The translations under genes were made by a program, and so were the position numbers. A DNA stretch of 64,000 bases, from NCBI RefSeq assembly GCF_001553625.1, contig NZ_CP014230.1, positions 2,418,001 through 2,482,000 of the forward strand, read 5' to 3'. This document shows positions 1 to 64,000 of the stretch, piece by piece. The notes beneath the pieces are model-generated. The model made no database searches and had not been told where the DNA came from. It was given only the letters and a program-made list of their open reading frames with translations. Positions within the stretch are counted from its first letter, which is position 1. Each line of letters opens with the position of its first letter. Source of the stretch: Desulfomicrobium orale DSM 12838 (GTDB taxonomy: Bacteria; Desulfobacterota; Desulfovibrionia; Desulfovibrionales; Desulfomicrobiaceae).

Positions 1-1525
1 GGCCTGGCTCAAGGACAGAAAGCTCCGTCTGGTCGCCGTGAACAGGCGTTTCTGCACCCTGATGCAAAGGACCGAACATGCGCTGCTCGGGCGGACCATC
101 ATGGATTTCTGGCCCGCGGAATTCAGCGGGCCATGTGCGGAGACGGATCGTCTGGTACTGCGTGAAGGCCGGCCGCTGTGGCAGGAAGAACGGATTCCGT
201 CCTCTTCTTCCGAAGAAATCTGGCACGAAACCTTCCGCACTCCCATCTACGGCACCTCCGGGGAAATCATCGGCATCGCCGGCATAGGCCGGGACATCAC
301 CGAAAAAAGAAAGACGGCCCAGGAGCTGCTCCTGGCCAAGCAGAGAGCCGAAGAAGCCAACAAGACCAAAAGCGAATTTCTGGCCAACATGAGCCACGAA
401 ATCCGCACGCCGCTGAACGGCATTCTGGGTATGCTCCAGCTCATGACATCCACCGCTATGACCGAAGAGCAGAGCACCTACATCCGTACGGCCATCACTT
501 CTTCCCGGCGCCTGTCCAGGCTTCTGGCGGATATTCTGGATATTTCCAAGATAGAGGCGGGACAGCTCGAGATCATCCGCGAACCCTTCGCCATACGCGA
601 ACTCCAGGAAGCCCTTCAGGACATTTTTCAGCTCACGGCAAACCGGACGGGCGTGCCCCTGCGCGTACGCATCGCTGAAGATGTGCCGCCCTACCTGATG
701 GGAGACGAGGCCCGGCTGCGCCAGATCATTTTCAATCTGGTCGGCAACGCGTTCAAATTCACCACCCGGGGCTCTGTCAGCGTGGATATCGACTGCCTGC
801 GCAAAACCACGGAACACTGCCGCCTGCTGATCACCGTGACGGATACGGGAGCCGGCATTCCGGGCTCCATGCAGGACAAGATTTTCGATTCCTTCACCCA
901 GGTCGAGGGCAGTGCGTCCAGAAGTCATGCTGGCGTCGGGCTCGGACTGGCCATTGTCCGGCGGCTGATACATCTCATGAACGCGAATCTGGCCATTTCC
1001 AGCGCTCCGGGGGAAGGTACGGAAATATGCATTTCCCTGCCCTTGGACATCGCGCGTCACTACGAGCAGCGCGCGGAAGCGGAAAAAGCCATACAGACTT
1101 CTTCCAGCCCCCTGAGATTTCTGGTGGCCGAGGACGACCAGATCAATCAACTGGCCATCACCCGGCTTCTGGAAAAGAAGGGGCACCGGGTGCACTGTGT
1201 GGCCAACGGCCTGACCCTTCTGGAGGAAGTCAAATCGGGCGCCTACGACATGGTGCTCATGGACGTGCAGATGCCGGGCATGGACGGTATCGAGGCCACC
1301 CGGCACATCCGTCTGCTGCCCGAGTTCGAGCGCGTACGGACCATCCCCATCATTGCGCTGACCGCCTGCGCCATGAGCGGCGACCGGGAGAGATTCCTGA
1401 GAAGCGGCATGGACGGCTATATTCCAAAGCCCGTGGACTGGAACATACTGAGTCACGTCATCGCCGTCGTGGCGGAAAAGCGCCGGGCCCGGAACGTCAG
1501 AGATCTTCCCCGGCCGAGGGCATGA
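1..1525 (+). CDS. Hybrid sensor histidine kinase, 5' end outside window
   Basis: Two-component hybrid kinase. The frame is already open at base 2 and reads as a PAS domain from there ([14 protein letters not shown]), so the GTG at 38 is probably internal and the true start lies upstream. Counting from that GTG, the PAS/PAC region covers about residues 1-90, HisKA has its phospho-acceptor His120 in [11 protein letters not shown], HATPase_c follows with a DTGAGIPG box, and a receiver domain (about 360-480) carries Asp409 in VLMDVQMPG and a conserved Lys in PKPVD. No output domain follows, so the phosphate probably goes to a partner not seen here. The stop overlaps the 3' end of a convergent small gene. 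Family assignment is secure; the signal sensed is unknown. Confidence 0.93.
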
Positions 1526-1739
1526 CACCCTGCGTCAGCGCGGCTATTTCCTGCAGGGCGCGCCCCCGGTCCTGAGCCAGCTGCTTCCACTTCTTCTTTT
1601 CCTTCTTTGTGGCTTCCAGAGTCTGAAGCAGGTCCTGAATGGTATGCGCCGGATAGCCGTACTTGGCGTGCCTGCCCTTGCGCAGTTCCTCGTCGTTGCG
1701 CTCCTTCAGCGCCCTGATCTGGCTGGAGGAAAGAATCAT
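1497..1739 (-). CDS. Small charged hypothetical protein, possibly frameshifted at its N-terminus
   Basis: Unrecognised protein, rich in Lys, Glu and Gln and probably largely helical. From the ATG at 1739 it is 80 aa, and its end overlaps the convergent histidine kinase by 29 bp. The same frame stays open upstream, with plausible sequence (TPAEQRCRKAAENA), but has no start. An ATG at 1798 with a GAGAGA ribosome site lies in the neighbouring frame and hits a stop after 20 codons. One extra C in the CCC at 1787-1789 (minus strand) would join them into a roughly 100-aa protein starting MSAPHQTPAEQ. Either the start is at 1739 or the sequence lacks a base. Confidence 0.5.
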   Translation of the reverse strand: MILSSSQIRALKERNDEELRKGRHAKYGYPAHTIQDLLQTLEATKKEKKKWKQLAQDRGRALQEIAALTQGVMPSAGEDL

Positions 1740-1848
1740 GGCGTTTTCGGCGGCTTTCCGGCAGCGCTGTTCCGCCGGAGTTTGGTGGGTGCGGACATGG
1801 GATTCTCTCGAAATGCGGATAAAAACAAAGGCGGAGATGCGAACAAAG

Positions 1849-1869
1849 AGGGCGGTTTCAAACCGCCCT
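1849..1869 (-). terminator. Terminator-like hairpin after ilvC
   Basis: Directly after the ilvC stop, on the minus strand, lies a nearly perfect inverted repeat AGGGCGGTT-TGA-AACCGCCCT followed by CTTTGTT. It is a strong stem with a weak U-tract and would end the ilvBNC transcript. Confidence 0.65.
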
Positions 1870-1872
1870 TTC

Positions 1873-2862
1873 CTATTTTTTCAGCCAGGCCATCATGCTG
1901 CGCAGTTCGTCACCGACCCGCTCCACCTGATGCTGGTGGCTGCGGCGGCGCTTGGCCAGAAACGACGGCAGCCCGGCCTTGTTTTCCAGAATCCAGTTCC
2001 GGGCGAAGGTGCCGTCCTGAATTTCCTCCAGCACGGCGCGCATGGCCTTGCGGGACTCGGCGTTGATGACGCGCGGCCCGGTGACGTAATCGCCGTATTC
2101 GGCCGTGTCGCTGATGGAATGATGCATCTTCTTGAACCCGCCCTCATACAGCAGATCCACGATGAGTTTGAGCTCGTGCATGCACTCGAAAAAGGCGATT
2201 TCCGGCTGGTATCCGGCCTGTACCAGGGTTTCGAATCCGGCCCGGACCAGCTCGCTGACGCCGCCGCACAGGACCGCCTGCTCGCCGAACAGATCCGTCT
2301 CGGTTTCTTCGGCGAAAGAGGTCTCGAGCACGCCGGAACGGGTGCCGCCGATGCCTGCGGCGTAAGCCAGGGCCTTGGCCAGTGCCTGGCCCGTGGCGTC
2401 CTGGTGAACGGCGACCAGGCAGGGCACGCCGCCGCCCTTCTCGAACTCGCGGCGCACCAGGTGCCCCGGCCCCTTGGGCGCGATCATGACCACATCCACA
2501 TCTTTGGGCGGAACAATCTGGTTGTAATGGATGTTGAAGCCGTGTCCGAAGACCAGGGTTTTGCCCGCGGACAGGTTGGGCAGAATTTCTTCCTCGTATA
2601 CTTTGGGCTGATACTGATCCTGCACCAGAATCTGAATCAGGTCCGCCTTTTTGGCCGCTTCAGCCGCGGTGACGGGTTCGAAGCCGTGCTCCCGGGCCAG
2701 CTGCCAGTTGGCCCCGCCCGGACGCTGGCCGACCACCACCCGCACTCCGGAATCGCGCAGGTTCTGGGCGTGGGCGTGACCTTGGCTGCCATAGCCGATG
2801 ATGGCCACCACCTTGTCCTTGAGTGTGTTCAGGTCCGCGTCCTTTTCGTAATACACTTTCAT
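1873..2862 (-). CDS. ilvC: Ketol-acid reductoisomerase (class I)
   Basis: Second common step of valine, leucine and isoleucine synthesis: Mg-dependent alkyl migration and NAD(P)H reduction of acetolactate or acetohydroxybutyrate. The 329-aa length is right for short-form class I KARI. The Rossmann motif [10 protein letters not shown] is at residues 23-32, followed by [10 protein letters not shown]-terminal knot-domain features include [14 protein letters not shown]. The open frame extends upstream, but the ATG at 2862 has a GGGAGC ribosome site and begins [11 protein letters not shown] as in homologues. It lies about 100 bp after ilvN, in the same direction as ilvB and ilvN, forming an ilvBNC cluster. 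Confidence 0.97.
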
Positions 2863-2958
2863 GACTGCTCCCTTGTCGTAATGAAAACGGGCGGTCCGGC
2901 CGCGCAACATGCCGCCCGCCCGAAAAAATATTGCCGGCACAATTCCCGCGCCGGGATA

Positions 2959-3447
2959 TCAGTCCGCAAGCTGCATGCTGCGGCGCATGGCCACGGTCCC
3001 GGCGCGCACGAAATCCTTCACTCCGAAGCGTTGCAGCAGCGCGACCACAGCCTTGATCTTGTTCCGGTCCCCCGTCAGTTCCAGAGTCAGCTCCGTGGGG
3101 CTGACATCCACCACCTTGCACCGGAAAATATCGGCGATACGCAGCACCTCCGCGCGCTTGGCGTCGTCGGCTCCGACTTTCATCAGCACGATCTCCCGCT
3201 CCACGGCCTGCTGGTGGGTCAGATCCACAACCTTAATCACGGTGATGAGCTTGTGCAGCTGCTTCATGATCTGCTCGATGATCTGTTCGTCGCCGATGGT
3301 ACAGATGGTGATGTGCGAAACGCCCGGCTCCAGGGTCGGCCCCACGTTCAGTGATTCGATATTGAATCCCCGGCCGCTGAAAAGACCCGCCACGCGGGAC
3401 AGTACGCCCGGCTCGTTCTCCACCAGAATGGACAGCACATGTCTCAC
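2959..3447 (-). CDS. ilvN: Acetolactate synthase small (regulatory) subunit
   Basis: Regulatory subunit of acetohydroxyacid synthase, which activates the large subunit and confers valine feedback inhibition. The 162-aa length is typical. The N-terminal ACT domain (about residues 1-75) shows the signature ENEPGVLSRVAGLFSGRGFNIESL, with the glycines expected for ligand binding; a second ACT-like half carries the VDVSPTELTLELTG stretch. The start is a GTG at 3447, preceded by AGGAGG at ideal spacing and only 9 bp after the ilvB stop, so the two subunits are almost certainly cotranslated. Confidence 0.96.
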   Translation of the reverse strand: MRHVLSILVENEPGVLSRVAGLFSGRGFNIESLNVGPTLEPGVSHITICTIGDEQIIEQIMKQLHKLITVIKVVDLTHQQAVEREIVLMKVGADDAKRAEVLRIADIFRCKVVDVSPTELTLELTGDRNKIKAVVALLQRFGVKDFVRAGTVAMRRSMQLAD

Positions 3448-3456
3448 GCGAGCCTC

Positions 3457-5145
3457 CTAAACCAAAAGCATTTCCGCCAGGGCCGCTCCGGCCGGCACCA
3501 TGGGCGCGACATTTTCCTCGGGCTCCACGCGCACGTCGACCACCACCGGACCGGGATGGGCAAAGGCCGCCCGCAGGGTGGACTCCAGCTCTTCGGACTT
3601 TTCCACCAGAAAGCCCTCGGCTCCGTATGCTCTGGCCAGAGCCACAAAATCCGGATTGGCGTGCAGACAGGTGGAGCAGTAGTTCTTCTTGTAAAAAAGC
3701 TCCTGCCACTGCCGGACCATGCCCAGATAGCCGTTGTTCAGAATGACGATCTTGACCGGCACTTGATAGCTGACCGCCGTGGCCAGCTCCTGGATGTTCA
3801 TCTGGATGGAGCCGTCACCGGCCACATCCACCACCAGCCTGTCGGGAAAGGCCAGCTGCGCGCCGATGGCCGCCGGGAATCCGTAGCCCATGGTTCCGAG
3901 CCCGCCCGACGTGAGCAGAGTGCGCGGCTTGCGGTATGTGTAGAACTGTGCGGCCCACATCTGGTTCTGGCCCACTTCGGTGGTGATGATGGCCTCGCCC
4001 CGAGAAATCTCGAAAATCTTTTCCACCACCTGCTGCGGTTTGATCCGCTCCCCAGTCTTTCCGTAGCCCAGGGGATGAACGGCGCGCATTTCCGCCAGGG
4101 CGGCGTTCCATTTTTCGTGCTTGGCGGCCCAGTCCACGCCGGAAATCCTGTCCGCTTCCTCGATGAGCCCCTGAAGCCCCAGCTTGCAGTCGGCCACGAC
4201 GGGCACGTGCACCACCACGTTCTTGCTGATGGACGTGGGATCGATGTCGATATGGATGATCCTGGCTCCGGCGGCGAAGGCGCTGACCCGGCCCGTGACC
4301 CGGTCGTCAAAGCGGGCGCCCACGGAAATGAGCACGTCGCAGCTGTTCACGGCCATGTTGGCCGTATAGGTGCCGTGCATGCCAAGCATGCCGAGCCACA
4401 GGGGATGGTCGCCGGGAAAAGCCCCAAGCCCCATCAGCGTGGTGGTCACCGGACACTGACAGAGTTCCGCCAAGCGGACCAGTTCGGCGGCGCTGTCGGA
4501 CGAGATGACGCCCCCTCCGGCGTAAATGGCCGGCCGTTCGGCCTGGGCGATGAGTTCAGCGGCCTTGCGCAGCTGCTTGCGGTTGGGGCTGTAGTTGGGA
4601 TTGTAGCTGCGGATGTGGATGGTCTCGGGATAGGAAAATTCCGTGGACGCGGTGATCACGTTCTTGGGCAGGTCGATGAGGACGGGGCCCGGCCGCCCCG
4701 TCCTTGCTATATAGAAGGCCTGTTTGATGGTCGCGGCCAGCTCCGCCACATTCTTCACCAGATAGTTGTGCTTGGTGCACGAACGGGTGATGCCCACGAT
4801 ATCGGCTTCCTGAAAGGCGTCGTTGCCGATGAGATGCGTGGGCACCTGGCCGGTGATCACGACCAGCGGAATGGAGTCCATGTAGGCCGTGGCGATACCG
4901 GTCACGGTATTGGTCGCTCCGGGACCGGAAGTCACCAGGCATACGCCCACCTTGCCCGATGCCCTGGCATACCCGTCGGCCGCATGCACGGCGGCCTGTT
5001 CGTGACGGACCAGGATATGTCTGAACGGATGATTCGGGAGCTCGTCGTATACGTCGATGACCGCACCTCCGGGAAAACCGAAAATGAGGTCAACACCTTC
5101 CCGCTTCAGGCATTCCATCAGGATCCGGGCGCCGGTGAGCATCAT
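3457..5145 (-). CDS. ilvB: Acetolactate synthase large (catalytic) subunit
   Basis: ThDP- and FAD-dependent acetohydroxyacid synthase, the first committed step to branched-chain amino acids. The 562 aa show the three expected domains: an N-terminal PYR domain with the catalytic Glu in [15 protein letters not shown] (about residue 49), a central FAD-binding region, and a C-terminal PP domain with the ThDP/Mg motif [12 protein letters not shown] near residue 442. The product is biosynthetic AHAS rather than pyruvate oxidase or glyoxylate carboligase, because ilvN and ilvC follow. No leader peptide or attenuator was recognised upstream, where a DUF465 gene lies 6 bp away. Confidence 0.97.
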
Positions 5146-5151
5146 GGCCGT

Positions 5152-5382
5152 CTATCCCTCCTGGCGTTTATATTTTTCGAGCAGTCCCTGGATGCGGGTT
5201 TTCCCGGCCAGTTTCTTCTTCTTGTATTCCTTCACTTCCAGCTCTTCCGCAGGGGAAAGCGCGGCCTTTCCAGAGTAGCGTTCCAGAGCCTTTTCAAAAC
5301 CGACATGCGCTTCCCACAGAGCCCTGAGTTCCTCGTCGTGCGCCAGATTCGCCGCAATGAGTTCGAGGTCTTGCTGTTCCAT
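5152..5382 (-). CDS. DUF465 (YdcH-like) small coiled protein
   Basis: 76-aa helical protein of the DUF465/YdcH type: an N-terminal segment with HDEELRALWEAHVGFEKAL, then LSPAEELEVKEYKKKKLAGKTRI, matching the usual pattern of two helices with a Lys-rich second half. No enzymatic function is known for the family. The ATG at 5382 has an AAGGAG ribosome site. It sits immediately upstream of ilvB in the same direction and could be cotranscribed with it, though nothing suggests a role in amino acid synthesis. Confidence 0.8.
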   Translation of the reverse strand: MEQQDLELIAANLAHDEELRALWEAHVGFEKALERYSGKAALSPAEELEVKEYKKKKLAGKTRIQGLLEKYKRQEG

Positions 5383-5393
5383 AGGACGTCTCC

Positions 5394-5711
5394 TTAGTTG
5401 AGGTTTGCCGTATCTCCGGCGGAAAAAAGATTCCAGTCCGGCTCCTCTTCGGCGTGTACGACCAGACTTTTCTTCCGGGCGCCGTGTCCGGATTCGATCG
5501 TCACCTGACGCGGCCGCAGACCCAGAGCCTCGGCCACGAAAAAAGTCAGCGCGGTGTTGGCCTTGTTGTCCACTGCCGGAGCCTGGAGGCGGATTTTCAC
5601 ATGTTCACCGTGCATACCCGCGAACTCCGTCTTCTTCGCCCCCGGCTGCACCCAGACGGAAATCCGCCAGCCGCCTTTGGCGGGAACGACGCACACGGGA
5701 CGGCCGGACAT
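5394..5711 (-). CDS. DUF167 / YggU family protein
   Basis: Small alpha/beta protein of the YggU (DUF167) family, about 105 aa from the chosen ATG at 5711. The family signature is clear: SVWVQPGAKKTE, then KIRLQAPAVDNKANTAL and a VTIESGHGARKKSL ending. Its molecular role is not established. An ATG at 5738 would add nine residues that overlap the end of yggT; 5711 is preferred because it lies just after the yggT stop. A yggT-yggU pairing is common in proteobacteria and supports the assignment. Confidence 0.88.
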   Translation of the reverse strand: MSGRPVCVVPAKGGWRISVWVQPGAKKTEFAGMHGEHVKIRLQAPAVDNKANTALTFFVAEALGLRPRQVTIESGHGARKKSLVVHAEEEPDWNLFSAGDTANLN

Positions 5712-5715
5712 GTCT

Positions 5716-6009
5716 TTATATCGCCATCCGGGCCACAAGCTGGCCCATGAAAACCTGTATGAACTTGATGCCCAGCAGGACCACCACCGGGGAAAAATCC
5801 ATGCCGCCCGCGTAAGAGAAAGGCAACGCCTTGCGGACGCGGTAAAAGACCGGCTCCGTCAGAGTGCGGATGCCCCGGACAATGGGGTTGTACGGATCGG
5901 GATTGATCCAGCTCATGGCCGCCGACACCAGCACTATCCAGAAGTACAAAGTCAGCACGCTGTCCGCCACATAGAAAGCCGCCGCCAGCAGGCTGGAAAA
6001 AACAGGCAT
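5716..6009 (-). CDS. YggT family membrane protein
   Basis: 97-aa inner-membrane protein with two hydrophobic segments (about residues 5-35 and 68-92). Between them lies the family motif SWINPDPYNPIVRGIRTLTEP, where the conserved NP and the Arg/Thr-Glu-Pro segment identify YggT. The family is linked loosely to osmotic stress and cell-division or photosystem assembly; its function here is unknown. It is followed at once by the DUF167 gene and probably shares its transcript. An AAGGAGACTTC ribosome site precedes the ATG. Confidence 0.88.
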   Translation of the reverse strand: MPVFSSLLAAAFYVADSVLTLYFWIVLVSAAMSWINPDPYNPIVRGIRTLTEPVFYRVRKALPFSYAGGMDFSPVVVLLGIKFIQVFMGQLVARMAI

Positions 6010-6029
6010 GAAGTCTCCTTTGCAATCGA

Positions 6030-6698
6030 TTATTGGCCAACGCTCTCAAGCCATTGCCGCAGTTCATGGAAGCTGTCCACATGGAGTTCCGCCCGCAGTC
6101 CGCGATTTTTATACGCCCAGAAGGGCACTCCCGCTCCCCTGGCGGCATCCTGGTCCACGCTCGAATCGCCGAGATAGGCCATGTGTTCCACGGGCATTCC
6201 CCATTCTTCGGCAATGCGCAGCAACCCCTCGGGATGGGGCTTGGGCCGGGACACCTTGGCCGCCGTCATGACCGGGGAGAAAAACCCGGTCAGATGAAAC
6301 CGCTCCAGCACCTTCTCCATGGAGTTCTTGCGGTTGGTGTTCACGGCCATACGCACGCCCCTTATCTGGAGGGATTCGAGCAGGTCCCCGAGCCCCGGTT
6401 CCGGGATCATGCGGTCGATGAACTCGTCATAGGTCATGTGCCCCACGACCTCGGGCAGTCTGGGCATGAGCTCCGCCGGGACAAGACGGGCCAGGGACAC
6501 ATCCACCGTGTGCATGAAGGAGTAGTCTTCTTCTTCGGCCGTCATGGGGGCAAGCCCCAGTTTTTCGAGAATGTGGTTATAATAGAAACGGTTCACGTCG
6601 CGCGTGTCGAAAAGCACGCCGTCGCAGTCAAAGACCAGCCCCCGGACCGGCCGGACGCCGCATCCGGGCGAAGACGCCGGGGTGTCACGTCCGGGCAT
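6030..6698 (-). CDS. HAD-superfamily phosphatase (Gph-like)
   Basis: Haloacid dehalogenase-type hydrolase, 222 aa, resembling phosphoglycolate-phosphatase-like enzymes. Motif I is LVFDCDGVLFDT with nucleophile Asp24 and acid Asp26; an alpha-helical cap follows; motif II lies in VNTNRKNS; motif III Lys is in RPKPHPEG; motif IV is YLGDSSVDQDAA. The substrate cannot be read from the sequence. The ATG at 6698 follows the synthetase stop by two bases (TAG-CC-ATG), with a GGAGG inside the end of that gene, so translation is coupled. Confidence 0.88.
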   Translation of the reverse strand: MPGRDTPASSPGCGVRPVRGLVFDCDGVLFDTRDVNRFYYNHILEKLGLAPMTAEEEDYSFMHTVDVSLARLVPAELMPRLPEVVGHMTYDEFIDRMIPEPGLGDLLESLQIRGVRMAVNTNRKNSMEKVLERFHLTGFFSPVMTAAKVSRPKPHPEGLLRIAEEWGMPVEHMAYLGDSSVDQDAARGAGVPFWAYKNRGLRAELHVDSFHELRQWLESVGQ

Positions 6699-6700
6699 GG

Positions 6701-8353
6701 CTATTTCATGGCCTCCGGGAAATACTGGGCCGCCAGTTCGCGCAACCTGTATTTCTGAATCTTGCCGCTGGCCGTCATCGGATACTCGTCGATAAAAGCA
6801 ATATATTTCGGTATCTTGTACCGGGAAATCTGCCCCCGGCAGAAATCCCGGATATCTTCCACAGCATAGTCGAAGCCGTCCTTCAATATGATGAAAGCGC
6901 CCACTTCCTCGCCGAACTTGCGGCTGGGCACACCCACCACCTGGACATCCTTGATGCCTTCCATGCGGTAGAGAAATTCCTCGATCTCCCGTGGATAGAC
7001 GTTTTCCCCGCCGCGGATGATCATGTCCTTCAGACGGCCGGTGATGGTCACGTAGCCGTCCTTGTCCATGGTGCCGAGGTCGCCGGAATGCAGCCAGCCG
7101 TCGGGGTCGATGGCCTGGGCAGTGGCATCGGGGTTGTTGAAATATCCCTTCATCACGTTGTAGCCCCGGCAGCAGACTTCCCCCTGCTCGCCCGGAAGCA
7201 TTTCCTCGCCCGTATCGGGGTCGAGGATGCGCACCTCCACTTCCGGCATGGCCCGGCCCACGGTCTGGGTCCGCTGAGCCAGGGAGTCGTGCACCCGGGT
7301 CTGGGTCATGACCGGCGAGGCCTCGGTCAGGCCGTAGCAGATGGTCACTTCCCGCATGTGCATGGCGTCCATGACCTTTTCCATGACCGGCACCGGACAG
7401 GGCGAGCCGGCCATGATGCCCGTGCGCAGGGACGAGAGGTCGTAGCGGGCGAAGGTGCGGTGTTCGAGCACGGCGATGAACATGGTGGGCACTCCGTACA
7501 GGGCCGTGCATTTTTCCTCTTCCACGGCGGACAGCACCAGAAGGGGGCTGAATCCTTCCAGAATGACCAGCGTGGCCCCGTGCGTGACGGCGGCCAGCAC
7601 GCCCAGCACGCAGCCGAAGCAGTGAAACAGAGGGACTGGCAGGCAGACCCGGTCCTTGGAGGTGAAACGCTGGTTTTCACCGATCCAGAAACCGTTGTTG
7701 CCGATGTTGTGATGGGTCAGCATGACGCCCTTGGGAAAACCCGTGGTGCCGGAGGTGTACTGCATGTTCACCACGTCGTGCGGGTCCAGACTGTCCTGCC
7801 GCTTCCGGTAATCCTCCTCGGAAGTCATGCGGCTCAGGGCCAGGAGTTCCGGCATGGAATACATGCCCCGGTGCTTTTCCGGGCCGAGAAAGAAAACCCG
7901 TTTCAGGTCGGGAAATTTTTCGGTGCGCAGATAGCCCCGCTCCTGTGTCCTGAGTTCCGGCAGCAGGTCGTAGACCACCTGAATATAGTCTGTGTCCCGG
8001 AAGGAATCGATGACCACCAGATTCTCGCATTCGGAATGTCTGATCAGGTATTCCAGTTCCGCCTTCTTGTAATGGGTGTTCACCGTCAGCAGCACCGCGC
8101 CGACCTTGGCCGTGGCGAATTGCAGAGCCACCCAGTACGGCACGTTGGTGGCCCACACGGCCACTTTCTCCCCCTTGCCCACGCCCATGGCCATGAGCCC
8201 CTTGGCCAGATTGTCCACCAGGGCGCCGAAATCCCGGTAGGTCATGCGGAAATCGCGATCCACATAGACCACGGCCTCATTCTCCGGATACTGCGCGACG
8301 GCCTCGTCCAGAATCTGCCCCAGAGTCATGTCGCGTAACACAGGCTTGTGCAT
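6701..8353 (-). CDS. AMP-forming acyl-CoA synthetase
   Basis: ANL-superfamily ligase, 550 aa, activating a carboxylic acid to acyl-CoA through an acyl-adenylate. The P-loop YTSGTTGFPKG is at about 199-209, YGLTEASPV is the A5 motif, the hinge/A8 motif is ITGRLKDMIIRGGENVYP, and the catalytic Lys is in MTASGKIQKYRLRE near the C-terminus. It is of the fatty-acid / 3-methylmercaptopropionyl-CoA ligase-like kind; the exact acid is unknown. The ribosome site is GGGGGAGAAGC. The upstream XRE-cupin gene (22 bp away, same strand) is a likely cognate regulator. Confidence 0.92.
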   Translation of the reverse strand: MHKPVLRDMTLGQILDEAVAQYPENEAVVYVDRDFRMTYRDFGALVDNLAKGLMAMGVGKGEKVAVWATNVPYWVALQFATAKVGAVLLTVNTHYKKAELEYLIRHSECENLVVIDSFRDTDYIQVVYDLLPELRTQERGYLRTEKFPDLKRVFFLGPEKHRGMYSMPELLALSRMTSEEDYRKRQDSLDPHDVVNMQYTSGTTGFPKGVMLTHHNIGNNGFWIGENQRFTSKDRVCLPVPLFHCFGCVLGVLAAVTHGATLVILEGFSPLLVLSAVEEEKCTALYGVPTMFIAVLEHRTFARYDLSSLRTGIMAGSPCPVPVMEKVMDAMHMREVTICYGLTEASPVMTQTRVHDSLAQRTQTVGRAMPEVEVRILDPDTGEEMLPGEQGEVCCRGYNVMKGYFNNPDATAQAIDPDGWLHSGDLGTMDKDGYVTITGRLKDMIIRGGENVYPREIEEFLYRMEGIKDVQVVGVPSRKFGEEVGAFIILKDGFDYAVEDIRDFCRGQISRYKIPKYIAFIDEYPMTASGKIQKYRLRELAAQYFPEAMK

Positions 8354-8374
8354 GCTTCTCCCCCTGATTGCCCG

Positions 8375-8944
8375 CTATTCCGGAAAATACAGTACCGCGT
8401 AGATGGAAGCGGGCGCGTCACCGCTACAGCCCACATGGTGCGGCACAACGGAGTTGAGATAGATGGAGTCCCCTTTGGAGAGAATGATGGTCTCGCCGCC
8501 ATAGATGACCTCCACCGCGCCCTCCTGCACCACGATGAACTCCTCGCCCTCGTGGGTGGAAAGTTTGCGTCCGGCTTCGGCCACGGGCAGAAGCTCCACG
8601 AAAAACGGTTCCATTCTGCGGTCCGTCTTGCCCCTGCCCAGAGAATAGTACCGGGTATCCGTGGAACTGCCCTTCTGGGCCTGCATGGCCATATCTTCCA
8701 CCCGGCCCCCGAGGCGCACCACCAGCGGGTCCTGGCCCAGTTCGTCGTCCAGAAAGGTGCCCATGCGCACGCCAAGACCGCGGGCGACTTTAAGAAGCGG
8801 CCCCAAAGACGGATATACGGAGTCTTCCTCCAGGGACTTCAGGAAAGAAAGGGACAGACCGGTGCGTTCGGCCAGCTGCTCCAGAGTGATCTCGTTCATC
8901 TCCCGGAAGCGCTTCACGCGCATGCCAAGCTTTTCCTTGCTCAT
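8375..8944 (-). CDS. XRE-family HTH regulator with C-terminal cupin domain
   Basis: Transcription factor of about 189 aa. An N-terminal XRE helix-turn-helix (about residues 5-60, KRFREMNEITLEQLAERTGL) is followed by a cupin_2 beta-barrel (about 110-187) with the pattern STHEGEEFIVVQEGAVEVIY and LNSVVPHHVGCSG, which would bind a small ligand. Regulators of this build often control adjacent metabolic genes, so the acyl-CoA synthetase 22 bp downstream is the probable target (inference). The ATG at 8944 is preferred over a GTG two codons earlier. No operator was identified. Confidence 0.9.
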   Translation of the reverse strand: MSKEKLGMRVKRFREMNEITLEQLAERTGLSLSFLKSLEEDSVYPSLGPLLKVARGLGVRMGTFLDDELGQDPLVVRLGGRVEDMAMQAQKGSSTDTRYYSLGRGKTDRRMEPFFVELLPVAEAGRKLSTHEGEEFIVVQEGAVEVIYGGETIILSKGDSIYLNSVVPHHVGCSGDAPASIYAVLYFPE

Positions 8945-8960
8945 AACCACCCGCTACTGG

Positions 8961-9701
8961 TTAGGGTTCAGAAGGCCGGACCACGATGACGGCGGACAGG
9001 CTCGCATCGCCGGCAGGCTCCAGATCGTGGGGAGACACGCGCAGGTGAATGAAGTCCTCGCCACCGGCGCCCGCTTCACGGGGCAGCCCGAGAGAGAGAA
9101 GTTCTCCGGCCACATCCGGATCCGAAACGAAAAACCGGGTTCCCTCAGGGACAAGACAGAGAAGCGGCCCGAACATGCCCCGCCAGGGCAGATCGGAACC
9201 CGCCCGGGGAAAAATCAGCGCGTCAGCCACGCCCTGATCCGCAAACGCATCGCCGTCCTCAAGGCCCAGGGATGCGGCAAAACCTCCCTGTGCCCGCGCC
9301 AGACGGTCTTCCTGTCCGTGCAGGGCCGCGAACTGCTCTTCGCGGGACAAAGCCAGAGTCAGCGCGACCTGCGCCCGCCTGCGGCGGTCATCGGCGGATG
9401 CGGCCTCGGGAGCCGCCTTTTCCCGCAGCCTGGACCGGATATCCATGCCCGTGTCCGTGTAGAAATCCTCCAGCCCGGCGGCTTCATAGGGGCGCAAATC
9501 CGAAATTCTGGACAGTCCCTGGGCGAAATCCACATATTCGCTCGCCAGCCGCCGCGCGCATGCCCCGCTCAGGGGCAGATTTTCCGGCCGCCAGCGGGGA
9601 AATTCCGAAGCCAGTTCCACGCCGGGATCGAACAGAACGACGCCCTCCGGCAAGGGGCCGTGAATCAGGCCGGGATGCAGCCAGGGAAAATGCACCATCA
9701 T
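8961..9701 (-). CDS. Conserved hypothetical protein (Desulfovibrionales type)
   Basis: Protein of 246 aa that I cannot assign to a named family. It is soluble, without a signal peptide or membrane segment; the middle is acidic and Ala/Arg-rich (residues 80-150), consistent with helices. The ATG at 9701 is chosen because AAGGAG lies 9 nt upstream; a TTG at 9728 is the only earlier in-frame option and would overlap the previous gene. It lies between the preceding Cys-containing hypothetical and the XRE-cupin gene, all on the minus strand, so it probably belongs to that transcript. Confidence 0.7.
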   Translation of the reverse strand: MMVHFPWLHPGLIHGPLPEGVVLFDPGVELASEFPRWRPENLPLSGACARRLASEYVDFAQGLSRISDLRPYEAAGLEDFYTDTGMDIRSRLREKAAPEAASADDRRRRAQVALTLALSREEQFAALHGQEDRLARAQGGFAASLGLEDGDAFADQGVADALIFPRAGSDLPWRGMFGPLLCLVPEGTRFFVSDPDVAGELLSLGLPREAGAGGEDFIHLRVSPHDLEPAGDASLSAVIVVRPSEP

Positions 9702-9724
9702 CAAGCCGTTCTCCTTCCGCGTCG

Positions 9725-10096
9725 TCAACGTTCATACCGCCGGCACCGGCCCGTACAGGGCGGCAGCCGCAAGAGGCACAAATCTCCCGCAAGCAGCGCG
9801 CACGAAGGGCCGGAAGCTTCGCCGTCTGGCCGGAAATCCGGGCATTCCCAGCGTTCCTCGAGGCAGACCGCCATACGCTCCCAGATGCTCCCGGCTTCCT
9901 CTGCGGTGAGCCCGAAACATTCCGAGCGGGCCACATGTTCTTCCAGAATTTTTTCCCAGCCCTCAAGCACGGTGCAGCGGAAATTCCGGCGCAGACCGGG
10001 ATTGAGGTGCTCCTCGTACAGGCAGCGCTCTCCCATCCAGTGTCTGCAACCCCGGCCCGACAGCCTGATCGGGCTCGTATGTCCGTTTGTGACCAT
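9725..10096 (-). CDS. Cys-containing conserved hypothetical protein
   Basis: 123-aa protein of unknown function, first gene of the long minus-strand run and divergent from tatA. It contains several cysteines, including GCRHWMGERC near residues 16-25 and a C-terminal CTGRC; metal or cluster binding is possible but not shown. The block YEEHLNPGLRRNFRCTVL followed by a Trp-rich helix looks conserved in Desulfovibrio-like genomes as far as I remember. The start ATG at 10096 has a GAGGA upstream at loose spacing. The stop is 23 bp from the next start. Confidence 0.65.
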   Translation of the reverse strand: MVTNGHTSPIRLSGRGCRHWMGERCLYEEHLNPGLRRNFRCTVLEGWEKILEEHVARSECFGLTAEEAGSIWERMAVCLEERWECPDFRPDGEASGPSCALLAGDLCLLRLPPCTGRCRRYER

Positions 10097-10169
10097 CGCG
10101 TTTCAGCGTCCTCGCCGCGAAGATTTCAGATACATTCCATCCGCCCGAAAACCAAGATTTTTCTTCAAG

Positions 10170-10199
10170 TTGACCTCCCGAAGTCCCCGAGTGTATAGG
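10170..10199 (+). promoter_or_regulatory. Putative sigma-70 promoter of tatA
   Basis: TTGACC (10170-10175) and TATAGG (10194-10199), separated by 18 bp and ending about 28 bp before the tatA ATG. The spacing and hexamers fit a housekeeping promoter. A strong AGGAGG ribosome site follows at about 10215. Confidence 0.5.
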
Positions 10200-10227
10200 G
10201 CACCAACCATTCCCGAGGAGGCAAAAC

Positions 10228-10422
10228 ATGTTCGGCATCGGCATTCCGGAACTACTTATCATTCTGGTCATCGTCCTGATCATTTTCGGCGCCAACAAAC
10301 TGCCTGAAATCGGAGCGGGCATGGGCAAGGCCATCAAGAATTTCAAGAAGGCGACCAACGAACCCGAGGAAATCGACGTCACGGCCAAATCCGAAACCTC
10401 CGATACGGAAAAGAAAAGCTGA
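10228..10422 (+). CDS. tatA: Sec-independent protein translocase subunit TatA/TatE
   Basis: Pore-forming component of the twin-arginine translocase, which exports folded cofactor-containing proteins such as periplasmic hydrogenases. 64 aa: one N-terminal transmembrane helix with the typical start [12 protein letters not shown], the FG hinge in [12 protein letters not shown], then an amphipathic helix ([11 protein letters not shown]) and an acidic tail. The short length and lack of the TatB-type conserved Glu/Pro pattern favour TatA/E. tatC is not adjacent. It is monocistronic, with its own promoter and terminator. Confidence 0.95.
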
Positions 10423-10446
10423 CCCCGGCTGGTCCGGGCGAATTTC

Positions 10447-10475
10447 AAAGGCCGCCATGCGGCCTTTGCTTTTTT
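10447..10475 (+). terminator. Rho-independent terminator of tatA
   Basis: Inverted repeat AAAGGCCGC-CAT-GCGGCCTTT followed by GCTTTTTT, 25 bp after the tatA stop. Strong GC stem, three-base loop and U-tract. Confidence 0.9.
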
Positions 10476-10519
10476 GGAAGTGTGAAAAACGCCGGGTAAC
10501 GCCGATTTCCGAAAGCAGA

Positions 10520-11569
10520 ATGCCGCAAGCCCGTATCTCCTCCCAACGCGCCGACCCGTCGGCGGAAAGTTCCCCGGAAGCCCTCCCTTTTCGCGTGCGC
10601 GGGCGTCTGGCCCCGAGCCCCACGGGACATCTGCACCTGGGTAACGCCTGGTCCTTTCTGCTCTGCTGGCTGGCCGTCAGGGCGGCCGGAGGAGTCCTCG
10701 TCCTGCGCATGGAAGACATCGACCCGGACCGCTCCCGCCCGGAATACGCGGCGGAAATCATGCGCGATCTGGACTGGCTGGGGCTTGACTGGGACGAAGG
10801 TCCGCCGGGAGCTCTCTACACCCAGAGCACCCGCCTCGAACGGTACGCCGAGGTCCTTGGCACGTTTATGCGCGACGGGCTCGCCTATCCCTGCTACTGT
10901 ACCCGCAAGGAGCTGAAATCCATGGCCTCGGCCCCGCACGCCGAAGACATGGGGCCGGTCTATCCCGGTACATGCCTGGGCCTGACCGATGCGGAACGTC
11001 GCCTGCGCGAGCGGGAAGGCCGCCGGGCCTGCCTGCGCCTGCACGGCGGAGAAGATACACGGTTCACCGATCTGGCACGCGGGCCGGCGCATTTCGGGTG
11101 GGCGGAATGCGGCGGAGATTTCCCCCTGCGCCGTTCGGACGGCGTCATCTCCTATCAGCTGGCCGCGGCCGTGGATGACGCGGACCAGCGGATCACGCTG
11201 GTCGTACGCGGCCGGGACATTCTGCCCAGCACGCCCCGGCAGATGCTCATTCTCCGCCTGATGAAGGCCCCCCTTCCCCGGTACGCCCACGTGCCCCTTC
11301 TGCTTGACCATGAGGGCGAACGTCTGGCCAAACGCCACCAGGCCCTGACCCTGAAAAGCCTGCGGGAAGCCGGAATCCGCCCCGAAGCCGTGACGGGTTA
11401 TCTGGCCTGCCGGGCCGGGCTGCTGCCCCGCCCCGGGTCCCTCTCCCCGCTCCAGCTGGTTCCCTTTTTCTCCTGGGACCGGCTGCCCCGCCATGACGTG
11501 CGTCTGGAACCGGATATGCTGCCCAGACTGCGCGGCCTCCGGCTTGCCACCGCCCCTTGCGCCCGATAG
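10520..11569 (+). CDS. gluQ: Glutamyl-Q tRNA(Asp) synthetase
   Basis: Truncated paralogue of glutamyl-tRNA synthetase that attaches glutamate to queuosine at the wobble base of tRNA-Asp. About 349 aa. The class I HIGH-like motif is RLAPSPTGHLHLGNA, and the MEDIDPDRSRPEY segment follows. The zinc site pattern CYCTRKEL...YPGTC is typical of GluQ rather than GltX, and the KMSKS-like loop is RLAKRHQALTL. There is no anticodon-binding domain. The ATG at 10520 is used; an earlier in-frame ATG at 10457 sits inside the tatA terminator and is unlikely. Confidence 0.92.
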   Translation: MPQARISSQRADPSAESSPEALPFRVRGRLAPSPTGHLHLGNAWSFLLCWLAVRAAGGVLVLRMEDIDPDRSRPEYAAEIMRDLDWLGLDWDEGPPGALYTQSTRLERYAEVLGTFMRDGLAYPCYCTRKELKSMASAPHAEDMGPVYPGTCLGLTDAERRLREREGRRACLRLHGGEDTRFTDLARGPAHFGWAECGGDFPLRRSDGVISYQLAAAVDDADQRITLVVRGRDILPSTPRQMLILRLMKAPLPRYAHVPLLLDHEGERLAKRHQALTLKSLREAGIRPEAVTGYLACRAGLLPRPGSLSPLQLVPFFSWDRLPRHDVRLEPDMLPRLRGLRLATAPCAR

Positions 11570-11694
11570 AGCGGCGTGGCGGAAGCCACGGCTCCGCGGG
11601 TCAAAACGCCGCGTGGCACTCCAACCGGCGCATCACGCCGACTACGGCCGTCCCGCACGCAACGCCTCAACCGGACATCTTTCGAGGAAAGATC

Positions 11695-13476
11695 ATGATC
11701 GACAAAGGAATAAGCCGCGTCTGGCTCCAGCATTACGACAAGGAAGTCTCGGCCAATCTGAGCTACGAACATATCAGCATGTACGAGATACTGGCCCGCG
11801 CGGCTGAACGCCATCCCGAACGCACGGCCCTGATCTTCAACAACTGGCGCGTAAGCTACAGAAAGCTCAAGGTTCTGGTGGATCTGACCGGCACCAACCT
11901 GAGAAGATCCGGCGTCCGGCCCGGCGACCGGGTAGCCATCATGCTCCCCAACTGTCCCCAGGCCGTCATCAGCTATTGGGCCTGTCTCCGGCTCGGAGCC
12001 GTGGTGGTCATGACCAACCCCCTGTACATGGAAAAGGAGCTGGTTCATCACTTCAACGATTCCGGGGCCGCCACCCTCATCACCCTCGATCTGCTCTGGA
12101 ATCGCATAGACAGCCTGCGCCCGCGTCTGGGGCTCGAACGCATCTTCATCACGTCCATATCCGACTGTCTGCGCTTCCCGCTGAATCTGCTCTACATGTT
12201 CAAATCCCGGCGTGAACACCGGCTGCCCGACATTCCTTACGGCTCTTCCGGCGTTGCATCCTGGAAAAGCCTGCTCGCGCGCACGGCCGTGGAGCCGCCC
12301 CATCCTATTGATCCGCAGAAAGATCTGGCCCTGCTGCAATACACCGGCGGCACCACCGGCGTATCCAAGGGCGTGATGCTGACCCACGCCAATCTCTTGT
12401 GCAACGCGAGACAGTGCCAGGCTGTGCTGCACGGCATCTCGGAAGAGCGGGAAACCGGACAGGTCATCCTGGGCCTGCTGCCGTTCTTTCATATTTACGG
12501 CCTGACGGTGTGCGTCAATTTTGGCATGCTCATCGGCGCGACCCTCATTCCCGTGCCCAAATTCACCCCCGCGGACGTGCTGAAGACCATCAGCAAAAAG
12601 CGCCCGACCATCTTCCCCTGCGCTCCGTCCATATTCGTGGCCCTGCTCCAGCAGAAGAATCTGGCCCGCTACGACCTGTCCTCGGTGCGCTACTGTATTT
12701 CCGGCTCGGCCCCCATGCCCGTCCCGGTCATGGAAAAATTCAACAAACTGACCGGGGCGCGCATCGTGGAGGGGTACGGACTGACCGAAGCCTCGCCCAT
12801 CACGCACCTGAATCCGCTGCTCGGGGTGAACAAGAACGGCTCCATCGGCCTGCCCTTTCCCGATACGGACGCGGCCATTGTGGATATGGACGTGGGCTCC
12901 GTGCCCCTGCCTCCGGGCAAGATCGGCGAACTTGTCATCCGCGGCCCCCAGGTCATGGGCGGTTATTGGAACCGGCCCGATGAAACGGCATCCGTGCTCA
13001 GAAACGGCTGGCTCTACACCGGCGACATCGCCTACATGGACGAAGAGGGCTATTTCTTCATCGTGGACCGCAAGAAAGATCTCATCATCACCGGGGGATA
13101 CAACGTCTATCCGCGGGAAATCGACGAGGTCCTGCACGAGCACCCGGCCGTCAAGGAAGCCGTGAGCGTGGGCATCAACCACCGGACCAGAGGAGAAATC
13201 ATCAAGGCCTATATCGTGCTGCGGGAAGGATACACCCTGACCAAGGCCGAAGTGCTGGCCTTCTGCCGGGAAAAACTGGCCAATTACAAGGTGCCCAAAC
13301 AGGTGGAGTTCCGGGACGAGCTGCCCAAATCCATTGTGGGCAAGGTCCTGCGCCGGGTCATCCGCGAAGAAGAGGAACGCCGGGGCGATCACGACGGAGA
13401 CTGTGACGACGAACTCACCGGCGATGGTTTTGAAATGAAAGAAAATCAGCGCGGACAGGAGGATGAGAGCATTTAG
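11695..13476 (+). CDS. Long-chain fatty-acid-CoA ligase (FadD-like)
   Basis: ANL-superfamily ligase, 593 aa, with GAGGAAA before the ATG at 11695. The P-loop QYTGGTTGVSKGVML is near residues 214-228, YGLTEASPI is motif A5, the A8 hinge is IVDRKKDLIITGGYNVYP, and the catalytic Lys is in SIVGKVLRRVIRE. The order FNNWRVSYRKL at the N-terminus and the spacing between motifs resemble long-chain acyl-CoA synthetases that activate fatty acids for beta-oxidation or lipid recycling. The C-terminal 30 residues are an acidic, low-complexity tail not needed for catalysis. No fatty-acid oxidation genes are adjacent. Confidence 0.9.
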   Translation: MIDKGISRVWLQHYDKEVSANLSYEHISMYEILARAAERHPERTALIFNNWRVSYRKLKVLVDLTGTNLRRSGVRPGDRVAIMLPNCPQAVISYWACLRLGAVVVMTNPLYMEKELVHHFNDSGAATLITLDLLWNRIDSLRPRLGLERIFITSISDCLRFPLNLLYMFKSRREHRLPDIPYGSSGVASWKSLLARTAVEPPHPIDPQKDLALLQYTGGTTGVSKGVMLTHANLLCNARQCQAVLHGISEERETGQVILGLLPFFHIYGLTVCVNFGMLIGATLIPVPKFTPADVLKTISKKRPTIFPCAPSIFVALLQQKNLARYDLSSVRYCISGSAPMPVPVMEKFNKLTGARIVEGYGLTEASPITHLNPLLGVNKNGSIGLPFPDTDAAIVDMDVGSVPLPPGKIGELVIRGPQVMGGYWNRPDETASVLRNGWLYTGDIAYMDEEGYFFIVDRKKDLIITGGYNVYPREIDEVLHEHPAVKEAVSVGINHRTRGEIIKAYIVLREGYTLTKAEVLAFCREKLANYKVPKQVEFRDELPKSIVGKVLRRVIREEEERRGDHDGDCDDELTGDGFEMKENQRGQEDESI

Positions 13477-13549
13477 AGCATCTCAACTTTGAAATGCGGC
13501 AGCGTGATCCGCTGCCGTAACCGCGAAACAAATCCCGCGCCCTGAAATT

Positions 13550-13569
13550 GTCCTTGGGAGGACTTTTTT
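13550..13569 (+). terminator. Terminator of the FadD-like gene
   Basis: GTCCT-TGGG-AGGAC followed by six T. The stem is short but the tract is good. A second hairpin, CGGCAGCG-TGATC-CGCTGCCG (13497-13517), lies just after the stop without a T-run. Confidence 0.65.
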
Positions 13570-13580
13570 AGATAGTGCCG

Positions 13581-14032
13581 TCAAATTATTTCTGCCCACA
13601 ATGAGATACACCTGATTTGCACGGCGGCAAGGAAGGAGAGGCTTCGTTTTGCATAACACGTGGCGATGCCACGCCATCTCTTGAGGTGAAGAAAGGCGTT
13701 CCCGACCAGGTGCCGTACACGGTACAGTTCTCTGTCATAGTCGCGCTGTTCCCTGCGATTTTTTCTGGGCGGGATGACGGACTGGCAGCCGGACTCAACA
13801 GCCTTGTCTGTAAGTTCATTGCTGTCATATCCGCGACCAGGCAAAAGCATCTCCGCGCTCAAGCCATCAATCAATGCACACGCTTCCTTGCAATCAGCTC
13901 TGGTACCTTCTGTAACAACAACTCTGAGCGGCATGCCATGCGCATCCACGGCCAGATGTATTTTGGTGTTGAGCCCCCTTTTGTACGGCTCATCGCCTAG
14001 TTGCCGCCAACCGCTCCGGCAGCATGGGGATG
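13581..14032 (-). pseudogene. IS5-family transposase remnant
   Basis: C-terminal two thirds of an IS5-type transposase. Recognisable blocks are [11 protein letters not shown], then SRTKGG and [40 protein letters not shown] and HLKRWRGIA. It is dead several times over. The first catalytic Asp is missing with the N-terminus. The usual ADRGYD reads PGRGYD, so the second Asp is lost. HLVENAF reads HLVGNAF, so the Glu is lost. There is also an in-frame TAG (GGN-stop-AMSR) and a one-base shift near KGG/LN. The 5' part and both inverted repeats were not found. It abuts a catalase tail at about 14032. Confidence 0.88.
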
Positions 14033-14145
14033 CCCCGGAAGAGGTCAAAATCCGGCATATCTCCAATTGCCTGAAGGCCGACCCTGCCTATGGCAAAGGC
14101 GTCGCCGACGCTCTCGGCATCGACCTGGCCCGGGCGCCCAGATAA
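14032..14145 (+). pseudogene. Catalase C-terminal remnant
   Basis: About 37 codons ending in TAA at 14145 read [10 protein letters not shown], then [19 protein letters not shown]. This is the characteristic last helix region of monofunctional haem catalases (EEVxxRxxxxxxKADPxYGxxVAxxLG). Everything upstream, including the haem-binding core, is missing; the sequence runs directly into an IS5 transposase fragment on the opposite strand. Since the IS end is missing too, the junction looks like a deletion rather than a simple insertion. Identification rests on one short motif-rich block. Confidence 0.7.
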
Positions 14146-14168
14146 CCTGAACTGACCCCGAACCTGCA

Positions 14169-14200
14169 GACTCCGGTCATACTGCAGCATGACCGGAGTC
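14169..14200. terminator. Long perfect hairpin, probable old catalase terminator
   Basis: GACTCCGGTCAT (14169-14180) and ATGACCGGAGTC (14189-14200) form a 12-bp perfect stem with an 8-nt loop, 24 bp after the catalase remnant stop. There is no T-run on either side, so terminator activity is uncertain. The rest of 14201-14289 shows no feature. Confidence 0.45.
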
Positions 14201-14289
14201 CTGCGGGTCTTATGCAATCCCCGAACTCTGCGGGCACCTGCCGGAGGGCCTCAGAATTTCCCTCACCCCTCCATAAAGGCCGCCACCAC

Positions 14290-15924
14290 TTACTTTCCGA
14301 ACTGGCACTTGGGGTATGTGCATACTTTGCAGGCCAGACAAAAACCGCCTTCGCCCATGCGGGAGAGTTCCGCGCGGGTGATTTCCCGCCCGGCCAGCAT
14401 ACGCGGCAGCACAAGATCCAGAAATGTCGTCTTGAAATAGAGCGCGCAGGCGGGCACACCGAGAACCTGCATCCAGCCGTCGCGGCCGGGAAGCCTGCCC
14501 ATGAGGCTCATGGCCCCGGGCAGTACCGGAACGCCGTGCAGCACATCCGTCAGTCCGGCCTCGAGCAGAGCCTGCCGGGTGACGTCGTCGGGGTCCACAG
14601 ACAGTCCTCCCGTGGTTACCAGCAGGTCCGCGCCCGCCTCACGGATGTCCGCAACCGCCGAGGCGATAGCCTCCCGGTCGTCGGGGGCGATGACGGATTT
14701 GACCACCGTGCAGCGGTACTGCCTGGCCTTGGCCGTGATCACGGGAATGAACCTGTCCTCAATGACGCCCTGAAACACTTCGGTGCCGGTCACCAGAATG
14801 CCCACCTTGGCCTGTCGCAGCGGCAACACGCGAAAGAGAGGTTCACTGCCGAGCACATGCAGCGCCTCCCCCAGACGTTCGGAACTGATATGAAGCGGTA
14901 TGGCCCGCGTGCCAGCCAGCTTGTCGCCCTTGGAGACCACCGCTCCATCCTGGCGCGAGGCCGCCATGATCTCGGGAATCATGTTGAAACATCGCATCCG
15001 CTCCACATCGACGCAGAACAGGCCGTCGATACCGGCCATAAAATCGATCTTTCCTTCGTGCGGAGGCAGACTGTAGGTCACCCCCAGTCCGGCCATGCGC
15101 CGGGCGAACTGTTCCGCCGCCTCGTTCTCGTGCACCAGTCCTTCCGTGGAGGCCGAGCCGCCCTGTACGGCCACATGGAAACGCCCCATCTGTTGCAGCC
15201 GGCAGATGTCGCCCACGGTAATCCGCTGCCCGGCCTTGAACTCCGGCCCCTTGAACACGCCCGGCTCTATGCGGGTCATGTCGTGCGCAGCCTGCTCTCC
15301 CACGGCTTCTTCCACCGGCACCACCCGCACCGGAGAAACGGCTTTGACCGTCCGCCCTACCGTCACATAGGGAGCCTCCCCCTGGCAGCCGCGGCAGATG
15401 GGACCGTCGTCCGTAGGATAAGCCTCGCCGCACAGAGCACACACGCCTATCTCTTTCATATGCGAATGGCCCAGGAAACGACGCTTGATGGTCATCGCCT
15501 CCACCTTGCAGAGGTTCTCTCCCGCGGCCTCGATTTCCCTCAGCAGACGAGCCTCGTCCTGATCCTTCTTGGGCTTTTTCTTCAGAAACCAAGCCTCGAT
15601 TTCCGGAAAGACCGCAAGCCGGGCCGGATCGATGCTGACCCGCACGCCCTCGCCGGTGTGCTTGTCGAAGAGGGAAACGGCGTACCGTCCAAGGTTATGG
15701 ATCTTCATCCAGTTGTTGCCCGTGCTGCACAAAGTCAGAAGCTGCACGGCATCGGGCAGGCACTTGCGGCTCTCGACCACGGCCTCGAAGAGAGTGCCCT
15801 CCGGGAGATGGCGCTTGGCCAGTTCGACCATATAGCCGCCCACAAGCAGGCCGGGGGCCGCGTATCCGTGAAAATTCTCCGCAAGACGTTTGAACTCCTC
15901 GAACGAATAAGGACCGATATGCAT
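14290..15924 (-). CDS. FmdE domain / molybdopterin-binding (MoeA-like) fusion protein
   Basis: 544-aa multidomain protein. Residues about 1-190 match the FmdE family (subunit E of tungsten/molybdenum formylmethanofuran dehydrogenase): SFEEFKRLAENFHGYAAPGL, then ESRKCLPDAVQLLTLCSTGN. This is followed by a four-Cys zinc-ribbon-like patch, CALCGEAY...CRGCQG (residues about 210-232). The C-terminal half carries a MoCF/MoeA-type molybdopterin-binding domain with VGILVTGTEVFQG and TTGGLSVDPDDVT. A terminal CLACKVCTYPKC adds further cysteines. A role in delivering molybdenum or tungsten cofactor to dehydrogenases is inferred. The ATG at 15924 has GAGGAA. Confidence 0.85.
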   Translation of the reverse strand: MHIGPYSFEEFKRLAENFHGYAAPGLLVGGYMVELAKRHLPEGTLFEAVVESRKCLPDAVQLLTLCSTGNNWMKIHNLGRYAVSLFDKHTGEGVRVSIDPARLAVFPEIEAWFLKKKPKKDQDEARLLREIEAAGENLCKVEAMTIKRRFLGHSHMKEIGVCALCGEAYPTDDGPICRGCQGEAPYVTVGRTVKAVSPVRVVPVEEAVGEQAAHDMTRIEPGVFKGPEFKAGQRITVGDICRLQQMGRFHVAVQGGSASTEGLVHENEAAEQFARRMAGLGVTYSLPPHEGKIDFMAGIDGLFCVDVERMRCFNMIPEIMAASRQDGAVVSKGDKLAGTRAIPLHISSERLGEALHVLGSEPLFRVLPLRQAKVGILVTGTEVFQGVIEDRFIPVITAKARQYRCTVVKSVIAPDDREAIASAVADIREAGADLLVTTGGLSVDPDDVTRQALLEAGLTDVLHGVPVLPGAMSLMGRLPGRDGWMQVLGVPACALYFKTTFLDLVLPRMLAGREITRAELSRMGEGGFCLACKVCTYPKCQFGK

Positions 15925-16087
15925 ATGTTCCTCACAGTGAATGATGGAAAGCCCGGGAGATGGCTTCCGCAAGAACCTTGCACACCCGGCGGCACAGCCT
16001 CAAGGCGGCAGGCCGGGCATCAAAAAACAGGGACACCCGGCAGCCCGGACATCCCTGTCTCCTGAAGTTATGATGAATACGCGTTCT

Positions 16088-16399
16088 CTAGCCGCAGGAC
16101 GTGCAGGAGCTGCACCCGCCGCCCGCATTCTGCATCTTGAGCGCGGAGTTGACGTTGAAACCCATATGCGGGTGGAATTCCACGGAAATGGATTTGGCCT
16201 CGCCCATCAGGGACTTTTCGACAAGGAAGGTGTACCCTTCGACCTCGTGTACGACATCTGTATCCTTTTGCTCATCCAGAGCAAGCGCCAAGCGAGGTCC
16301 GCCTCAGCCTGCCGCCATGTAAACCCGGATCGGGGAAACTTCCTTTCCCGCGAAGTGCATATCCAGCTGCTCTTTGGCAGCCTTGGCCAGTTCAAACAT
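16088..16399 (-). CDS. HesB/IscA-like selenoprotein with in-frame TGA (Sec32)
   Basis: 103-aa HesB-like protein readable only if TGA at 16306-16304 is selenocysteine. Start ATG 16399 has a textbook AAGGAGG. Before the TGA the frame gives MFELAKAAKEQ and IRVYMAAG. After it come GGPRLALALDEQKD, then GYTFLVEKSLMGEAKSISVE and a Cys-rich end GGGCSSCTSCG, all continuous A-type Fe-S carrier sequence. The motif AAG-U-GG is where HesB-like selenoproteins carry Sec and other homologues carry Cys. A hairpin UUGCUC-UGGAU-GAGCAA starts 19 nt after the UGA. Its likely role is iron-sulfur or redox chemistry. Automatic annotation would split or truncate it. Confidence 0.9.
16262..16286 (-). promoter_or_regulatory. 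Putative bacterial SECIS hairpin of the HesB-like gene
   Basis: In the mRNA the stem UUGCUC / GAGCAA encloses the loop UGGAU, with 25 nt between the UGA and the loop. A short stem, a small loop with G in its first two positions, and 16-37 nt from the UGA are the accepted features of bacterial SECIS elements. Coordinates are approximate. Confidence 0.65.
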
Positions 16400-16424
16400 A
16401 ATATCCTCCTTGTTGTGAGGCAGG

Positions 16425-16453
16425 CAGGTAGTTACTGACAGTCCCGATGTCAA
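16425..16453 (-). promoter_or_regulatory. Possible promoter of the HesB-like selenoprotein gene
   Basis: A perfect TTGACA (minus strand, 16453-16448) lies about 50 bp upstream of the start codon, with only a weak -10 (TACCTG at 17-bp spacing). The remaining sequence to 16629 is a divergent intergenic region towards the rhomboid gene, with no other clear signal. Confidence 0.35.
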
Positions 16454-16629
16454 TTGTCATGCCGGAAAGTTTCGTTCACGGCGCGGCAGATCATTTCTCC
16501 GGCGGATGTCAGGGGCACGGGCAGCAATGCCCGGGCGAGAGCCAAAACACTCCCGAATGGTTATTGAAATTTCCATGGAAATTTTGAAAGGCATCTCATG
16601 TCCGGAACACAGAAATACACGAGAAAAGC

Positions 16630-18066
16630 ATGATCATCCCTCTTTACAGAAAAATAACTCTGCGCACATTTCCATACTGCACATTATGCCTTGTTCTCAT
16701 AAATGTCGCCGTGTTCCTTCTTTTTCAAAGAAATGACGATCTGTATCATGAAATGGCCATTGAGTATTATGTGGAGTCAGGCCTTCTCGACATGGAATTC
16801 TCCTTCTACAAATCGTATAAGGGGAATATCGAAGAAAAAAACATCTCGCCCGAAGAAAAATTCTTTCTCATGAAGCGGGACAAGGACTTCGAATGGAAGC
16901 TCACTCGTGGGGAAATCATCCCGCATACGGCTGAAGAGTATCCCACATGGAAGAAGAACAGAGACAGATACGAAAATCTGCTGCAAAAAACGGTCAGTGC
17001 CCGCTTCGGCCTTTCGACGGACAATCCCCGGTGGTCCCAATTTTTCACGCATATGTTTTTACATGGAGGCTGGGATCACCTGCTGGGCAACATGATCTTT
17101 TTATGGCTGGCCGGCTGCCTGCTGGAGCAGGGATGCGGCGCACTGGTACTCGCCCTGGTGTATCTCGGCGGCGGCCTGTGCGCGGCCGGACTTTTTCTGG
17201 GCACCCTTCCTGGCCAGACCATAAGCACTCTGGTGGGCGCGTCCGGCTCCATCGCCGGAATCATGGGAGCCATCACCACTCTCTACGGCATGCAACGGAT
17301 CAAAATCTTTCTCATGCTGGGTTTCTACTTCAACTACCTGCGCGTGCCGGCCATGCTCCTGCTTCCTCTGTGGATAGGCTATGAGCTGTTTAACAACCTG
17401 CAATACGGGGAGACAAACAATGTCGCCTACATGGCCCATGTAGGCGGACTGCTCGGCGGAGCGGCCATAGGCTTTGTCCTGCGACGCTTTCTGGCCGTGA
17501 AAGTGGACGCTGCCGATCCCGAGGAGCAGCCTGCGGATCTGACCGAAACGCTTTTCGCCGACGCCTTGCTCGCCATGCGGGAGCTCCGCTTTGAACGCGC
17601 CGAAGAAATTTTGCAGGATGTGGTCCGCCAGGACCCGCATCACCTGCGCGCCCACCAGCAGCTTTTCGCCATTGCCAAAGCACGGACCGACGTGCCGGCC
17701 ATGGCGCGATACGGACAAAATCTTCTGGAGCGTCTCGCGGCCGCCGGTTCGGACTCCGAAGCCCTTGCTGTGTATCAGGAACTGGTCCGGCGAAACGCCT
17801 GGCCGGAACGGCCGGAACGGCTGGCATCCCTGGCCTCCTTCCTGTCCCGTCAGGAACAGTGGGGAGAACTGGAGAAAGCCGTGGCCCTGATTATCCGCCG
17901 CGCCCCCGGCACGCCCCAAATACCGGCGCTGCTCCTGCAACTTGCCCATGGTCTGCGCCGCTCCGGCAATGACGAACGCGGCGTGCTCTGCCTGCGTCTT
18001 CTCGCCGCGAGATATCCTCACAGCCAGGAAGCCATACTGGCACAAAGCGCCCTCCGCAGCGGCTGA
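16630..18066 (+). CDS. Rhomboid-family intramembrane protease with C-terminal TPR region
   Basis: 478-aa membrane protein. Rhomboid hallmarks are HMFLHGGWDHLLGNMIFLW, the catalytic serine in GASGSIAG (about residue 204) and the catalytic histidine in AYMAHVGGLLGG (about 268), giving the Ser-His dyad. Before the core is a long insertion (residues 35-130, charged, probably periplasmic or cytosolic loop), and after it (residues 295-478) an Ala/Leu-rich helical region compatible with TPR repeats (EEILQDVVRQDPHHLRAH). Substrates are unknown. The N-terminal 100 codons are richer in AT than the rest. Its stop is 11 bp from that of the convergent zinc-finger membrane protein. Confidence 0.9.
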   Translation: MIIPLYRKITLRTFPYCTLCLVLINVAVFLLFQRNDDLYHEMAIEYYVESGLLDMEFSFYKSYKGNIEEKNISPEEKFFLMKRDKDFEWKLTRGEIIPHTAEEYPTWKKNRDRYENLLQKTVSARFGLSTDNPRWSQFFTHMFLHGGWDHLLGNMIFLWLAGCLLEQGCGALVLALVYLGGGLCAAGLFLGTLPGQTISTLVGASGSIAGIMGAITTLYGMQRIKIFLMLGFYFNYLRVPAMLLLPLWIGYELFNNLQYGETNNVAYMAHVGGLLGGAAIGFVLRRFLAVKVDAADPEEQPADLTETLFADALLAMRELRFERAEEILQDVVRQDPHHLRAHQQLFAIAKARTDVPAMARYGQNLLERLAAAGSDSEALAVYQELVRRNAWPERPERLASLASFLSRQEQWGELEKAVALIIRRAPGTPQIPALLLQLAHGLRRSGNDERGVLCLRLLAARYPHSQEAILAQSALRSG

Positions 18067-18077
18067 CCAGATCTGCC

Positions 18078-19517
18078 TCACAAGGAATTTTTCAGATAGT
18101 TGGCGATCCTCTCCTGCACCGGAGATTCAGGAATCCGGGCCATAGCCGCCTCGAGAAGCTTGCGCGCCCTGTCGCGGCTGGCCATGCGTTCGTTCAGCAA
18201 AATAGCCGCCCTCAGACATATTTCGCCGAGTTTTCCGTCCTGAGGATATGTTCGCAGAAAACCGCCATACAGCTTCAGAGCTTCACGATACTTCCCCGCC
18301 GCCTCCAGCTCTTCCCCAAGATCCGGCGCAACCGCCGCGCCGGGCAGAAACCCGGCATTCTGCGCCGCGCAGTCTTCGTATATCCGCACGCAATCCCTGA
18401 TTTTTCCGGCCGCAAGCAGATTTTTCATGTAATACGGGGCAAAAGCGCACATCTCTTTGAAGTCGCTCTTGATTTTGAGCAGCTCATGATACTTTCCGGC
18501 CAGCTCGACATCGGCGAGTTCTCCGGTATTGGCCTTGCTCCGCAGTATGGACAACGCTTCGTCCAGCCGTCCTTCCTGCAACAGCAGTTCTATGCGGATC
18601 ACTTCCGGAGAGGATTCCTCCGGCGTATCGTATTCATTTTTGCCGATGTCCTCGAAGTCCTCGTAGTCCACGGAATATCCGAGCTCCAGATGATACTGGA
18701 GCAGTACATATCCCATGAGATGATACATGAGAAACATGTAATATATGTTGAGAATGTTCTTGCAGAATATAAACGCGAAAAGATGAACCTCCATGGACTC
18801 CACGAAAGACAGTATGTATGCCGGAGCAGCAAACACAAGCAGAAGAAAGAAATACATGAGCAGGTAGGCCCATCCGATACGCACGACAAGAGGAACAAAA
18901 AAGAGCGGATTGATGGCGCTCAGAATGGAGCCCGAGGTGACCTGCAAGATAACTATGGCCGGCCAGAAGAAAACAATGAGTACGATATAAAGGAACAGAA
19001 GGAGCCCGCTCTCTGTACTGCGCAGCAGGGAGAAGCCGAGCAGGGCCAGAATGATCAGGATGATGGTCTGTTGGAACACCTGACCGAAATTCGCACTCAG
19101 GACCTCCATGTCGATCTTCGGAGGGACGAGCTTCCCCCGGCTTGTGGCGCGCAGGATCTCGAAGGCGTACTTCAGAGACAGTCCCCAGCCCGGAAGATTG
19201 AACAGGAACCCCAGCGGACCCAGGATCGAAGGCAGGGAGCACAGTCCCGCGCACACAAATATCAGGAGAAGAGGACCGCGAGCGATGGGGTAGGTGAAAA
19301 AATTGTGCAGCCGCTTCCAGAACGGCGGGATGAGATTGCTCGCGCCGACCCACTCTGCCGGGATGTTGCATTTCGGGCAGAAGTATTTGGCTTTCTTCCT
19401 GTACAGTCCGGAAGACCGTTTGGAGACGCATGCGGGACAATAGCCGCTCTCGCATTTCGGGCAAATCCAGTGCGCCTTTCTGTCCTGATGCCGGATGCAG
19501 TTCTCGGAAGCGTTCAT
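18078..19517 (-). CDS. Zinc-finger membrane protein with C-terminal TPR-like repeats
   Basis: 479-aa protein in three parts. The N-terminus (1-60) is cysteine/histidine-rich, C-x2-H-x9-C-x2-C spacing then CPAC and CPKCN, resembling a B-box-type zinc finger. The centre (about 80-285) has five or so hydrophobic segments of a YIP1/DUF4013-like membrane domain. The C-terminus (about 305-479) is helical with tetratricopeptide character (LLLQEGRLDEALSIL, then GKYREALKLYGGFLRTYPQDG). The function is unknown. The ATG at 19517 is favoured over an earlier GTG. It converges on the rhomboid-TPR gene. Confidence 0.75.
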   Translation of the reverse strand: MNASENCIRHQDRKAHWICPKCESGYCPACVSKRSSGLYRKKAKYFCPKCNIPAEWVGASNLIPPFWKRLHNFFTYPIARGPLLLIFVCAGLCSLPSILGPLGFLFNLPGWGLSLKYAFEILRATSRGKLVPPKIDMEVLSANFGQVFQQTIILIILALLGFSLLRSTESGLLLFLYIVLIVFFWPAIVILQVTSGSILSAINPLFFVPLVVRIGWAYLLMYFFLLLVFAAPAYILSFVESMEVHLFAFIFCKNILNIYYMFLMYHLMGYVLLQYHLELGYSVDYEDFEDIGKNEYDTPEESSPEVIRIELLLQEGRLDEALSILRSKANTGELADVELAGKYHELLKIKSDFKEMCAFAPYYMKNLLAAGKIRDCVRIYEDCAAQNAGFLPGAAVAPDLGEELEAAGKYREALKLYGGFLRTYPQDGKLGEICLRAAILLNERMASRDRARKLLEAAMARIPESPVQERIANYLKNSL

Positions 19518-19888
19518 GGACACCACTCATTCACATGAAATCAGATGGTTATGCGTACCGAAGTCACAATGACCGTAAGACGGGTATGGAAACAGCCCGA
19601 ATTTCCCCCTCACTTGGGACTGGATGCGTCGGCCGGTTCCTTCCCGCCGAAGAGTTACCCGCAATGCCAGGGCCGGGCAATCCCGTGAAGACAACCCGAC
19701 GAACCGATTCCGTATCCTGAGCACTCGCTCAGGACAAAATCATCCCGCAATACCTTCCGCATTCCCGGTCCGTTCTTTCCCGTTGACTCGGTCTTATGCT
19801 TTGGCATAGCCCTGAATGGATCCGGACTGAACATACACTCAAATTGTCCGGCTGGCATACTTCGAAAAAATCCACACAGGAGAAGACA
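19518..19888. other. 371-bp intergenic region with one hairpin
   Basis: Divergent region between the zinc-finger membrane gene and the nitronate monooxygenase-like gene. The only clear structure is TCCTGAGC-ACTC-GCTCAGGA (19715-19734). It lacks a T-tract and might be an operator or a leader hairpin. A TTGACT (19783-19788) has no convincing -10 partner. No coding signal was seen. Confidence 0.5.
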
Positions 19889-20968
19889 ATGGACTTCCCG
19901 CAGTTGAAAATCGGCGACCTGGTGGCGAAAATTCCCGTCATTCAGGGCGGCATGGGAGTCGGCATTTCTCTTTCCGGACTGGCTTCGGCCGTGGCAAAGG
20001 AAGGGGGAATCGGCGTTATCGCGGCGGCCATGATCGGCATGGGCGAACCGGATATCGGCTCCAACTACCGCGAGGCCAACGTCAGAGCCCTGCAAAGGGA
20101 ACTGCGCGCGGCCCGCGAGAAGACCGACGGTATTCTGGGAGTGAACATCATGGTGGCCCTGACCAATTTCAGCGACATGGTCAAAACCTCCATCAAGGAA
20201 GGCGCGGACATCATTTTCGCGGGAGCGGGACTGCCGCTGGATCTGCCCGGATATCTCAGGGACGGAGCCCGGACCAAGCTGGTGCCCATCATTTCCTCGG
20301 CCAGAGCGGCGGCCGTGATCTGCAAGAAATGGCTGTCCCGGTTCGATTACCTTCCGGACGCATTCGTGGTGGAAGGCCCCAAGGCCGGCGGCCATCTGGG
20401 ATTCAAGCCGGAGCAGATCGACGATCCGGAATTCTCCCTGGAAAAGACCGTGCCGCAGGTCATCGAGACCGTCCGTGAGTTCGAGGAAAAAGCCCAGCGC
20501 CCCATCCCGGTCATCGCCGCCGGAGGCATCTACGACGGCGCGGACATCGACCAGTTCCTGCGCATGGGCGCGGCCGGAGTGCAGATGGGCACCCGGTTCG
20601 TGGCCACGCACGAATGCGACGCCGATCCCAGATTCAAGGAAACCTATGTTCAGGCCAAGGAAGAAGATATCCAGATCATCAAGAGCCCGGTGGGGCTTCC
20701 CGGCCGGGCGGTCATCGGCGCATTTCTGGAAGACGTGAAAAACGGGCTCAAAAAACCGTTTCGCTGCCCGTTCCACTGCATCTCATCCTGCGATTACACC
20801 AAAAGCCCGTACTGCATCGGGCTTGCATTGGTAAACGCCAAGAAAGGACTGCTCCGGCAGGGGTTCGCCTTCGCGGGCAAGAACGCCTACCGGGTGGAGT
20901 CCATCGTATCCGTCAAGGAACTGATCAATTCCTTGCGGCAGAGCTACCTGCAAGCGGCGGGTTCCTGA
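19889..20968 (+). CDS. Nitronate monooxygenase-like flavoprotein
   Basis: FMN-dependent TIM-barrel protein, 359 aa, of the 2-nitropropane dioxygenase / FabK-like family. It starts with PVIQGGMGVGISLSGLASAV (FMN-binding loop), then GVNIMVAL, the catalytic-region GPKAGGHLGF, and the phosphate-binding IPVIAAGGIYDGADI and GAAGVQMGTRF. A cysteine-rich insertion near the C-terminus (CPFHCISSCDY and CIGLA) is the unusual part and is typical of anaerobe-type members. Whether it acts on nitroalkanes, or as an enoyl-ACP reductase, cannot be told. The ATG at 19889 has AGGAGA. Confidence 0.88.
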   Translation: MDFPQLKIGDLVAKIPVIQGGMGVGISLSGLASAVAKEGGIGVIAAAMIGMGEPDIGSNYREANVRALQRELRAAREKTDGILGVNIMVALTNFSDMVKTSIKEGADIIFAGAGLPLDLPGYLRDGARTKLVPIISSARAAAVICKKWLSRFDYLPDAFVVEGPKAGGHLGFKPEQIDDPEFSLEKTVPQVIETVREFEEKAQRPIPVIAAGGIYDGADIDQFLRMGAAGVQMGTRFVATHECDADPRFKETYVQAKEEDIQIIKSPVGLPGRAVIGAFLEDVKNGLKKPFRCPFHCISSCDYTKSPYCIGLALVNAKKGLLRQGFAFAGKNAYRVESIVSVKELINSLRQSYLQAAGS

Positions 20969-20994
20969 TCTTCCCTCCCCCTCGCTGCGGAAAC

Positions 20995-21032
20995 GCCGGG
21001 GTTCTCCCGTTTTGGAGTTCCCCGGCATTTTT
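20995..21032 (+). terminator. Terminator of the nitronate monooxygenase-like gene
   Basis: GCCGGGG and CCCCGGC separated by an 18-nt loop and followed by ATTTTT, 27 bp after the stop. Confidence 0.75.
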
Positions 21033-21104
21033 CGTTTCCTTATCGGCCGGAAGGCACGGCAGGTTCGAAAATATCAGGCAGGGCAAGGGCTCTGGCGAGT
21101 GGAA

Positions 21105-23849
21105 TCATGGGAACGTCAGAAAGGGGCCAGTGACCGAAGCCGGATTGGCGGACAATTCCTCCGGCGTTCCCTGAGCCACGATGAGGCCGCCGTTGTCCCC
21201 GCCGCCGGGGCCGAGATCCATGACGTAATCCGCCGCAGCCACCATATCCAGATTGTGTTCGATGACGACGACCGAGGCCCCCTTGTCCACCAGCTGATGC
21301 AGCACGGAGATGAGCTTGCCCACCTCGTGCATGTGCAGACCTGTGGTCGGCTCATCCAGGATGTACAGCGTGCCGGGCAGGCTGCGTTTGCCCAGTTCGC
21401 GGGACAGCTTGATGCGCTGGGCCTCGCCGCCGGACAGGGTGGTAGCCGGCTGTCCCAGGCGGATATATTCCAGCCCCACTTCTTCCAGCACGCCCAGCCT
21501 GCGCTCCAGTGCGGCGTGGTTGGCGAAGAACTTCCGCGCCTGCCGGACGGTCATGTCCAGCACATCGGCAATGGATTTGTCCCTGTACAGAATATCCAGG
21601 GTTTCGCGGTTGTACCGCTTGCCGCCGCAGACCTCGCAGGTGACGAAGACGTCGGGGAGAAAATGCATCTCCACCCTGATCTGGCCATCGCCCTGACAGG
21701 CCTCGCAGCGCCCGCCGCGCACGTTGAAACTGAATCTGCCGGGCGTATAGCCGCGCTTTTTGGCATCCTTGCTGCCGGCGAAGATGGTCCGGATTTCGTC
21801 GAAAATCTTGGTGTAGGTGGCCGGATTGGAGCGCGGCGTGCGGCCGATGGGACTCTGGTCGATGGAGATGATTTTTTCCACGGCCTCCGCGCCGGTCATA
21901 CCGGTGATGGTCCCGGGCCCGTCCACTTTCATGCCCCTGGCCAGGGCCAAATGTTTGTACAGCGTGTCCATGACCAGAGAACTCTTGCCCGATCCGGACA
22001 CGCCCGTGATGCATACCAGACAGTCCAGCGGGAAGGCCGCGTCGATATGGCGCAGATTGTTGGTCCCAACGCCGTGCAGGGTGATGGCCCGGCGGGAGAC
22101 GCGTCGGCTGGCGGGGCGCTCTATACGCAGGTCGCCGCGCAGATATTTTCCGGTCAGGCTCTGGGACGATCCGGCCAGCTCCGCCGGAGAGCCGCTGAAA
22201 ACCAGATCCCCGCCCAGAAAGCCGGAGCCCGGCCCCAGTTCCAGCACGTGATCCGCGGCGCGGATGGTGGGCTCGTCGTGCTCCACCACCAGCACCGTGT
22301 TGCCCCTGCCCTGCAACTGTCGCAGGGTGTTAATCAGGCGCTGGTTGTCGCCGGGATGCAGGCCGATGCTCGGCTCGTCCAGCACGTAGGTCACGCCCAC
22401 CAGGCCCGAACCGAGCTGCCCGGCCAGGCGGATGCGCTGGGCTTCGCCTCCGGACAGGGTGGACATGTTCCTGCCCAGGGCGATGTAGTCGAGCCCCACG
22501 TTGGACAGAAATTCCAGCCGATGGCGGAGTTCCTTCAGAAGCGGCTGGGCGATTTCCGCCGCCACGCCGGAAAAGGACAGATTTCTGAGCCACTCCAGAG
22601 CACGGACAACGGACAGCGAGCAGAAATCGAAGATGCCGAGCCCCTCCACCCGTACGGCCAGAGCCTCGGGCCGCAGCCGGGCACCCTTGCAGGCCGGGCA
22701 GTCGGCCGTCTGCCGGAAACGGGAGAGTTCATCCTGCCAGATGGAACCAAGGCCGCTGCCCTGCTCCAGAAAATGGATCACGCCGGGCCACGGCGCATGA
22801 CCGTAAAAAAGGGCGTCCCGGGCCGCTTCGGAAAATTTGTCCAGAGGCGTATCCAGAGTGAAGCCCATCTCCCGGCCCAAGGCTTCCAGCGCAGGGGCAA
22901 AGCGGTCCAGCGTGCGTCCTTTCCAGAGCAGGACAGCCCCCTGCCGCAGAGACAAACCCGCGTTGGGAGCCAGCAGCGCCGGTTCGTAATACTCCACGCT
23001 GCCCAGGCCCGAGCACTGCGGGCACGCACCCTGCGGGCTGTTGAAGGAAAAAAGCTGCGGGCTCGGTCTGGGCAGACTCAGGCCGCATCGGGAGCACACC
23101 GCATCCGTGGAAAAAAAGATGTCCTCCCCGCCCACCACGGACGCGATGATCCGGCCCTCGCCGGATTTGAGACCCAATTCCACGGAATCGGCCAGGCGTT
23201 TTCGCATGTCGGCCTTGATCACCAGCCGGTCCACGACCAGATCGATGCTGTGCCGCTGATTTTTGGCCAGTTCCGGCATGGGGTCCAGAGGCATGATTCC
23301 GCCGTTCACCCGGACTCTGGCGAAACCCTGAGATTTGAGCTTCTTGAAAAGGTCGGCGTGCGTGCCCTTCTTGTGAACCACCAGCGGAGCCAGAAGCAGA
23401 AACTTCGTTCCCTCGGGCAGATCGAGAACCCGTCCGATGATTTCGTCGCTGGTCTGAGCCTGAATGGGATCGCCGCATTCGGGGCAATGCGGCACACCCA
23501 GGCGGGCGTAGAAAACGCGCAGAAAGTCGTAAATCTCGGTCACGGTGCCCACGGTGGAACGCGGATTTTTGGACACCGTCTGCTGCTCCAGGGAAATGGC
23601 CGGAGTCAGCCCCTCGATGAGATCCACGGCGGGCTTGTTCATCTGCGGCAGAAACTGGCGGGCGTAGGCCGAAAGGGACTCCACGTAGCGCCGCTGTCCC
23701 TCGGCGTAGACAATGTCAAAGGCCAGGGTGGACTTCCCCGATCCCGACGGACCGCAGACCACCACCAGCTGGTCGCGGGGAATGTCCAGAGTCAGATTTT
23801 TCAGATTGTGCTGGCGCGCGCCGGAGATGCGGATAACTTTCGTGTTCAT
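21105..23849 (-). CDS. uvrA: Excinuclease ABC subunit A
   Basis: DNA damage recognition ATPase of nucleotide excision repair, 914 aa. It has two ABC modules with Walker [13 protein letters not shown] (about residue 30) and [12 protein letters not shown] (about 613), two signatures [12 protein letters not shown] and [11 protein letters not shown], and Walker [10 protein letters not shown] / LDEPTTGLH. Zinc modules are [13 protein letters not shown]...CPQCSG and CEACQGDGQ...CEVCGGKRY. The ATG at 23849 ([19 protein letters not shown]) matches family starts; an ATG six codons earlier is possible. It stands alone; uvrB is not nearby. The 21033-21104 gap has no feature. Confidence 0.97.
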
Positions 23850-24019
23850 GTGACTTTGTTGCAACATGTTGGAAGATAATACTTGTTTGTCTTGCAGGAC
23901 GCCTCTGATAACCATATGGAAACTTCTGGCAAGGGGCTTGCGGGATGCAACGGAAAACATCCTCGGGCGGTACACCGGGGCCTTTTTGCTATGCCATTTT
24001 CACTTTTCGGAGACTGTTG

Positions 24020-24625
24020 ATGAAAGTATCTCTCGGGGCGAAGACGCTGGCTCAGCCCGCGCCGGTCTGGATCGTGGGCTCCTATGACGAGCATGGAAAT
24101 CCCAACGCCATGACGGCGGCCTGGGGCGGCATCTGCTGCTCCAAACCGCCCTGCCTGGCCGTGTCCCTGCGCGAGGAACGCCACACTTACGCCTCCATTC
24201 TGGCGCGCAAGGCTTTCACCGTCAGTGTGCCTTCCGTGAAGTATGCGCCGCAGGCGGATTATTTCGGCATCGCCTCGGGCCGGGATGTGAACAAATTCGC
24301 GGTGACGGGTCTGACTCCGGTACGCTCGGAAGTGGTGGACGCGCCATATGTGGGCGAGTTCCCGCTGATCTTGGAATGCGTTCTGGTCCGCACGGTGGAA
24401 CTTGGCATGCACGTGCAGTTCATCGGAGAAATTCTCGATGTCAAGGCCGATGAGGACGTATTGGGGCCGGGCGGCTATCCGGATGCGGCCAGAGTCCAGC
24501 CATTGATATTCACCCCCGTAAACAGGGCGTATCATACCGTCGGTGAATATGCGGGGCAGGCCTTCTCGCTGGGGCTTGGATACCGCGAGGACCATCCGGC
24601 CGCCAGCCGCGCGGCCAAGGCGTGA
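24020..24625 (+). CDS. Flavin reductase-like domain protein
   Basis: 201-aa FMN-binding split-barrel protein. The start MKVSLGAKTLAQPAPVWIVGSY is followed by NAMTAAWGGICCSKPPCLAVSL, the typical flavin-reductase pattern in which the phosphate and isoalloxazine are held by the TAAW/Ser region. HTYASILARKAFTVSVPS then follows. Proteins of this type in anaerobes are flavoredoxins or NAD(P)H-flavin reductases that pass electrons to sulfur or oxygen metabolism. Electron partners are not adjacent. The nearest downstream gene is a diguanylate cyclase 15 bp away. Confidence 0.88.
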   Translation: MKVSLGAKTLAQPAPVWIVGSYDEHGNPNAMTAAWGGICCSKPPCLAVSLREERHTYASILARKAFTVSVPSVKYAPQADYFGIASGRDVNKFAVTGLTPVRSEVVDAPYVGEFPLILECVLVRTVELGMHVQFIGEILDVKADEDVLGPGGYPDAARVQPLIFTPVNRAYHTVGEYAGQAFSLGLGYREDHPAASRAAKA

Positions 24626-24640
24626 GAGAGGATTGGGTTG

Positions 24641-25665
24641 ATGTCCGAAGATCTCTTCGAATTTTTCTCTTCCTCTGAACTGGCCGAATCTTTCAACCAG
24701 GCGGAGGTGCCCCCCGCTCCAGATGGAGCGCGCTGCTCCTCTATATGCACTCCATCCTCGAATACGACGAATTTTCTCTCCGTCAGCGGGAAGAGCTGCG
24801 GGCTCTCATGACCCAGATACTGCGCGAACGGGACTACTCCGAGGCCAATTTCAAGAACGTGCTGCGGCAAAGGGACCGCATCCTGCACTGGTCCTGGAGC
24901 AAAAAACTGGAGCGGGCTTTCCTCGAAACCATGGCCGTGATGGAGCATCTGCGCACTCAGAATGTCCAGCGCGTCGAAGAGATGCGCTCCCTGCGGGAAA
25001 CGGCCATCGGAGCGGTGAGCGGGCGGCAGAGCGGCATGGAAGAGACCATCGGACGAATCCGCACGGCTTTCGAAAACGTGGTCGCGCACATGGAGCAGGA
25101 CACCCGCGATCTGGTGGAAATGAGTTACACCGACCCCCTGACCAAGCTGAACAACCGCCGGGCCTTTGATCAGTATTTTTCCACGGTGGCGCATGAGTAT
25201 ACGGTCACGGGCGAACCCCTGAGCCTGCTGCTCATGGACATCGATCACTTCAAGAAATTCAACGATTCCTACGGCCACCGCGTGGGGGATCACGCACTGG
25301 TCGCCGTGGGGGCGAATCTCATGCGCTACGCCGCGAAATACACCTCGGCCTCGGGCAGAGGATTCTTTCCGGCCCGCTTCGGCGGAGAGGAATTCATCGT
25401 CGTCCTGCCGGGAGTCTGCATGTCCGAAGCCGTGGAAGACGCGAAGAATCTGCGCGCCCTCATGGAGGAGTACGATTTTGTCATCCGCGACCAGCGCGGG
25501 CAGGTAATCCTGAAGGGCGTACGGATCACGGTTTCCATCGGTGTGGCCGAGCTGGAAAACGCCTGGGGAGACGAAGCCAGCGAACGGCTGATCGATCAGG
25601 CGGACAAAGCCCTGTATCAGGCCAAGGCGGAGGGCCGGAACCGGGTCTGCGTGGCCGCCGGATAA
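24641..25665 (+). CDS. Diguanylate cyclase (GGDEF), frameshifted near its start
   Basis: Makes cyclic di-GMP. The C-terminal GGDEF domain (from about 25120) has DPLTKLNNRRAF, LLLMDIDHFKKFNDSYGH and an active-site loop FPARFGGEEF; no upstream RxxD inhibitory site is seen. The N-terminal 130 residues are helical. The natural start is ATG 24641 (MSEDLFEFF, good AGAGG), but this frame runs out of register at a run of six C (24710-24715). With a seventh C it continues RWSALLLYMHSILEYDEF into the GGDEF frame. As sequenced, only a protein from ATG 24745 (307 aa) could be made. Confidence 0.85.
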
Positions 25666-25668
25666 CCC

Positions 25669-27162
25669 TCAGCGCGGCATGGCGGCCGCCTTCGCCGTGA
25701 CCTCCAGAATGCGCTCCAGCCGCCGGACGTAGGTGTGCCCGGCCAGAATATGCTCCCGCCAGGCTGTGCGCACGTCTTCCTTCAAACGGGGATTTCCGGC
25801 GAAGCGGCGCAGCAGGCTCACGGCCTGTTCCGGCTCCTCGAAACTTACCTCCCGAACCAGCTCCGGCGGAAAAAGCGTCAGGCCCGGCGTGGCGTCCGTG
25901 AGCAGAAATCCGCCGCAGGCCCACATGTCGAAATGCCGCTGGGTCAGACCATGCGGCAGAAGCAGACTGGTCAGATTGAGAGAGAACGGCGCCCGTCTGT
26001 ATTCGTCGGCCAGACCGGCGTAGTAGTCCACCGGTTTTTTGAGGCGCGCGGACGGCACTCTGTCCTTCCAGGCGGCATCCCCGACGATGGTCAGGTCAAC
26101 CTGCGCGGCCAGATGCCGCAGGCAACGCTCCCGCCATCCGACCGAAGACCGCTCCGCCCCGAACCCAATGCTCCGCACGCTGTTCCCCGGCCATAGCGGC
26201 CGGTCCGCCCACCTGTCCCGCCACCATCCGAAATGCGCCAGTCTCCCCGGCAGGGCTTCCGCCTCGCGGAGCAGACTCTCCGGTACGGAGCAGGCCGCGA
26301 AAAAACGGTCCCGCTGCGGAAATCCGGTCCGCCCTACGAAGCAGATACCGTCGCCCTCCGGGCACGGGCCACGCGCGGCAAAAAACTCCGGGTCCGTGGC
26401 CAGAGGCAGATGATGCGCCCGCGCCCCCAGTGCGGCCAGAGGCTCCATAAACCAGGAGTCGGTGACAAAAAGTTCCGCACGCTGCCAGAGCCGGTTTTTC
26501 TGCCTCGTGAGCAGATGAAAGGGATTGTCCACGCACCAGACAGCGAGCGGTGCTCCCGCCGCTTCCAGCAGGGCCTGAATTTCCCCGTAGGCATCCAGAC
26601 CATGAAAATTGACGCTCAGAAAAAGCCTGGGCGGACCATCCCGGAGAAGCTCGCGCATCCGGCCGGAGCTCATCTCCGGCGGTAAAATCCGGGGACAGAA
26701 GCCGAGCTGCCGGGCAGCCCGCAAAAGCTCCGGCACCACCAGCGCCGACGGTGCGGACGGCAGCCAGATTTCGGGCAGCGGCTCCCGCGCGGGAAACGGC
26801 TGCCGCCGGGCCAGAAGCGGCGCAAAAAGGGAAGGAAATATCCGGGAGGCCGGAGTGTAGTGCAGCACCCGGCCCCCGGCCATCAGCCCGGACGCTTTTT
26901 CCGGAGAGACCACCTCCCACGAGTCTGGAACGGCCGCATGCCAGGACGCGGGCATCTGCGCGTCCAGCTCCGGCGCATGCAGCAGAAAAACGCGCCCCGC
27001 GCCCGCGAGGTGTCGCAGACAGAGGTCAGGCAAAGGACCCGGCCAAGTCACGAGGATGCCCCCGCCCCGGCCGGACAACTCCAGATACTCTTCCCCTTCG
27101 GGCAGGGTGACGGGAAATCCCAGTTCGCTTTTGAGCTTTACACGTGGTGGTCTGGCTGGCAT
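25669..27162 (-). CDS. CgeB-like glycosyltransferase family protein
   Basis: 497-aa protein resembling CgeB/DUF3880-type glycosyltransferases. There is an N-terminal variable region, then VWCVDNPFHLL (about residues 215-225, a recurring motif in this family), ICFVGRTGFPQRDRFF, and a C-terminal GT-B-like half with PVDYYAGLADEYRRAPFSLNLT and MWACGGFLLTDATPGL, where the nucleotide-sugar would bind. Such proteins modify flagellin, spores or surface glycans; the acceptor is unknown here. It is divergent from rlmE, with only 38 bp between the start codons. Confidence 0.8.
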   Translation of the reverse strand: MPARPPRVKLKSELGFPVTLPEGEEYLELSGRGGGILVTWPGPLPDLCLRHLAGAGRVFLLHAPELDAQMPASWHAAVPDSWEVVSPEKASGLMAGGRVLHYTPASRIFPSLFAPLLARRQPFPAREPLPEIWLPSAPSALVVPELLRAARQLGFCPRILPPEMSSGRMRELLRDGPPRLFLSVNFHGLDAYGEIQALLEAAGAPLAVWCVDNPFHLLTRQKNRLWQRAELFVTDSWFMEPLAALGARAHHLPLATDPEFFAARGPCPEGDGICFVGRTGFPQRDRFFAACSVPESLLREAEALPGRLAHFGWWRDRWADRPLWPGNSVRSIGFGAERSSVGWRERCLRHLAAQVDLTIVGDAAWKDRVPSARLKKPVDYYAGLADEYRRAPFSLNLTSLLLPHGLTQRHFDMWACGGFLLTDATPGLTLFPPELVREVSFEEPEQAVSLLRRFAGNPRLKEDVRTAWREHILAGHTYVRRLERILEVTAKAAAMPR

Positions 27163-27200
27163 GAAGGCTTTCGCTCAAATGGTTGCCGGATCACAGGGGC

Positions 27201-27803
27201 ATGAAGCAATACCGCGACTACTACTTCAGAAAGGCCAAGCAGGAAAATTACCCTGCCCGCTCCGTATACAAGCTCCAGGAAATGGACAAGGCGCACAGGC
27301 TTCTGCGCGCCGGACAGAAAGTGTTGGATCTGGGGGCCTGCCCCGGCTCCTGGACCCTGTACGCGGCTGAACGAGTGGGCCCCGGAGGCTGGGTGCTGGG
27401 GATCGACCTGAATGTGCCGGACACTGTTTTTCCGGAACAGGTCACCTTTCTGCAGGCGGACATCTTCGCCCGGCCGCCGGAATTTCTGGAACGGGCGGAA
27501 TTTCTCGCTCCCTTCGACGTGGTCATGAGCGATATGGCCCCCAAGACCACGGGCTCCAGATTCACTGATCAAGCCCGCTCCATCCAGCTGGTGGAGGCCG
27601 CCTTCGCTGTGGCCGGAGAATGGCTGGCCGCAGGCGGAACCTTCATCGCCAAAGTCTTCGAAGGGCCGGATGTGCGCCCTTTCGTGCAGTCCATAAGGCC
27701 GCACTTCACCAAAGTGAGCATGGTCAAACCCCATAGCAGCAGGGCCGAAAGCAAGGAAATTTTCATTCTGGGCACGGGCTTCGCGCCGCCGGAACCGGAA
27801 TAA
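27201..27803 (+). CDS. rlmE: 23S rRNA 2'-O-ribose U2552 methyltransferase
   Basis: FtsJ/RrmJ methyltransferase, 200 aa, modifying the A-loop of 23S rRNA late in 50S assembly. SAM motif VLDLGACPGSWT, SDMAPKTTGSRFTD (motif IV Asp), FIAKVFEG (catalytic Lys) and SRAESKEIFILG (Glu) complete the K-D-K-E tetrad, with the first Lys in ARSVYKLQEMDK. The ATG at 27201 starts MKQYRDYYFRKAKQE as in relatives; an ATG six codons upstream is less likely. yebC follows 15 bp later. Confidence 0.94.
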   Translation: MKQYRDYYFRKAKQENYPARSVYKLQEMDKAHRLLRAGQKVLDLGACPGSWTLYAAERVGPGGWVLGIDLNVPDTVFPEQVTFLQADIFARPPEFLERAEFLAPFDVVMSDMAPKTTGSRFTDQARSIQLVEAAFAVAGEWLAAGGTFIAKVFEGPDVRPFVQSIRPHFTKVSMVKPHSSRAESKEIFILGTGFAPPEPE

Positions 27804-27818
27804 TTTTTTGGAGGAAAC

Positions 27819-28562
27819 ATGGCAGGACACAGTAAATGGAAGAATATCCAGCACCGTAAAGGCCGGCAGGACGCCAAAAGAGGCAAGATGTTCACCAAGG
27901 TCACCAAGGAAATCATTCTGGCGGCCAAAGGCGGCGGTGATCCGGCCATGAACGCCCGGCTGCGCGCGGCCATTGACGCGGCCAAGGCCGTAAACCTGCC
28001 CAAAGACAAGATCGACACGGCCATCAAGAAAGGCACCGGCGAACTGGCTTCCGAGGCGCTGGAGGAAATCATCTACGAAGGTTACGCGCCCGGCGGCGTG
28101 GCCCTGCTCATCGAGGCCGTCACCGATAACAAGAACCGGACCGTGGCCGAAGTGCGCCATATTCTGAGCAAAAACGGCGGCTCCATGGGCGCGGCGGGCT
28201 GCGTGGCCTGGATGTTCGACCGCAAGGGCGTCTTCGCCTTTGACAAGGAACTGTACACCGAAGATCAGCTGCTGGAAGTGGGGCTGGAAGCGGGTGTGGA
28301 AGATGTGCTCGACGACGACGATTCGTGGCAGGTACAGTGCTCCGTGGAAGATTTCCACGCGGCCAGGGCCGCTTTTGAGGCTGCGGGCATCGAACCCTTG
28401 AGCGCCGACCTAAGCCGCATCCCCCAGAATCTGGTGGCCGTGGATGTGGAAACCGGACGCAAGGCTCTGCGCCTTTACGACGCTCTGGACGACAATGACG
28501 ACGTGCAGAACGTGTACACCAATTTCGAGCTGCCGCCCGAACTGGTGGCCGAGATGGAGTAG
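27819..28562 (+). CDS. YebC/PmpR family protein
   Basis: 247-aa protein with all YebC/TACO1 marks: start MAGHSKWKNIQHRKGRQDAK, then AKGGGDPAMNARLRAAID, YEGYAPGGVALLIEAVTDN and SKNGGSMGAAGCVAWMF. Historically called a transcriptional regulator (often of ruv or quorum genes); recent work places the family on ribosomes, easing translation of difficult stretches. It lies upstream of ruvCAB, the classical arrangement. TTTTGGAGG precedes the ATG. Confidence 0.95.
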   Translation: MAGHSKWKNIQHRKGRQDAKRGKMFTKVTKEIILAAKGGGDPAMNARLRAAIDAAKAVNLPKDKIDTAIKKGTGELASEALEEIIYEGYAPGGVALLIEAVTDNKNRTVAEVRHILSKNGGSMGAAGCVAWMFDRKGVFAFDKELYTEDQLLEVGLEAGVEDVLDDDDSWQVQCSVEDFHAARAAFEAAGIEPLSADLSRIPQNLVAVDVETGRKALRLYDALDDNDDVQNVYTNFELPPELVAEME

Positions 28563-28602
28563 TTCCCGGTTTCCCGTGCTTCGGCAGATTCCGATCCGGA
28601 AA

Positions 28603-28646
28603 GCCGGGCCGGGAAATCCTCCGCGGTTCTCCCGCTCCCGGCTTTT
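28603..28646 (+). terminator. Probable terminator after yebC
   Basis: Nested stem GCCGGG...CCCGGC, enclosing CGGGA...TCCCG, then TTTT. It separates yebC from ruvC. Confidence 0.5.
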
Positions 28647-28723
28647 CCCGCGTTTGCATCCGGAAGGCGGATCAGCCGCTCTTTATCCGGATTTCCATTT
28701 CCGCCAAAAATGGACGGCATGGC

Positions 28724-29242
28724 ATGGCAGACCGCCTTGTGCTCGGTGTTGATCCCGGTTCCCGGTGCATGGGTTACGGCCTGGTCCGGGAAAAATCCGG
28801 CGTTCTGGAACTGGTGGAAGCGGGCACTGTCCGCCCGCCGGATGAGACCCTGAGCATGCGCCTGGGGCTCATGTACGCGAAGATCGAGAAACTTCTGGAA
28901 ACACACGCGCCCCAGGCCGTGGCAGTGGAGAATGTTTTTTTCGGCCGGAATCAGTCCTCCGCCCTGAAGCTCGGACAGGCCAGAGGCGCGGTTCTGGCCG
29001 CGTGCGGCGTGCATCGCGTGGGGATTTTCGGCTATGATCCCACTCTGGTCAAAAAATCCCTTGTCGGTGCGGGCCGGGCGGAAAAGGTCCAGGTGTCGTT
29101 CATGGTCGGTCAGCTTCTCGGCGTGCGCCCCGACTGGGCCGAAGACGCCGGAGACGCCTTGGCCGTGGCCATCTGCCATCTGAACCGGTGCCGCTTCATG
29201 GCCGCCGTGGAGGCCGGACAACCCGGCGTAACCCGGCTGTAA
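28724..29242 (+). CDS. ruvC: Holliday junction resolvase RuvC
   Basis: Endonuclease that cuts Holliday junctions with RuvAB, 172 aa. RNase H-fold catalytic acidics are visible: Asp in LGVDPGSRCMGYG, Glu in AVENVFFGRN, and the Asp pair in EDAGDALAVAICH near the C-terminus. Gene order ruvC-ruvA-ruvB is standard. No strong ribosome site precedes the ATG at 28724; nearby in-frame alternatives would add only a few residues. Confidence 0.95.
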   Translation: MADRLVLGVDPGSRCMGYGLVREKSGVLELVEAGTVRPPDETLSMRLGLMYAKIEKLLETHAPQAVAVENVFFGRNQSSALKLGQARGAVLAACGVHRVGIFGYDPTLVKKSLVGAGRAEKVQVSFMVGQLLGVRPDWAEDAGDALAVAICHLNRCRFMAAVEAGQPGVTRL

Positions 29243-29291
29243 GTCGCCGGAGCAGGCCCGCGGCATCAACCTTCCGGACCGAGGTCTTGCC

Positions 29292-29888
29292 ATGATCGCT
29301 TACATCGAAGGCACCCTGCTCTCCCTGGAGCTGGACTCCTGCGTCCTGCTCACACGGGGCGGTGTGGGCTACGAGGTGTTCTTAAGCACCAGAAGCCGGG
29401 CCGCACTGCCCGCTCCGGGAGAAGAGGTCCGCCTGTTCACGTACACGCTGGTCCGGGAAGACGCGCTGACGCTCTTCGGCTTTGCGTCCCAGGAAGAACG
29501 CGGAACTTTCGGCATTCTGCTGGGTGTTCCCAAGCTGGGCCCCAAAACCGCCCTGGCCCTGCTCGGTGTTTTTTCCCCTCAGGAGCTGGCCGCCTGTGTG
29601 GCCCGTGAAGATGCCCATGGTCTGGCCCGGACGCCGGGTATCGGACTCAAGACCGCCAAACGCCTCGTGCTCGACCTGAAGGACAAGCTTTCCGGCCAGA
29701 ACACGGCCATGTCCGCCCTTCCTGATATTCCGGCCTCGGCCCGCGACGACGCACTGGCGGCCCTGCTCTCTTTGGGCTATGCACGGCAGGAAGCCGAAGA
29801 CGCGCTGAAGCATGTTTTCGAAGAAAACCCTGATCTGGATACAGGCGGCGCCATCCGCCGGGCTCTCAAACATTTCGCGCCCAAATGA
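29292..29888 (+). CDS. ruvA: Holliday junction DNA helicase subunit RuvA
   Basis: Tetrameric junction-binding protein that loads RuvB, 198 aa. Three parts are visible: OB-fold N-terminus ([13 protein letters not shown]...YEVFLSTR), central helix-hairpin-helix with [14 protein letters not shown] and [19 protein letters not shown], and a C-terminal UBA-like domain that contacts RuvB ([21 protein letters not shown]). The TGA stop overlaps the ruvB ATG, so the two are translationally coupled. CCGAGG is the ribosome site. Confidence 0.96.
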
Positions 29889-30856
29889 CCCCGAACCAGA
29901 ACGAAGAACATATCCGCCCGCGCACTCTGGACGATTTCATCGGTCAGGACGACGTGCGCGGCAATCTGAAAATATACCTGCAAGCGGCCAGAGACCGGGG
30001 ACAGCATCTGGATCACTGCCTGCTGTACGGCAATCCCGGCCTGGGCAAGACCACCCTGGCCCAGATCATGGCCAGCGAACTGGGCGTGAATCTGGTTTCC
30101 ACCTCCGGCCCCGTGCTGGAGCGCAGCGGCGACCTGGCCGCCATCCTGACCAGCCTGAACCGGCACGACCTGCTCTTCATCGACGAAATCCACCGCATGC
30201 CCGCCGTGGTGGAGGAAATCCTGTATCCCGGCATGGAAGACTTCAAGCTCGATCTCATCGTGGGCCAGGGACCTGGCGCGCGCACGGTCAAAATAGAACT
30301 TGAGCCTTTCACTCTGGTCGGAGCCACTACCCGTCTGGGACTGCTCACTTCGCCCCTGCGGGACCGCTTCGGGGTCATCTGCCGGCTCGAATTCTACTCG
30401 CCCGAAGAGCTGTCCCTCATCGTCTCCCGCGCCGCGCGGATTCTGGGTGTACGCATTTCGGACGACGGTGCCCTGGAGATCGGCCGCCGCTCGCGCGGCA
30501 CGCCGCGTATCGCTAACCGTCTGCTGCGCCGTGTGGCCGACTACGCCCAGGTGGCCGGAGAAGACACCATCGACGCCGAAGTGGCGGCCAGGGGACTGGA
30601 CATCATGGACGTGGACGCCAGAGGCCTCGATCTCATGGACCGCAAAATTCTGGAATGCATCATCGGCAGTTTCGGCGGCGGCCCAGTGGGCGTCAAAACC
30701 ATTGCCGCGGCCTGTTCCGAAGAAGTGCGGACCATAGAGGACATTTACGAGCCCTATCTCATCCAGTGCGGTTTTCTGAAGCGCACACCCAGGGGGCGGG
30801 TAGCCACGGCCAAGGCGTATCAGCACATCGACGGCGGTCTGAAGCTTCGGAGTTGA
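29885..30856 (+). CDS. ruvB: Holliday junction branch migration helicase RuvB
   Basis: AAA+ motor that drives branch migration with RuvA, 323 aa. Start [21 protein letters not shown]; Walker [12 protein letters not shown] (about residue 50); Walker [11 protein letters not shown]; sensor/arginine region [17 protein letters not shown]; and the C-terminal winged helix with [15 protein letters not shown]. The ATG overlaps the ruvA stop. Confidence 0.97.
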
Positions 30857-30859
30857 CAT

Positions 30860-30881
30860 CGGCCGGCAGGCCGTAGCTTTT
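30860..30881 (+). terminator. Weak terminator-like hairpin after ruvB
   Basis: CGGCC-GGCA-GGCCG then TAGCTTTT, beginning four bases after the ruvB stop. The short stem makes this uncertain. Confidence 0.35.
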
Positions 30882-30951
30882 CATCTTCCGTACGGATATG
30901 GAAGCGTGCGGCAGTGCTTTTGAGTGCTGAAAAATTCCCCAAGGAGGGAGC

Positions 30952-31626
30952 ATGAGAATCATCAGACCCAGCTTTTCCTTCATGTATCTGCCCGACGGGG
31001 AGTTCATTCTGGCCCACCTCGAACAGGCCGCACGGACCTGCTACAAGTCCGAGGACAAGGCCGGACCGGATACCGCCCGCCAGCTTCTGGCCCGCATCGT
31101 CCGTCTGGGACACGAAAGCGTGCTGGAGCACGCCTCGGTCACGGTACGCATAGTCTGCGACCGGGGCGTGACCCACGAACTGGTCCGCCACCGCCTGTGT
31201 TCCTTCTCCCAGGAAAGCACCCGCTACGCCAATTACGGGCATTCCAGATTCGGCAATGAAATCACCGTGATCCGGCCGTTTTTCTGGAAAGAGGACGAGG
31301 AGCGCTACGCTTTGTGGCAAACGGCCATGCAGGCCTGTGAGGATGCCTACCTGCGTCTGGTCGAGGCCGGAGCCTCGGCCCAGGAGGCTCGCAGTGTCCT
31401 GCCCAACAGTCTGAAAACCGAGATCGTGACCACCACCAACATCCGCCAGTGGCGGCATATTTTCCGGTTGCGTTGCGACAAGGCCGCCCACCCGCAGATG
31501 CGGCAGATCATGCTGCCGCTTCTGTCGGCTTTCCGTACGCGCATTCCGCTTCTTTTCGATGATCTGGCCGAGCGTTTCGCACAGGATGCGGCAGAACTCG
31601 GCGACCGGGGCGCGGTGTTGCAGTAA
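30952..31626 (+). CDS. thyX: Flavin-dependent thymidylate synthase
   Basis: Makes dTMP from dUMP using FAD and methylene-tetrahydrofolate, replacing ThyA; 224 aa. The defining ThyX motif RHRxxSxxxxSxRY is present as RHRLCSFSQESTRY, followed by the second conserved block LPNSLKTEIVTTTNIRQW and FRLRCDKAAHPQMRQI. The AAGGAGGGAGC ribosome site is strong. The downstream hypothetical gene (48 bp away) is probably cotranscribed. Confidence 0.96.
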   Translation: MRIIRPSFSFMYLPDGEFILAHLEQAARTCYKSEDKAGPDTARQLLARIVRLGHESVLEHASVTVRIVCDRGVTHELVRHRLCSFSQESTRYANYGHSRFGNEITVIRPFFWKEDEERYALWQTAMQACEDAYLRLVEAGASAQEARSVLPNSLKTEIVTTTNIRQWRHIFRLRCDKAAHPQMRQIMLPLLSAFRTRIPLLFDDLAERFAQDAAELGDRGAVLQ

Positions 31627-31674
31627 GCCTCTCCCATACGGAGCGGCACGTTTGACTACGCAAGGAGGCATATC

Positions 31675-32082
31675 ATGCAGGAACTGAAGTCGTTTTTTTC
31701 CGACTGGGACGAGTGCGACGCCAAAACCGTCTTTCAGACCTTCTGGCGGGAACTGGAAGCCATGGATGGCGTGAAGCTGGAATTCAAGGCTCGGCCCGGC
31801 ATCACCTACTCCCTGCGTGGTACGCATCCTGCCCAGCAGAAGCGGGAGCTGTTCGTCATGGTCGACGTCATCGACGACGATCCCGAGCAACGCTGGTTGT
31901 CCGTGTGCTTCTACGACGACATGGTCACGGACCCCGACGAACAGGGCGACTGGGTGCCGCAGGGTCTTCTGGGTGAAGACGCCCGCTGCTTCAACGTAGA
32001 TGAACTGGACGAAGATTTCGTGGCGTATGTAGCCGCGCGTATCCGGGAGGCCGGTGCTGCGGCCGGAAAATCCGGAAGCTGA
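31675..32082 (+). CDS. Conserved hypothetical protein downstream of thyX
   Basis: 135-aa soluble, acidic protein with no family I can name. The central beta-rich section (SLRGTHPAQQKRELFVMVDVID, WLSVCFYDDMVTDPDEQGDWV) and the acidic C-terminal segment (NVDELDEDFVAYVAARIREA) look like a compact globular domain. There is no signal peptide or Cys cluster. AAGGAGGCATATC gives a strong ribosome site. I believe similar proteins exist in other Desulfovibrio-like genomes, but cannot confirm that here. Confidence 0.75.
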   Translation: MQELKSFFSDWDECDAKTVFQTFWRELEAMDGVKLEFKARPGITYSLRGTHPAQQKRELFVMVDVIDDDPEQRWLSVCFYDDMVTDPDEQGDWVPQGLLGEDARCFNVDELDEDFVAYVAARIREAGAAAGKSGS

Positions 32083-32128
32083 CGACCCGGATTTTTGAAA
32101 CCGAGATATCACAACAGCCGAAGTGATT

Positions 32129-32269
32129 AATGAGAATACTGCCTCTCTTGCTCATTGTCTGCATTACTTTTGCGGGCGGCTGCGCCCGACGTTACCACGG
32201 CCCCGCATTGAAGCAGCTGAAAGGTCATCTATACCGCTCTGTTCTGCTTGCTGCTGTTTTCATCAGATA
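32129..32269 (+). CDS. Very short putative lipoprotein
   Basis: A 46-codon frame starting MRILPLLLIVCITFAGGCARRYHG: a hydrophobic signal with a plausible lipobox (FAGGC) followed by a basic stretch, ending at TAG 32267-32269. Its tail overlaps the signal-peptide-like start of the broken Sel1 gene in another frame. It may be a genuine small lipoprotein or the displaced N-terminus of that pseudogene. AT content is higher than in the neighbours. Confidence 0.35.
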
Positions 32270-32600
32270 GTTTTGCCGGGAGAGTGTTCGATAGAGTCCG
32301 AGACAACTATCTCGCATTGATAGAAAAAAATCAGTACGAAGAAGCACTGAACATTGTCATGCCTTATGCCGGGAGCGGAGACGATGAAGGACAGCTGACA
32401 GTTGGCTATATATATGACAGGGCGCACAGTTACTATAAAAATTCTGATAAACAGGGATATGCGCCGTCAACTCGCATGCTCGGATACTCTATTACTTTGG
32501 CAACGGGGTTGACCGGGATTACAGACAGGCTGTCGAGTATTTTCAGAGAGCGGACAATGGAGAAAAAAGATCTGTCGGCAAGTTGGACGAGTTCAAGTGA
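32221..32600 (+). pseudogene. Broken secreted Sel1-repeat protein
   Basis: Reads as a signal peptide (VIYTALFCLLLFSSDSFAG) then DNYLALIEKNQYEEALNIV, GSGDDEGQLTVGYIYDR, and, after a one-base shift near 32488, YYFGNGVDRDYRQAVEYFQ with RADNGEKRSVGKLDEFK and a TGA at 32598. The last block is a clear Sel1/TPR-like repeat. In the unshifted frame it degenerates to SITLATGLTG. One extra C after TAC (32485-32487) restores GYLYYFGNGV. No proper start codon survives: a stop sits just before 32221. The region is AT-richer than its surroundings, suggesting acquired and decaying DNA. Confidence 0.6.
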
Positions 32601-32770
32601 GCGGTGCTGAATTCATCCGTAAGAAATACGTCCTGCCCTGGAAAAGGCACCGGACTTGATCCAGTTATCCTGATCGGCGGCCTTGTCCGGTTTTTCGTGA
32701 AACGGCGCAAACCGTGCCTTGAGCATGTGACAAGGAGAGGCCGGATTCCGGTTTCAAGGGAGATTCCACC

Positions 32771-33139
32771 ATGCCATCTTTCCATCCGCCCCAAGCGGGA
32801 CCGGCCTTGGTTCTGATATTTTTCGCAGCCCTGATGCTGGCTGGCTGTGGGCACACCGTCAGTGAGCCCCCCATTTCGGAACCCGCTCCGCTGGGCCCGA
32901 TGGAAGCATTTCTGGCGGCCGAGCTTCCCGGACAGTCTATCGTTCTGGATGATCCAGAATTCGGAGAGAACATCCGCGTCACAGTGGAAGATATGTTTGT
33001 TTCCGCCAACGGCGAACACTGCAAACGCGGGACAGTGCTGTCCAGTCACGGCAATGCCGAGGTAGTCGTCATATGCCGCGACAAAAACGGATATTGGAAA
33101 ATGGCTCCCAGAGTCTGGGGGCATGCCATCGAACCCTGA
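32771..33139 (+). CDS. Small lipoprotein upstream of polysaccharide-export gene
   Basis: 122 aa with a lipoprotein signal peptide: hydrophobic run VLIFFAALMLAGCGH with lipobox LAGC (Cys about 26). The mature part is short, with DDPEFGENIRVTVEDMFVSANGEHCKRGTV and a C-terminal CRDKNGYWKMAPRVW. Function unknown. Its end overlaps the start of the SLBB export protein by 17 bp, so it is likely a periplasmic accessory of the same polysaccharide system (inference from coupling). The ribosome site is GGGAGATT. Confidence 0.75.
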   Translation: MPSFHPPQAGPALVLIFFAALMLAGCGHTVSEPPISEPAPLGPMEAFLAAELPGQSIVLDDPEFGENIRVTVEDMFVSANGEHCKRGTVLSSHGNAEVVVICRDKNGYWKMAPRVWGHAIEP

Positions 33140-34724
33140 TTTCCGCCAATGGCGCAACCGATCTCTTGCCGTGACCAGAAAACTCCTCTTCCCTCTCGCA
33201 CTGATTTGTCTGTTCTCCCTGGGCGGTGCTCCATCCGCCGCCACGCTTCCACCTTACGGAGCGAACCTTTTTCAGGGCAATTTCGTCCGCAACCGGGCAG
33301 ATGCCGTCCTGCTTCCCGGCGATCAGGTGGTTCTGCGCCTGTGGGGCGGAAACTTCACGGTGGACGATACCTTCAGGGTCGGTCCGGACGGACATGTCGA
33401 TCTTCCTGAAATTGGCCTCGTTCCGGTATCGGGACTGGATCACGGCCAGCTGGAGGAAGCCTTGCGCAGTAAACTGGCTGCCGCCGGGCATTCCGGCGTC
33501 CAGGTTTACGCGGCGGCGCTGAATGCGCGGCCCGTAGCCATCTTTGTAACGGGCGGCGTGGTCAGACCAGGACTGTACACAGGCGCGCCCGGCGATCCGG
33601 TGCTCAGCTTTCTGGACCGGGCCGGAGGCATTGACTCCGAGCGGGGCAGCTATCGGGATATCCGGCTGATTCGCAAAGGCGAATCCGTTTCCACTTTCGA
33701 TCTGTATCCTTTTGTACGTCAGGGAGCACTGCCCTCCGTTCGACTTCAGGACGGCGACACCCTGTTCGTGTCGGACAAAGGGCCATGTGTCACGGCCACA
33801 GGCGCGGTCCGCAACGCGGCGCGGTTTGAATTCCTCAAGGACCGGTTCACGGGAGCCGTCCTCGCGGAACTGGCCGAGCCCACGGCCCAGGCATCGCACA
33901 TTGCGCTCACCGGGACGCGCAACAACAGGCCCTACAGCACCTATCTGCCCCGCAAGGAACTGGGGAGCCTGCATCTGGAAGATGGCGATCAGATTCAGTT
34001 CATCGCGGACACCACCAGCAGCACCATTCTCGTGGAAGTGCAGGGAGCGGTAATGGGAGCGTCGCGGTTTCCCGTACGCCGGGGAGCGCGACTGCAGGAA
34101 ATCAGAAATTTCATTGCCGTGGACCCGGACCGGGCAAGCCTGCAAGACATCTATATCAAGCGGCTGAGCGTGGCCGCCCGGCAGAAAAAAGCCATCACCG
34201 AGTCCCTGCGGCGGCTGGAAGAGACAGTGCTTACCGCCTCGTCCGCCAGCTCCGAGGAAGCGCAAATCCGGTCCAGAGAGGCGGAAATGGTCGCCAAGTT
34301 CGTGGAACGGGCCAAAGCGGCCGAACCGGAAGGCGTAGTCGTGCTGGATCGTTCGGGTGCATCCGATATCACTCTGGAGCACGGCGACATCATCGTCATT
34401 CCGTCCAAAAGCGATGTGGTTCTGGTCAGCGGAGAAGTCATGGTTCCCCAGGCCATGCTCTGGGGAGAAGAGAAAAAGCTGGAAGACTACGTACAAGGCG
34501 CCGGAGGCTACGGCAACAGGGCCGACCCCGAACGCATCCTGATTCTGCACCAGAACGGGGCCGTGTCCCAAAACAGCGGCGACATCAGACCCGGAGACCA
34601 GATCCTGATTCTTCCCAAGGTGGAATCCAAAAGCATGCAGGCGGTGAAGGACATTTCCCAGGTGCTCATGCAGGTTGCGGTTTCCACACGCGCCCTGATC
34701 GGCCTGCCCTCGCTGCTGTACTGA
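33123..34724 (+). CDS. SLBB-domain polysaccharide export protein
   Basis: 533-aa secreted protein of the Wza/polysaccharide-export type. A signal peptide (LLFPLALICLFSLGGAPSAA) is followed by a Poly_export domain with LLPGDQVVLRLWG and GPDGHVDLPEIGLVPVSG (about residues 62-150). Several SLBB-like beta-grasp segments come next (IFVTGGVVRPGLYTG, VEVQGAVMGASRFPV, VLVSGEVMVPQAM) and a coiled-coil insertion (about 355-405). It would form the periplasmic or outer-membrane part of an exopolysaccharide channel. No Wzc kinase, polymerase or glycosyltransferase lies beside it. An alternative GTG at 33171 would still keep the signal peptide. Confidence 0.88.
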   Translation: MPSNPDFRQWRNRSLAVTRKLLFPLALICLFSLGGAPSAATLPPYGANLFQGNFVRNRADAVLLPGDQVVLRLWGGNFTVDDTFRVGPDGHVDLPEIGLVPVSGLDHGQLEEALRSKLAAAGHSGVQVYAAALNARPVAIFVTGGVVRPGLYTGAPGDPVLSFLDRAGGIDSERGSYRDIRLIRKGESVSTFDLYPFVRQGALPSVRLQDGDTLFVSDKGPCVTATGAVRNAARFEFLKDRFTGAVLAELAEPTAQASHIALTGTRNNRPYSTYLPRKELGSLHLEDGDQIQFIADTTSSTILVEVQGAVMGASRFPVRRGARLQEIRNFIAVDPDRASLQDIYIKRLSVAARQKKAITESLRRLEETVLTASSASSEEAQIRSREAEMVAKFVERAKAAEPEGVVVLDRSGASDITLEHGDIIVIPSKSDVVLVSGEVMVPQAMLWGEEKKLEDYVQGAGGYGNRADPERILILHQNGAVSQNSGDIRPGDQILILPKVESKSMQAVKDISQVLMQVAVSTRALIGLPSLLY

Positions 34725-34785
34725 ATGCAGGGCACATCCCTCCGGCCGGGTGCAAACGGCGGGGGAGCCGCAAGTTCCGTGGCCT

Positions 34786-35247
34786 TCAGCGCCCGGCCGC
34801 GCCCAGGATGCGCTGGGCCATGAAGGCCGGAGCCATGACCTGACGCATGGTCCCGGATGTCTCCAGACTGCCGGAGTTGTTCAAAGGCGCGCTTTCCAGC
34901 GCCGACGCCAGAGCCTCCTCGAAGGCTGTGCGCAAAGCGGCGAAGGACGCCTCCACTTCAGGATAGGTGTTGTCTTCCCGCCAGGGCAGCTTCAGGCTGT
35001 CCGAAAGCTTGCCGTCCTTGTGGGAAGGCGTCATCAGGCTGTACCAGACCGACGGCGTCCATTGGCCGCGCTCGTTCTGGCCGGGCCAGCAGAATGTCCA
35101 GCTGGCTTCGGGTGGCTTCGGGATCGTGCTCATGACCCGCACGGCATGCAGGCACAGGCCGCGTTCAAATTCGTTCAGAACGGCCGTATAGTGCAGCACA
35201 GGCCGGTAATTCCCCCGTTTCTTGACGATGTTCCATTCGATTTTCAT
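34786..35247 (-). CDS. Hypothetical third gene of the MoxR/VWA operon
   Basis: 153-aa protein starting MKIEWNIVKKRGNYRPVL, with no known family recognised. It contains FERGLCLHAVRVMSTIPKPPE and WTPSVWYSLMTPSHKDGKL, then an Ala-rich helical C-terminus. The ATG overlaps the stop of the VWA/metallopeptidase gene (ATGA), so translation is coupled and a shared function is likely. The frame is open further upstream inside the neighbour, but that part is antisense-like shadow. Confidence 0.75.
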   Translation of the reverse strand: MKIEWNIVKKRGNYRPVLHYTAVLNEFERGLCLHAVRVMSTIPKPPEASWTFCWPGQNERGQWTPSVWYSLMTPSHKDGKLSDSLKLPWREDNTYPEVEASFAALRTAFEEALASALESAPLNNSGSLETSGTMRQVMAPAFMAQRILGAAGR

Positions 35248-36536
35248 GGCGTCTCCATGCCGATGACCTCCCCGAAGGGAGGAGAAAGCGGGCTTTCGCG
35301 CACCGTAAGCCACAGTACCGGGTACCCCGGGTCTTCCGGGTACCGGGAACACTGCATGTCCGTGAAATATATGAGACAGGCCGGGACGACCCCCTCTCGC
35401 TCCAGAGCCTGAAACGGCGGGCGGAAATCCGTTCCGCCTCCCCCCGCCGCCGCAAGCTGCAGAGGCATGTCCCGCCGGGTCAGTCGCTTAAGCGAAGTGA
35501 GTGCCGCGTCACAGGTCAGAAGAGTCAGTTCTGTGTCGAATTCTTCCAGAATGGCCGAGATCTCCGCCGAAAAGGCGTCCAGATGTGTCTGCTCGATGCT
35601 CCCGGACACGTCCACGGCCACGGCCACATTATCCAGCTCCTGACTGTCCAGCCCCGGAAGATACAGTCCCGCGTGCAGATAACGCCGGTTGGGCCGGACC
35701 CAGGAGAAATCGTTGCGCGCGCACTGCGACACAAAGCGAGCCAGCATCTCCCGCCAGCCGATCCTCGGAGCCAGCAGATTCCCGAACAACCGCTCCACGG
35801 AGCCGGGCAGATTTCCCGCCTCTTTGGCCGCGCGCATGGCCTGGGCCACATTCATGCGCCACTCATCTTCCGCGCCCGGACCATCGTCGCCACTGCCCAT
35901 GGATTTCACCGGAGCATCGCGCACTTCGCCGCTCCGGCCGGGGTCGGCATTGTCTCCACGCTCTCCGGCCAGTCCGCCGCCGCCTTCGGTCCGGCCTGCT
36001 CCGGGAGGCTCTTTCCTGCCCGGGGCTCCGCTCTGGTCCCGCCCGCCAAGACCGCCCTCGCCTGCGGATGCGTTTTCATCCCCACCGGATGTTTCTTCCC
36101 GGCCGCCCGTACCCTGTCCGCCCGGCCGCTCCTCCATTTCCCGCAGCAGGGTTTCATAGATAAGGTCGGCGCTTTTGCCGTGATGAGCCGGATCGTCCAG
36201 AAAACCGTCAGGCAGGCGGATGCCCGCCTCCAGCAGGATGGGGTTGATGGCGTAGTCGCAGGCCCGGTTCCACAGCCCCTGGTCGCGGCCATCCCGGCGC
36301 AGATGATGGGAACAGGCCAGGTGCAGCACCTCGTGACACTGCATGCCTTTGATCTGTTCCAGACTCTGAGCCGCGATGTAGGCCGGATTGTAGCCCAGAG
36401 TTTTCCCGTCGGACCATGCCGTGTCGCAATGCGGATCTTCGCGCAGTTCCAGACGCAGAGCCAGCGTGGCGAAAAAAGGATGGTCCAGAACCAGCTCGGC
36501 GCGGGCCTGCACCATTCTGGCATGGGCCGAAGTCAT
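35244..36536 (-). CDS. DUF2201-type putative metallopeptidase with VWA-like domain
   Basis: 430-aa protein. The N-terminal domain (1-140) carries the zincin-like motif CHEVLHLACSHH (HExxH). A low-complexity Gly/Glu/Arg-rich linker (about 150-235) follows. The C-terminal domain is VWA-like, with VAVAVDVSGSIEQ providing the DxSxS metal site, and ends IYFTDMQCSRYPEDPG. DUF2201 proteins commonly sit beside MoxR-type AAA ATPases, as here. The ATG at 36536 overlaps the ATPase stop (ATGA). Chaperone-like maturation or proteolytic roles are suspected for such pairs; targets are unknown. Confidence 0.88.
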   Translation of the reverse strand: MTSAHARMVQARAELVLDHPFFATLALRLELREDPHCDTAWSDGKTLGYNPAYIAAQSLEQIKGMQCHEVLHLACSHHLRRDGRDQGLWNRACDYAINPILLEAGIRLPDGFLDDPAHHGKSADLIYETLLREMEERPGGQGTGGREETSGGDENASAGEGGLGGRDQSGAPGRKEPPGAGRTEGGGGLAGERGDNADPGRSGEVRDAPVKSMGSGDDGPGAEDEWRMNVAQAMRAAKEAGNLPGSVERLFGNLLAPRIGWREMLARFVSQCARNDFSWVRPNRRYLHAGLYLPGLDSQELDNVAVAVDVSGSIEQTHLDAFSAEISAILEEFDTELTLLTCDAALTSLKRLTRRDMPLQLAAAGGGGTDFRPPFQALEREGVVPACLIYFTDMQCSRYPEDPGYPVLWLTVRESPLSPPFGEVIGMETP

Positions 36537-37522
36537 GCCTGGACCAGCAGGGAGCTGTTGGCGCGGGCCCAGTCGTGAAAGGCGTCCGTGTCTACAATGT
36601 CCGGTTCCGCAGCCGCCGCGTCGCGCATGAGCAAAACCCCGAATTCGGCGGGCAGACGCCCGGCCAGAGTGGCCAGACTGGTCATGGTCAGTTCCGAAGC
36701 CCTGCGGGCGAGGGCCTCGCACAGGGCGTACACCACGGCCGGGTCCTCGGGAATGGGCACCCGGCCGGGATCGGCCAGAACCTCGTCCACGGAGGGCATC
36801 TGGGCGTATACTTTCAGAAATCCCATGCATTCCAATGCCGCAGCCTCGCCCACAGCGCCCCTGAGCAGCCCAAGAGTCGTGCTCCAGTGCGGACCGGCCT
36901 GCAGAATGCGCGAGGCGAATTCCCACGAGCGGGGAGAAGGAAAGGCTTTTTCCGACCGGCCCGGTTCGAAGACATGCAGAAGTTTCGGCCGGAAACGCAG
37001 AAAATGGCGGATGCGCGGGTCGATACCGGCTTTTTCGGCCCACTCCTGCCAGTCCTGAGGATCAGGATCGAAATCCAGATGGATCAGCCGGTTGGCCAGA
37101 GCCGACGGCATGCGATGCGTCACCGCCCGGTCCGACTCCCGGTTGCCCGCCGCTACCACGATCCAGCCTTCCGGAAGTTCGTATTCGCCCAGCTTGCGGT
37201 CCAGAATGAGCTGATAACAGGCGGCCTGCACCAGTGGCGGAGAGGCGTTCAGCTCATCCAGAAAAAGCACTCCCCGTCCGGTGCGAGGCAGAAAGGACGG
37301 CGGGCACCACACGGCGGCGCCGCTTTCGTCGATGCGTGGAATGCCCCGCAAATCTACAGGATCAAGCAGCACGGCGCGCACGTCCACCAGCCTGAGCCCG
37401 CGTTTTGCCGCCACCTGGGCCACGACCTGACTCTTGCCCACTCCCGGCGCACCCCACAAAAATACAGGCTGACAAATATCGGAAAGGGTTTCAAGCGCAC
37501 TGACAATCTCGGAAGGCTTCAT
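36533..37522 (-). CDS. MoxR-like AAA+ ATPase
   Basis: 329-aa AAA+ protein. Walker A is LWGAPGVGKSQVV (residues about 21-33), Walker B GVLFLDELN, sensor 1 VAAGNRESDRAVTHRMPSAL, and then a helical lid. The layout and the downstream VWA/DUF2201 partner identify the MoxR-like clade, which remodels or inserts cofactors into partner proteins. The gene order ATPase-VWA-small protein with two ATGA overlaps implies one functional unit. The promoter probably lies in 37523-37731, where no clear hexamers were seen. Confidence 0.9.
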   Translation of the reverse strand: MKPSEIVSALETLSDICQPVFLWGAPGVGKSQVVAQVAAKRGLRLVDVRAVLLDPVDLRGIPRIDESGAAVWCPPSFLPRTGRGVLFLDELNASPPLVQAACYQLILDRKLGEYELPEGWIVVAAGNRESDRAVTHRMPSALANRLIHLDFDPDPQDWQEWAEKAGIDPRIRHFLRFRPKLLHVFEPGRSEKAFPSPRSWEFASRILQAGPHWSTTLGLLRGAVGEAAALECMGFLKVYAQMPSVDEVLADPGRVPIPEDPAVVYALCEALARRASELTMTSLATLAGRLPAEFGVLLMRDAAAAEPDIVDTDAFHDWARANSSLLVQA

Positions 37523-37731
37523 AATTCAAGGACTCCTTGATCGATTTCGGAGTCAGATAATCAAGCACACAGTTTGAATCAACTAATTATTTATCAACGA
37601 AAGATGTTCCGCTCCCGACAGGGCGAAGTCCTCTGGCCGACCTGGCAGGCATCAGGTTGCCTTTCTCTTCTCCCTCCAGTATTTTCCAGCCCCGCGATCA
37701 TGACCAAGGGCCCCCAGATAACGGATTTTTC

Positions 37732-39356
37732 ATGTCTACATTCTCCGACCAGCTGTTGATCAAAAGCCTGTTTCAGGCCCCCATCCAGGATCATCTGGAC
37801 CAGGAAATCGTTCAGGCCGAATCCCGGCGCTTCACCTATGCCCAATTCCGGGAGCGCGTGGCCCGTCTGGCCGCCATGCTGGCCGGACAGGGCGTCGGGC
37901 CCGGGGATACCGTGGCGGTCATGGATTACGACAGTCACCGCTACCTCGAATGCTACTTTGCCATCCCATGATGGGCGCGGTGCTGCACACGATAAACATC
38001 CGGCTTTCACCCGAGCGGATGGGACACACCATCGCCCATGCCGAGGACAAGGTAATCCTGGTCAGTGCCGACTTTCTGCCCCTGCTGGAACAAATCCGGG
38101 ACAGTCTGGGGACAGTCCGGCGGATCGTTCTCCTTACGGATGAGCCGCAAACTCTTCAAACTTCTCTGCGTCTGGACGGAGAATACGAAGCACTGCTGGC
38201 CGGCAGTGTCCCCCTGCCGGATTTTCCGAATTTCGACGAAAACACTCGGGCCACCACATTCTACACCACCGGAACCACCGGCCAGCCCAAGGGCGTTTTC
38301 TTCAGCCACCGACAGATCGTCCTGCACACTCTGGCCGGGGTGGCCGCCCTGGCCTCCAATCCGGTCCAGGGACGCTTTCACCGCGAAGACGTGTACATGC
38401 CCATCACGCCCATGTTTCATGTCCACGCCTGGGGCATTCCGTACATGGCCACCCTGCTCGGCGTGAAGCAGGTCTATCCGGGCAAATACGTCCCCGAGAC
38501 GCTGGCCCGGCTCATCCACAAGGAGAAGGTCACCTTCAGTCACTGCGTGCCCACCATCCTGCACATGCTGCTCACGGACCCCAAATGCGCTGGCTATGAC
38601 CTGTCCGGCTGGAAAGTGGTTGTCGGCGGCGCGGCGCTGCCCAGAGCGCTCTGCGATACGGCGCTGGACAGGGGCATCGACGTGTTCGCGGGTTACGGCA
38701 TGTCCGAAACCTGCCCCATCCTGACGCTGTCCCATCTGTCCGGGGCCGAGCTGACTTCCGACAGAGAAACGCAGACATCACTGCGTACCCGCACGGGAAA
38801 GGCCATGCCCATGGTCCGGCTGCGCCTGATCGACGAGGCGGGACAAACCGTACCGGATGACGACAGGACTCCGGGAGCCCTGCAGGTACGCGCGCCCTGG
38901 CTGACGCGATCCTATCTGAAGGATCCCGAAGACAAGGCCGGGCTGTGGTCCGAAGGATGGATGAATACCGGAGACGCGGCCTGCCGCGACAGTGCGGGGA
39001 GCCTGCGCATCACGGACAGGACCAAGGACGTGATCAAGACCGGAGGGGAATGGATCAGTTCTCTGGAGTTGGAAGACATCATTCTGCGGCACCCGGCCGC
39101 GGCCGATGCGGCGGTCATTGCCAGACCGGATCCGCGCTGGGGAGAAACCCCTCTGGCGCTGGTCGTGCCCAGGCCGGAGGCCGTGGAGCCGGAGCGGGAG
39201 ATCGTCCGGCATGTGAAGGAATTTGTGACCAGGGGCGTACTGCCCAAAGAAGCGGTGCTGGTCCGGGTGCGCCTGGTGGAAGCCATACCCAGAACCAGCG
39301 TGGGCAAGACCGACAAGCTCACGCTGCGGGCGGTCTATCTGGATAAGGACGACTGA
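37732..39356 (+). pseudogene. AMP-forming acyl-CoA ligase with one-base frameshift
   Basis: Third ANL-type ligase of the window. The N-terminal 79 codons (MSTFSDQLLIKSLFQ to ECYFAIP) hit TGA at 37969. The rest continues in another frame from MMGAVLHTINIRLSPERMG, with P-loop TFYTTGTTGQPKGVF, AGYGMSETCPIL, and catalytic Lys in TSVGKTDKL. ATC-CC-ATG at 37963-37970 needs one more C to read the family-standard AIPMMGAVLHTIN. Restored, it is 541 aa, full length, with all motifs intact, so the break is recent or a sequence error. Confidence 0.88.
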
Positions 39357-39407
39357 AGGGCAGCCGAAGCAAACCGCCCGGATTCACACCGGAAAACCGG
39401 TTCCCTC

Positions 39408-39429
39408 CCGGCCTCAGGGCCGGTTTTTT
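39408..39429 (+). terminator. Terminator between the ligase and yhhQ
   Basis: CCGGCC-TCAG-GGCCGG followed by six T, 51 bp after the ligase stop and 24 bp before yhhQ. Confidence 0.85.
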
Positions 39430-39452
39430 CTTCACTTTTTCAAGGAGTATTC

Positions 39453-40055
39453 ATGCACGCCACCATTCTTCTCGTGGCCTCGTACATCAGCCTGCAGATC
39501 TTTTCCGATATCGGCTCCCTGCGCATCGTCAGCCTGGCGGGCATGTCCATCGACGCGGGCACCTTCATCTACCCGCTGACGTTCACCCTGCGCGACATGG
39601 TGCACAAAATCATGGGCAAGCAGGGCACGCGGATCATGATTCTCACCGCGGCCGGCTTCAATCTGTTCATGGCCGGGTATTTCTGGCTGGTGTCCATCCT
39701 GCCTCCGGACCTGGAGGTGGGCCCGCAGCCGGAATTCGGTCTGGTGCTGGCGCCGCTGTGGCGGCTGGTTTTCGCCTCCATCATCGCGGAAGTGATTTCC
39801 GAACTGACGGACACGGAAGTGTACAGTCTGTGGAAGGAACGGGTCACCCGCAGGCATCAGTGGTCGCGGGTACTGGTCAGCAATGCGGTCAGCATCCCTC
39901 TGGACAGCCTGCTCTTTTCCTGGATCGCCTTCGGCGGACTGTTCGAGGCCGCCGTGGTTTGGTCCATCTTCTTCAGCAATACCATCATCAAGTTCGCCAC
40001 CACTCTGGTCTCGCTGCCCGCTATCTATCTGGTCCGGGACAGGGAAACGCATTGA
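39453..40055 (+). CDS. Queuosine precursor transporter, YhhQ/VUT family
   Basis: Inner-membrane protein of 200 aa with about six hydrophobic segments. Family features are the start LLVASYISLQIFSDIGSLRIVSL, IDAGTFIYPLTFTLRDMVHK, ASIIAEVISELTDTEVY and VSNAVSIPLDSLLFSWIAF. These match YhhQ/VUT proteins that import queuine or 7-cyano-deazaguanine for tRNA modification. This fits gluQ elsewhere in the window, which acts on Q-containing tRNA-Asp. AAGGAG precedes the ATG; the gene lies just downstream of a strong terminator. Confidence 0.88.
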   Translation: MHATILLVASYISLQIFSDIGSLRIVSLAGMSIDAGTFIYPLTFTLRDMVHKIMGKQGTRIMILTAAGFNLFMAGYFWLVSILPPDLEVGPQPEFGLVLAPLWRLVFASIIAEVISELTDTEVYSLWKERVTRRHQWSRVLVSNAVSIPLDSLLFSWIAFGGLFEAAVVWSIFFSNTIIKFATTLVSLPAIYLVRDRETH

Positions 40056-40089
40056 TGACAGACCGCAGAAATCCCGGCAGCCGGGACAC

Positions 40090-41478
40090 TCATTCTCCCC
40101 GGCCCTCATCCACGCTGATGCCGTAAGCCTTGAGCTTGCGGTACAGATAGGTCCGCTCAAGGCCGATGGTCTCGGCCAGGCGGCTGATATTGCCGTCGGA
40201 GCGGGCCAAGCTTCTGCGCAGAAAACGCTCTTCGAAGCGGGCTCTGGCTTCCTTGAAATCCGTCAATTCCTCCAGCGGGTCCGAACCTCCGTTCACGGTC
40301 CTGGCCCGGTATTCAGGCGGCAGCATGGCCGCGTCCACTTCCTGGCCCGGATAGAGAATGAAAATACGCTCCACGAAATTCTTCAGTTCACGCACATTGC
40401 CGGGCCAAGCGTAGGTTTTCAGCACGTCCAGAGCCTTTGAAGTCAGCCGCACCGGGCGCAGATTGTGGTCCTCCACCATGCGCGCCGAAAAAAAACCGAT
40501 CAGTTCCGGGATATCCTGAGCCCGCTCCCGCAGAGGCGGAACGGACAAGGGAAAGACGTTGAGGCGATAGAAGAGATCCTGGCGGAACCGCCCGGCCAGT
40601 ATCTCCTGCCCCAGGTCCTTGTTGGTGGCCGCGATAACTCGTACGTCCACATGAATGGTTTTGGTTCCGCCCACCCGCTCGAAGCGCTGCTCCTGCAGGA
40701 TACGCAGAATCTTTGCCTGGGTCTTGAGGCTCATATCCCCGATTTCATCCAAAAAAAGCGTGCTCTGGTTGGCCAGTTCGAACTTGCCCTTCCTGGTTTT
40801 GTCCGCCCCGGTGAACGCGCCTTTCTCGTGTCCGAACAGTTCCGATTCGATCAGCTCCTCGGGAATGGCCGCGCAGTTGACGCAGACCATTTCCCGCTGT
40901 CCCCGTTTCCCGGCCAGATGAATGCACCGGGCCGCCACTTCCTTGCCTGTTCCATTCTCGCCGGTGATCAGCACCCAGGCGTCGGACAGCCCCACCTGAC
41001 CGATCAGTTCCCGCAGCTTCACGATCTGTGGCGACGACCCGGTGATGACCGGAGAAATTCCGGACCCGATCCGAGAACGCAGGGCCTTGTTTTCGCGCTT
41101 CAGCCACGAAAACTCCAGAGCTTTGGCCGCGGCCGCCAGAATGCTGTCGAGCGACAGGGGCTTCTCGATGAAGTCGAAGGCCCCGCCCTTCAGGGCGGTA
41201 ACCGCCGTCTCGATATTACCGTGGCCGGAAATCATGATCACCGGGATGTCCACGCCCTTTTCCCGCAGGGCCCGAAGCGTCTCCATGCCGTCCATGCCCG
41301 GCATCCAGATGTCCAGAAAAACGAGATCGAAATCCCCGCCGCACAGCATCTCCAGTCCATCCTCGCCGCATGAGGCCTCGCTCACCCGCCAGCCTTCGTC
41401 CTCCAGAATGCCGCGCAGAGAAAGACGGATGTCCTGTTCGTCGTCGATAATGAGAATGGATGCGCCGGAAAACATCAT
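40090..41478 (-). CDS. Sigma-54-dependent response regulator (NtrX-like)
   Basis: 462 aa in three domains. The receiver (about 5-120) has LIIDDEQDIRLSL, phospho-acceptor Asp in VFLDIWMPGMDG and Lys in IEKPLS. The AAA+ sigma-54 activator (about 145-375) has Walker A ITGENGTGKEVAAR, the sigma-54-contacting GAFTGA loop (EKGAFTGADK) and LFLDEIGDMS. The C-terminal Fis-type helix-turn-helix reads NISRLAETIGLERTYLYRKLK. The start overlaps the kinase stop (ATGA). The pair controls sigma-54 genes in response to an unknown envelope or nitrogen/redox signal. Confidence 0.94.
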   Translation of the reverse strand: MMFSGASILIIDDEQDIRLSLRGILEDEGWRVSEASCGEDGLEMLCGGDFDLVFLDIWMPGMDGMETLRALREKGVDIPVIMISGHGNIETAVTALKGGAFDFIEKPLSLDSILAAAAKALEFSWLKRENKALRSRIGSGISPVITGSSPQIVKLRELIGQVGLSDAWVLITGENGTGKEVAARCIHLAGKRGQREMVCVNCAAIPEELIESELFGHEKGAFTGADKTRKGKFELANQSTLFLDEIGDMSLKTQAKILRILQEQRFERVGGTKTIHVDVRVIAATNKDLGQEILAGRFRQDLFYRLNVFPLSVPPLRERAQDIPELIGFFSARMVEDHNLRPVRLTSKALDVLKTYAWPGNVRELKNFVERIFILYPGQEVDAAMLPPEYRARTVNGGSDPLEELTDFKEARARFEERFLRRSLARSDGNISRLAETIGLERTYLYRKLKAYGISVDEGRGE

Positions 41479-43682
41479 TCCTCCGCTCTGGCCGCCGGAA
41501 GTTCGATGACAAAGACCGTCCCCGACGGGTCTCCGGGTTTGACCCGCACATGACCGTGATGATCGCCCACGACGGATTTGACGATGGTCAGGCCAAGACC
41601 GGTTCCGCCGCGCTTGGTGGAGTAGTACGGCTCGAACATGCGCGCCTGCTCCTCGGGCTTGATACCCGGACCGTTGTCGCCGATCTCCACATAGACGCGG
41701 CCCTTGCGCTTGCGGGCGTAGAGAACCGCCTCCACCCGGCCGTTTTCCCGGCCGGACAGGACCTCCGTGGCGTTGAGGAAGATATTGTACAAAGCCCGGT
41801 GCATGGCCTCGGAGTCGAGCATGACCTGCGGCACGGACTCCGCACGTACGGCCCACTGAATATGCGTGTAACTTCTGGCGAACACGTCCGCCACTTCCCG
41901 CAACAGGGGCTCCAGGGCCCCCGGACGGAGCCGGACCTCGGGCAGTTTGGCGAAGGCGGAAAACTCCCGCACCATTTCCTGCAGGTGCTCCACCTGCTTG
42001 ACGATCAGCTCCGTGCACTGACTGAACACCGGATCGCCGATCCGGCTTCCAAATTTGCGCTCCAGCCGTTCGGCGGACAGCTTGATGGGCGTGAGCGGAT
42101 TTTTGATCTCGTGGGCGATGCGCCGGGCCACTTCCTTCCAGGCATCCAGCCGCTGCATCTTTTCCAGTTCGGATATGTTCTCGAAAACCGCCACGATGCC
42201 GCTGTCGCCGCCTTCGCTGTCCATCAGGGCCACGGCGTTGACCAGAAGGCGGATGCTCTCCCCGTCGGCCTCCAGATCCAGCCGCCGCTGCCACTGCGAG
42301 CCGGGACTGCTCTCCAGCAGTGAACGCACCTCCTCCACCAGCCCGCGGTGCTCCGGTCCCAGAAGCTCCAGGGCGGAACGGCCCAGCAAAGCACCCTCCT
42401 CCACCCCGAGAATGGCCTCCGCCGCCCGGTTCATGGTCGTGACGCGGCCGCTGCGGTCCAGGGAGACCACTCCGGCGGTGATATTCTCCAAAATGGCCTG
42501 CACATAGTGGTTTCTGGCTATGAGCGTCTGATACTGTTCCTCCAGCTGCCGGTTGGCCCTGGTCAGCCGCAGGCTGCTCTGTTCCAGATCCTCGGCCATA
42601 CTGTTGAAGGAACGCACCAAAAGACCCAGCTCGTCCCGAGAATCATCCATGAGCCGCACGGACAGATCCCCCCTGGCGATGCGCTGGGTGCCGGCCGCCA
42701 GAGCCTGGATCGGCGCACTCAGTTCTCTGGCCAGCCGGAATCCGAACCAGGTGGCCCCGAGCAGAATGACCAGCGTCATGAGTCCGAGGACCATGTACAG
42801 GGTCCATTTGAGCGGGTATTTCAGGGAGCGCAACTGTTTGTACTCGCCGACGCCCTTGGCGATCTGCTCCAGGCGATCCAGAAAACGCGGCCCCACCCCG
42901 GTTCCGAGGACAAGAAACAGGGTGCCCGAAGCATCCACAGGCATGATCCCCACCACCAGATCGCTCTCCCTGTGCGGCCACAGTGTGGCCCAATATCTGG
43001 GCTGCCGGGTCAGTTCCTCGTGGGGGATTTTTTCCAGAATCCCGGGCCAGACGTCCTCCCATACCGGGTCGGCAACCCAGGCCCTGGCCCACATGTCAGG
43101 GCCGAGGACTCCGGCCAGAGTCAGGCCGTACTCCGCACTCTTGGCTTTCAAGGCTTCGTTCAGGCTCTTACCCGTCCAGCCCATGCGGGATCTGCGGGCG
43201 TATTCCAGAAATCCACGGGCCTTTACTTCAAGTCCGGCCTCGGCGGAGGCGTAGAAATCCTGTCCCACGGTCAAGGCCTGATCCATGGAGGTTTCCACCT
43301 GAGAATGAAACCAGTAATCCACGGATGTCTGCACAAACCACAGGGAAAGCAGAAACATGATCAGAGTCGGCACCAGAGACAGGGTGCCAAACGCCAGCAC
43401 CAGTCTGGACCGCAGGCCGGAGCCCAATACGCGGCGGCGCCGGTCCAGCATGAGCTTGATCACATTGCGCAGGACCAGAAACAGAACCAGGATGAGCAGG
43501 ATCAGGTTGACATTGAACAGAGCGAAAAAGAGGTAGGATTTGAGCCCCAGAAGCCGCAGCTCGACCCAGCTCAGGATGATGATGAGCAGGACCGCCACGG
43601 CAGCCAGTACGATTTCCCGACGCCGCTTACGCCGCTCCTGACTCGAACGCTGCTGCACCGGAATGAAACGGGGGGCGTTCAT
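41475..43682 (-). CDS. NtrY-like sensor histidine kinase
   Basis: 735-aa membrane kinase. Two N-terminal hydrophobic hairpins (about 25-75 and 95-120) precede an extracytoplasmic sensor region (about 125-285). A third membrane helix (about 290-315), a HAMP linker (LSAPIQALAAGTQRIARGD), a PAS domain (ILENITAGVVSLDRSGRV) and HisKA follow, with the active His in RRIAHEIKNPLTPIKLSAE (about residue 520). HATPase_c carries GDNGPGIKPEEQ and GGTGLGLTIVKS. Topology and the partner regulator mark it as NtrY-type. Confidence 0.94.
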   Translation of the reverse strand: MNAPRFIPVQQRSSQERRKRRREIVLAAVAVLLIIILSWVELRLLGLKSYLFFALFNVNLILLILVLFLVLRNVIKLMLDRRRRVLGSGLRSRLVLAFGTLSLVPTLIMFLLSLWFVQTSVDYWFHSQVETSMDQALTVGQDFYASAEAGLEVKARGFLEYARRSRMGWTGKSLNEALKAKSAEYGLTLAGVLGPDMWARAWVADPVWEDVWPGILEKIPHEELTRQPRYWATLWPHRESDLVVGIMPVDASGTLFLVLGTGVGPRFLDRLEQIAKGVGEYKQLRSLKYPLKWTLYMVLGLMTLVILLGATWFGFRLARELSAPIQALAAGTQRIARGDLSVRLMDDSRDELGLLVRSFNSMAEDLEQSSLRLTRANRQLEEQYQTLIARNHYVQAILENITAGVVSLDRSGRVTTMNRAAEAILGVEEGALLGRSALELLGPEHRGLVEEVRSLLESSPGSQWQRRLDLEADGESIRLLVNAVALMDSEGGDSGIVAVFENISELEKMQRLDAWKEVARRIAHEIKNPLTPIKLSAERLERKFGSRIGDPVFSQCTELIVKQVEHLQEMVREFSAFAKLPEVRLRPGALEPLLREVADVFARSYTHIQWAVRAESVPQVMLDSEAMHRALYNIFLNATEVLSGRENGRVEAVLYARKRKGRVYVEIGDNGPGIKPEEQARMFEPYYSTKRGGTGLGLTIVKSVVGDHHGHVRVKPGDPSGTVFVIELPAARAEE

Positions 43683-43760
43683 GTCCTACCCTTGCGCCAG
43701 AGCCCGGCAGCCGTGACGGATTCCCGGTATCCAGAGCACATGCCCTTTCCGTGGCAGCTC

Positions 43761-44318
43761 TTAGTAGTCGAACTGCAACTCATAGACGGCCTCGGGCAGC
43801 AGGTCCCAGTCCACAAAAAAAAGTGACCGGCTGACCCATTGCGGGACGTTGGTCCGCTTGACCCGGAAGGTCAGCACCACCCGGTACAGCCTGTTGCGCT
43901 CCACCGCGTCCCAGCTGCCCATGGGCAGGCTCAAGGCTGACCAGAAGCGGTTCAAATCCGTGCGCAGCTCGGCGAAATCAACGGTGTGGTTGCCGCGGTA
44001 GTCGCGTACCAGACATTCTCTGGCGATGGGCTTCGCCGAGAGGGAACAAATGTAGGACGCCTCGGCCAACAGTTCGTTCCAGATGCCGGCCCGGCGGTGA
44101 TACAGCTTTCCGGTGCAGACCACCTCGTACTCGCCGCCCTCCTGAAGAGCCCTCAACAGAGGGTCGATGTCGGCGACCACAATGCTGAATCCCACGGAAA
44201 CCAGACCCTGGGCGTTGTCCACACCCAGATTACTGATAGAAATAAAATCGGCGCGGGCGTTGCCGCAAAGGCAAAGCGCAAACAAAAGCGTGCCGAAAAA
44301 GATACGTAATTGATGCAT
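43761..44318 (-). CDS. DUF4390 exported protein
   Basis: 185-aa protein with a Sec signal peptide (LRIFFGTLLFALCLCGNARA) and a beta-rich mature part: ISISNLGVDNAQGLVSVGFSIV, GEYEVVCTGKLYHRRAGIW, ARECLVRDYRGNHTVDF and RVVLTFRVKRTNVPQWVSRSLFF. This matches DUF4390, a periplasmic family often found next to ntrY-type kinases. A role as accessory sensor to the kinase is plausible but not established. The kinase starts 78 bp downstream, so the three genes form one operon. Confidence 0.85.
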   Translation of the reverse strand: MHQLRIFFGTLLFALCLCGNARADFISISNLGVDNAQGLVSVGFSIVVADIDPLLRALQEGGEYEVVCTGKLYHRRAGIWNELLAEASYICSLSAKPIARECLVRDYRGNHTVDFAELRTDLNRFWSALSLPMGSWDAVERNRLYRVVLTFRVKRTNVPQWVSRSLFFVDWDLLPEAVYELQFDY

Positions 44319-44464
44319 GCTGGACGGGATCCGTGGAAAAAATTGCTGGTATCTGTTCCGGCGTGGCCGTGGAAATCAGGAGCCCGGACCCGCCGGAATG
44401 CCATCGGTCCCGGGTTCCTGCATCCAAAAAAATTTCCGTACACACCGCGACACCGGCTTTTAGA

Positions 44465-44493
44465 AAGATAGTTCAAGGTCCGTTAGTTGACAA
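44465..44493 (-). promoter_or_regulatory. Putative promoter of DUF4390-ntrY-ntrX
   Basis: On the minus strand TTGTCA (44493-44488) and TATCTT (44470-44465) are spaced by exactly 17 bp, about 147 bp upstream of the DUF4390 start. No other clear signal lies in 44319-44583. Confidence 0.45.
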
Positions 44494-44601
44494 CAAAGTC
44501 CGGCGAACCGTCTATGGATCATCGCCTCTTTAAGATCGAGCGGATTACGGCGTAGGCAGACCACCTGGGCGCTCCATTATAGAGGCTAGGTTCAGGCCTC
44601 A

Positions 44602-45050
44602 TTAATTGAGATAGAAAATGACGGAAGCCGCGAGGCACAGAGCTGAAAAGAAGGTATGCGCGCAGCGGTCATAACGCATGGCAATTCTGCGCCAGTCCTT
44701 GATCCTGCCAAACATGACCAAAGATCTTGTGCCGCTGTTTATACAGATCGTTATCGTACGAGCAGGCTTTCTTTCGGTTCCTTCTGGGAGGGATGCAAGG
44801 CGTAATACCTCTGGCGAGCAGGGCGTCACGGGACCAGTCGGCGTCGTAACCACGGTCCGCCAGAAGCTCCCTGGCCTCGGGCAAAGCATCTATGGCATCC
44901 ATAAGCAGGGCGGCTCCTTTGTAGTCGCTCACCTGGCCTTCTGTGAGCTTCATGACCAGGGGCCTGCCGTGACCGTCGCAAAGGGCATGGAGTTTTGAGT
45001 TCAGGCCGCCCTTTGTGCGTCCGATGCAGCGGGAAAGAGCCCCTTTTTGA
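44602..45050 (-). pseudogene. IS5-family transposase OrfB, interrupted
   Basis: C-terminal half of the transposase in the -1 frame: GRTKGGLNSKLHALCDGHGR, ELLADRGYDADWSRDALL (second catalytic Asp present), IPPRRNRKKACSYDNDLYKQRHK. At about 44718 the frame changes: RHKI is followed by FGHVW in one frame, while MFGRIKDWRRIAMRYDRCAHTF continues in the next, ending at TAA 44602. The expected Y-x2-R-x3-E signature has lost its Glu (RHKI-F), so even a shifted product would lack the third catalytic acid. Confidence 0.85.
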
Positions 45051-45369
45051 GCAAGCTTGCGGCGGTACGATGGGCTTTGAGGTGGGTCGCATCGATCATC
45101 AATCGTCCATCTTTTCCCGCTGTTTTTGCCAATTCGGTAAAAATATTGTTGAAGACGCCCATCCGGCTCCAGCGCAAAAAGCGATTGTACAGCGTTTTAT
45201 ACGGGCCATACTCACGCGGTGCATCTTTCCATTGCAGGCCATGTTTGATGACATAAATGATGCCGCTGATGACTTTCCGGTCATCGACCCGCGGAATACC
45301 ATGTGAACGTGGAAAGAAAGGCTTGATACGCTCGAGTTGTTCGGCAGAAAGATAGAAAAGTTGGCTCAT
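45001..45369 (-). CDS. IS5-family transposase OrfA
   Basis: N-terminal transposase frame, 122 aa from ATG 45369 (AGGGAGGACGCC ribosome site): MSQLFYLSAEQLERIKPFFP, then GIIYVIKHGLQWKDAPREYGPYKTLYNR, and the first catalytic Asp in RLMIDATHLKAHRTA. Near its end CTC-AAA-AAG-GGG (about 45050) is a slippery site. A -1 shift there continues as ALSRCIGRTKGGLNSKLHALCDG into OrfB, the usual way IS427-group elements make the full enzyme. Confidence 0.9.
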   Translation of the reverse strand: MSQLFYLSAEQLERIKPFFPRSHGIPRVDDRKVISGIIYVIKHGLQWKDAPREYGPYKTLYNRFLRWSRMGVFNNIFTELAKTAGKDGRLMIDATHLKAHRTAASLLKKGLFPAASDAQRAA

Positions 45370-45453
45370 GGCGTCCTCCCTGAGCACAACTAACCAACTT
45401 TCCTGATTTTTACAATTAATGAGGCCTGAGCCTAGCCTTCAGGGAGATTTCTC

Positions 45454-45990
45454 ATGAGCGTCAAATCCGGATCGAGAGAAGAACGCAAGGCGCGTGTGGT
45501 GGAAGTGCTGAATCAGGCCAGGACCATGGAGCTTTTCGCCATCACCCAGTACATGAACCAGCATTACGGACTGGACAGCATGGACTACGGCGAACTGGCC
45601 GCCAAGATGAAGCTCATTGCCATCGACGAGATACGCCATGCCGAGATGTTTGCCGAGCGGGTCAAGGAACTGGGCGGAGAGCCGGCCACATCCTGCGAGG
45701 ACAATCTGAAAAAAGCTGTATGGGCCATTTATCCTTACGACGCCGATCTGGAAGACGACACCATCGATACATACAGCCAGTTTTCACAGACCTGTCGAGA
45801 CAATGGCGACGCCATCAGCGCCAAACTGTTTGAAACCATCATCGAGGAAGAACAGGCCCACATGAATTATTTTGAAAACGTGGGCAACCATATTGAAACC
45901 CTGGGCGACACGTATCTGTCCAAAATTGCCGGGACTTCGGCTTCCACCGGTCCCTCCACCAAAGGTTTTCTGATCAGTGGCGGCAATTAA
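45454..45990 (+). CDS. bfr: Bacterioferritin, Desulfovibrio type
   Basis: 178-aa ferritin-like four-helix protein: NQARTMELFAITQYMNQHYG supplies the first ferroxidase Glu and the conserved YMNQHY helix, KLIAIDEIRHAEMFAERVKELGG the ExxH pair, and IIEEEQAHMNYFENV the second. The sequence resembles, from memory, the Desulfovibrio desulfuricans bacterioferritin, known for its iron-coproporphyrin III haem. It stores iron and detoxifies oxygen or peroxide. An IS5 element sits 22 bp upstream of the ATG and separates the gene from its original leader. Confidence 0.9.
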   Translation: MSVKSGSREERKARVVEVLNQARTMELFAITQYMNQHYGLDSMDYGELAAKMKLIAIDEIRHAEMFAERVKELGGEPATSCEDNLKKAVWAIYPYDADLEDDTIDTYSQFSQTCRDNGDAISAKLFETIIEEEQAHMNYFENVGNHIETLGDTYLSKIAGTSASTGPSTKGFLISGGN

Positions 45991-46011
45991 ACCTCTGCCG
46001 GAATGAAATGA

Positions 46012-46050
46012 AGCGGACGTGCGGACAAAAGTCCATACGTCCGCTTTTTT
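46012..46050 (+). terminator. Terminator of bacterioferritin
   Basis: AGCGGACGT and ACGTCCGCT with a 15-nt loop, followed by TTTTT. Strong. The rest of the gap to 46212 shows no feature. Confidence 0.88.
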
Positions 46051-46212
46051 ATGGTCATGCGTGTGAGAAGTCAGGCCAGATGCGTTTTTTCCGTCCCACC
46101 CGTTGGTTTTGCATCCGGCCGCACACTGGGACCACCCGCCACGCCGCCGCTCCAGAGAAAACCCTGATCCTTGCGGCATGTGCGGCCGGTGAATTCCAGT
46201 CGAAGATGCCGA

Positions 46213-47583
46213 TCATCTCTGGATAAAATCCTGAGCGGCCTTGCGGTACACATGCTGGGCGCGTGCGGTCAGCGAGTACCAGTCGAAATGACGGGTCCCG
46301 ATCATCAGGGCCGCCAGAAGAGCAAAGATCAGGAGACTGCCCATGATCAGAGCGTTATCCTCCGATTGCAAAATGACGTACAGGACGGCGTAGAGAAGGG
46401 CGATGCCGGAACCGAGCAGAACGCCGAACCTGCGACTGCGCAGAATGGCGCTGAAATAGCAGGTCAGCAGAGATGTGCAGGCTGCGGCCGCCGCGCCATA
46501 GGCCCGCCCGAACCCGATGTGCTCGGACAGGGAAACCAGCAGCAGGTAAAAGATCATGAGGGCCAGGGCCACGCATGTGTACTGCACGGGATGCACGGGA
46601 GTGCCATGCAGCAGTTCGCACAGAAGTATCACGCCGAAAGTGAGCAGAATGAAAAGCAGGGCGTATTTGATGCTGCGCTCGGACTGCTGGTACACGTCTC
46701 CGGGCTGCACCAGCTCCACTCCCACGGATTTGGATTGAAGCTGCGATGTGTCGCCGCTCTGGCAGGCGTCCAGAACGGCCTCCGCGTTGTAGTTGAACGA
46801 AGACGCCCGCCAGACGGCCGAGAAAGCCGTTTCCCCCACCTCGCGCGAGTCCGGCAGCAGAAACCCGGTGAATCCGGGATGCGGCCAGTTTCCCGCGAGC
46901 TCCATGAGCGTGTTCTCCGCCAGCAGGGCGCAGTGCATGGAGCGCATGCCCCGCAAGTCCATGTTGAAGGAAAAGTCGAGTCCGGAGGGCGGAATGTCCG
47001 GCAGTTTTTCCAGCCGGGCGTGCATGCCGTCCCCGTTCAGCATGGTGCCGGGCTTGAACGGTACGGTCTGATTTCCGAAGCTGAGGGCCGAAATCCGGCC
47101 GATGCCCCGCTGGTCGGTGATGAACACGACAAGCACGGGTTCTCCCCACTGTACATTTTTCCGGGTCCGCCGGATTTCCTCGAGTTCCTCGAAAACGAAC
47201 CGGCCCGCCACATTCATGGAGTTGACGTAGACGGGCATGTCGTAAATCCCCCGGTTGCGCACGGACACGGTCATATTGCCGGTCATGCGCGCGTCCGCCG
47301 CGGCCAGATAGACCGCTTCCTGTACGGTCTCCTCCCTGGTGACGAACACCCCGCCGCCGTCCTTGAGCTTTTCCGTGACCAGCTTCGTGAACGTATAGGG
47401 GATGACCAGTACGGGACCAGCCAGGGTCTGCTCGCCGGGCCAGCCCTGGGAGATGCTTGAGTAAGCCCGGTGCCGCCAGCTTTGCCGTTCCCCGATCAGA
47501 TCCCACAGAAATATCTGCGGGATGAGCATGAACAGGACAAGGGCGCCGAGAATCAGAACTTTGATGGAGAAGCGAGCCATCAT
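46213..47583 (-). CDS. CreD-family inner-membrane protein
   Basis: 456-aa protein. One N-terminal membrane helix (VLILGALVLFMLIPQIFLW) is followed by a large extracytoplasmic domain (about 45-290) with QTLAGPVLVIPYT and GMRSMHCALLAENTLMEL, then about five C-terminal transmembrane helices (SIKYALLFILLTFGVILLC, VALALMIFYLLLVSLSEHIG and others). This is CreD/CreD-like (inner membrane protein linked in enterobacteria to the CreBC system and beta-lactam tolerance). creBC are absent here. The ATG at 47583 has AAAGGAGG at ideal spacing. The small winged-helix gene upstream may regulate it. Confidence 0.88.
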   Translation of the reverse strand: MMARFSIKVLILGALVLFMLIPQIFLWDLIGERQSWRHRAYSSISQGWPGEQTLAGPVLVIPYTFTKLVTEKLKDGGGVFVTREETVQEAVYLAAADARMTGNMTVSVRNRGIYDMPVYVNSMNVAGRFVFEELEEIRRTRKNVQWGEPVLVVFITDQRGIGRISALSFGNQTVPFKPGTMLNGDGMHARLEKLPDIPPSGLDFSFNMDLRGMRSMHCALLAENTLMELAGNWPHPGFTGFLLPDSREVGETAFSAVWRASSFNYNAEAVLDACQSGDTSQLQSKSVGVELVQPGDVYQQSERSIKYALLFILLTFGVILLCELLHGTPVHPVQYTCVALALMIFYLLLVSLSEHIGFGRAYGAAAAACTSLLTCYFSAILRSRRFGVLLGSGIALLYAVLYVILQSEDNALIMGSLLIFALLAALMIGTRHFDWYSLTARAQHVYRKAAQDFIQR

Positions 47584-47725
47584 GATACCTCCTTTGGCTG
47601 TTTCGGGCCTTTTACAGAGGTATCGTGGAGAGAGTGTGAACGCGGCGTGCGGATTATGTGAAAAATCGTGGCCCGCTTCCCGCCGGGCCGGAGCCGGCTG
47701 GAAAACGAACCGCATTGCCCGGCGT

Positions 47726-47896
47726 CTATGCCGGGGCGTAGAAGCAGCGTTTGGGCGAGATGAGACGGCCCTCCTTCTTGAGAGCGTCGATACATTTGGA
47801 CACTTCCTTGGAATCCACGCCCAGTTCCTTGGCGATGTCCCCCGGCCGTTTGGGCGCTCCGGCCTTGACGAAGGCCTCATAGACTTTTTCTTTCAT
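47726..47896 (-). CDS. 56-aa winged-helix DNA-binding protein
   Basis: Very short gene: MKEKVYEAFVKAGAPKRPGD, then IAKELGVDSKEVSKCIDALK, KEGRLISPKRCFYAPA and stop. It is a complete minimal helix-turn-helix with a wing (GRLISPKRCFYAP), like the 55-70-aa MarR-like regulators of Desulfovibrio. The ribosome site AAGGAGTGCCGCG is good. It lies 142 bp upstream of creD and about 110 bp after suhB on the same strand. Candidate target: creD (inference from position). Confidence 0.78.
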   Translation of the reverse strand: MKEKVYEAFVKAGAPKRPGDIAKELGVDSKEVSKCIDALKKEGRLISPKRCFYAPA

Positions 47897-47932
47897 CGCG
47901 GCACTCCTTCATGGTTTGAGATGTTCCCGCAT

Positions 47933-47965
47933 GGAAAACAGCCGGACGCGAAATCCAAGTCCGGC
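47933..47965 (-). terminator. Terminator of suhB
   Basis: Minus strand GCCGGAC-TTGGATTTCGC-GTCCGGC followed by TGTTTTCC, 40 bp after the suhB stop. Confidence 0.65.
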
Positions 47966-48005
47966 CGCCTCCGGTCGAGAGGTGCGGCCTGGATTCCGGC
48001 GGAAG

Positions 48006-48782
48006 TCAGTCCCGCCGCAACAGTTCAAGCAGAGCCTCATGCACATGGCCGTTGCTGGCCACAATCATGTGCCCGCTGAAATCGTAATCCTTTCCGTCCA
48101 TCCCGCTGACCCGGCCCCCGGCCTCTTCCACCAGCAGCCATCCGGCCGCCGTGTCCCAGGGTTTGAGACTTGTCTCGTAGAAGCCCTCGAACCGGCCGCA
48201 GGCCGTATAGGCCAGATCGATGGCCGCGGAGCCGAAACGGCGCACACCCTGACTGGCCTCGAGCACCCGGCGCAGGCGGGAGCAGATCTCGTCCGCCTCG
48301 TCGCACACGGAATAGGGAAAGCCCGTGGCGATAAGCGCCTTCCGCATTTCTGTTTCGGCGCTGACGCCGATGGGCCGCCCGTTCAGAAACGCGCCGCCGC
48401 CGCGCACCGCCCAGAAGAGTTCGTCCAGCATGGGCGCGTACACAGCGCCGAGTTCCGCCCGGCCGTCCCGCCACAGCGCCACGGACACGGCGGTCATGGG
48501 CAGCCCGTGGGCATAGTTGGTGGTGCCGTCCACCGGATCGACGATCCAGGACAGGCCGTCCGGCGTGAGGGTCGTATGGGATTCCTCGGCCAGCACGGCG
48601 GAGCCGGGCAACAGTTCCGGCAGGGCCCGCAACAGATAGGCTTCCACGGCCAGATCCGTCTGGGTGACCAGATCGATGCGGCCCTTGAAGGCAATGCACT
48701 TTTCATCCGCCCACTGCTCGCGGATGATCCCGCCCGCCGCGCGCACTCTGTCCAGAAAACCGTTCACCAGATTTTTATCCAT
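48006..48782 (-). CDS. Inositol monophosphatase family protein (SuhB-like)
   Basis: 258-aa Mg/Li-sensitive phosphatase fold. Motif 1 is LAEESHT, motif 2 is WIVDPVDGTTNYAHG with both metal-binding Asp residues, and the C-terminal motif reads LKPWDTAAGWLLVEEAGG. In bacteria these act as inositol-1-phosphatase or, as SuhB, in rRNA transcription antitermination. Substrate cannot be told. GAGGACGGAAACG is the ribosome site. It is divergent from the hydantoinase gene. Confidence 0.94.
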   Translation of the reverse strand: MDKNLVNGFLDRVRAAGGIIREQWADEKCIAFKGRIDLVTQTDLAVEAYLLRALPELLPGSAVLAEESHTTLTPDGLSWIVDPVDGTTNYAHGLPMTAVSVALWRDGRAELGAVYAPMLDELFWAVRGGGAFLNGRPIGVSAETEMRKALIATGFPYSVCDEADEICSRLRRVLEASQGVRRFGSAAIDLAYTACGRFEGFYETSLKPWDTAAGWLLVEEAGGRVSGMDGKDYDFSGHMIVASNGHVHEALLELLRRD

Positions 48783-48896
48783 CGTTTCCGTCCTCTTACT
48801 GAATTGTGCTTGCGCTTCACCCGCTCCGGGGTAAATATCGGGAAATGAACGCGGGCCGTCCCGCTCCGGTCAACCGTCAGCCCCAAGGATCCGGAT

Positions 48897-50558
48897 ATGC
48901 TTATTGGAATCGATGTCGGAGGAACCCACACGGACGGCGTCTGCATAAGCGACGGCCGCATGGAAGCCCTGGCCAAGGTCCCGACGGACCACGGGAATCT
49001 GCTCGCCACCATCACCGAAGCGTTGCGCGTCATCCTGAAGGAATGCGACGCCTCCGCCGTGCGCACCGTCAACCTGAGCACCACCCTTTCCACCAACGCC
49101 ATCGTCACCGGCGCGGCTGAAGAAGCGGGCATGTTCGTCATGCCCGGCCCCGGCGTGGACGCACGAGCCTATGCCGTGGGCAGACACTACCACATTCTGC
49201 CCGGCTGTGTGGACCATCGCGGAGTGGTTTCCGTCAAGGCCCGCGCGGAACATATCCGCCACTTGGCGGCCGAATGCCGGGACAAGGGACTTCGCGTGTA
49301 CGGCGTGGTCGGCAAGTTCTGCACCAGAAACCCGGAGCAGGAACAGACCATGGCCGATGTCCTGGCCCCTCAGGCCGACTTCGTGGCCATGGGTCACCGC
49401 GTGTCCGAAGCCCTCAATTTCGGCCGGCGGATCGGCACGGCCTATTACAACGCCGCGGTCTGGCGGACCTGCAACGCCTTTGCCGACGCTCTGGAACAGA
49501 GCCTCGCGGAGCTGAATGTCCGGGCCGACATCAACATCGTCAAGGCCGACGGCGGCACCATGCCCCTCAAGATGGCCAGGGAAAAACCCATCCAGTCCAT
49601 TTTTTCCGGCCCGGCGGCCTCGGTCATGGGCGTGCTCGGCACGGTCCCGGCGGACGAGGATGCACTGCTGCTGGATATCGGCGGCACCACCACGGACATG
49701 GCCGTGCTGGTGAACGGCGTGCCGCTGCTCGAACGCGACGGCATTTCCATCGGCGGGCACCGCACCCTGGTCCGCGCCCTGCAAGTGGAATCCATCGGTA
49801 TCGGCGGGGATTCCTTTGTCCGCTCCCGGGACGGCCATCTGCTGGTGGGACCGGAACGTCAGGGGCCGTGCATGGCCGCCGGCGGACCGGCTCCGGCCCT
49901 CATGGACGCCATGAATGTCCTGGGGCATGCCGATTTCGGCGACCGGGAGCGTTCGGCCTCGGGCATCAAGGAAGTGGCCATGGCCCAAGGCGTTTCCACC
50001 CGCGAATGCGCCGAGCAGATCGTGCAGCAGGCCATGTCCATCCTGACGAAAAAAATCGGCGCTTTTCTCGCGGCCGTGAATTCCCGTCCGGTGTACACCA
50101 TTCAGGAAATGCTGGAAGACCGCTCGGTCCGGCCCTCCCGCCTTCTGGTCATCGGCGGCCCGGCCGAAACCATGGCCCCGCTGCTTCAGGAAGAGCTTGG
50201 CATCCCAGCCACGGTCCCCGCGTACAGCCAGGTGGTCAACGCCATCGGCGCCTGTCTGACCCGGCCGACCCAGTCCCTGGTTTTGACGGTGGACACTTCC
50301 AGAGGCACCTTCACCGTGCCGGGCCTTGGCATCCACAAGACGGTCAAGCGCACCTACACGCTGGATGAGGCCGTGCGCGACGCCACCACTCTTCTTGGAG
50401 AAGAGCTGGAGCGTCAGGGCATCCCGGCCGAACCCGGCGACATTCAGGTCATTCAGGCCGATGCGTTCAACATGGTCGAGGGGCACCACACCATCGGCCG
50501 CAACATCCGCGTGCGCTGCCAGATGCGGCCCGGAACCATCGCCACCCTGGCTTCCTGA
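48897..50558 (+). CDS. Hydantoinase/oxoprolinase family protein
   Basis: 553-aa protein with an ASKHA-like ATPase fold: MLIGIDVGGTHTDGVCI (phosphate 1), NLSTTLSTNAIVTG, the second Asp motif LLLDIGGTTTDMAVL, and adenosine motif SRLLVIGGPAETM. This is HyuA-type, which opens hydantoin or 5-oxoproline rings using ATP. The usual HyuB partner is absent; instead an HDAC-like gene follows 11 bp later, suggesting both act on the same amide substrates (inference). The C-terminal 70 residues form an extra domain beyond the core. Confidence 0.9.
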   Translation: MLIGIDVGGTHTDGVCISDGRMEALAKVPTDHGNLLATITEALRVILKECDASAVRTVNLSTTLSTNAIVTGAAEEAGMFVMPGPGVDARAYAVGRHYHILPGCVDHRGVVSVKARAEHIRHLAAECRDKGLRVYGVVGKFCTRNPEQEQTMADVLAPQADFVAMGHRVSEALNFGRRIGTAYYNAAVWRTCNAFADALEQSLAELNVRADINIVKADGGTMPLKMAREKPIQSIFSGPAASVMGVLGTVPADEDALLLDIGGTTTDMAVLVNGVPLLERDGISIGGHRTLVRALQVESIGIGGDSFVRSRDGHLLVGPERQGPCMAAGGPAPALMDAMNVLGHADFGDRERSASGIKEVAMAQGVSTRECAEQIVQQAMSILTKKIGAFLAAVNSRPVYTIQEMLEDRSVRPSRLLVIGGPAETMAPLLQEELGIPATVPAYSQVVNAIGACLTRPTQSLVLTVDTSRGTFTVPGLGIHKTVKRTYTLDEAVRDATTLLGEELERQGIPAEPGDIQVIQADAFNMVEGHHTIGRNIRVRCQMRPGTIATLAS

Positions 50559-50569
50559 ACGGAGGACCC

Positions 50570-51876
50570 ATGCTCAAAGCCCGAACCAGCCTCGGCATCA
50601 TCTTCTTTCCGGCCTTCGACTGGGCCATCTCCCCCACCCATCCCGAGCGGGAGGAGCGTCTGCTCTACACCCAGGACCAGTTTCGGGAGGAAGGTGTTTT
50701 CGACATCGAAGGCATCCATGAATACCGGCCCATCGTCGCCGGAGAAACGGACATCATGCGCGCGCATTTCTGTTTTCCCGGCGTGGCCGACGTGTGCACC
50801 CATTCCCATTTCATTTCGGCCGGAGGAGCCATCCGCGCCGCGCAGCTCGTCATGGGCAAGGAACGGGAACGGGCCTTCGCCGTGGTCCGGCCTCCGGGAC
50901 ATCACGCCATGCGCACGGTTCACGGCAGCCGGGGCTTCTGCAACGTGAACATCGAAGCCGTCATGATCGAATGGATCCGCGAGCACTACGGCAATCTGCG
51001 CGTGGCCGTGGTGGACACGGACTGCCATCACGGGGACGGCACTCAGGACATCTACTGGCACGATCCCGACGTGCTCTTCATCTCCCTGCATCAGGACGGA
51101 CGCACCCTGTATCCGGGCACGGGCTTTCCGGCGGAAGCGGGCGGCCCCAAGGCTCTGGGCCGGACCATCAACATTCCCATGCCCCGCGCACGTCTGACGA
51201 CGGCTACCTGATGACCATGAAGCGCGTGGTGCTGCCCATCCTCGACCATTTCAAACCCGACCTGATCATCAACTCCGCCGGGCAGGACAACCACTTCTCC
51301 GACCCCATCACCAACATGAACTTCACCGCCCACGGCTACGCCGAAATGACGGCCATGCTCAAGCCGGACATCGCCGTGCTGGAAGGCGGATACGCCATCA
51401 AAGGCGCCCTGCCCTACGTCAATCTGGGCATCAGCCTGGCCCTGGCCGGAGTGGACTTTTCCGCCGTCAGGGAACCGGAACTGGACCGGGAGCGGATCAG
51501 GGAACAGAAGTCCACCATGGATTATCTCGAAACCCTGTGCGACCAGCTGCCCGACATCTATTTCAATCCCCGGCCGGCCGATGCTCCGCGGGAAAGAGGA
51601 TATTTCGTGCGGCGGCGGTCCATCTACTACGACACGGACAACATCACCGAAACGCAGGTGGAACGGGTCAAGGACTGCCCCCATTGCCCGGGGCTCATCA
51701 TCACCGAAACGGAAACCGCCGACACGCCCAGATCGCTCGGGCTCTACGTTCCGGTGCAGGGCTGCGACCTGTGCAGTCAGGAGGCAGAGGAACGCTTCGC
51801 CAAGTCCAGAGAGGCGGGATTCGCCCACGCCCAGATCGCGGACAGGGTCATCAAGCGCTACGAATACGCCAGATAG
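50570..51876 (+). pseudogene. HDAC / acetylpolyamine amidohydrolase-like protein, frameshifted
   Basis: Zinc deacetylase fold: VRPPGHHAMRTVHGSRGFCNVN (His pair) and VDTDCHHGDGTQDIYW (zinc Asp/His), then the frame derails after INIPMPR and stops at 51211. The rest, TSDDGYLMTMKRVVLPILD, IINSAGQDNHFSDP and VLEGGYAIKGALPYVN, continues in another frame to 51876. One more C in the CCCC at 51182-51185 gives NIPMPPRTSDDGYL and a 435-aa protein. The C-terminus bears an unusual zinc-ribbon-like tail, CPHCPGL...CDLCSQEAEERF. It is coupled with the hydantoinase upstream. Confidence 0.87.
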
Positions 51877-51884
51877 AGCACACG

Positions 51885-51904
51885 GCCGGCAGGGAACCTC
51901 CGGC
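51885..51904 (+). terminator. Weak hairpin after the HDAC-like gene
   Basis: GCCGG-CAGGGAACCT-CCGGC followed by TGTGGTTTCG. The stem is only 5 bp and the tail is not a run of T, so function is uncertain. The remaining sequence to 52006 has no further feature. Confidence 0.3.
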
Positions 51905-52006
51905 TGTGGTTTCGTACTCCCGATGCAGTGACAATATCTTTCTGCAGACAATGCGCTGACGGCATGAGGCTCAAAAAATACATCCGCAAATCTCAAGGAG
52001 TAAACC

Positions 52007-52423
52007 ATGAGTGATTTGAAACACAGAATTTATGCCATGGGCAAAGAACTCCAGTTAATGAATGTGGCGACGGTCAGTCCGGACAACAAACCCAGAGTGA
52101 GATATGTAGCCGGAAAAATGGATCAGGAGTTGAACCTTCGTTTCAGTACGCATCTTTCTTCTCCCAAGATCGGGCATCTGAAGGCCAATCCGGTCGTTTC
52201 CGTCACCCTCGGAGCCAGTCATCCCGGATCGCCTCAGTGGTTGCAGGTAGAAGGCCGGGCGGAAATCATGACATCGAAGGAAGAACGCGAGGCATTCTGG
52301 TTCGATGCACTCGGAGCGTATTTCAAGGGGCCCGATGATCCGGTCTACTGCATCGTCCTCATCCGGCCGACACGGATCGAACTTGGATCAATAGAAAATC
52401 CCCAGCCCGAAGTCTGGCAGTAG
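52007..52423 (+). CDS. Pyridoxamine 5'-phosphate oxidase-family (split-barrel flavin-binding) protein
   Basis: 138-aa split-barrel protein: MNVATVSPDNKPRVRYVAGKM is the characteristic strand pair that grips FMN, LRFSTHLSSPKIGHLKANPVVSVTL supplies the phosphate-binding Ser/Lys, and QWLQVEGRAEIM and VLIRPTRIELGSI complete the barrel. This is the general-stress/PPOX class rather than true PdxH. Substrate unknown. CAAGGAG is the ribosome site. It is the last typical-composition gene before the AT-rich island. Confidence 0.88.
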   Translation: MSDLKHRIYAMGKELQLMNVATVSPDNKPRVRYVAGKMDQELNLRFSTHLSSPKIGHLKANPVVSVTLGASHPGSPQWLQVEGRAEIMTSKEEREAFWFDALGAYFKGPDDPVYCIVLIRPTRIELGSIENPQPEVWQ

Positions 52424-52460
52424 CTCCAGCCTCACTCATCAGGCTAATGCTTTTACATCG

Positions 52461-52987
52461 ACATTGATGCTACCAAAACCGCTCTACTTCTAAAGCTGAA
52501 CAGAAAGATCGTAAGCAGGTTTTTCTGGCCTTCAAGCGGTTAACTTATTTTCATCAGATATCAAAAAAGAGCAACTACTTGGTATGGTTGAGATTGATGA
52601 AAGTTGCTTTATACCCACTCAAGTTTGTGGGCGGCGGCCCGGCCCAAGAAAAAGGGGGCGGGACACGCTTAAACAGCCGACCTTCGGCATCTATGAAGAT
52701 GGAGCGGTTTCACAGAGTTGGTCACCGACTGCCTCAGCAAAACGCTTCAAGCCATCATCAGGGACAAGGTTTCGCCTGAGGGCATTATCCATTCCGACTG
52801 CTGGAAAGGTTATGATGGACTGGTGGACGTTGGGTGTGACAAACACTTCCGCATCAACAAGCCCAGACACTTTGCGGCAAAATCGGTCCACATCAACGGC
52901 ATCGAAGCATTCTGGAGCTTTACACGCTTGGCAAAGTTTAACGGTGTGAAGCAGAATTTCGAGCTCCACCTTAAGGAGTGTGAATGA
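52461..52987 (+). pseudogene. IS1595-family transposase remnant
   Basis: Pieces in three frames: DIDATKTALLLKLNRK; then MVEIDESCFIPTQVCGRRPG and TFGIYEDGA; then ELVTDCLSKTLQAIIRDKVS, IIHSDCWKGYDGLVDVG, HINGIEAFWSFTRLAKFNGV and HLKECE. The catalytic DDE set of the IS1595/IS1016 group survives as EIDE, SDCW and NGIEAFW, but several shifts and a lost start mean no protein can be made. No inverted repeats were identified. It borders an AT-rich segment with a J-domain gene. Confidence 0.82.
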
Positions 52988-53070
52988 TGTTACAATCGAG
53001 CGCTACCCCAACTTTTCACTAGCCTCAAACTTTTGGTGACAAAGAACAAAGACCTGATGGTCTAGAGCCT

Positions 53071-53988
53071 CTAAAATTCATCCTCGCTGATGGCGTGCAT
53101 ATGCATGTTCCCATCGCGCACCTTGTACAAGGTTATGGTGATTTCATCGAAAAGGGTGACTCCCTGTTCTTTCCTTTCGGTAACCTGAAATGGGTCCGAT
53201 CGAGTTTTACTGCCGTCTCTCATGTCTTCAAAACGCAAGTCGTAGTCGCCTTTACGGACATTCAATAGCGTGAACATACTGTGTGCGGGGATATAAAAAA
53301 AGCGTACAGGTTTTTTCTGAGGTGACAGTGAATATAGTTTGCCAAACACGTCCGTGTCACACCTAGAATTGTCTATGGTCACAGAGGAATGTCCGTTGGA
53401 GTGCAGCTGTTTGTACCCGGAGATGTACCCTGCCCTCTGCGGCCAAGGCTTCCCATTGGGAGCATAGGCTGGCTTCGTCCATTTTACTTTGGCTGGCTCC
53501 CTGGCAAAGGGATCAAAATCAACAGGCTCAAGGAGCACCTGAGAGGCTTCAGGAGTGACTGTCTGTTTAGTTAAGGCCTGCGGAGGAGAGGACGTTGATT
53601 TGCTGTGCTGTATTGTATGGTTTAGCTGCGGGACAATGGTGGCTGTTAGTATGAAGATGCCCAATGCAACCCAAAAAAAAGAAGGGGCAAGAGGACGTTT
53701 TTCTCTTTGCTTTTTGGACGTGGCTTGTTGTGTTGGATGCGGTTTTGCAGAGGCTTGTTCGCGCTCTAATTGTGCTAAAAATTCGTCATATCGCTTCTTT
53801 TTGTCCGGGTCTGAAAGCACTTCGTACGATGCGTTGATTATGCGCATAATGCGATGCGCATCGCTATTCTCTGGGTTGAGATCGGGATGATATTTTTGGG
53901 AAAGAGCTCTGTACGCCGCCTTGATCACTTCGACTGGAGCGTTCCGTGATACTTTCAGATTATCGTAATGGGTGTGTATACGACGCAT
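53071..53988 (-). CDS. Membrane-anchored J-domain protein
   Basis: 305 aa. N-terminal J domain (about 5-70) with the essential HPD tripeptide in SQKYHPDLNPENSD. A Lys/Arg-rich linker and one transmembrane helix (FFWVALGIFILTATIVPQL, about 105-123) follow. The C-terminal domain is exported or periplasmic, with VTIDNSRCDTDVFGKLYSL, FYIPAHSMFTLLNVRKGDYDL and ITLYKVRDGNMHMHAI. This C-terminal module resembles one found in other membrane J proteins of proteobacteria as I recall it. Codon use and composition are much more AT-rich than neighbours, pointing to acquisition. Its DnaK partner is not nearby. Confidence 0.85.
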   Translation of the reverse strand: MRRIHTHYDNLKVSRNAPVEVIKAAYRALSQKYHPDLNPENSDAHRIMRIINASYEVLSDPDKKKRYDEFLAQLEREQASAKPHPTQQATSKKQREKRPLAPSFFWVALGIFILTATIVPQLNHTIQHSKSTSSPPQALTKQTVTPEASQVLLEPVDFDPFAREPAKVKWTKPAYAPNGKPWPQRAGYISGYKQLHSNGHSSVTIDNSRCDTDVFGKLYSLSPQKKPVRFFYIPAHSMFTLLNVRKGDYDLRFEDMRDGSKTRSDPFQVTERKEQGVTLFDEITITLYKVRDGNMHMHAISEDEF

Positions 53989-54144
53989 AGTACTTTAATT
54001 TTTTTCTCTTTTTTTAAAATTTGTATAAAATGATAGAATTTTTTCACATAAATAGCAATATATTTCGAAATATCTCAAAATATCCAGTGCCTATTGTCAC
54101 AAGATTGAGGTCTATAAGAAGATATACCTCTGATATGTATGATG
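53989..54144. other. AT-rich stretch upstream of the J-domain gene
   Basis: Long A/T runs with no coding potential. Promoter-like TA-rich elements are abundant (for example TTTATAC), but no defined promoter can be chosen. It continues into the degenerate transposase sequence. Confidence 0.4.
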
Positions 54145-54360
54145 ACGGAAAGGAATGACGTTCGACGTATCTGGTAGCTACTCTGCACCACTCTACGATA
54201 AAGAAACAGATCAAATATCGGATCTTATGCAGTTCCTTACCGTACTCCAGCTATTGCTTATGGCTTCTTTTGGAGATGATCTGACACATCTTTCGGCTCT
54301 CGACCTGTCGAGGACCGCGTCTGTATCGTAGCCCCTGTCGCCCAAAAAAACGGCATTCAG
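54145..54360 (-). pseudogene. Second IS5-type transposase remnant
   Basis: Minus-strand translation gives FLGDRGYDTDAVLDRSRAE in one frame and, after shifts and a stop, LEYGKELHKIRYLI and VEWCRVATRYVERHS in another. These match the second catalytic Asp block and the final KELxKxRxLIE...EWRRVATRY block of IS5-family transposases. The Glu is replaced (LICFF). Only the last third survives. It is distinct from the remnants at 13581 and 44590. Confidence 0.68.
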
Positions 54361-54443
54361 CGCAAACTGCACGCCAAATACCGCGTCAGAGTCCGAGGCA
54401 TGCGGCTGTTTCTTTCCCGCGCCGCACGCTTCGGGTGGAGGCG

Positions 54444-54998
54444 TTACTCCACCACTTCCGCCTTCTCGATGACCACAGGCTCCACCGGCACATCGCCGTG
54501 CATCCCCCGCGACCCGGTGGGCACAGCCGCAATGGCGTCCACCACGTCCTTTCCTTCGACAACCCTGCCAAACACCGCATAACCGAAATCGCGCACCCCG
54601 TGGTTCAGAAATTCATTGTCTGCTATGTTGATGAAGAACTGCGACGTGGCGGAATGAATTTCCCCGGTGCGGGCCATGGCGATAGTGTATTTGTCATTCC
54701 TGAGCCCGTTGTCGGCCTCGTTCTTGATCGGCGCATGGCCGGTCTTGGGCGTCATGTCCGCGTCCATGCCTCCGCCCTGAATCATGAATCCGGAAATGAC
54801 CCGGTGGAACACCGTCCCGGAGTAGAAACCCTCCCGCACATAGGTCAGAAAATTTTCCACGGTCACGGGAGCTTTCTGCGGATCAAGCTCCAGCACGATG
54901 ACGCCTTCGCTCGTGGTCAGAGCCACTTTCGGAGCGCCCGCCAGAGCGGAGGAAACTGTCAGACAAACAAAAATCAGAGTGAACAGCAAAACACGCAT
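54444..54998 (-). CDS. Exported cyclophilin-type peptidyl-prolyl isomerase
   Basis: 184-aa protein with a Sec signal peptide ([20 protein letters not shown]). Its cyclophilin core shows [20 protein letters not shown] (catalytic Arg and surrounding), [10 protein letters not shown] and [18 protein letters not shown]. PpiA-like, it would assist folding in the periplasm. The ATG at 54998 has AAGGAGAAAATC. An upstream in-frame ATG at 55064 would add a non-signal stretch and is unlikely. Confidence 0.94.
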
Positions 54999-55079
54999 GA
55001 TTTTCTCCTTGAAATAAATGGCATTTTGATGACCGTCGCCACATGGCTTCGATGATCGCCGCATAAAAACTCCGTCATC

Positions 55080-55628
55080 TCAGAAAATAACCGCCTCGAA
55101 CCACCAGATTTCCGTTTTGGGTTTGCGCCACGAACCTTTGGGCAGCCCGGCCTTGACGCAGGTCTGATCCAGAAAGGTTTCCCTGTCCCAGCCCTGCTCT
55201 ACCGCCACCTTCGGCAGCAGCAGCCCCGCGTGGATGGATTTGCGGATATACAATCCATGCCGCCCGATTTCGATCAGTTCCGGGTCGGGGCAGGGAGTCA
55301 GCGGCCCCATGACGGAAATTTCCACATCCAGTTCCCCGGCCTCCCCGGCCGATACCGGAGGAAAGCGGGGATCTTCGAAAGCCGAAACCCTGGCCATGCG
55401 CTCGATGGTCCCGGCCAGAGGGCCATCGCCGGTCACGTTGCCCATGCAGCCGCGCAGCTGTCCGCCTTTTTTCAGAGTGACGAAGGCGCCCAGCTCCGCC
55501 CGCAGGGTATCGGATTCGCAGACAGGCTTTTCTCCGGCCCGGCCCAGACCGCAGGCAATGGCGTACCGCGCCAGCTCCTTGCAGAAACGCTTTTCCTCGT
55601 CGGTCAGCGTCAGATGAAATTCCCGCAT
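55080..55628 (-). CDS. AMMECR1-domain protein (AmmeMemoRadiSam system protein A)
   Basis: 182-aa AMMECR1 domain: ELGAFVTLKKGGQLRGCMGN with the LRGC hexapeptide core, RMARVSAFEDPRFPPVS, LDVEISVMGPLTP, IGRHGLYIRKSIHAGLLLPKVAVEQGWDRETFL. Family members are often encoded with a MEMO protein and a radical-SAM protein, but neither is seen here. The ATG at 55628 (MREFHLTLTDEEK) has GGGAGAGAAGTC. Exact role unknown; RNA or ubiquitin-like modification has been suggested. Confidence 0.93.
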   Translation of the reverse strand: MREFHLTLTDEEKRFCKELARYAIACGLGRAGEKPVCESDTLRAELGAFVTLKKGGQLRGCMGNVTGDGPLAGTIERMARVSAFEDPRFPPVSAGEAGELDVEISVMGPLTPCPDPELIEIGRHGLYIRKSIHAGLLLPKVAVEQGWDRETFLDQTCVKAGLPKGSWRKPKTEIWWFEAVIF

Positions 55629-55784
55629 GACTTCTCTCCCGGACATAATTCGGATCACCATGGCGATCTGCGTGTTACAACAGCCCTTGCCCGCTCGCGC
55701 CCGCCGCCTGAATTTCAGGAAAACTGCCGTCTCCTCTGAAGGCCGGACGGTAAAGCGGGACGCAGGCGGAGCCCGCCCAAGCGG

Positions 55785-56453
55785 TCAACGGTCGAAAGGC
55801 GCTTCCAGCGGAGGATTGACCCAGAACCGGCCGGGTGCCCGCCCTGCGCCATCCACCACGACCTGGCGGCCCGAAAGACGTATCCGCCCGCTGGCCAGCC
55901 ATTGCAGAGCCTGGGGATAAATCCGGTGCTCCATCTCCAGAATGCGCCCGGCCAGAGAAGCCTCGTCATCATCGGCATGGGCCGGGACAGCGGCCTGGAT
56001 GATCACGGGGCCGTGGTCCATCTCCTCGTCCACGAAATGCACGGTGCATCCGGCCAGACGCACACCATGCTCCACCTGTTGCCGCTGGGCGCGGACGCCC
56101 GGACAGGCGGGAAGCAGGGCCGGATGGATATTCAGCAGCCTGCCGGAAAAAGCCCGGACGAAAAGGGGCGTCAGGATGCGCATGAATCCGGCCAGGGCCA
56201 CATATTCCACTCCGGCTGCCGCGAGCAGGCGCAGCAGTTCCCGGTCGAAGGCCTCGCGGGAGGAAAAATCCTCGTGCCGCACGCAGGCCGTGGGCACACC
56301 TGCCGCACGGGCCCGCTCCAGCCCACAGGCCGAAGGATTGTTGGCGACGACCAGACGGATATCCGCGTCCAGCGCTCCTTCCCGCGCCCGGTCCATGATG
56401 GCCTGGGCGTTGGAGCCGGATCCCGAAAGAAGGAGCCCCAGGGCGATGGTCAC
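55785..56453 (-). CDS. purN: Phosphoribosylglycinamide formyltransferase
   Basis: Transfers formyl from 10-formyl-THF to GAR in purine synthesis; 222 aa. LLSGSGSNAQAI is the phosphate loop, NIHPALLPACPG carries the catalytic Asn/His pair, and HFVDEEMDHGPVI the catalytic Asp. An extra C-terminal tail of about 30 aa is present. The ATG overlaps the cobA-hemD stop (ATGA), an uncommon pairing that implies cotranslation. Confidence 0.95.
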   Translation of the reverse strand: MTIALGLLLSGSGSNAQAIMDRAREGALDADIRLVVANNPSACGLERARAAGVPTACVRHEDFSSREAFDRELLRLLAAAGVEYVALAGFMRILTPLFVRAFSGRLLNIHPALLPACPGVRAQRQQVEHGVRLAGCTVHFVDEEMDHGPVIIQAAVPAHADDDEASLAGRILEMEHRIYPQALQWLASGRIRLSGRQVVVDGAGRAPGRFWVNPPLEAPFDR

Positions 56454-57958
56454 GAAGCCTTCACCAGCGCGTCCACCAGGGCGGGGATGGTATAGTCCGC
56501 GGGCATGATGTCCGGCGTGAAGCCGTACTTTTTCAGAGTGCCCGCCGTGACCGGTCCGATGCAGCAGATTTTGAGCGTCCGCCCGGCGTAGGGCCGGATC
56601 GTGTCGGGCGGGACCAGTGCGAAGAAATTATCCACCGTGGAAGAGCTGGAAAAAGTCAGATAATGAAGCCGCCCTTTCTCCAGCAGGCTCACGATTTCTC
56701 CGCCGTCCTCCTGGGTCAGAGCCGTTTCGTACACGGGCAGCACATCCACGTGGGCCACCTTGCCCAGCTCCTCGGGGAGCACTTCCCGGGCCACGCGCGC
56801 TCTGGGAACGAGTACCCGCTTGCCCGCGATGCCGCGTTCCAGAAGCCCTGCCACTACGGACTCGGCCACGTACTTGGGCGGGATGAAATCCGGCCGGATG
56901 CCGCGCTCCCTGAGGGCCTCGGCCGTAGCCGGACCGATGGCCGCCACCTGTGCGCCGCCAAGAGCCCGGGAATCCCTGCCCGCCTCCTCCAGTTGCGCCC
57001 AGAAATGACGCACGCCGTTCACGGAGGTGAAAATCAGCCAGTCGTAACCGGAGAGCCGCCCGATGGCCTCGCGCACCAGAGCGTAATCATCCAGCGGCCG
57101 GATGGTGATGGTCGGAAATTCGTAGCAGGCCGCGCCCAGCCGTTCCAGAGTATCTTTCAGCCCGCTGGCCTGTTCTCTGGCTCTGGTCACCACCACACCC
57201 CTGCCGTGCAAGGGCAACTGCTCGAACCAGTTCAGACGGTCGCGCAGCTGCACCACCTCGCCCACCACCAGCATGGACGGAGCCTTGATCCCTTCGGCTT
57301 CAGCCAGAGCGGCGATTTCGCCCACCGTGGACACCCAGGACTGATGCCTGGCCGTGGTGCCCCAGCGCACCAGCGCGGCGGGCATGTCCGGCCGCATGCC
57401 GTGCTCCATGAGCTGTCGCGTGATGTACGCCAGATTCTTCACCCCCATGTAAAAGCACAGAGTGCTGGCCGAAGCGGCCAGGGCCGCCCAGTTGTGGGCC
57501 GAATCGGGCTTGGTCGGGTCTTCGTGGCCGGTAATGAGCGATACGGAAGACGCATACCGGCGATGGGTCAGGGGGATGCCCGCGTAGGCCGCGCCAGCCA
57601 CGGCCGAAGTCACGCCGGGCACCACCTCGAAGGAGAGACCCGCGTCCAGCAGTTCCTCGGCTTCTTCGGCTCCGCGCCCGAAGATGTACGGATCGCCGCC
57701 TTTGAGCCGGGCCACGCTTTTGCCTTCCCTGACCTTGGACACGATCAGATCGTTGATCTGGCCCTGAGGCAAGGTGTGGTCGCCGCCCTTCTTGCCCACG
57801 TAGATGAGCTCCGCGTCCGGCCGGCACTGATCCAGAAAGGCCTTGTTGGCCAGATAATCGTAAATGACCACATCGGCCTCGCGCAGGATGCGCTGGCCCT
57901 TGACCGTAATGAGCCCCGGATCGCCGGGACCCGCGCCGATGAGATAGGCTTTGGACAT
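56450..57958 (-). CDS. Fused uroporphyrinogen-III C-methyltransferase / uroporphyrinogen-III synthase
   Basis: 502-aa fusion. CobA-type half (1-245): [57 protein letters not shown] and [14 protein letters not shown], converting uroporphyrinogen III to precorrin-2 with SAM. HemD-type half (about 255-500): [52 protein letters not shown] and [14 protein letters not shown], closing the uroporphyrinogen ring. Desulfovibrio-like organisms use this route for siroheme, cobalamin and the alternative haem pathway. The ATG at 57958 has AAGGAA. Confidence 0.94.
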
Positions 57959-58061
57959 TGTATTCCTTCTTTCGCCGATGCGCCGGGGCAAAACATGAAC
58001 CGCCCGCGCTAAGGTCCGGCGTCAATGAAGCGTTTTCAAAAGGGATGCGGGAAAGTTTCCG

Positions 58062-60728
58062 TCATTTCGCGTTCATGAACTCTTCCAGCCGGGCCCGGAG
58101 CCGCTCCAGACCGGCTTTCTTTTCCGCAAATTCCGCGGCCTTGGCTTTTTCTTTGGCCACTACGTCTTCAGGAGCGCGGCTCATGAAACTTTCGTTGGCC
58201 AGTTTTTTCTCCACAAAATCCAGCTCCTTGCCGAGCTTGCCCAGTTCCTTGTCCAGCCGGGCCAGTTCAGAAGCGAAGTCCACCACACCTTCCAGCGGCA
58301 CGAACAGTTCGCACCCGCGTACCACGGCCGAGGCGCTGCCCTTGGGCGGAGCCAGTTCGGCATCCACTGTCAGGAAGCCGACTCTGGCCAGAGCCATGAT
58401 TTCCGTTTCGTGAGCCCGCAGGAAATGTCCTTCGGTCCCGGCGGCGCGGATCATCACATTCAGCGGCACGCCCGGCGCGATGCCCAGCTCCGCGCGGATG
58501 TTGCGCACAGCCACGATGACGCCCTGCAGAAATTCCATGTCCCGCACGGCCTCTTCGTCCTCGCAGCAGGGCCGGGCCTTGGGATAGGGGCGCAGGGCCA
58601 AGCTTTCGGTGTCCAGAGCGGGAATGGAGGACCAGATTTCCTGGGTCACGAAGGGAATGATGGGATGGGCGACGATCATGATTTCCGACAGCACCCGGAC
58701 CAGACAGGAGCGGGCGGCGGCCCGGGCCTCCTGATCCTCGCCGTACAGCTCGGGCTTGACCAGTTCCAGATACCAGTCGCAGAACTCGCGCCATACGAAG
58801 GAGTACAGCCCCTGGGCGGCCTCGTTGAAGCGGTAGCCCTCGATCTGGACGGCATGCTCTTTCTTGAGCATCTCCAGACGGTGCAGGATCCAGCGGTGGT
58901 GCAGGGCCTTCAGGGCCGCCGGGTCGAATTCCGGCTCCGTGCCGTCCACGTGCATGAGGACGAAGCGGGCCGCATTCCAGATTTTGTTGATGAAGTGCCG
59001 GTAGCCCTCGATGCGCGCTTCGGACAGTTTGATGTCCCGGCCCATGGCCGCGAAGGACGTCAGGGTGAAACGCAGGGCGTCGCAGCCGTATCTGTCGATC
59101 ATCTCCAGGGGGTCGATGACGTTACCCGTGGACTTGGACATCTTCTTGCCGTGCTCGTCGCGGACCAGAGCGTGTATGTACACGTCCCTGAAGGGCACGT
59201 CGTCCATGAACTTCATGCCCATCATCATCATCCGGGCCACCCAGAAAAAAAGAATGTCGAAGCCTGTGACCAGAAGCGAGGTGGGATAGAAAGCCTTGAG
59301 CTCGGTGGTCCTGTCCGGCCAGCCCATGGTCGAAAAAGGCCACAGGGCTGAGGAAAACCAGGTGTCCAGCACGTCCTCGTCCTGCATGAGACGCGTGCAG
59401 CCGCAGGAGCAGGCCGTGGGGTCTTCCCTTGTTACCAGCACCTCGCCGCATTCCCCGCAAGTCCAGACCGGAATGCGGTGTCCCCACCAGAGCTGCCGGG
59501 AAATGCACCAGTCACGGATGTTGTCCAGCCAGTTGAAATAGGTCTTGTTCCACTGGGCGGGCCAGATGGTCGTGCGTTCCTCCTCCACGGCGGCACGGGC
59601 CAGCCCGGCCAGAGGCTTCACCGACACGAACCACTGCTCCGAAACGAAGGGCTCGATGGTGGTCTTGCAGCGGTAACACTGGCTGACCTTGTTCTCGTAG
59701 GGTTCCTCGGCCTCCAGCACGCCGAGGTCGCGCAGATCCTCCACGATGCGCGTCCGGCATTCGTCCACGGTCATGCCCTGATAGATTCTGGGCGCGGCAT
59801 CGTTCATGCGGCCCTGATCGTCGATGACGCTTATGACCTCAAGCCCGTGCCTGCGGCCCAGCTCCCAGTCGTTCATGTCGTGGGCCGGAGTGATCTTCAG
59901 GCAGCCCGTGCCGAATTCGCGGTCCACATAGGCATCGGCGATGACCGGCAGCCGCCGCCCGACAATGGGCAGGATCACATGCTTGCCCACGGCGTGGCGG
60001 TAGCGCCCGTCCTCGGGATGAACGGCCACGGCCGCGTCGCCGAGAATGGTTTCCGGACGGACGGTGGCCACGGTGAGATGTCCCGAACCGTCCTCCAGAG
60101 GATAGCGCAGATGGTAGAGAACGGACTTGGCCGGGACGTATTCCACCTCGTCGTCGGCCAGAGCCGTGTGGCAGCGGGTACACCAGTTGACCACATACTT
60201 GCCCCGGTAGATGAGACCATCCTCGTACAGGGTCACGAAAACCTCGCGCACGGCTCTGGACAGCCCCTCGTCCATGGTGAACCGCTCCCGCGTCCAGTCC
60301 ACGCTGGCACCCAGGCGGCGGATCTGGTTCAGGATGCGGCCGCCATAGTCCTCCTTCCATTCCCATACGCGGCGCACGAACGCCTCCCGGCCCAGGTCCT
60401 CGCGTCCGCGCCCCTCGGCCAAAAGCGCGCGCTCCACCACGTTCTGGGTGGCGATACCCGCGTGATCCGTGCCCGGGACCCACAGCACGGTCTTGCCGTG
60501 CTGACGCATGTACCGGCACATGATGTCCTGCAGGGTGATATTCAGGGCGTGGCCCATGTGCAGCGCGCCCGTGACGTTGGGCGGCGGAATGACGATGGAG
60601 TAGTTTTCACCCGGATGCTCCACGGCCTTGTTCACGTCCGGCGTGAAAGTCTGGTGGGAAGCCCAGTGGTCCAGCCAGCGTTTTTCCACGTCGGCGGGTT
60701 CGTACCCCTTGGCGAGTGGTTCGGCCAT
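58062..60728 (-). CDS. valS: Valyl-tRNA synthetase
   Basis: Class I aminoacyl-tRNA synthetase, 888 aa. HIGH motif PPNVTGALHMGHALNITL (about residues 50-67), editing domain with TVRPETILGDAAVAVHP, the zinc-like CRYMRQHGKTVLW, KMSKS loop GKKMSKSTGNVIDP (about 526) and C-terminal coiled coil (LARLDKELGKLGKELDFVEKK) that contacts tRNA. An in-frame ATG at 60755 exists, but 60728 (MAEPLAKGYEPADVE) has GGGGAG upstream. Same strand as cobA-hemD, not tightly linked. Confidence 0.97.
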   Translation of the reverse strand: MAEPLAKGYEPADVEKRWLDHWASHQTFTPDVNKAVEHPGENYSIVIPPPNVTGALHMGHALNITLQDIMCRYMRQHGKTVLWVPGTDHAGIATQNVVERALLAEGRGREDLGREAFVRRVWEWKEDYGGRILNQIRRLGASVDWTRERFTMDEGLSRAVREVFVTLYEDGLIYRGKYVVNWCTRCHTALADDEVEYVPAKSVLYHLRYPLEDGSGHLTVATVRPETILGDAAVAVHPEDGRYRHAVGKHVILPIVGRRLPVIADAYVDREFGTGCLKITPAHDMNDWELGRRHGLEVISVIDDQGRMNDAAPRIYQGMTVDECRTRIVEDLRDLGVLEAEEPYENKVSQCYRCKTTIEPFVSEQWFVSVKPLAGLARAAVEEERTTIWPAQWNKTYFNWLDNIRDWCISRQLWWGHRIPVWTCGECGEVLVTREDPTACSCGCTRLMQDEDVLDTWFSSALWPFSTMGWPDRTTELKAFYPTSLLVTGFDILFFWVARMMMMGMKFMDDVPFRDVYIHALVRDEHGKKMSKSTGNVIDPLEMIDRYGCDALRFTLTSFAAMGRDIKLSEARIEGYRHFINKIWNAARFVLMHVDGTEPEFDPAALKALHHRWILHRLEMLKKEHAVQIEGYRFNEAAQGLYSFVWREFCDWYLELVKPELYGEDQEARAAARSCLVRVLSEIMIVAHPIIPFVTQEIWSSIPALDTESLALRPYPKARPCCEDEEAVRDMEFLQGVIVAVRNIRAELGIAPGVPLNVMIRAAGTEGHFLRAHETEIMALARVGFLTVDAELAPPKGSASAVVRGCELFVPLEGVVDFASELARLDKELGKLGKELDFVEKKLANESFMSRAPEDVVAKEKAKAAEFAEKKAGLERLRARLEEFMNAK

Positions 60729-60950
60729 AGCAAACTCCCCGATGCCAGGAACCATGCCCTGGGCTTGTGATGAACATTTTTCCGGGCGCGGCCCGCGTTT
60801 TCGGCGATGAAATCTTCAAGAAGCGGCGCGGCTGCCAAAAGGTTTTCCAGGCCCGGCCAAAGACCGGCACAAGTGGATTTGCGTACCGGCGGCCATGCCA
60901 AAAAGCAAGCCCGGCTTGCTCCGCGCGGCCCGATCTGCTAGGCCGCCGCC

Positions 60951-62162
60951 ATGCGGAACGTGGCTCTTTTCTGGGATGAATCGCACTTGTGGGGGGTCCT
61001 GCTCTGGCGGGCCCTGTCGGGCATGGGGCTCAACCCGCACCTTCTTTCGGCGGAGCACATCCGGCACGGCGCTCTCCAAAAGGAACCGCCGGACACGCTG
61101 CTGGTTCCAGGCGGCTGGGCCCGGCTCAAATCTCTGGCTCTGGGCGATGGCGGCCGGGAAAACATCCGGGAATACGTGCGCGGCGGGGGCGGATATTTCG
61201 GCATTTGCGGCGGCGCGGGGCTGGCTCTGGCCTCGCAGGGCAGAACGTCCCTGCTCGACCTGTGCTCATGGTCACGCAAGGCGGCCCGGGACCGGCTGCC
61301 CAACTTCAGCGGACATCTGCTCTGCCGCACGCATGAGAACGGCACGGACGGCGAGGCTCGGCTGCCTGTATGGTGGCCGTCGCAATTCGCGCCCGACCCG
61401 GAAAATCCTCTGGAGATCGTGGCGAGCTATCTGGAACCCGGACCGGATTTCTGGTCCGCCGACCTGAGCTGGTCCGCAGTGGCGCCGGAAGAAATACCGA
61501 ACTGGGAAGCCCTGTACGGCATCAATCTGGATCCGGGACGGCTGCGCGGCGAGCCGTGCGTGGTGCGGGGAACGTATGGAAAGGGCCGGTTCATCCTGAG
61601 CTACGCGCATCTGGAGTCGCCCGATTCTCCGGACGCCAACGCCCTGCTGGCAAGACTTCTGGGAGCCCGGAGCATGTCCGTCCCGGTCTGGTCCCTGGAC
61701 AGCGCCGCGGCCCTGTGGGACGACCCGCGCCTTGCGGCCATGCAGGAAGCCCTGGAAGACCTGGTCCGCTTCGGGCAGAGCCATTTCCTGCTTTTCTGGC
61801 GCACACCCTGGCTTCTGGGATGGCGGCGCGGCGTGCCCGGCTCTCCTGTCAATTTTCTGCTGGCCCTGGTCTGGCAGGCCCGTCATACGCCGGTCACGGA
61901 GCAGGCGCGCGTCCACTGGCAAAAACACGGGGATGCCTGCGAGCGGATATGCACCGAGTTCTGCCGCAAGGCCAAAACCTATCTCATCATGGAACGCCGG
62001 ATTCTGGCCCTCTCCCCTTCCTCGCCGGAAGCCAGTGCCTCGGACGCGCTGCAGGGCTCCAAGCTGGAGCTCTTCGGCCAGTTTCCAGGCTACGGCGGTA
62101 TTTACGGCGAGCTGCTCCGCCCGCTGGACAGACTGCTGTGGCTGCAACTCACAGACGGCTGA
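60951..62162 (+). CDS. BPL_N (biotin-protein-ligase N-terminal-like) protein
   Basis: 403-aa protein with a class I glutamine-amidotransferase-like N-terminal domain: LLVPGGWARLKSLALGDGG, then YVRGGGGYFGICGGAGLAL, where the nucleophile elbow GICGGAG carries a Cys, and WSAVAPEEIPNWEALYG. This resembles BPL_N (PF09825 type), which lacks a ligase here. The C-terminal 190 residues (WRTPWLLGWRRGVPGSPVNF, ERICTEFCRKAKTYL, GYGGIYGELLRPLDRLLW) are unrecognised. No biotin ligase domain is present. Function unknown; divergent from valS, with a 222-bp gap without recognised signals. Confidence 0.75.
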   Translation: MRNVALFWDESHLWGVLLWRALSGMGLNPHLLSAEHIRHGALQKEPPDTLLVPGGWARLKSLALGDGGRENIREYVRGGGGYFGICGGAGLALASQGRTSLLDLCSWSRKAARDRLPNFSGHLLCRTHENGTDGEARLPVWWPSQFAPDPENPLEIVASYLEPGPDFWSADLSWSAVAPEEIPNWEALYGINLDPGRLRGEPCVVRGTYGKGRFILSYAHLESPDSPDANALLARLLGARSMSVPVWSLDSAAALWDDPRLAAMQEALEDLVRFGQSHFLLFWRTPWLLGWRRGVPGSPVNFLLALVWQARHTPVTEQARVHWQKHGDACERICTEFCRKAKTYLIMERRILALSPSSPEASASDALQGSKLELFGQFPGYGGIYGELLRPLDRLLWLQLTDG

Positions 62163-62916
62163 CAAGGACGGCCCGCAGGGCCGAAAACTCCGGCATATCC
62201 GGGAGCTGGGCAAAAATCCGCCCCAGATAATCGCGGCGGCGGAAAACGCTCCGGCTGGCCGTGAACTCAAGGCCCGGCCCCCAGGAAGCCAGAAGCAGCC
62301 GGAAATCGTTGGCGCAGGTCAAATCCGCGTAGGACGGATTCCCGCCCCGGCGGACCGTTTCCAGTACATGGGGATTCCACGCGCCGGGCGTATCCGCAAG
62401 GCCCAGAGCCACCACCTTGTCGCCCGCCCGGCCCGGCTCCATCCCGGCCAGCACCAGGGGGACGATGTCCAGCTTGTCCGCGTCCCGGACCACGCGGACC
62501 ACCGTGCCGAGCGGCTCTTCCAGACGCGCGGGCAGTTCCCGCTTGTTGTGCAGGCACACCGCAGAAATGACCACATTTCGCGCCGCCGGGCCGCATTCGG
62601 CCAGAAAATTCTCCCTTTCCAGGATTTCCGCTCCCAGATCTCCGTGATCCACGGACTCGTCATCCCGGAACGTCCCGAACCGCTCGAACTGCTCGAAGCG
62701 GCCGATATCATGCATCAGCGCGGTCGCCCGGCACAAGAGCGCCATATCCGGAGTCTCGGCCCGGGCTATGTGCGCCGCCAGGGCATGCACCCGCAGGGTG
62801 TGATCACGCTTGAGCAGCACATGGGCGCGGCGCTCTCCCAGCCGGTCAGCATACTCCCCGGCCAGATTCGTCAGACGCCGCGCCAGCCGGGTCACGAAAC
62901 CGGCAGGAATCAGCAT
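62149..62916 (-). CDS. HD-domain phosphohydrolase-like protein
   Basis: 255-aa HD protein: LLKRDHTLRVHALAAHI provides the first His, ALMHDIGRFEQFERFGTF the HD pair, SVDHGDLGAEIL and VRDADKLDIVPL the later His/Asp ligands. Nucleotide phosphohydrolase or phosphodiesterase activity is expected. Its end overlaps the end of the convergent BPL_N gene by 14 bp. Its start overlaps the preceding small gene (ATGCTGA). Confidence 0.88.
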   Translation of the reverse strand: MLIPAGFVTRLARRLTNLAGEYADRLGERRAHVLLKRDHTLRVHALAAHIARAETPDMALLCRATALMHDIGRFEQFERFGTFRDDESVDHGDLGAEILERENFLAECGPAARNVVISAVCLHNKRELPARLEEPLGTVVRVVRDADKLDIVPLVLAGMEPGRAGDKVVALGLADTPGAWNPHVLETVRRGGNPSYADLTCANDFRLLLASWGPGLEFTASRSVFRRRDYLGRIFAQLPDMPEFSALRAVLVSRL

Positions 62917-63101
62917 CCCTGATAAAATTTGTACAGGTCCTCATCGACAAGCAGCCGGAAACCTTCTTCCGCCTCCTCGAAACGAATGACCTTGGCCGGG
63001 TCCAGGGCCACGTCCAGAGCGTACTCGGCCAGCCGGCTGGCCTCCTTTCTGGCTGTTTCGTCCAGTTCCTTGAAGCGTCCCATTTCCATCCATTCAGACA
63101 T
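62910..63101 (-). CDS. Small conserved hypothetical protein
   Basis: 63-aa acidic helical protein: MSEWMEMGRFKELDETARKE, then YALDVALDPAKVIRFEEAEE, then FRLLVDEDLYKFYQGC. The ATG at 63101 has GGAAGGAGACG; longer in-frame starts overlap the thermonuclease gene and are discounted. It overlaps the HD gene by 7 bp and is almost certainly cotranslated with it. No function known. Confidence 0.75.
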   Translation of the reverse strand: MSEWMEMGRFKELDETARKEASRLAEYALDVALDPAKVIRFEEAEEGFRLLVDEDLYKFYQGC

Positions 63102-63174
63102 GAGCGTCTCCTTCCTGTGATTGGGGAAATCCGCACCGACTCGTTTGGCGATCCGGCGGGCAGCGGACAGAATC

Positions 63175-63885
63175 TCACTGCACGACAGGCCAGGACGTAC
63201 ATTCCTTGGCCGGAGCGTATCCGGCATCGAACGCCTGGCGCAGCGAAGAAAAAACAATTCTGTTAGCGCGCGATATTTTGGCCGTCTCAGCACACGACGC
63301 GGAGTGAAAACGCAAAGACGAGCGCGAGCCCACATAGCCCCCGGAAGCGGACGGCATGCTCAGAATCCGGGGCCAGAACCCTTTTCCCTGACGCATGGCC
63401 TCCCGCTGGGCCTCCAGCAGAATGCTGGCCAGTCCCGAGTCCCGATCTTCGGTGTGCGGGTAGGCAAAAGCCGCCCCTTCCTCAACCATGAGCAGGTTGA
63501 GCATGCGTCCGTCGGCCAGTCTGGCCACGCCGATCAGCCGCCCATGGCGGTCCGTGCCGAGTTCGCCGCGGTCCAGAAACAGTTCTCTCCCGGCCACCGA
63601 GTAGGCCAGAATTTTTTTGGCTTCCATGCCGTAGTACTGTTCGGGATGCTCCCGGTGTTTCAAATCCGGCGCACCGATGCCGCGCAAACGCAGCTGTTCT
63701 CCCGTGGCCAGAACCAAAGAATCTCCGTCCACCACCCTTGCCACCCGCACCCGCCAGATTTCGGCTTCCGGAGCCATAAGCGGGTAAAGAAAAAAGCACA
63801 GGACGGCCAGGACTCCGATAAACAGAGCCGCCAAGGCGGCTCTGAAGGAAAAAGCGGACCGCACGGCACGCGGAAGGGACGGCAT
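63175..63885 (-). CDS. Thermonuclease-like (SNase) domain protein, membrane-anchored
   Basis: 236 aa. A hydrophobic segment near the N-terminus (ALAALFIGVLAVLCFFLYPL, about 17-36) acts as signal anchor. The SNase domain (about 43-170) has VARVVDGDSLVLATGEQLRLRGIGAPD with the calcium/catalytic Asp and Arg, then GTDRHGRLIGVARLADGRMLN and EEGAAFAYPHTEDRD, where the second catalytic Arg position is less clear. The C-terminus (about 180-236) resembles a short conserved tail with cysteines (CAETAKISRANRIVF, CTSW). It starts 12 bp after the rpoD stop and may be cotranscribed. Confidence 0.85.
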   Translation of the reverse strand: MPSLPRAVRSAFSFRAALAALFIGVLAVLCFFLYPLMAPEAEIWRVRVARVVDGDSLVLATGEQLRLRGIGAPDLKHREHPEQYYGMEAKKILAYSVAGRELFLDRGELGTDRHGRLIGVARLADGRMLNLLMVEEGAAFAYPHTEDRDSGLASILLEAQREAMRQGKGFWPRILSMPSASGGYVGSRSSLRFHSASCAETAKISRANRIVFSSLRQAFDAGYAPAKECTSWPVVQ

Positions 63886-63897
63886 CGCTCTGCCCGG

Positions 63898-64000
63898 CTA
63901 GGATTCGTAGTAGGAGCGCAGCTGCTGGCTGCGTACGGGATGCCGCAGCTTGCGCAGGGCCTTGGCCTCGATCTGCCGGATGCGCTCGCGGGTGACGTTG
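63898..64000 (-). CDS. rpoD: RNA polymerase sigma-70 factor RpoD, C-terminal end only
   Basis: The last 33 codons of a minus-strand gene running out of the window: [20 protein letters not shown], then [13 protein letters not shown] and TAG. This is the region 4.2 recognition helix and terminal helix of a primary sigma factor, which contacts the -35 element. The RLR-SYYES type ending matches housekeeping sigma factors of this group. Only the end is visible, so RpoD versus a close primary-sigma paralogue cannot be separated. Confidence 0.88.

Follow-up and report, generated by a model that had tools for sequence, protein, structure and literature searches.

The gene analysed here almost certainly encodes a HesB-like selenoprotein, a selenocysteine (Sec)-containing member of the NF038090 IscA/HesB family. 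It lies within a window of 64,000 nucleotides of Desulfomicrobium orale DSM 12838 (G000:C1:2418001–2482000; the genome, G000, is a single contig of 2,783,374 bases), where a minus-strand frame yields 103 residues if an in-frame TGA is read as a residue. Re-reading of the sequence upheld the coordinates, frame, start, TGA at codon 32 and stop given in the original prediction (Table 1), as well as its ribosome site, an AGGAGG-type AAGGAGGATATT-ATG at the gene start; AGGAG-type sites also stand upstream of nearly all homologues compared. Near the gene, no minus-strand promoter and no terminator passed a consensus scan. Standard ORF calling, as had been anticipated for annotation pipelines, recovers only the C-terminal 67 of the 103 residues, from a TTG start at 16291, and a correct annotation is therefore worth having.

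Table 1 Features of the HesB-like selenoprotein gene, its neighbour and further in-frame TGA genes of the same genome. Positions are those of the window unless a contig is given.
Feature	Position	Strand	Details
FmdE domain, treble-clef zinc finger and molybdopterin-binding domain fusion (FmdE-MoCF)	14290–15921	−	
HesB-like selenoprotein gene, complete	16088–16399	−	103 aa with predicted Sec32, stop TAG
Cys-rich C-terminal tail GCSSCTSCG	16091–16117	−	region equivalent to the IscA Cys99/Cys101 tail; low model confidence
Apical hairpin of putative bacterial SECIS	16268–16284	−	stem UUGCUC/GAGCAA, loop UGGAU
In-frame TGA, codon 32, predicted to be decoded as Sec	16304–16306	−	from homologue comparison, Sec machinery and alignment with IscA Cys35
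Ribosome binding site AAGGAGGATAT before ATG	16401–16411	−	from sequence
selD with its own in-frame TGA	G000:C1:210545–211462	−	reads AAGUASKL
[NiFeSe] hydrogenase large subunit, in-frame TGA	G000:C1:1623427–1624779	−	same genome

The protein matches the NCBIfam model NF038090 (IscA_HesB_Se) over its full length (101 bits against a cut-off of 85, model positions 1–101 of 101), and nothing separates it from this family. Its similarity to TIGR01911 (HesB_rel_seleno) is weak and below the cut-off (24.3 bits, cut-off 66.35), which makes that model a sister subfamily and not the protein's own. The gene is thus of an already known kind, since this selenoprotein family has been described since 2006, when a list of 11 HesB-like members included D. 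vulgaris and D. desulfuricans (PMC1794560); DVU_1382 of D. vulgaris was published as a HesB-like selenoprotein in 2007 (PMC1914089), and both reports agree with the original prediction that such proteins are known in this lineage. The DVU_1382 type belongs to the same order, Desulfovibrionales, and shares the HesB family and an in-frame TGA with the window gene; the window protein comes from another genus and has another sequence. For D. orale DSM 12838 itself, a 2025 survey by tblastn with known families counts six selenoprotein genes, all of them of known families and none new (PMC12013277). Because such a search should find it, the window gene is probably one of these six. The value placed on rescuing the gene is accordingly justified in that the standard ORF call misses the N-terminal part, but was overstated, given the curated NF038090 model and the 2025 survey; general knowledge of selenoproteins is unchanged by the window gene.

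An AlphaFold model of the protein, built from eight sequences and reaching a mean pLDDT of only 72 with a poor tail, has the IscA fold of A-type Fe–S carriers, matching E. coli IscA with a Z of 10.5 and SufA with 9.6, along with further proteins of the IscA type, AQ_1857 and DsrR among them. Unrelated folds scored Z ≤ 2.6 against the model, and Foldseek gave six matches at E ≤ 0.001, each of them to IscA or SufA. Plain phmmer of the window protein against the PDB gave no match; profile alignment did, and placed residue 32 on Cys35, one of the ligands of IscA alongside its C-terminal cysteines. Compared with E. coli IscA and SufA, the window protein has the same predicted fold but 16–20% identity, Sec for Cys and a longer Cys-rich tail. 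The A-type carrier identity proposed earlier therefore holds at the level of the NF038090 assignment and of the IscA/SufA fold.

Because the general A-type Fe–S carrier model TIGR00049 stayed below its cut-off (21.4 bits, cut-off 58.8) and no A-type domain was matched by Pfam in the window protein, support for the carrier role comes from the fold and the alignment of residues, which make it probable. The protein would then bind and pass on Fe–S clusters or iron, with Sec serving as a cluster or metal ligand, perhaps a stronger or more easily re-reduced one. A selenoprotein that uses the IscA fold otherwise, for Sec redox chemistry or for handling selenium or metals, is also possible, though somewhat unlikely. 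It is favoured by the general carrier models not rising above cut-off, by the SSC and TSC runs in the tail, which differ from the CGC of IscA, and by the short neighbourhoods compared, in which there was no clear conserved operon and ORF clustering mixed in antisense ORFs. In addition, a 2026 review that supplies a RefSeq query for annotated members calls the functions of most of its listed selenoproteins unclear (PMC13188914). Against such a role, the fold and the ligand position match IscA.

The decisive evidence that codon 32 encodes Sec is comparative. Among the loci compared, the codon at the Sec/Cys position is TGA in 48 distinct sequences, TGC or TGT in 45 and another codon in 5. The window TGA falls at the conserved Cys position of HesB-like selenoproteins, where TGA is conserved across Desulfovibrionales, and the segment AAGUGGPRLALALDEQKD, TGA included, is kept in every Desulfomicrobium Sec copy examined. 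Measured against the Desulfomicrobium copies L006, L053 and L054, pN/pS was 0.03–0.04 before the TGA versus 0.21–0.25 after it. The latter value indicates that the downstream part is translated protein, as originally predicted, rather than random readthrough; this part is somewhat less constrained than the N-terminal one.

Directly downstream of the TGA stands a bacterial SECIS-type hairpin with a G in its apical loop, with the stem, the loop sequence and the 25-nt distance from TGA to loop that had been claimed for it. As a single sequence, the 57-nt stretch of the window folds no better than dinucleotide shuffles (z 0.19). Among synonymous recodings that keep the peptide, 99.6% are less stable than the apical 19-nt hairpin; all six stem pairs form in 3.6% of the recodings, and 0.4% are as stable. 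An Rfam scan of the window gave no match and is uninformative on bacterial SECIS elements.

The decisive evidence for the SECIS is the presence of the hairpin in the 48 TGA homologues and its absence from the 45 Cys copies as a group. All 48 distinct TGA copies have a downstream hairpin, 47 of them with GCUCUGGAYGAG, and GCTCTGGAYGAG surrounds the loop in 47 of 48 TGA copies versus 1 of 45 Cys copies, from which the motif is thus nearly absent. The loop is flanked by Ala GCT, Leu CTG and Glu GAG in 48/48 TGA copies; the GCT codon itself occurs in only 5/45 Cys copies. Sec copies form on average 5.77 of the 6 stem pairs versus 4.01 in synonymous recodings (12.4 sd above), whereas Cys copies form 3.00 versus 3.16 in their recodings (−1.3 sd). 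By these computations, the putative SECIS is under selection.

The stem also shows covariation. At columns 24 and 38 the helix pair takes the forms G-C, U-A and C-G, in that a Leu codon varies at its third base in step with the second base of the codon five further on: CTT goes with CAA or CAG, CTG or TTG with CCN, TCN or GCC, and CTC with CGA, so that synonymous Leu changes are matched to a Gln, a Pro/Ser/Ala or an Arg codon. None of 500 shuffles reached the covariation score computed over 22 distinct rows; no slid structure did so either, and these slid controls scored much lower. Because the covariation lies in a single pair and the counts are inflated by related sequences, we give equal weight to the contrast with the Cys copies. 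A synonymous Leu position that tracks a neighbouring codon while the SECIS stem is kept offers a clean example of selection at the RNA level.

A search of the D. orale genome for selA, selB, selC and selD found all four, with selA at 599 bits, selB at 357 bits and a tRNA-Sec at 78 bits to which ARAGORN assigns the anticodon tca; both selD and a [NiFeSe] hydrogenase gene carry in-frame TGA codons of their own (Table 1). Together with the conserved TGA and the hairpin comparison, this machinery supports the decoding of codon 32 as Sec, and we infer that insertion takes place in the cell. Translation would begin at 16399, and the hairpin 20–36 nt past the UGA would hold SelB with tRNA-Sec(UCA), which very likely inserts Sec at codon 32. 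The product would be a complete protein of the A-type carrier kind, with Sec in place of Cys35, the first of three cysteines that ligate the cluster in IscA.

Were the UGA an ordinary stop, the locus would encode a peptide of 31 aa plus, from the TTG, a separate protein of 67 aa, or would be a decayed pseudogene. Standard ORF calling, which yields the 67-aa C-terminal ORF only, agrees with this; however, 48 distinct homologues have the TGA exactly where other copies have Cys, the codons on both sides of it are under purifying selection, the hairpin is conserved in TGA copies only, and the genome holds the full Sec machinery, all of which make an ordinary stop very improbable. That a misread TGC or TGT lies behind the TGA has a negligible probability, since nothing beyond the existence of Cys paralogues speaks for it and the same TGA and hairpin are carried by a separately assembled close relative (G006, locus L003; 98% identical at the HesB-like protein) and by all other Desulfomicrobium Sec copies examined. 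The two refuting outcomes set out in the original prediction were both checked, and neither arose: selA, selB, selD and a tRNA-Sec are present in the genome, and the relatives have TGA at the codon.

Besides this Sec copy, the D. orale genome has a Cys paralogue (G000:4496–4795) that is 56% identical to the window protein and scores over the NF038090 cut-off, and Sec and Cys copies co-occur in most genomes of the genus. Some sulfate reducers exchange [NiFeSe] and [NiFe] hydrogenases according to selenium supply. By analogy, the window Sec copy and its Cys paralogue might form a selenium-dependent pair exchanged in the same way, a proposal with which the co-occurrence in the genus is compatible and which we nevertheless hold to be unlikely; if true, Sec would tune a carrier feeding particular Fe–S enzymes.

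A general link in function to FmdE-MoCF, the downstream gene that starts at 15921, was considered and rejected: among the loci compared, this neighbour recurs only in the nearest relative (loci L003 and L050) and is not beside the other Desulfomicrobium Sec copies. An ORF beside the FmdE-MoCF gene (13581–14066, minus strand) reads by eye like a transposase fragment.

Across the order and the ranks below it, members of the family occur in 97 of 101 genomes. A natural contrast that favours Sec decoding is offered by one genome of the same family as D. orale (G020) and one of the same order (G045): both are without selA and without a tRNA-Sec above cut-off, and hold Cys copies only, which are without the hairpin motif. 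A third genome (G090) is likewise without selA and has Cys copies only. Five genomes (G032, G036, G040, G059 and G074) carry a TGA copy with no selA match. Incomplete assembly is the likely reason, because their completeness is 77–94% and a clear tRNA-Sec is present in four of the five.

On the best tree, which has few columns and many open forks, the Sec label needs 16 changes, and the well-supported branches call for at least 8; the two forms, Sec and Cys, have thus interconverted repeatedly. Within the genus and its family, the Cys copies make up one supported clade (bootstrap 100, SH-aLRT 97), with one Cys copy of G020, L083 (G020:C14:21179–25466), standing apart. This copy clusters with L008 and L059, which are Sec copies (bootstrap 95, SH-aLRT 60), its hairpin is degraded, and it is probably a recent Sec-to-Cys reversion.

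Most of the compared genomes belong to another family of the order, f5, in which the motif is usually GGU[AS]GP, as against AAGUGGP in the window protein, and in which Sec and Cys copies are often in tandem. Such tandem arrays were seen at L021, L023, L025 and other f5 loci, and some f5 genomes have a third tandem copy with neither Sec nor Cys at the position. At a further locus, L057 (G016:C16:1–5689), three family members follow one another; one of them has Lys in place of Sec or Cys, and another is a very divergent TGA copy with a branch length of 2.5 and a weaker hairpin.
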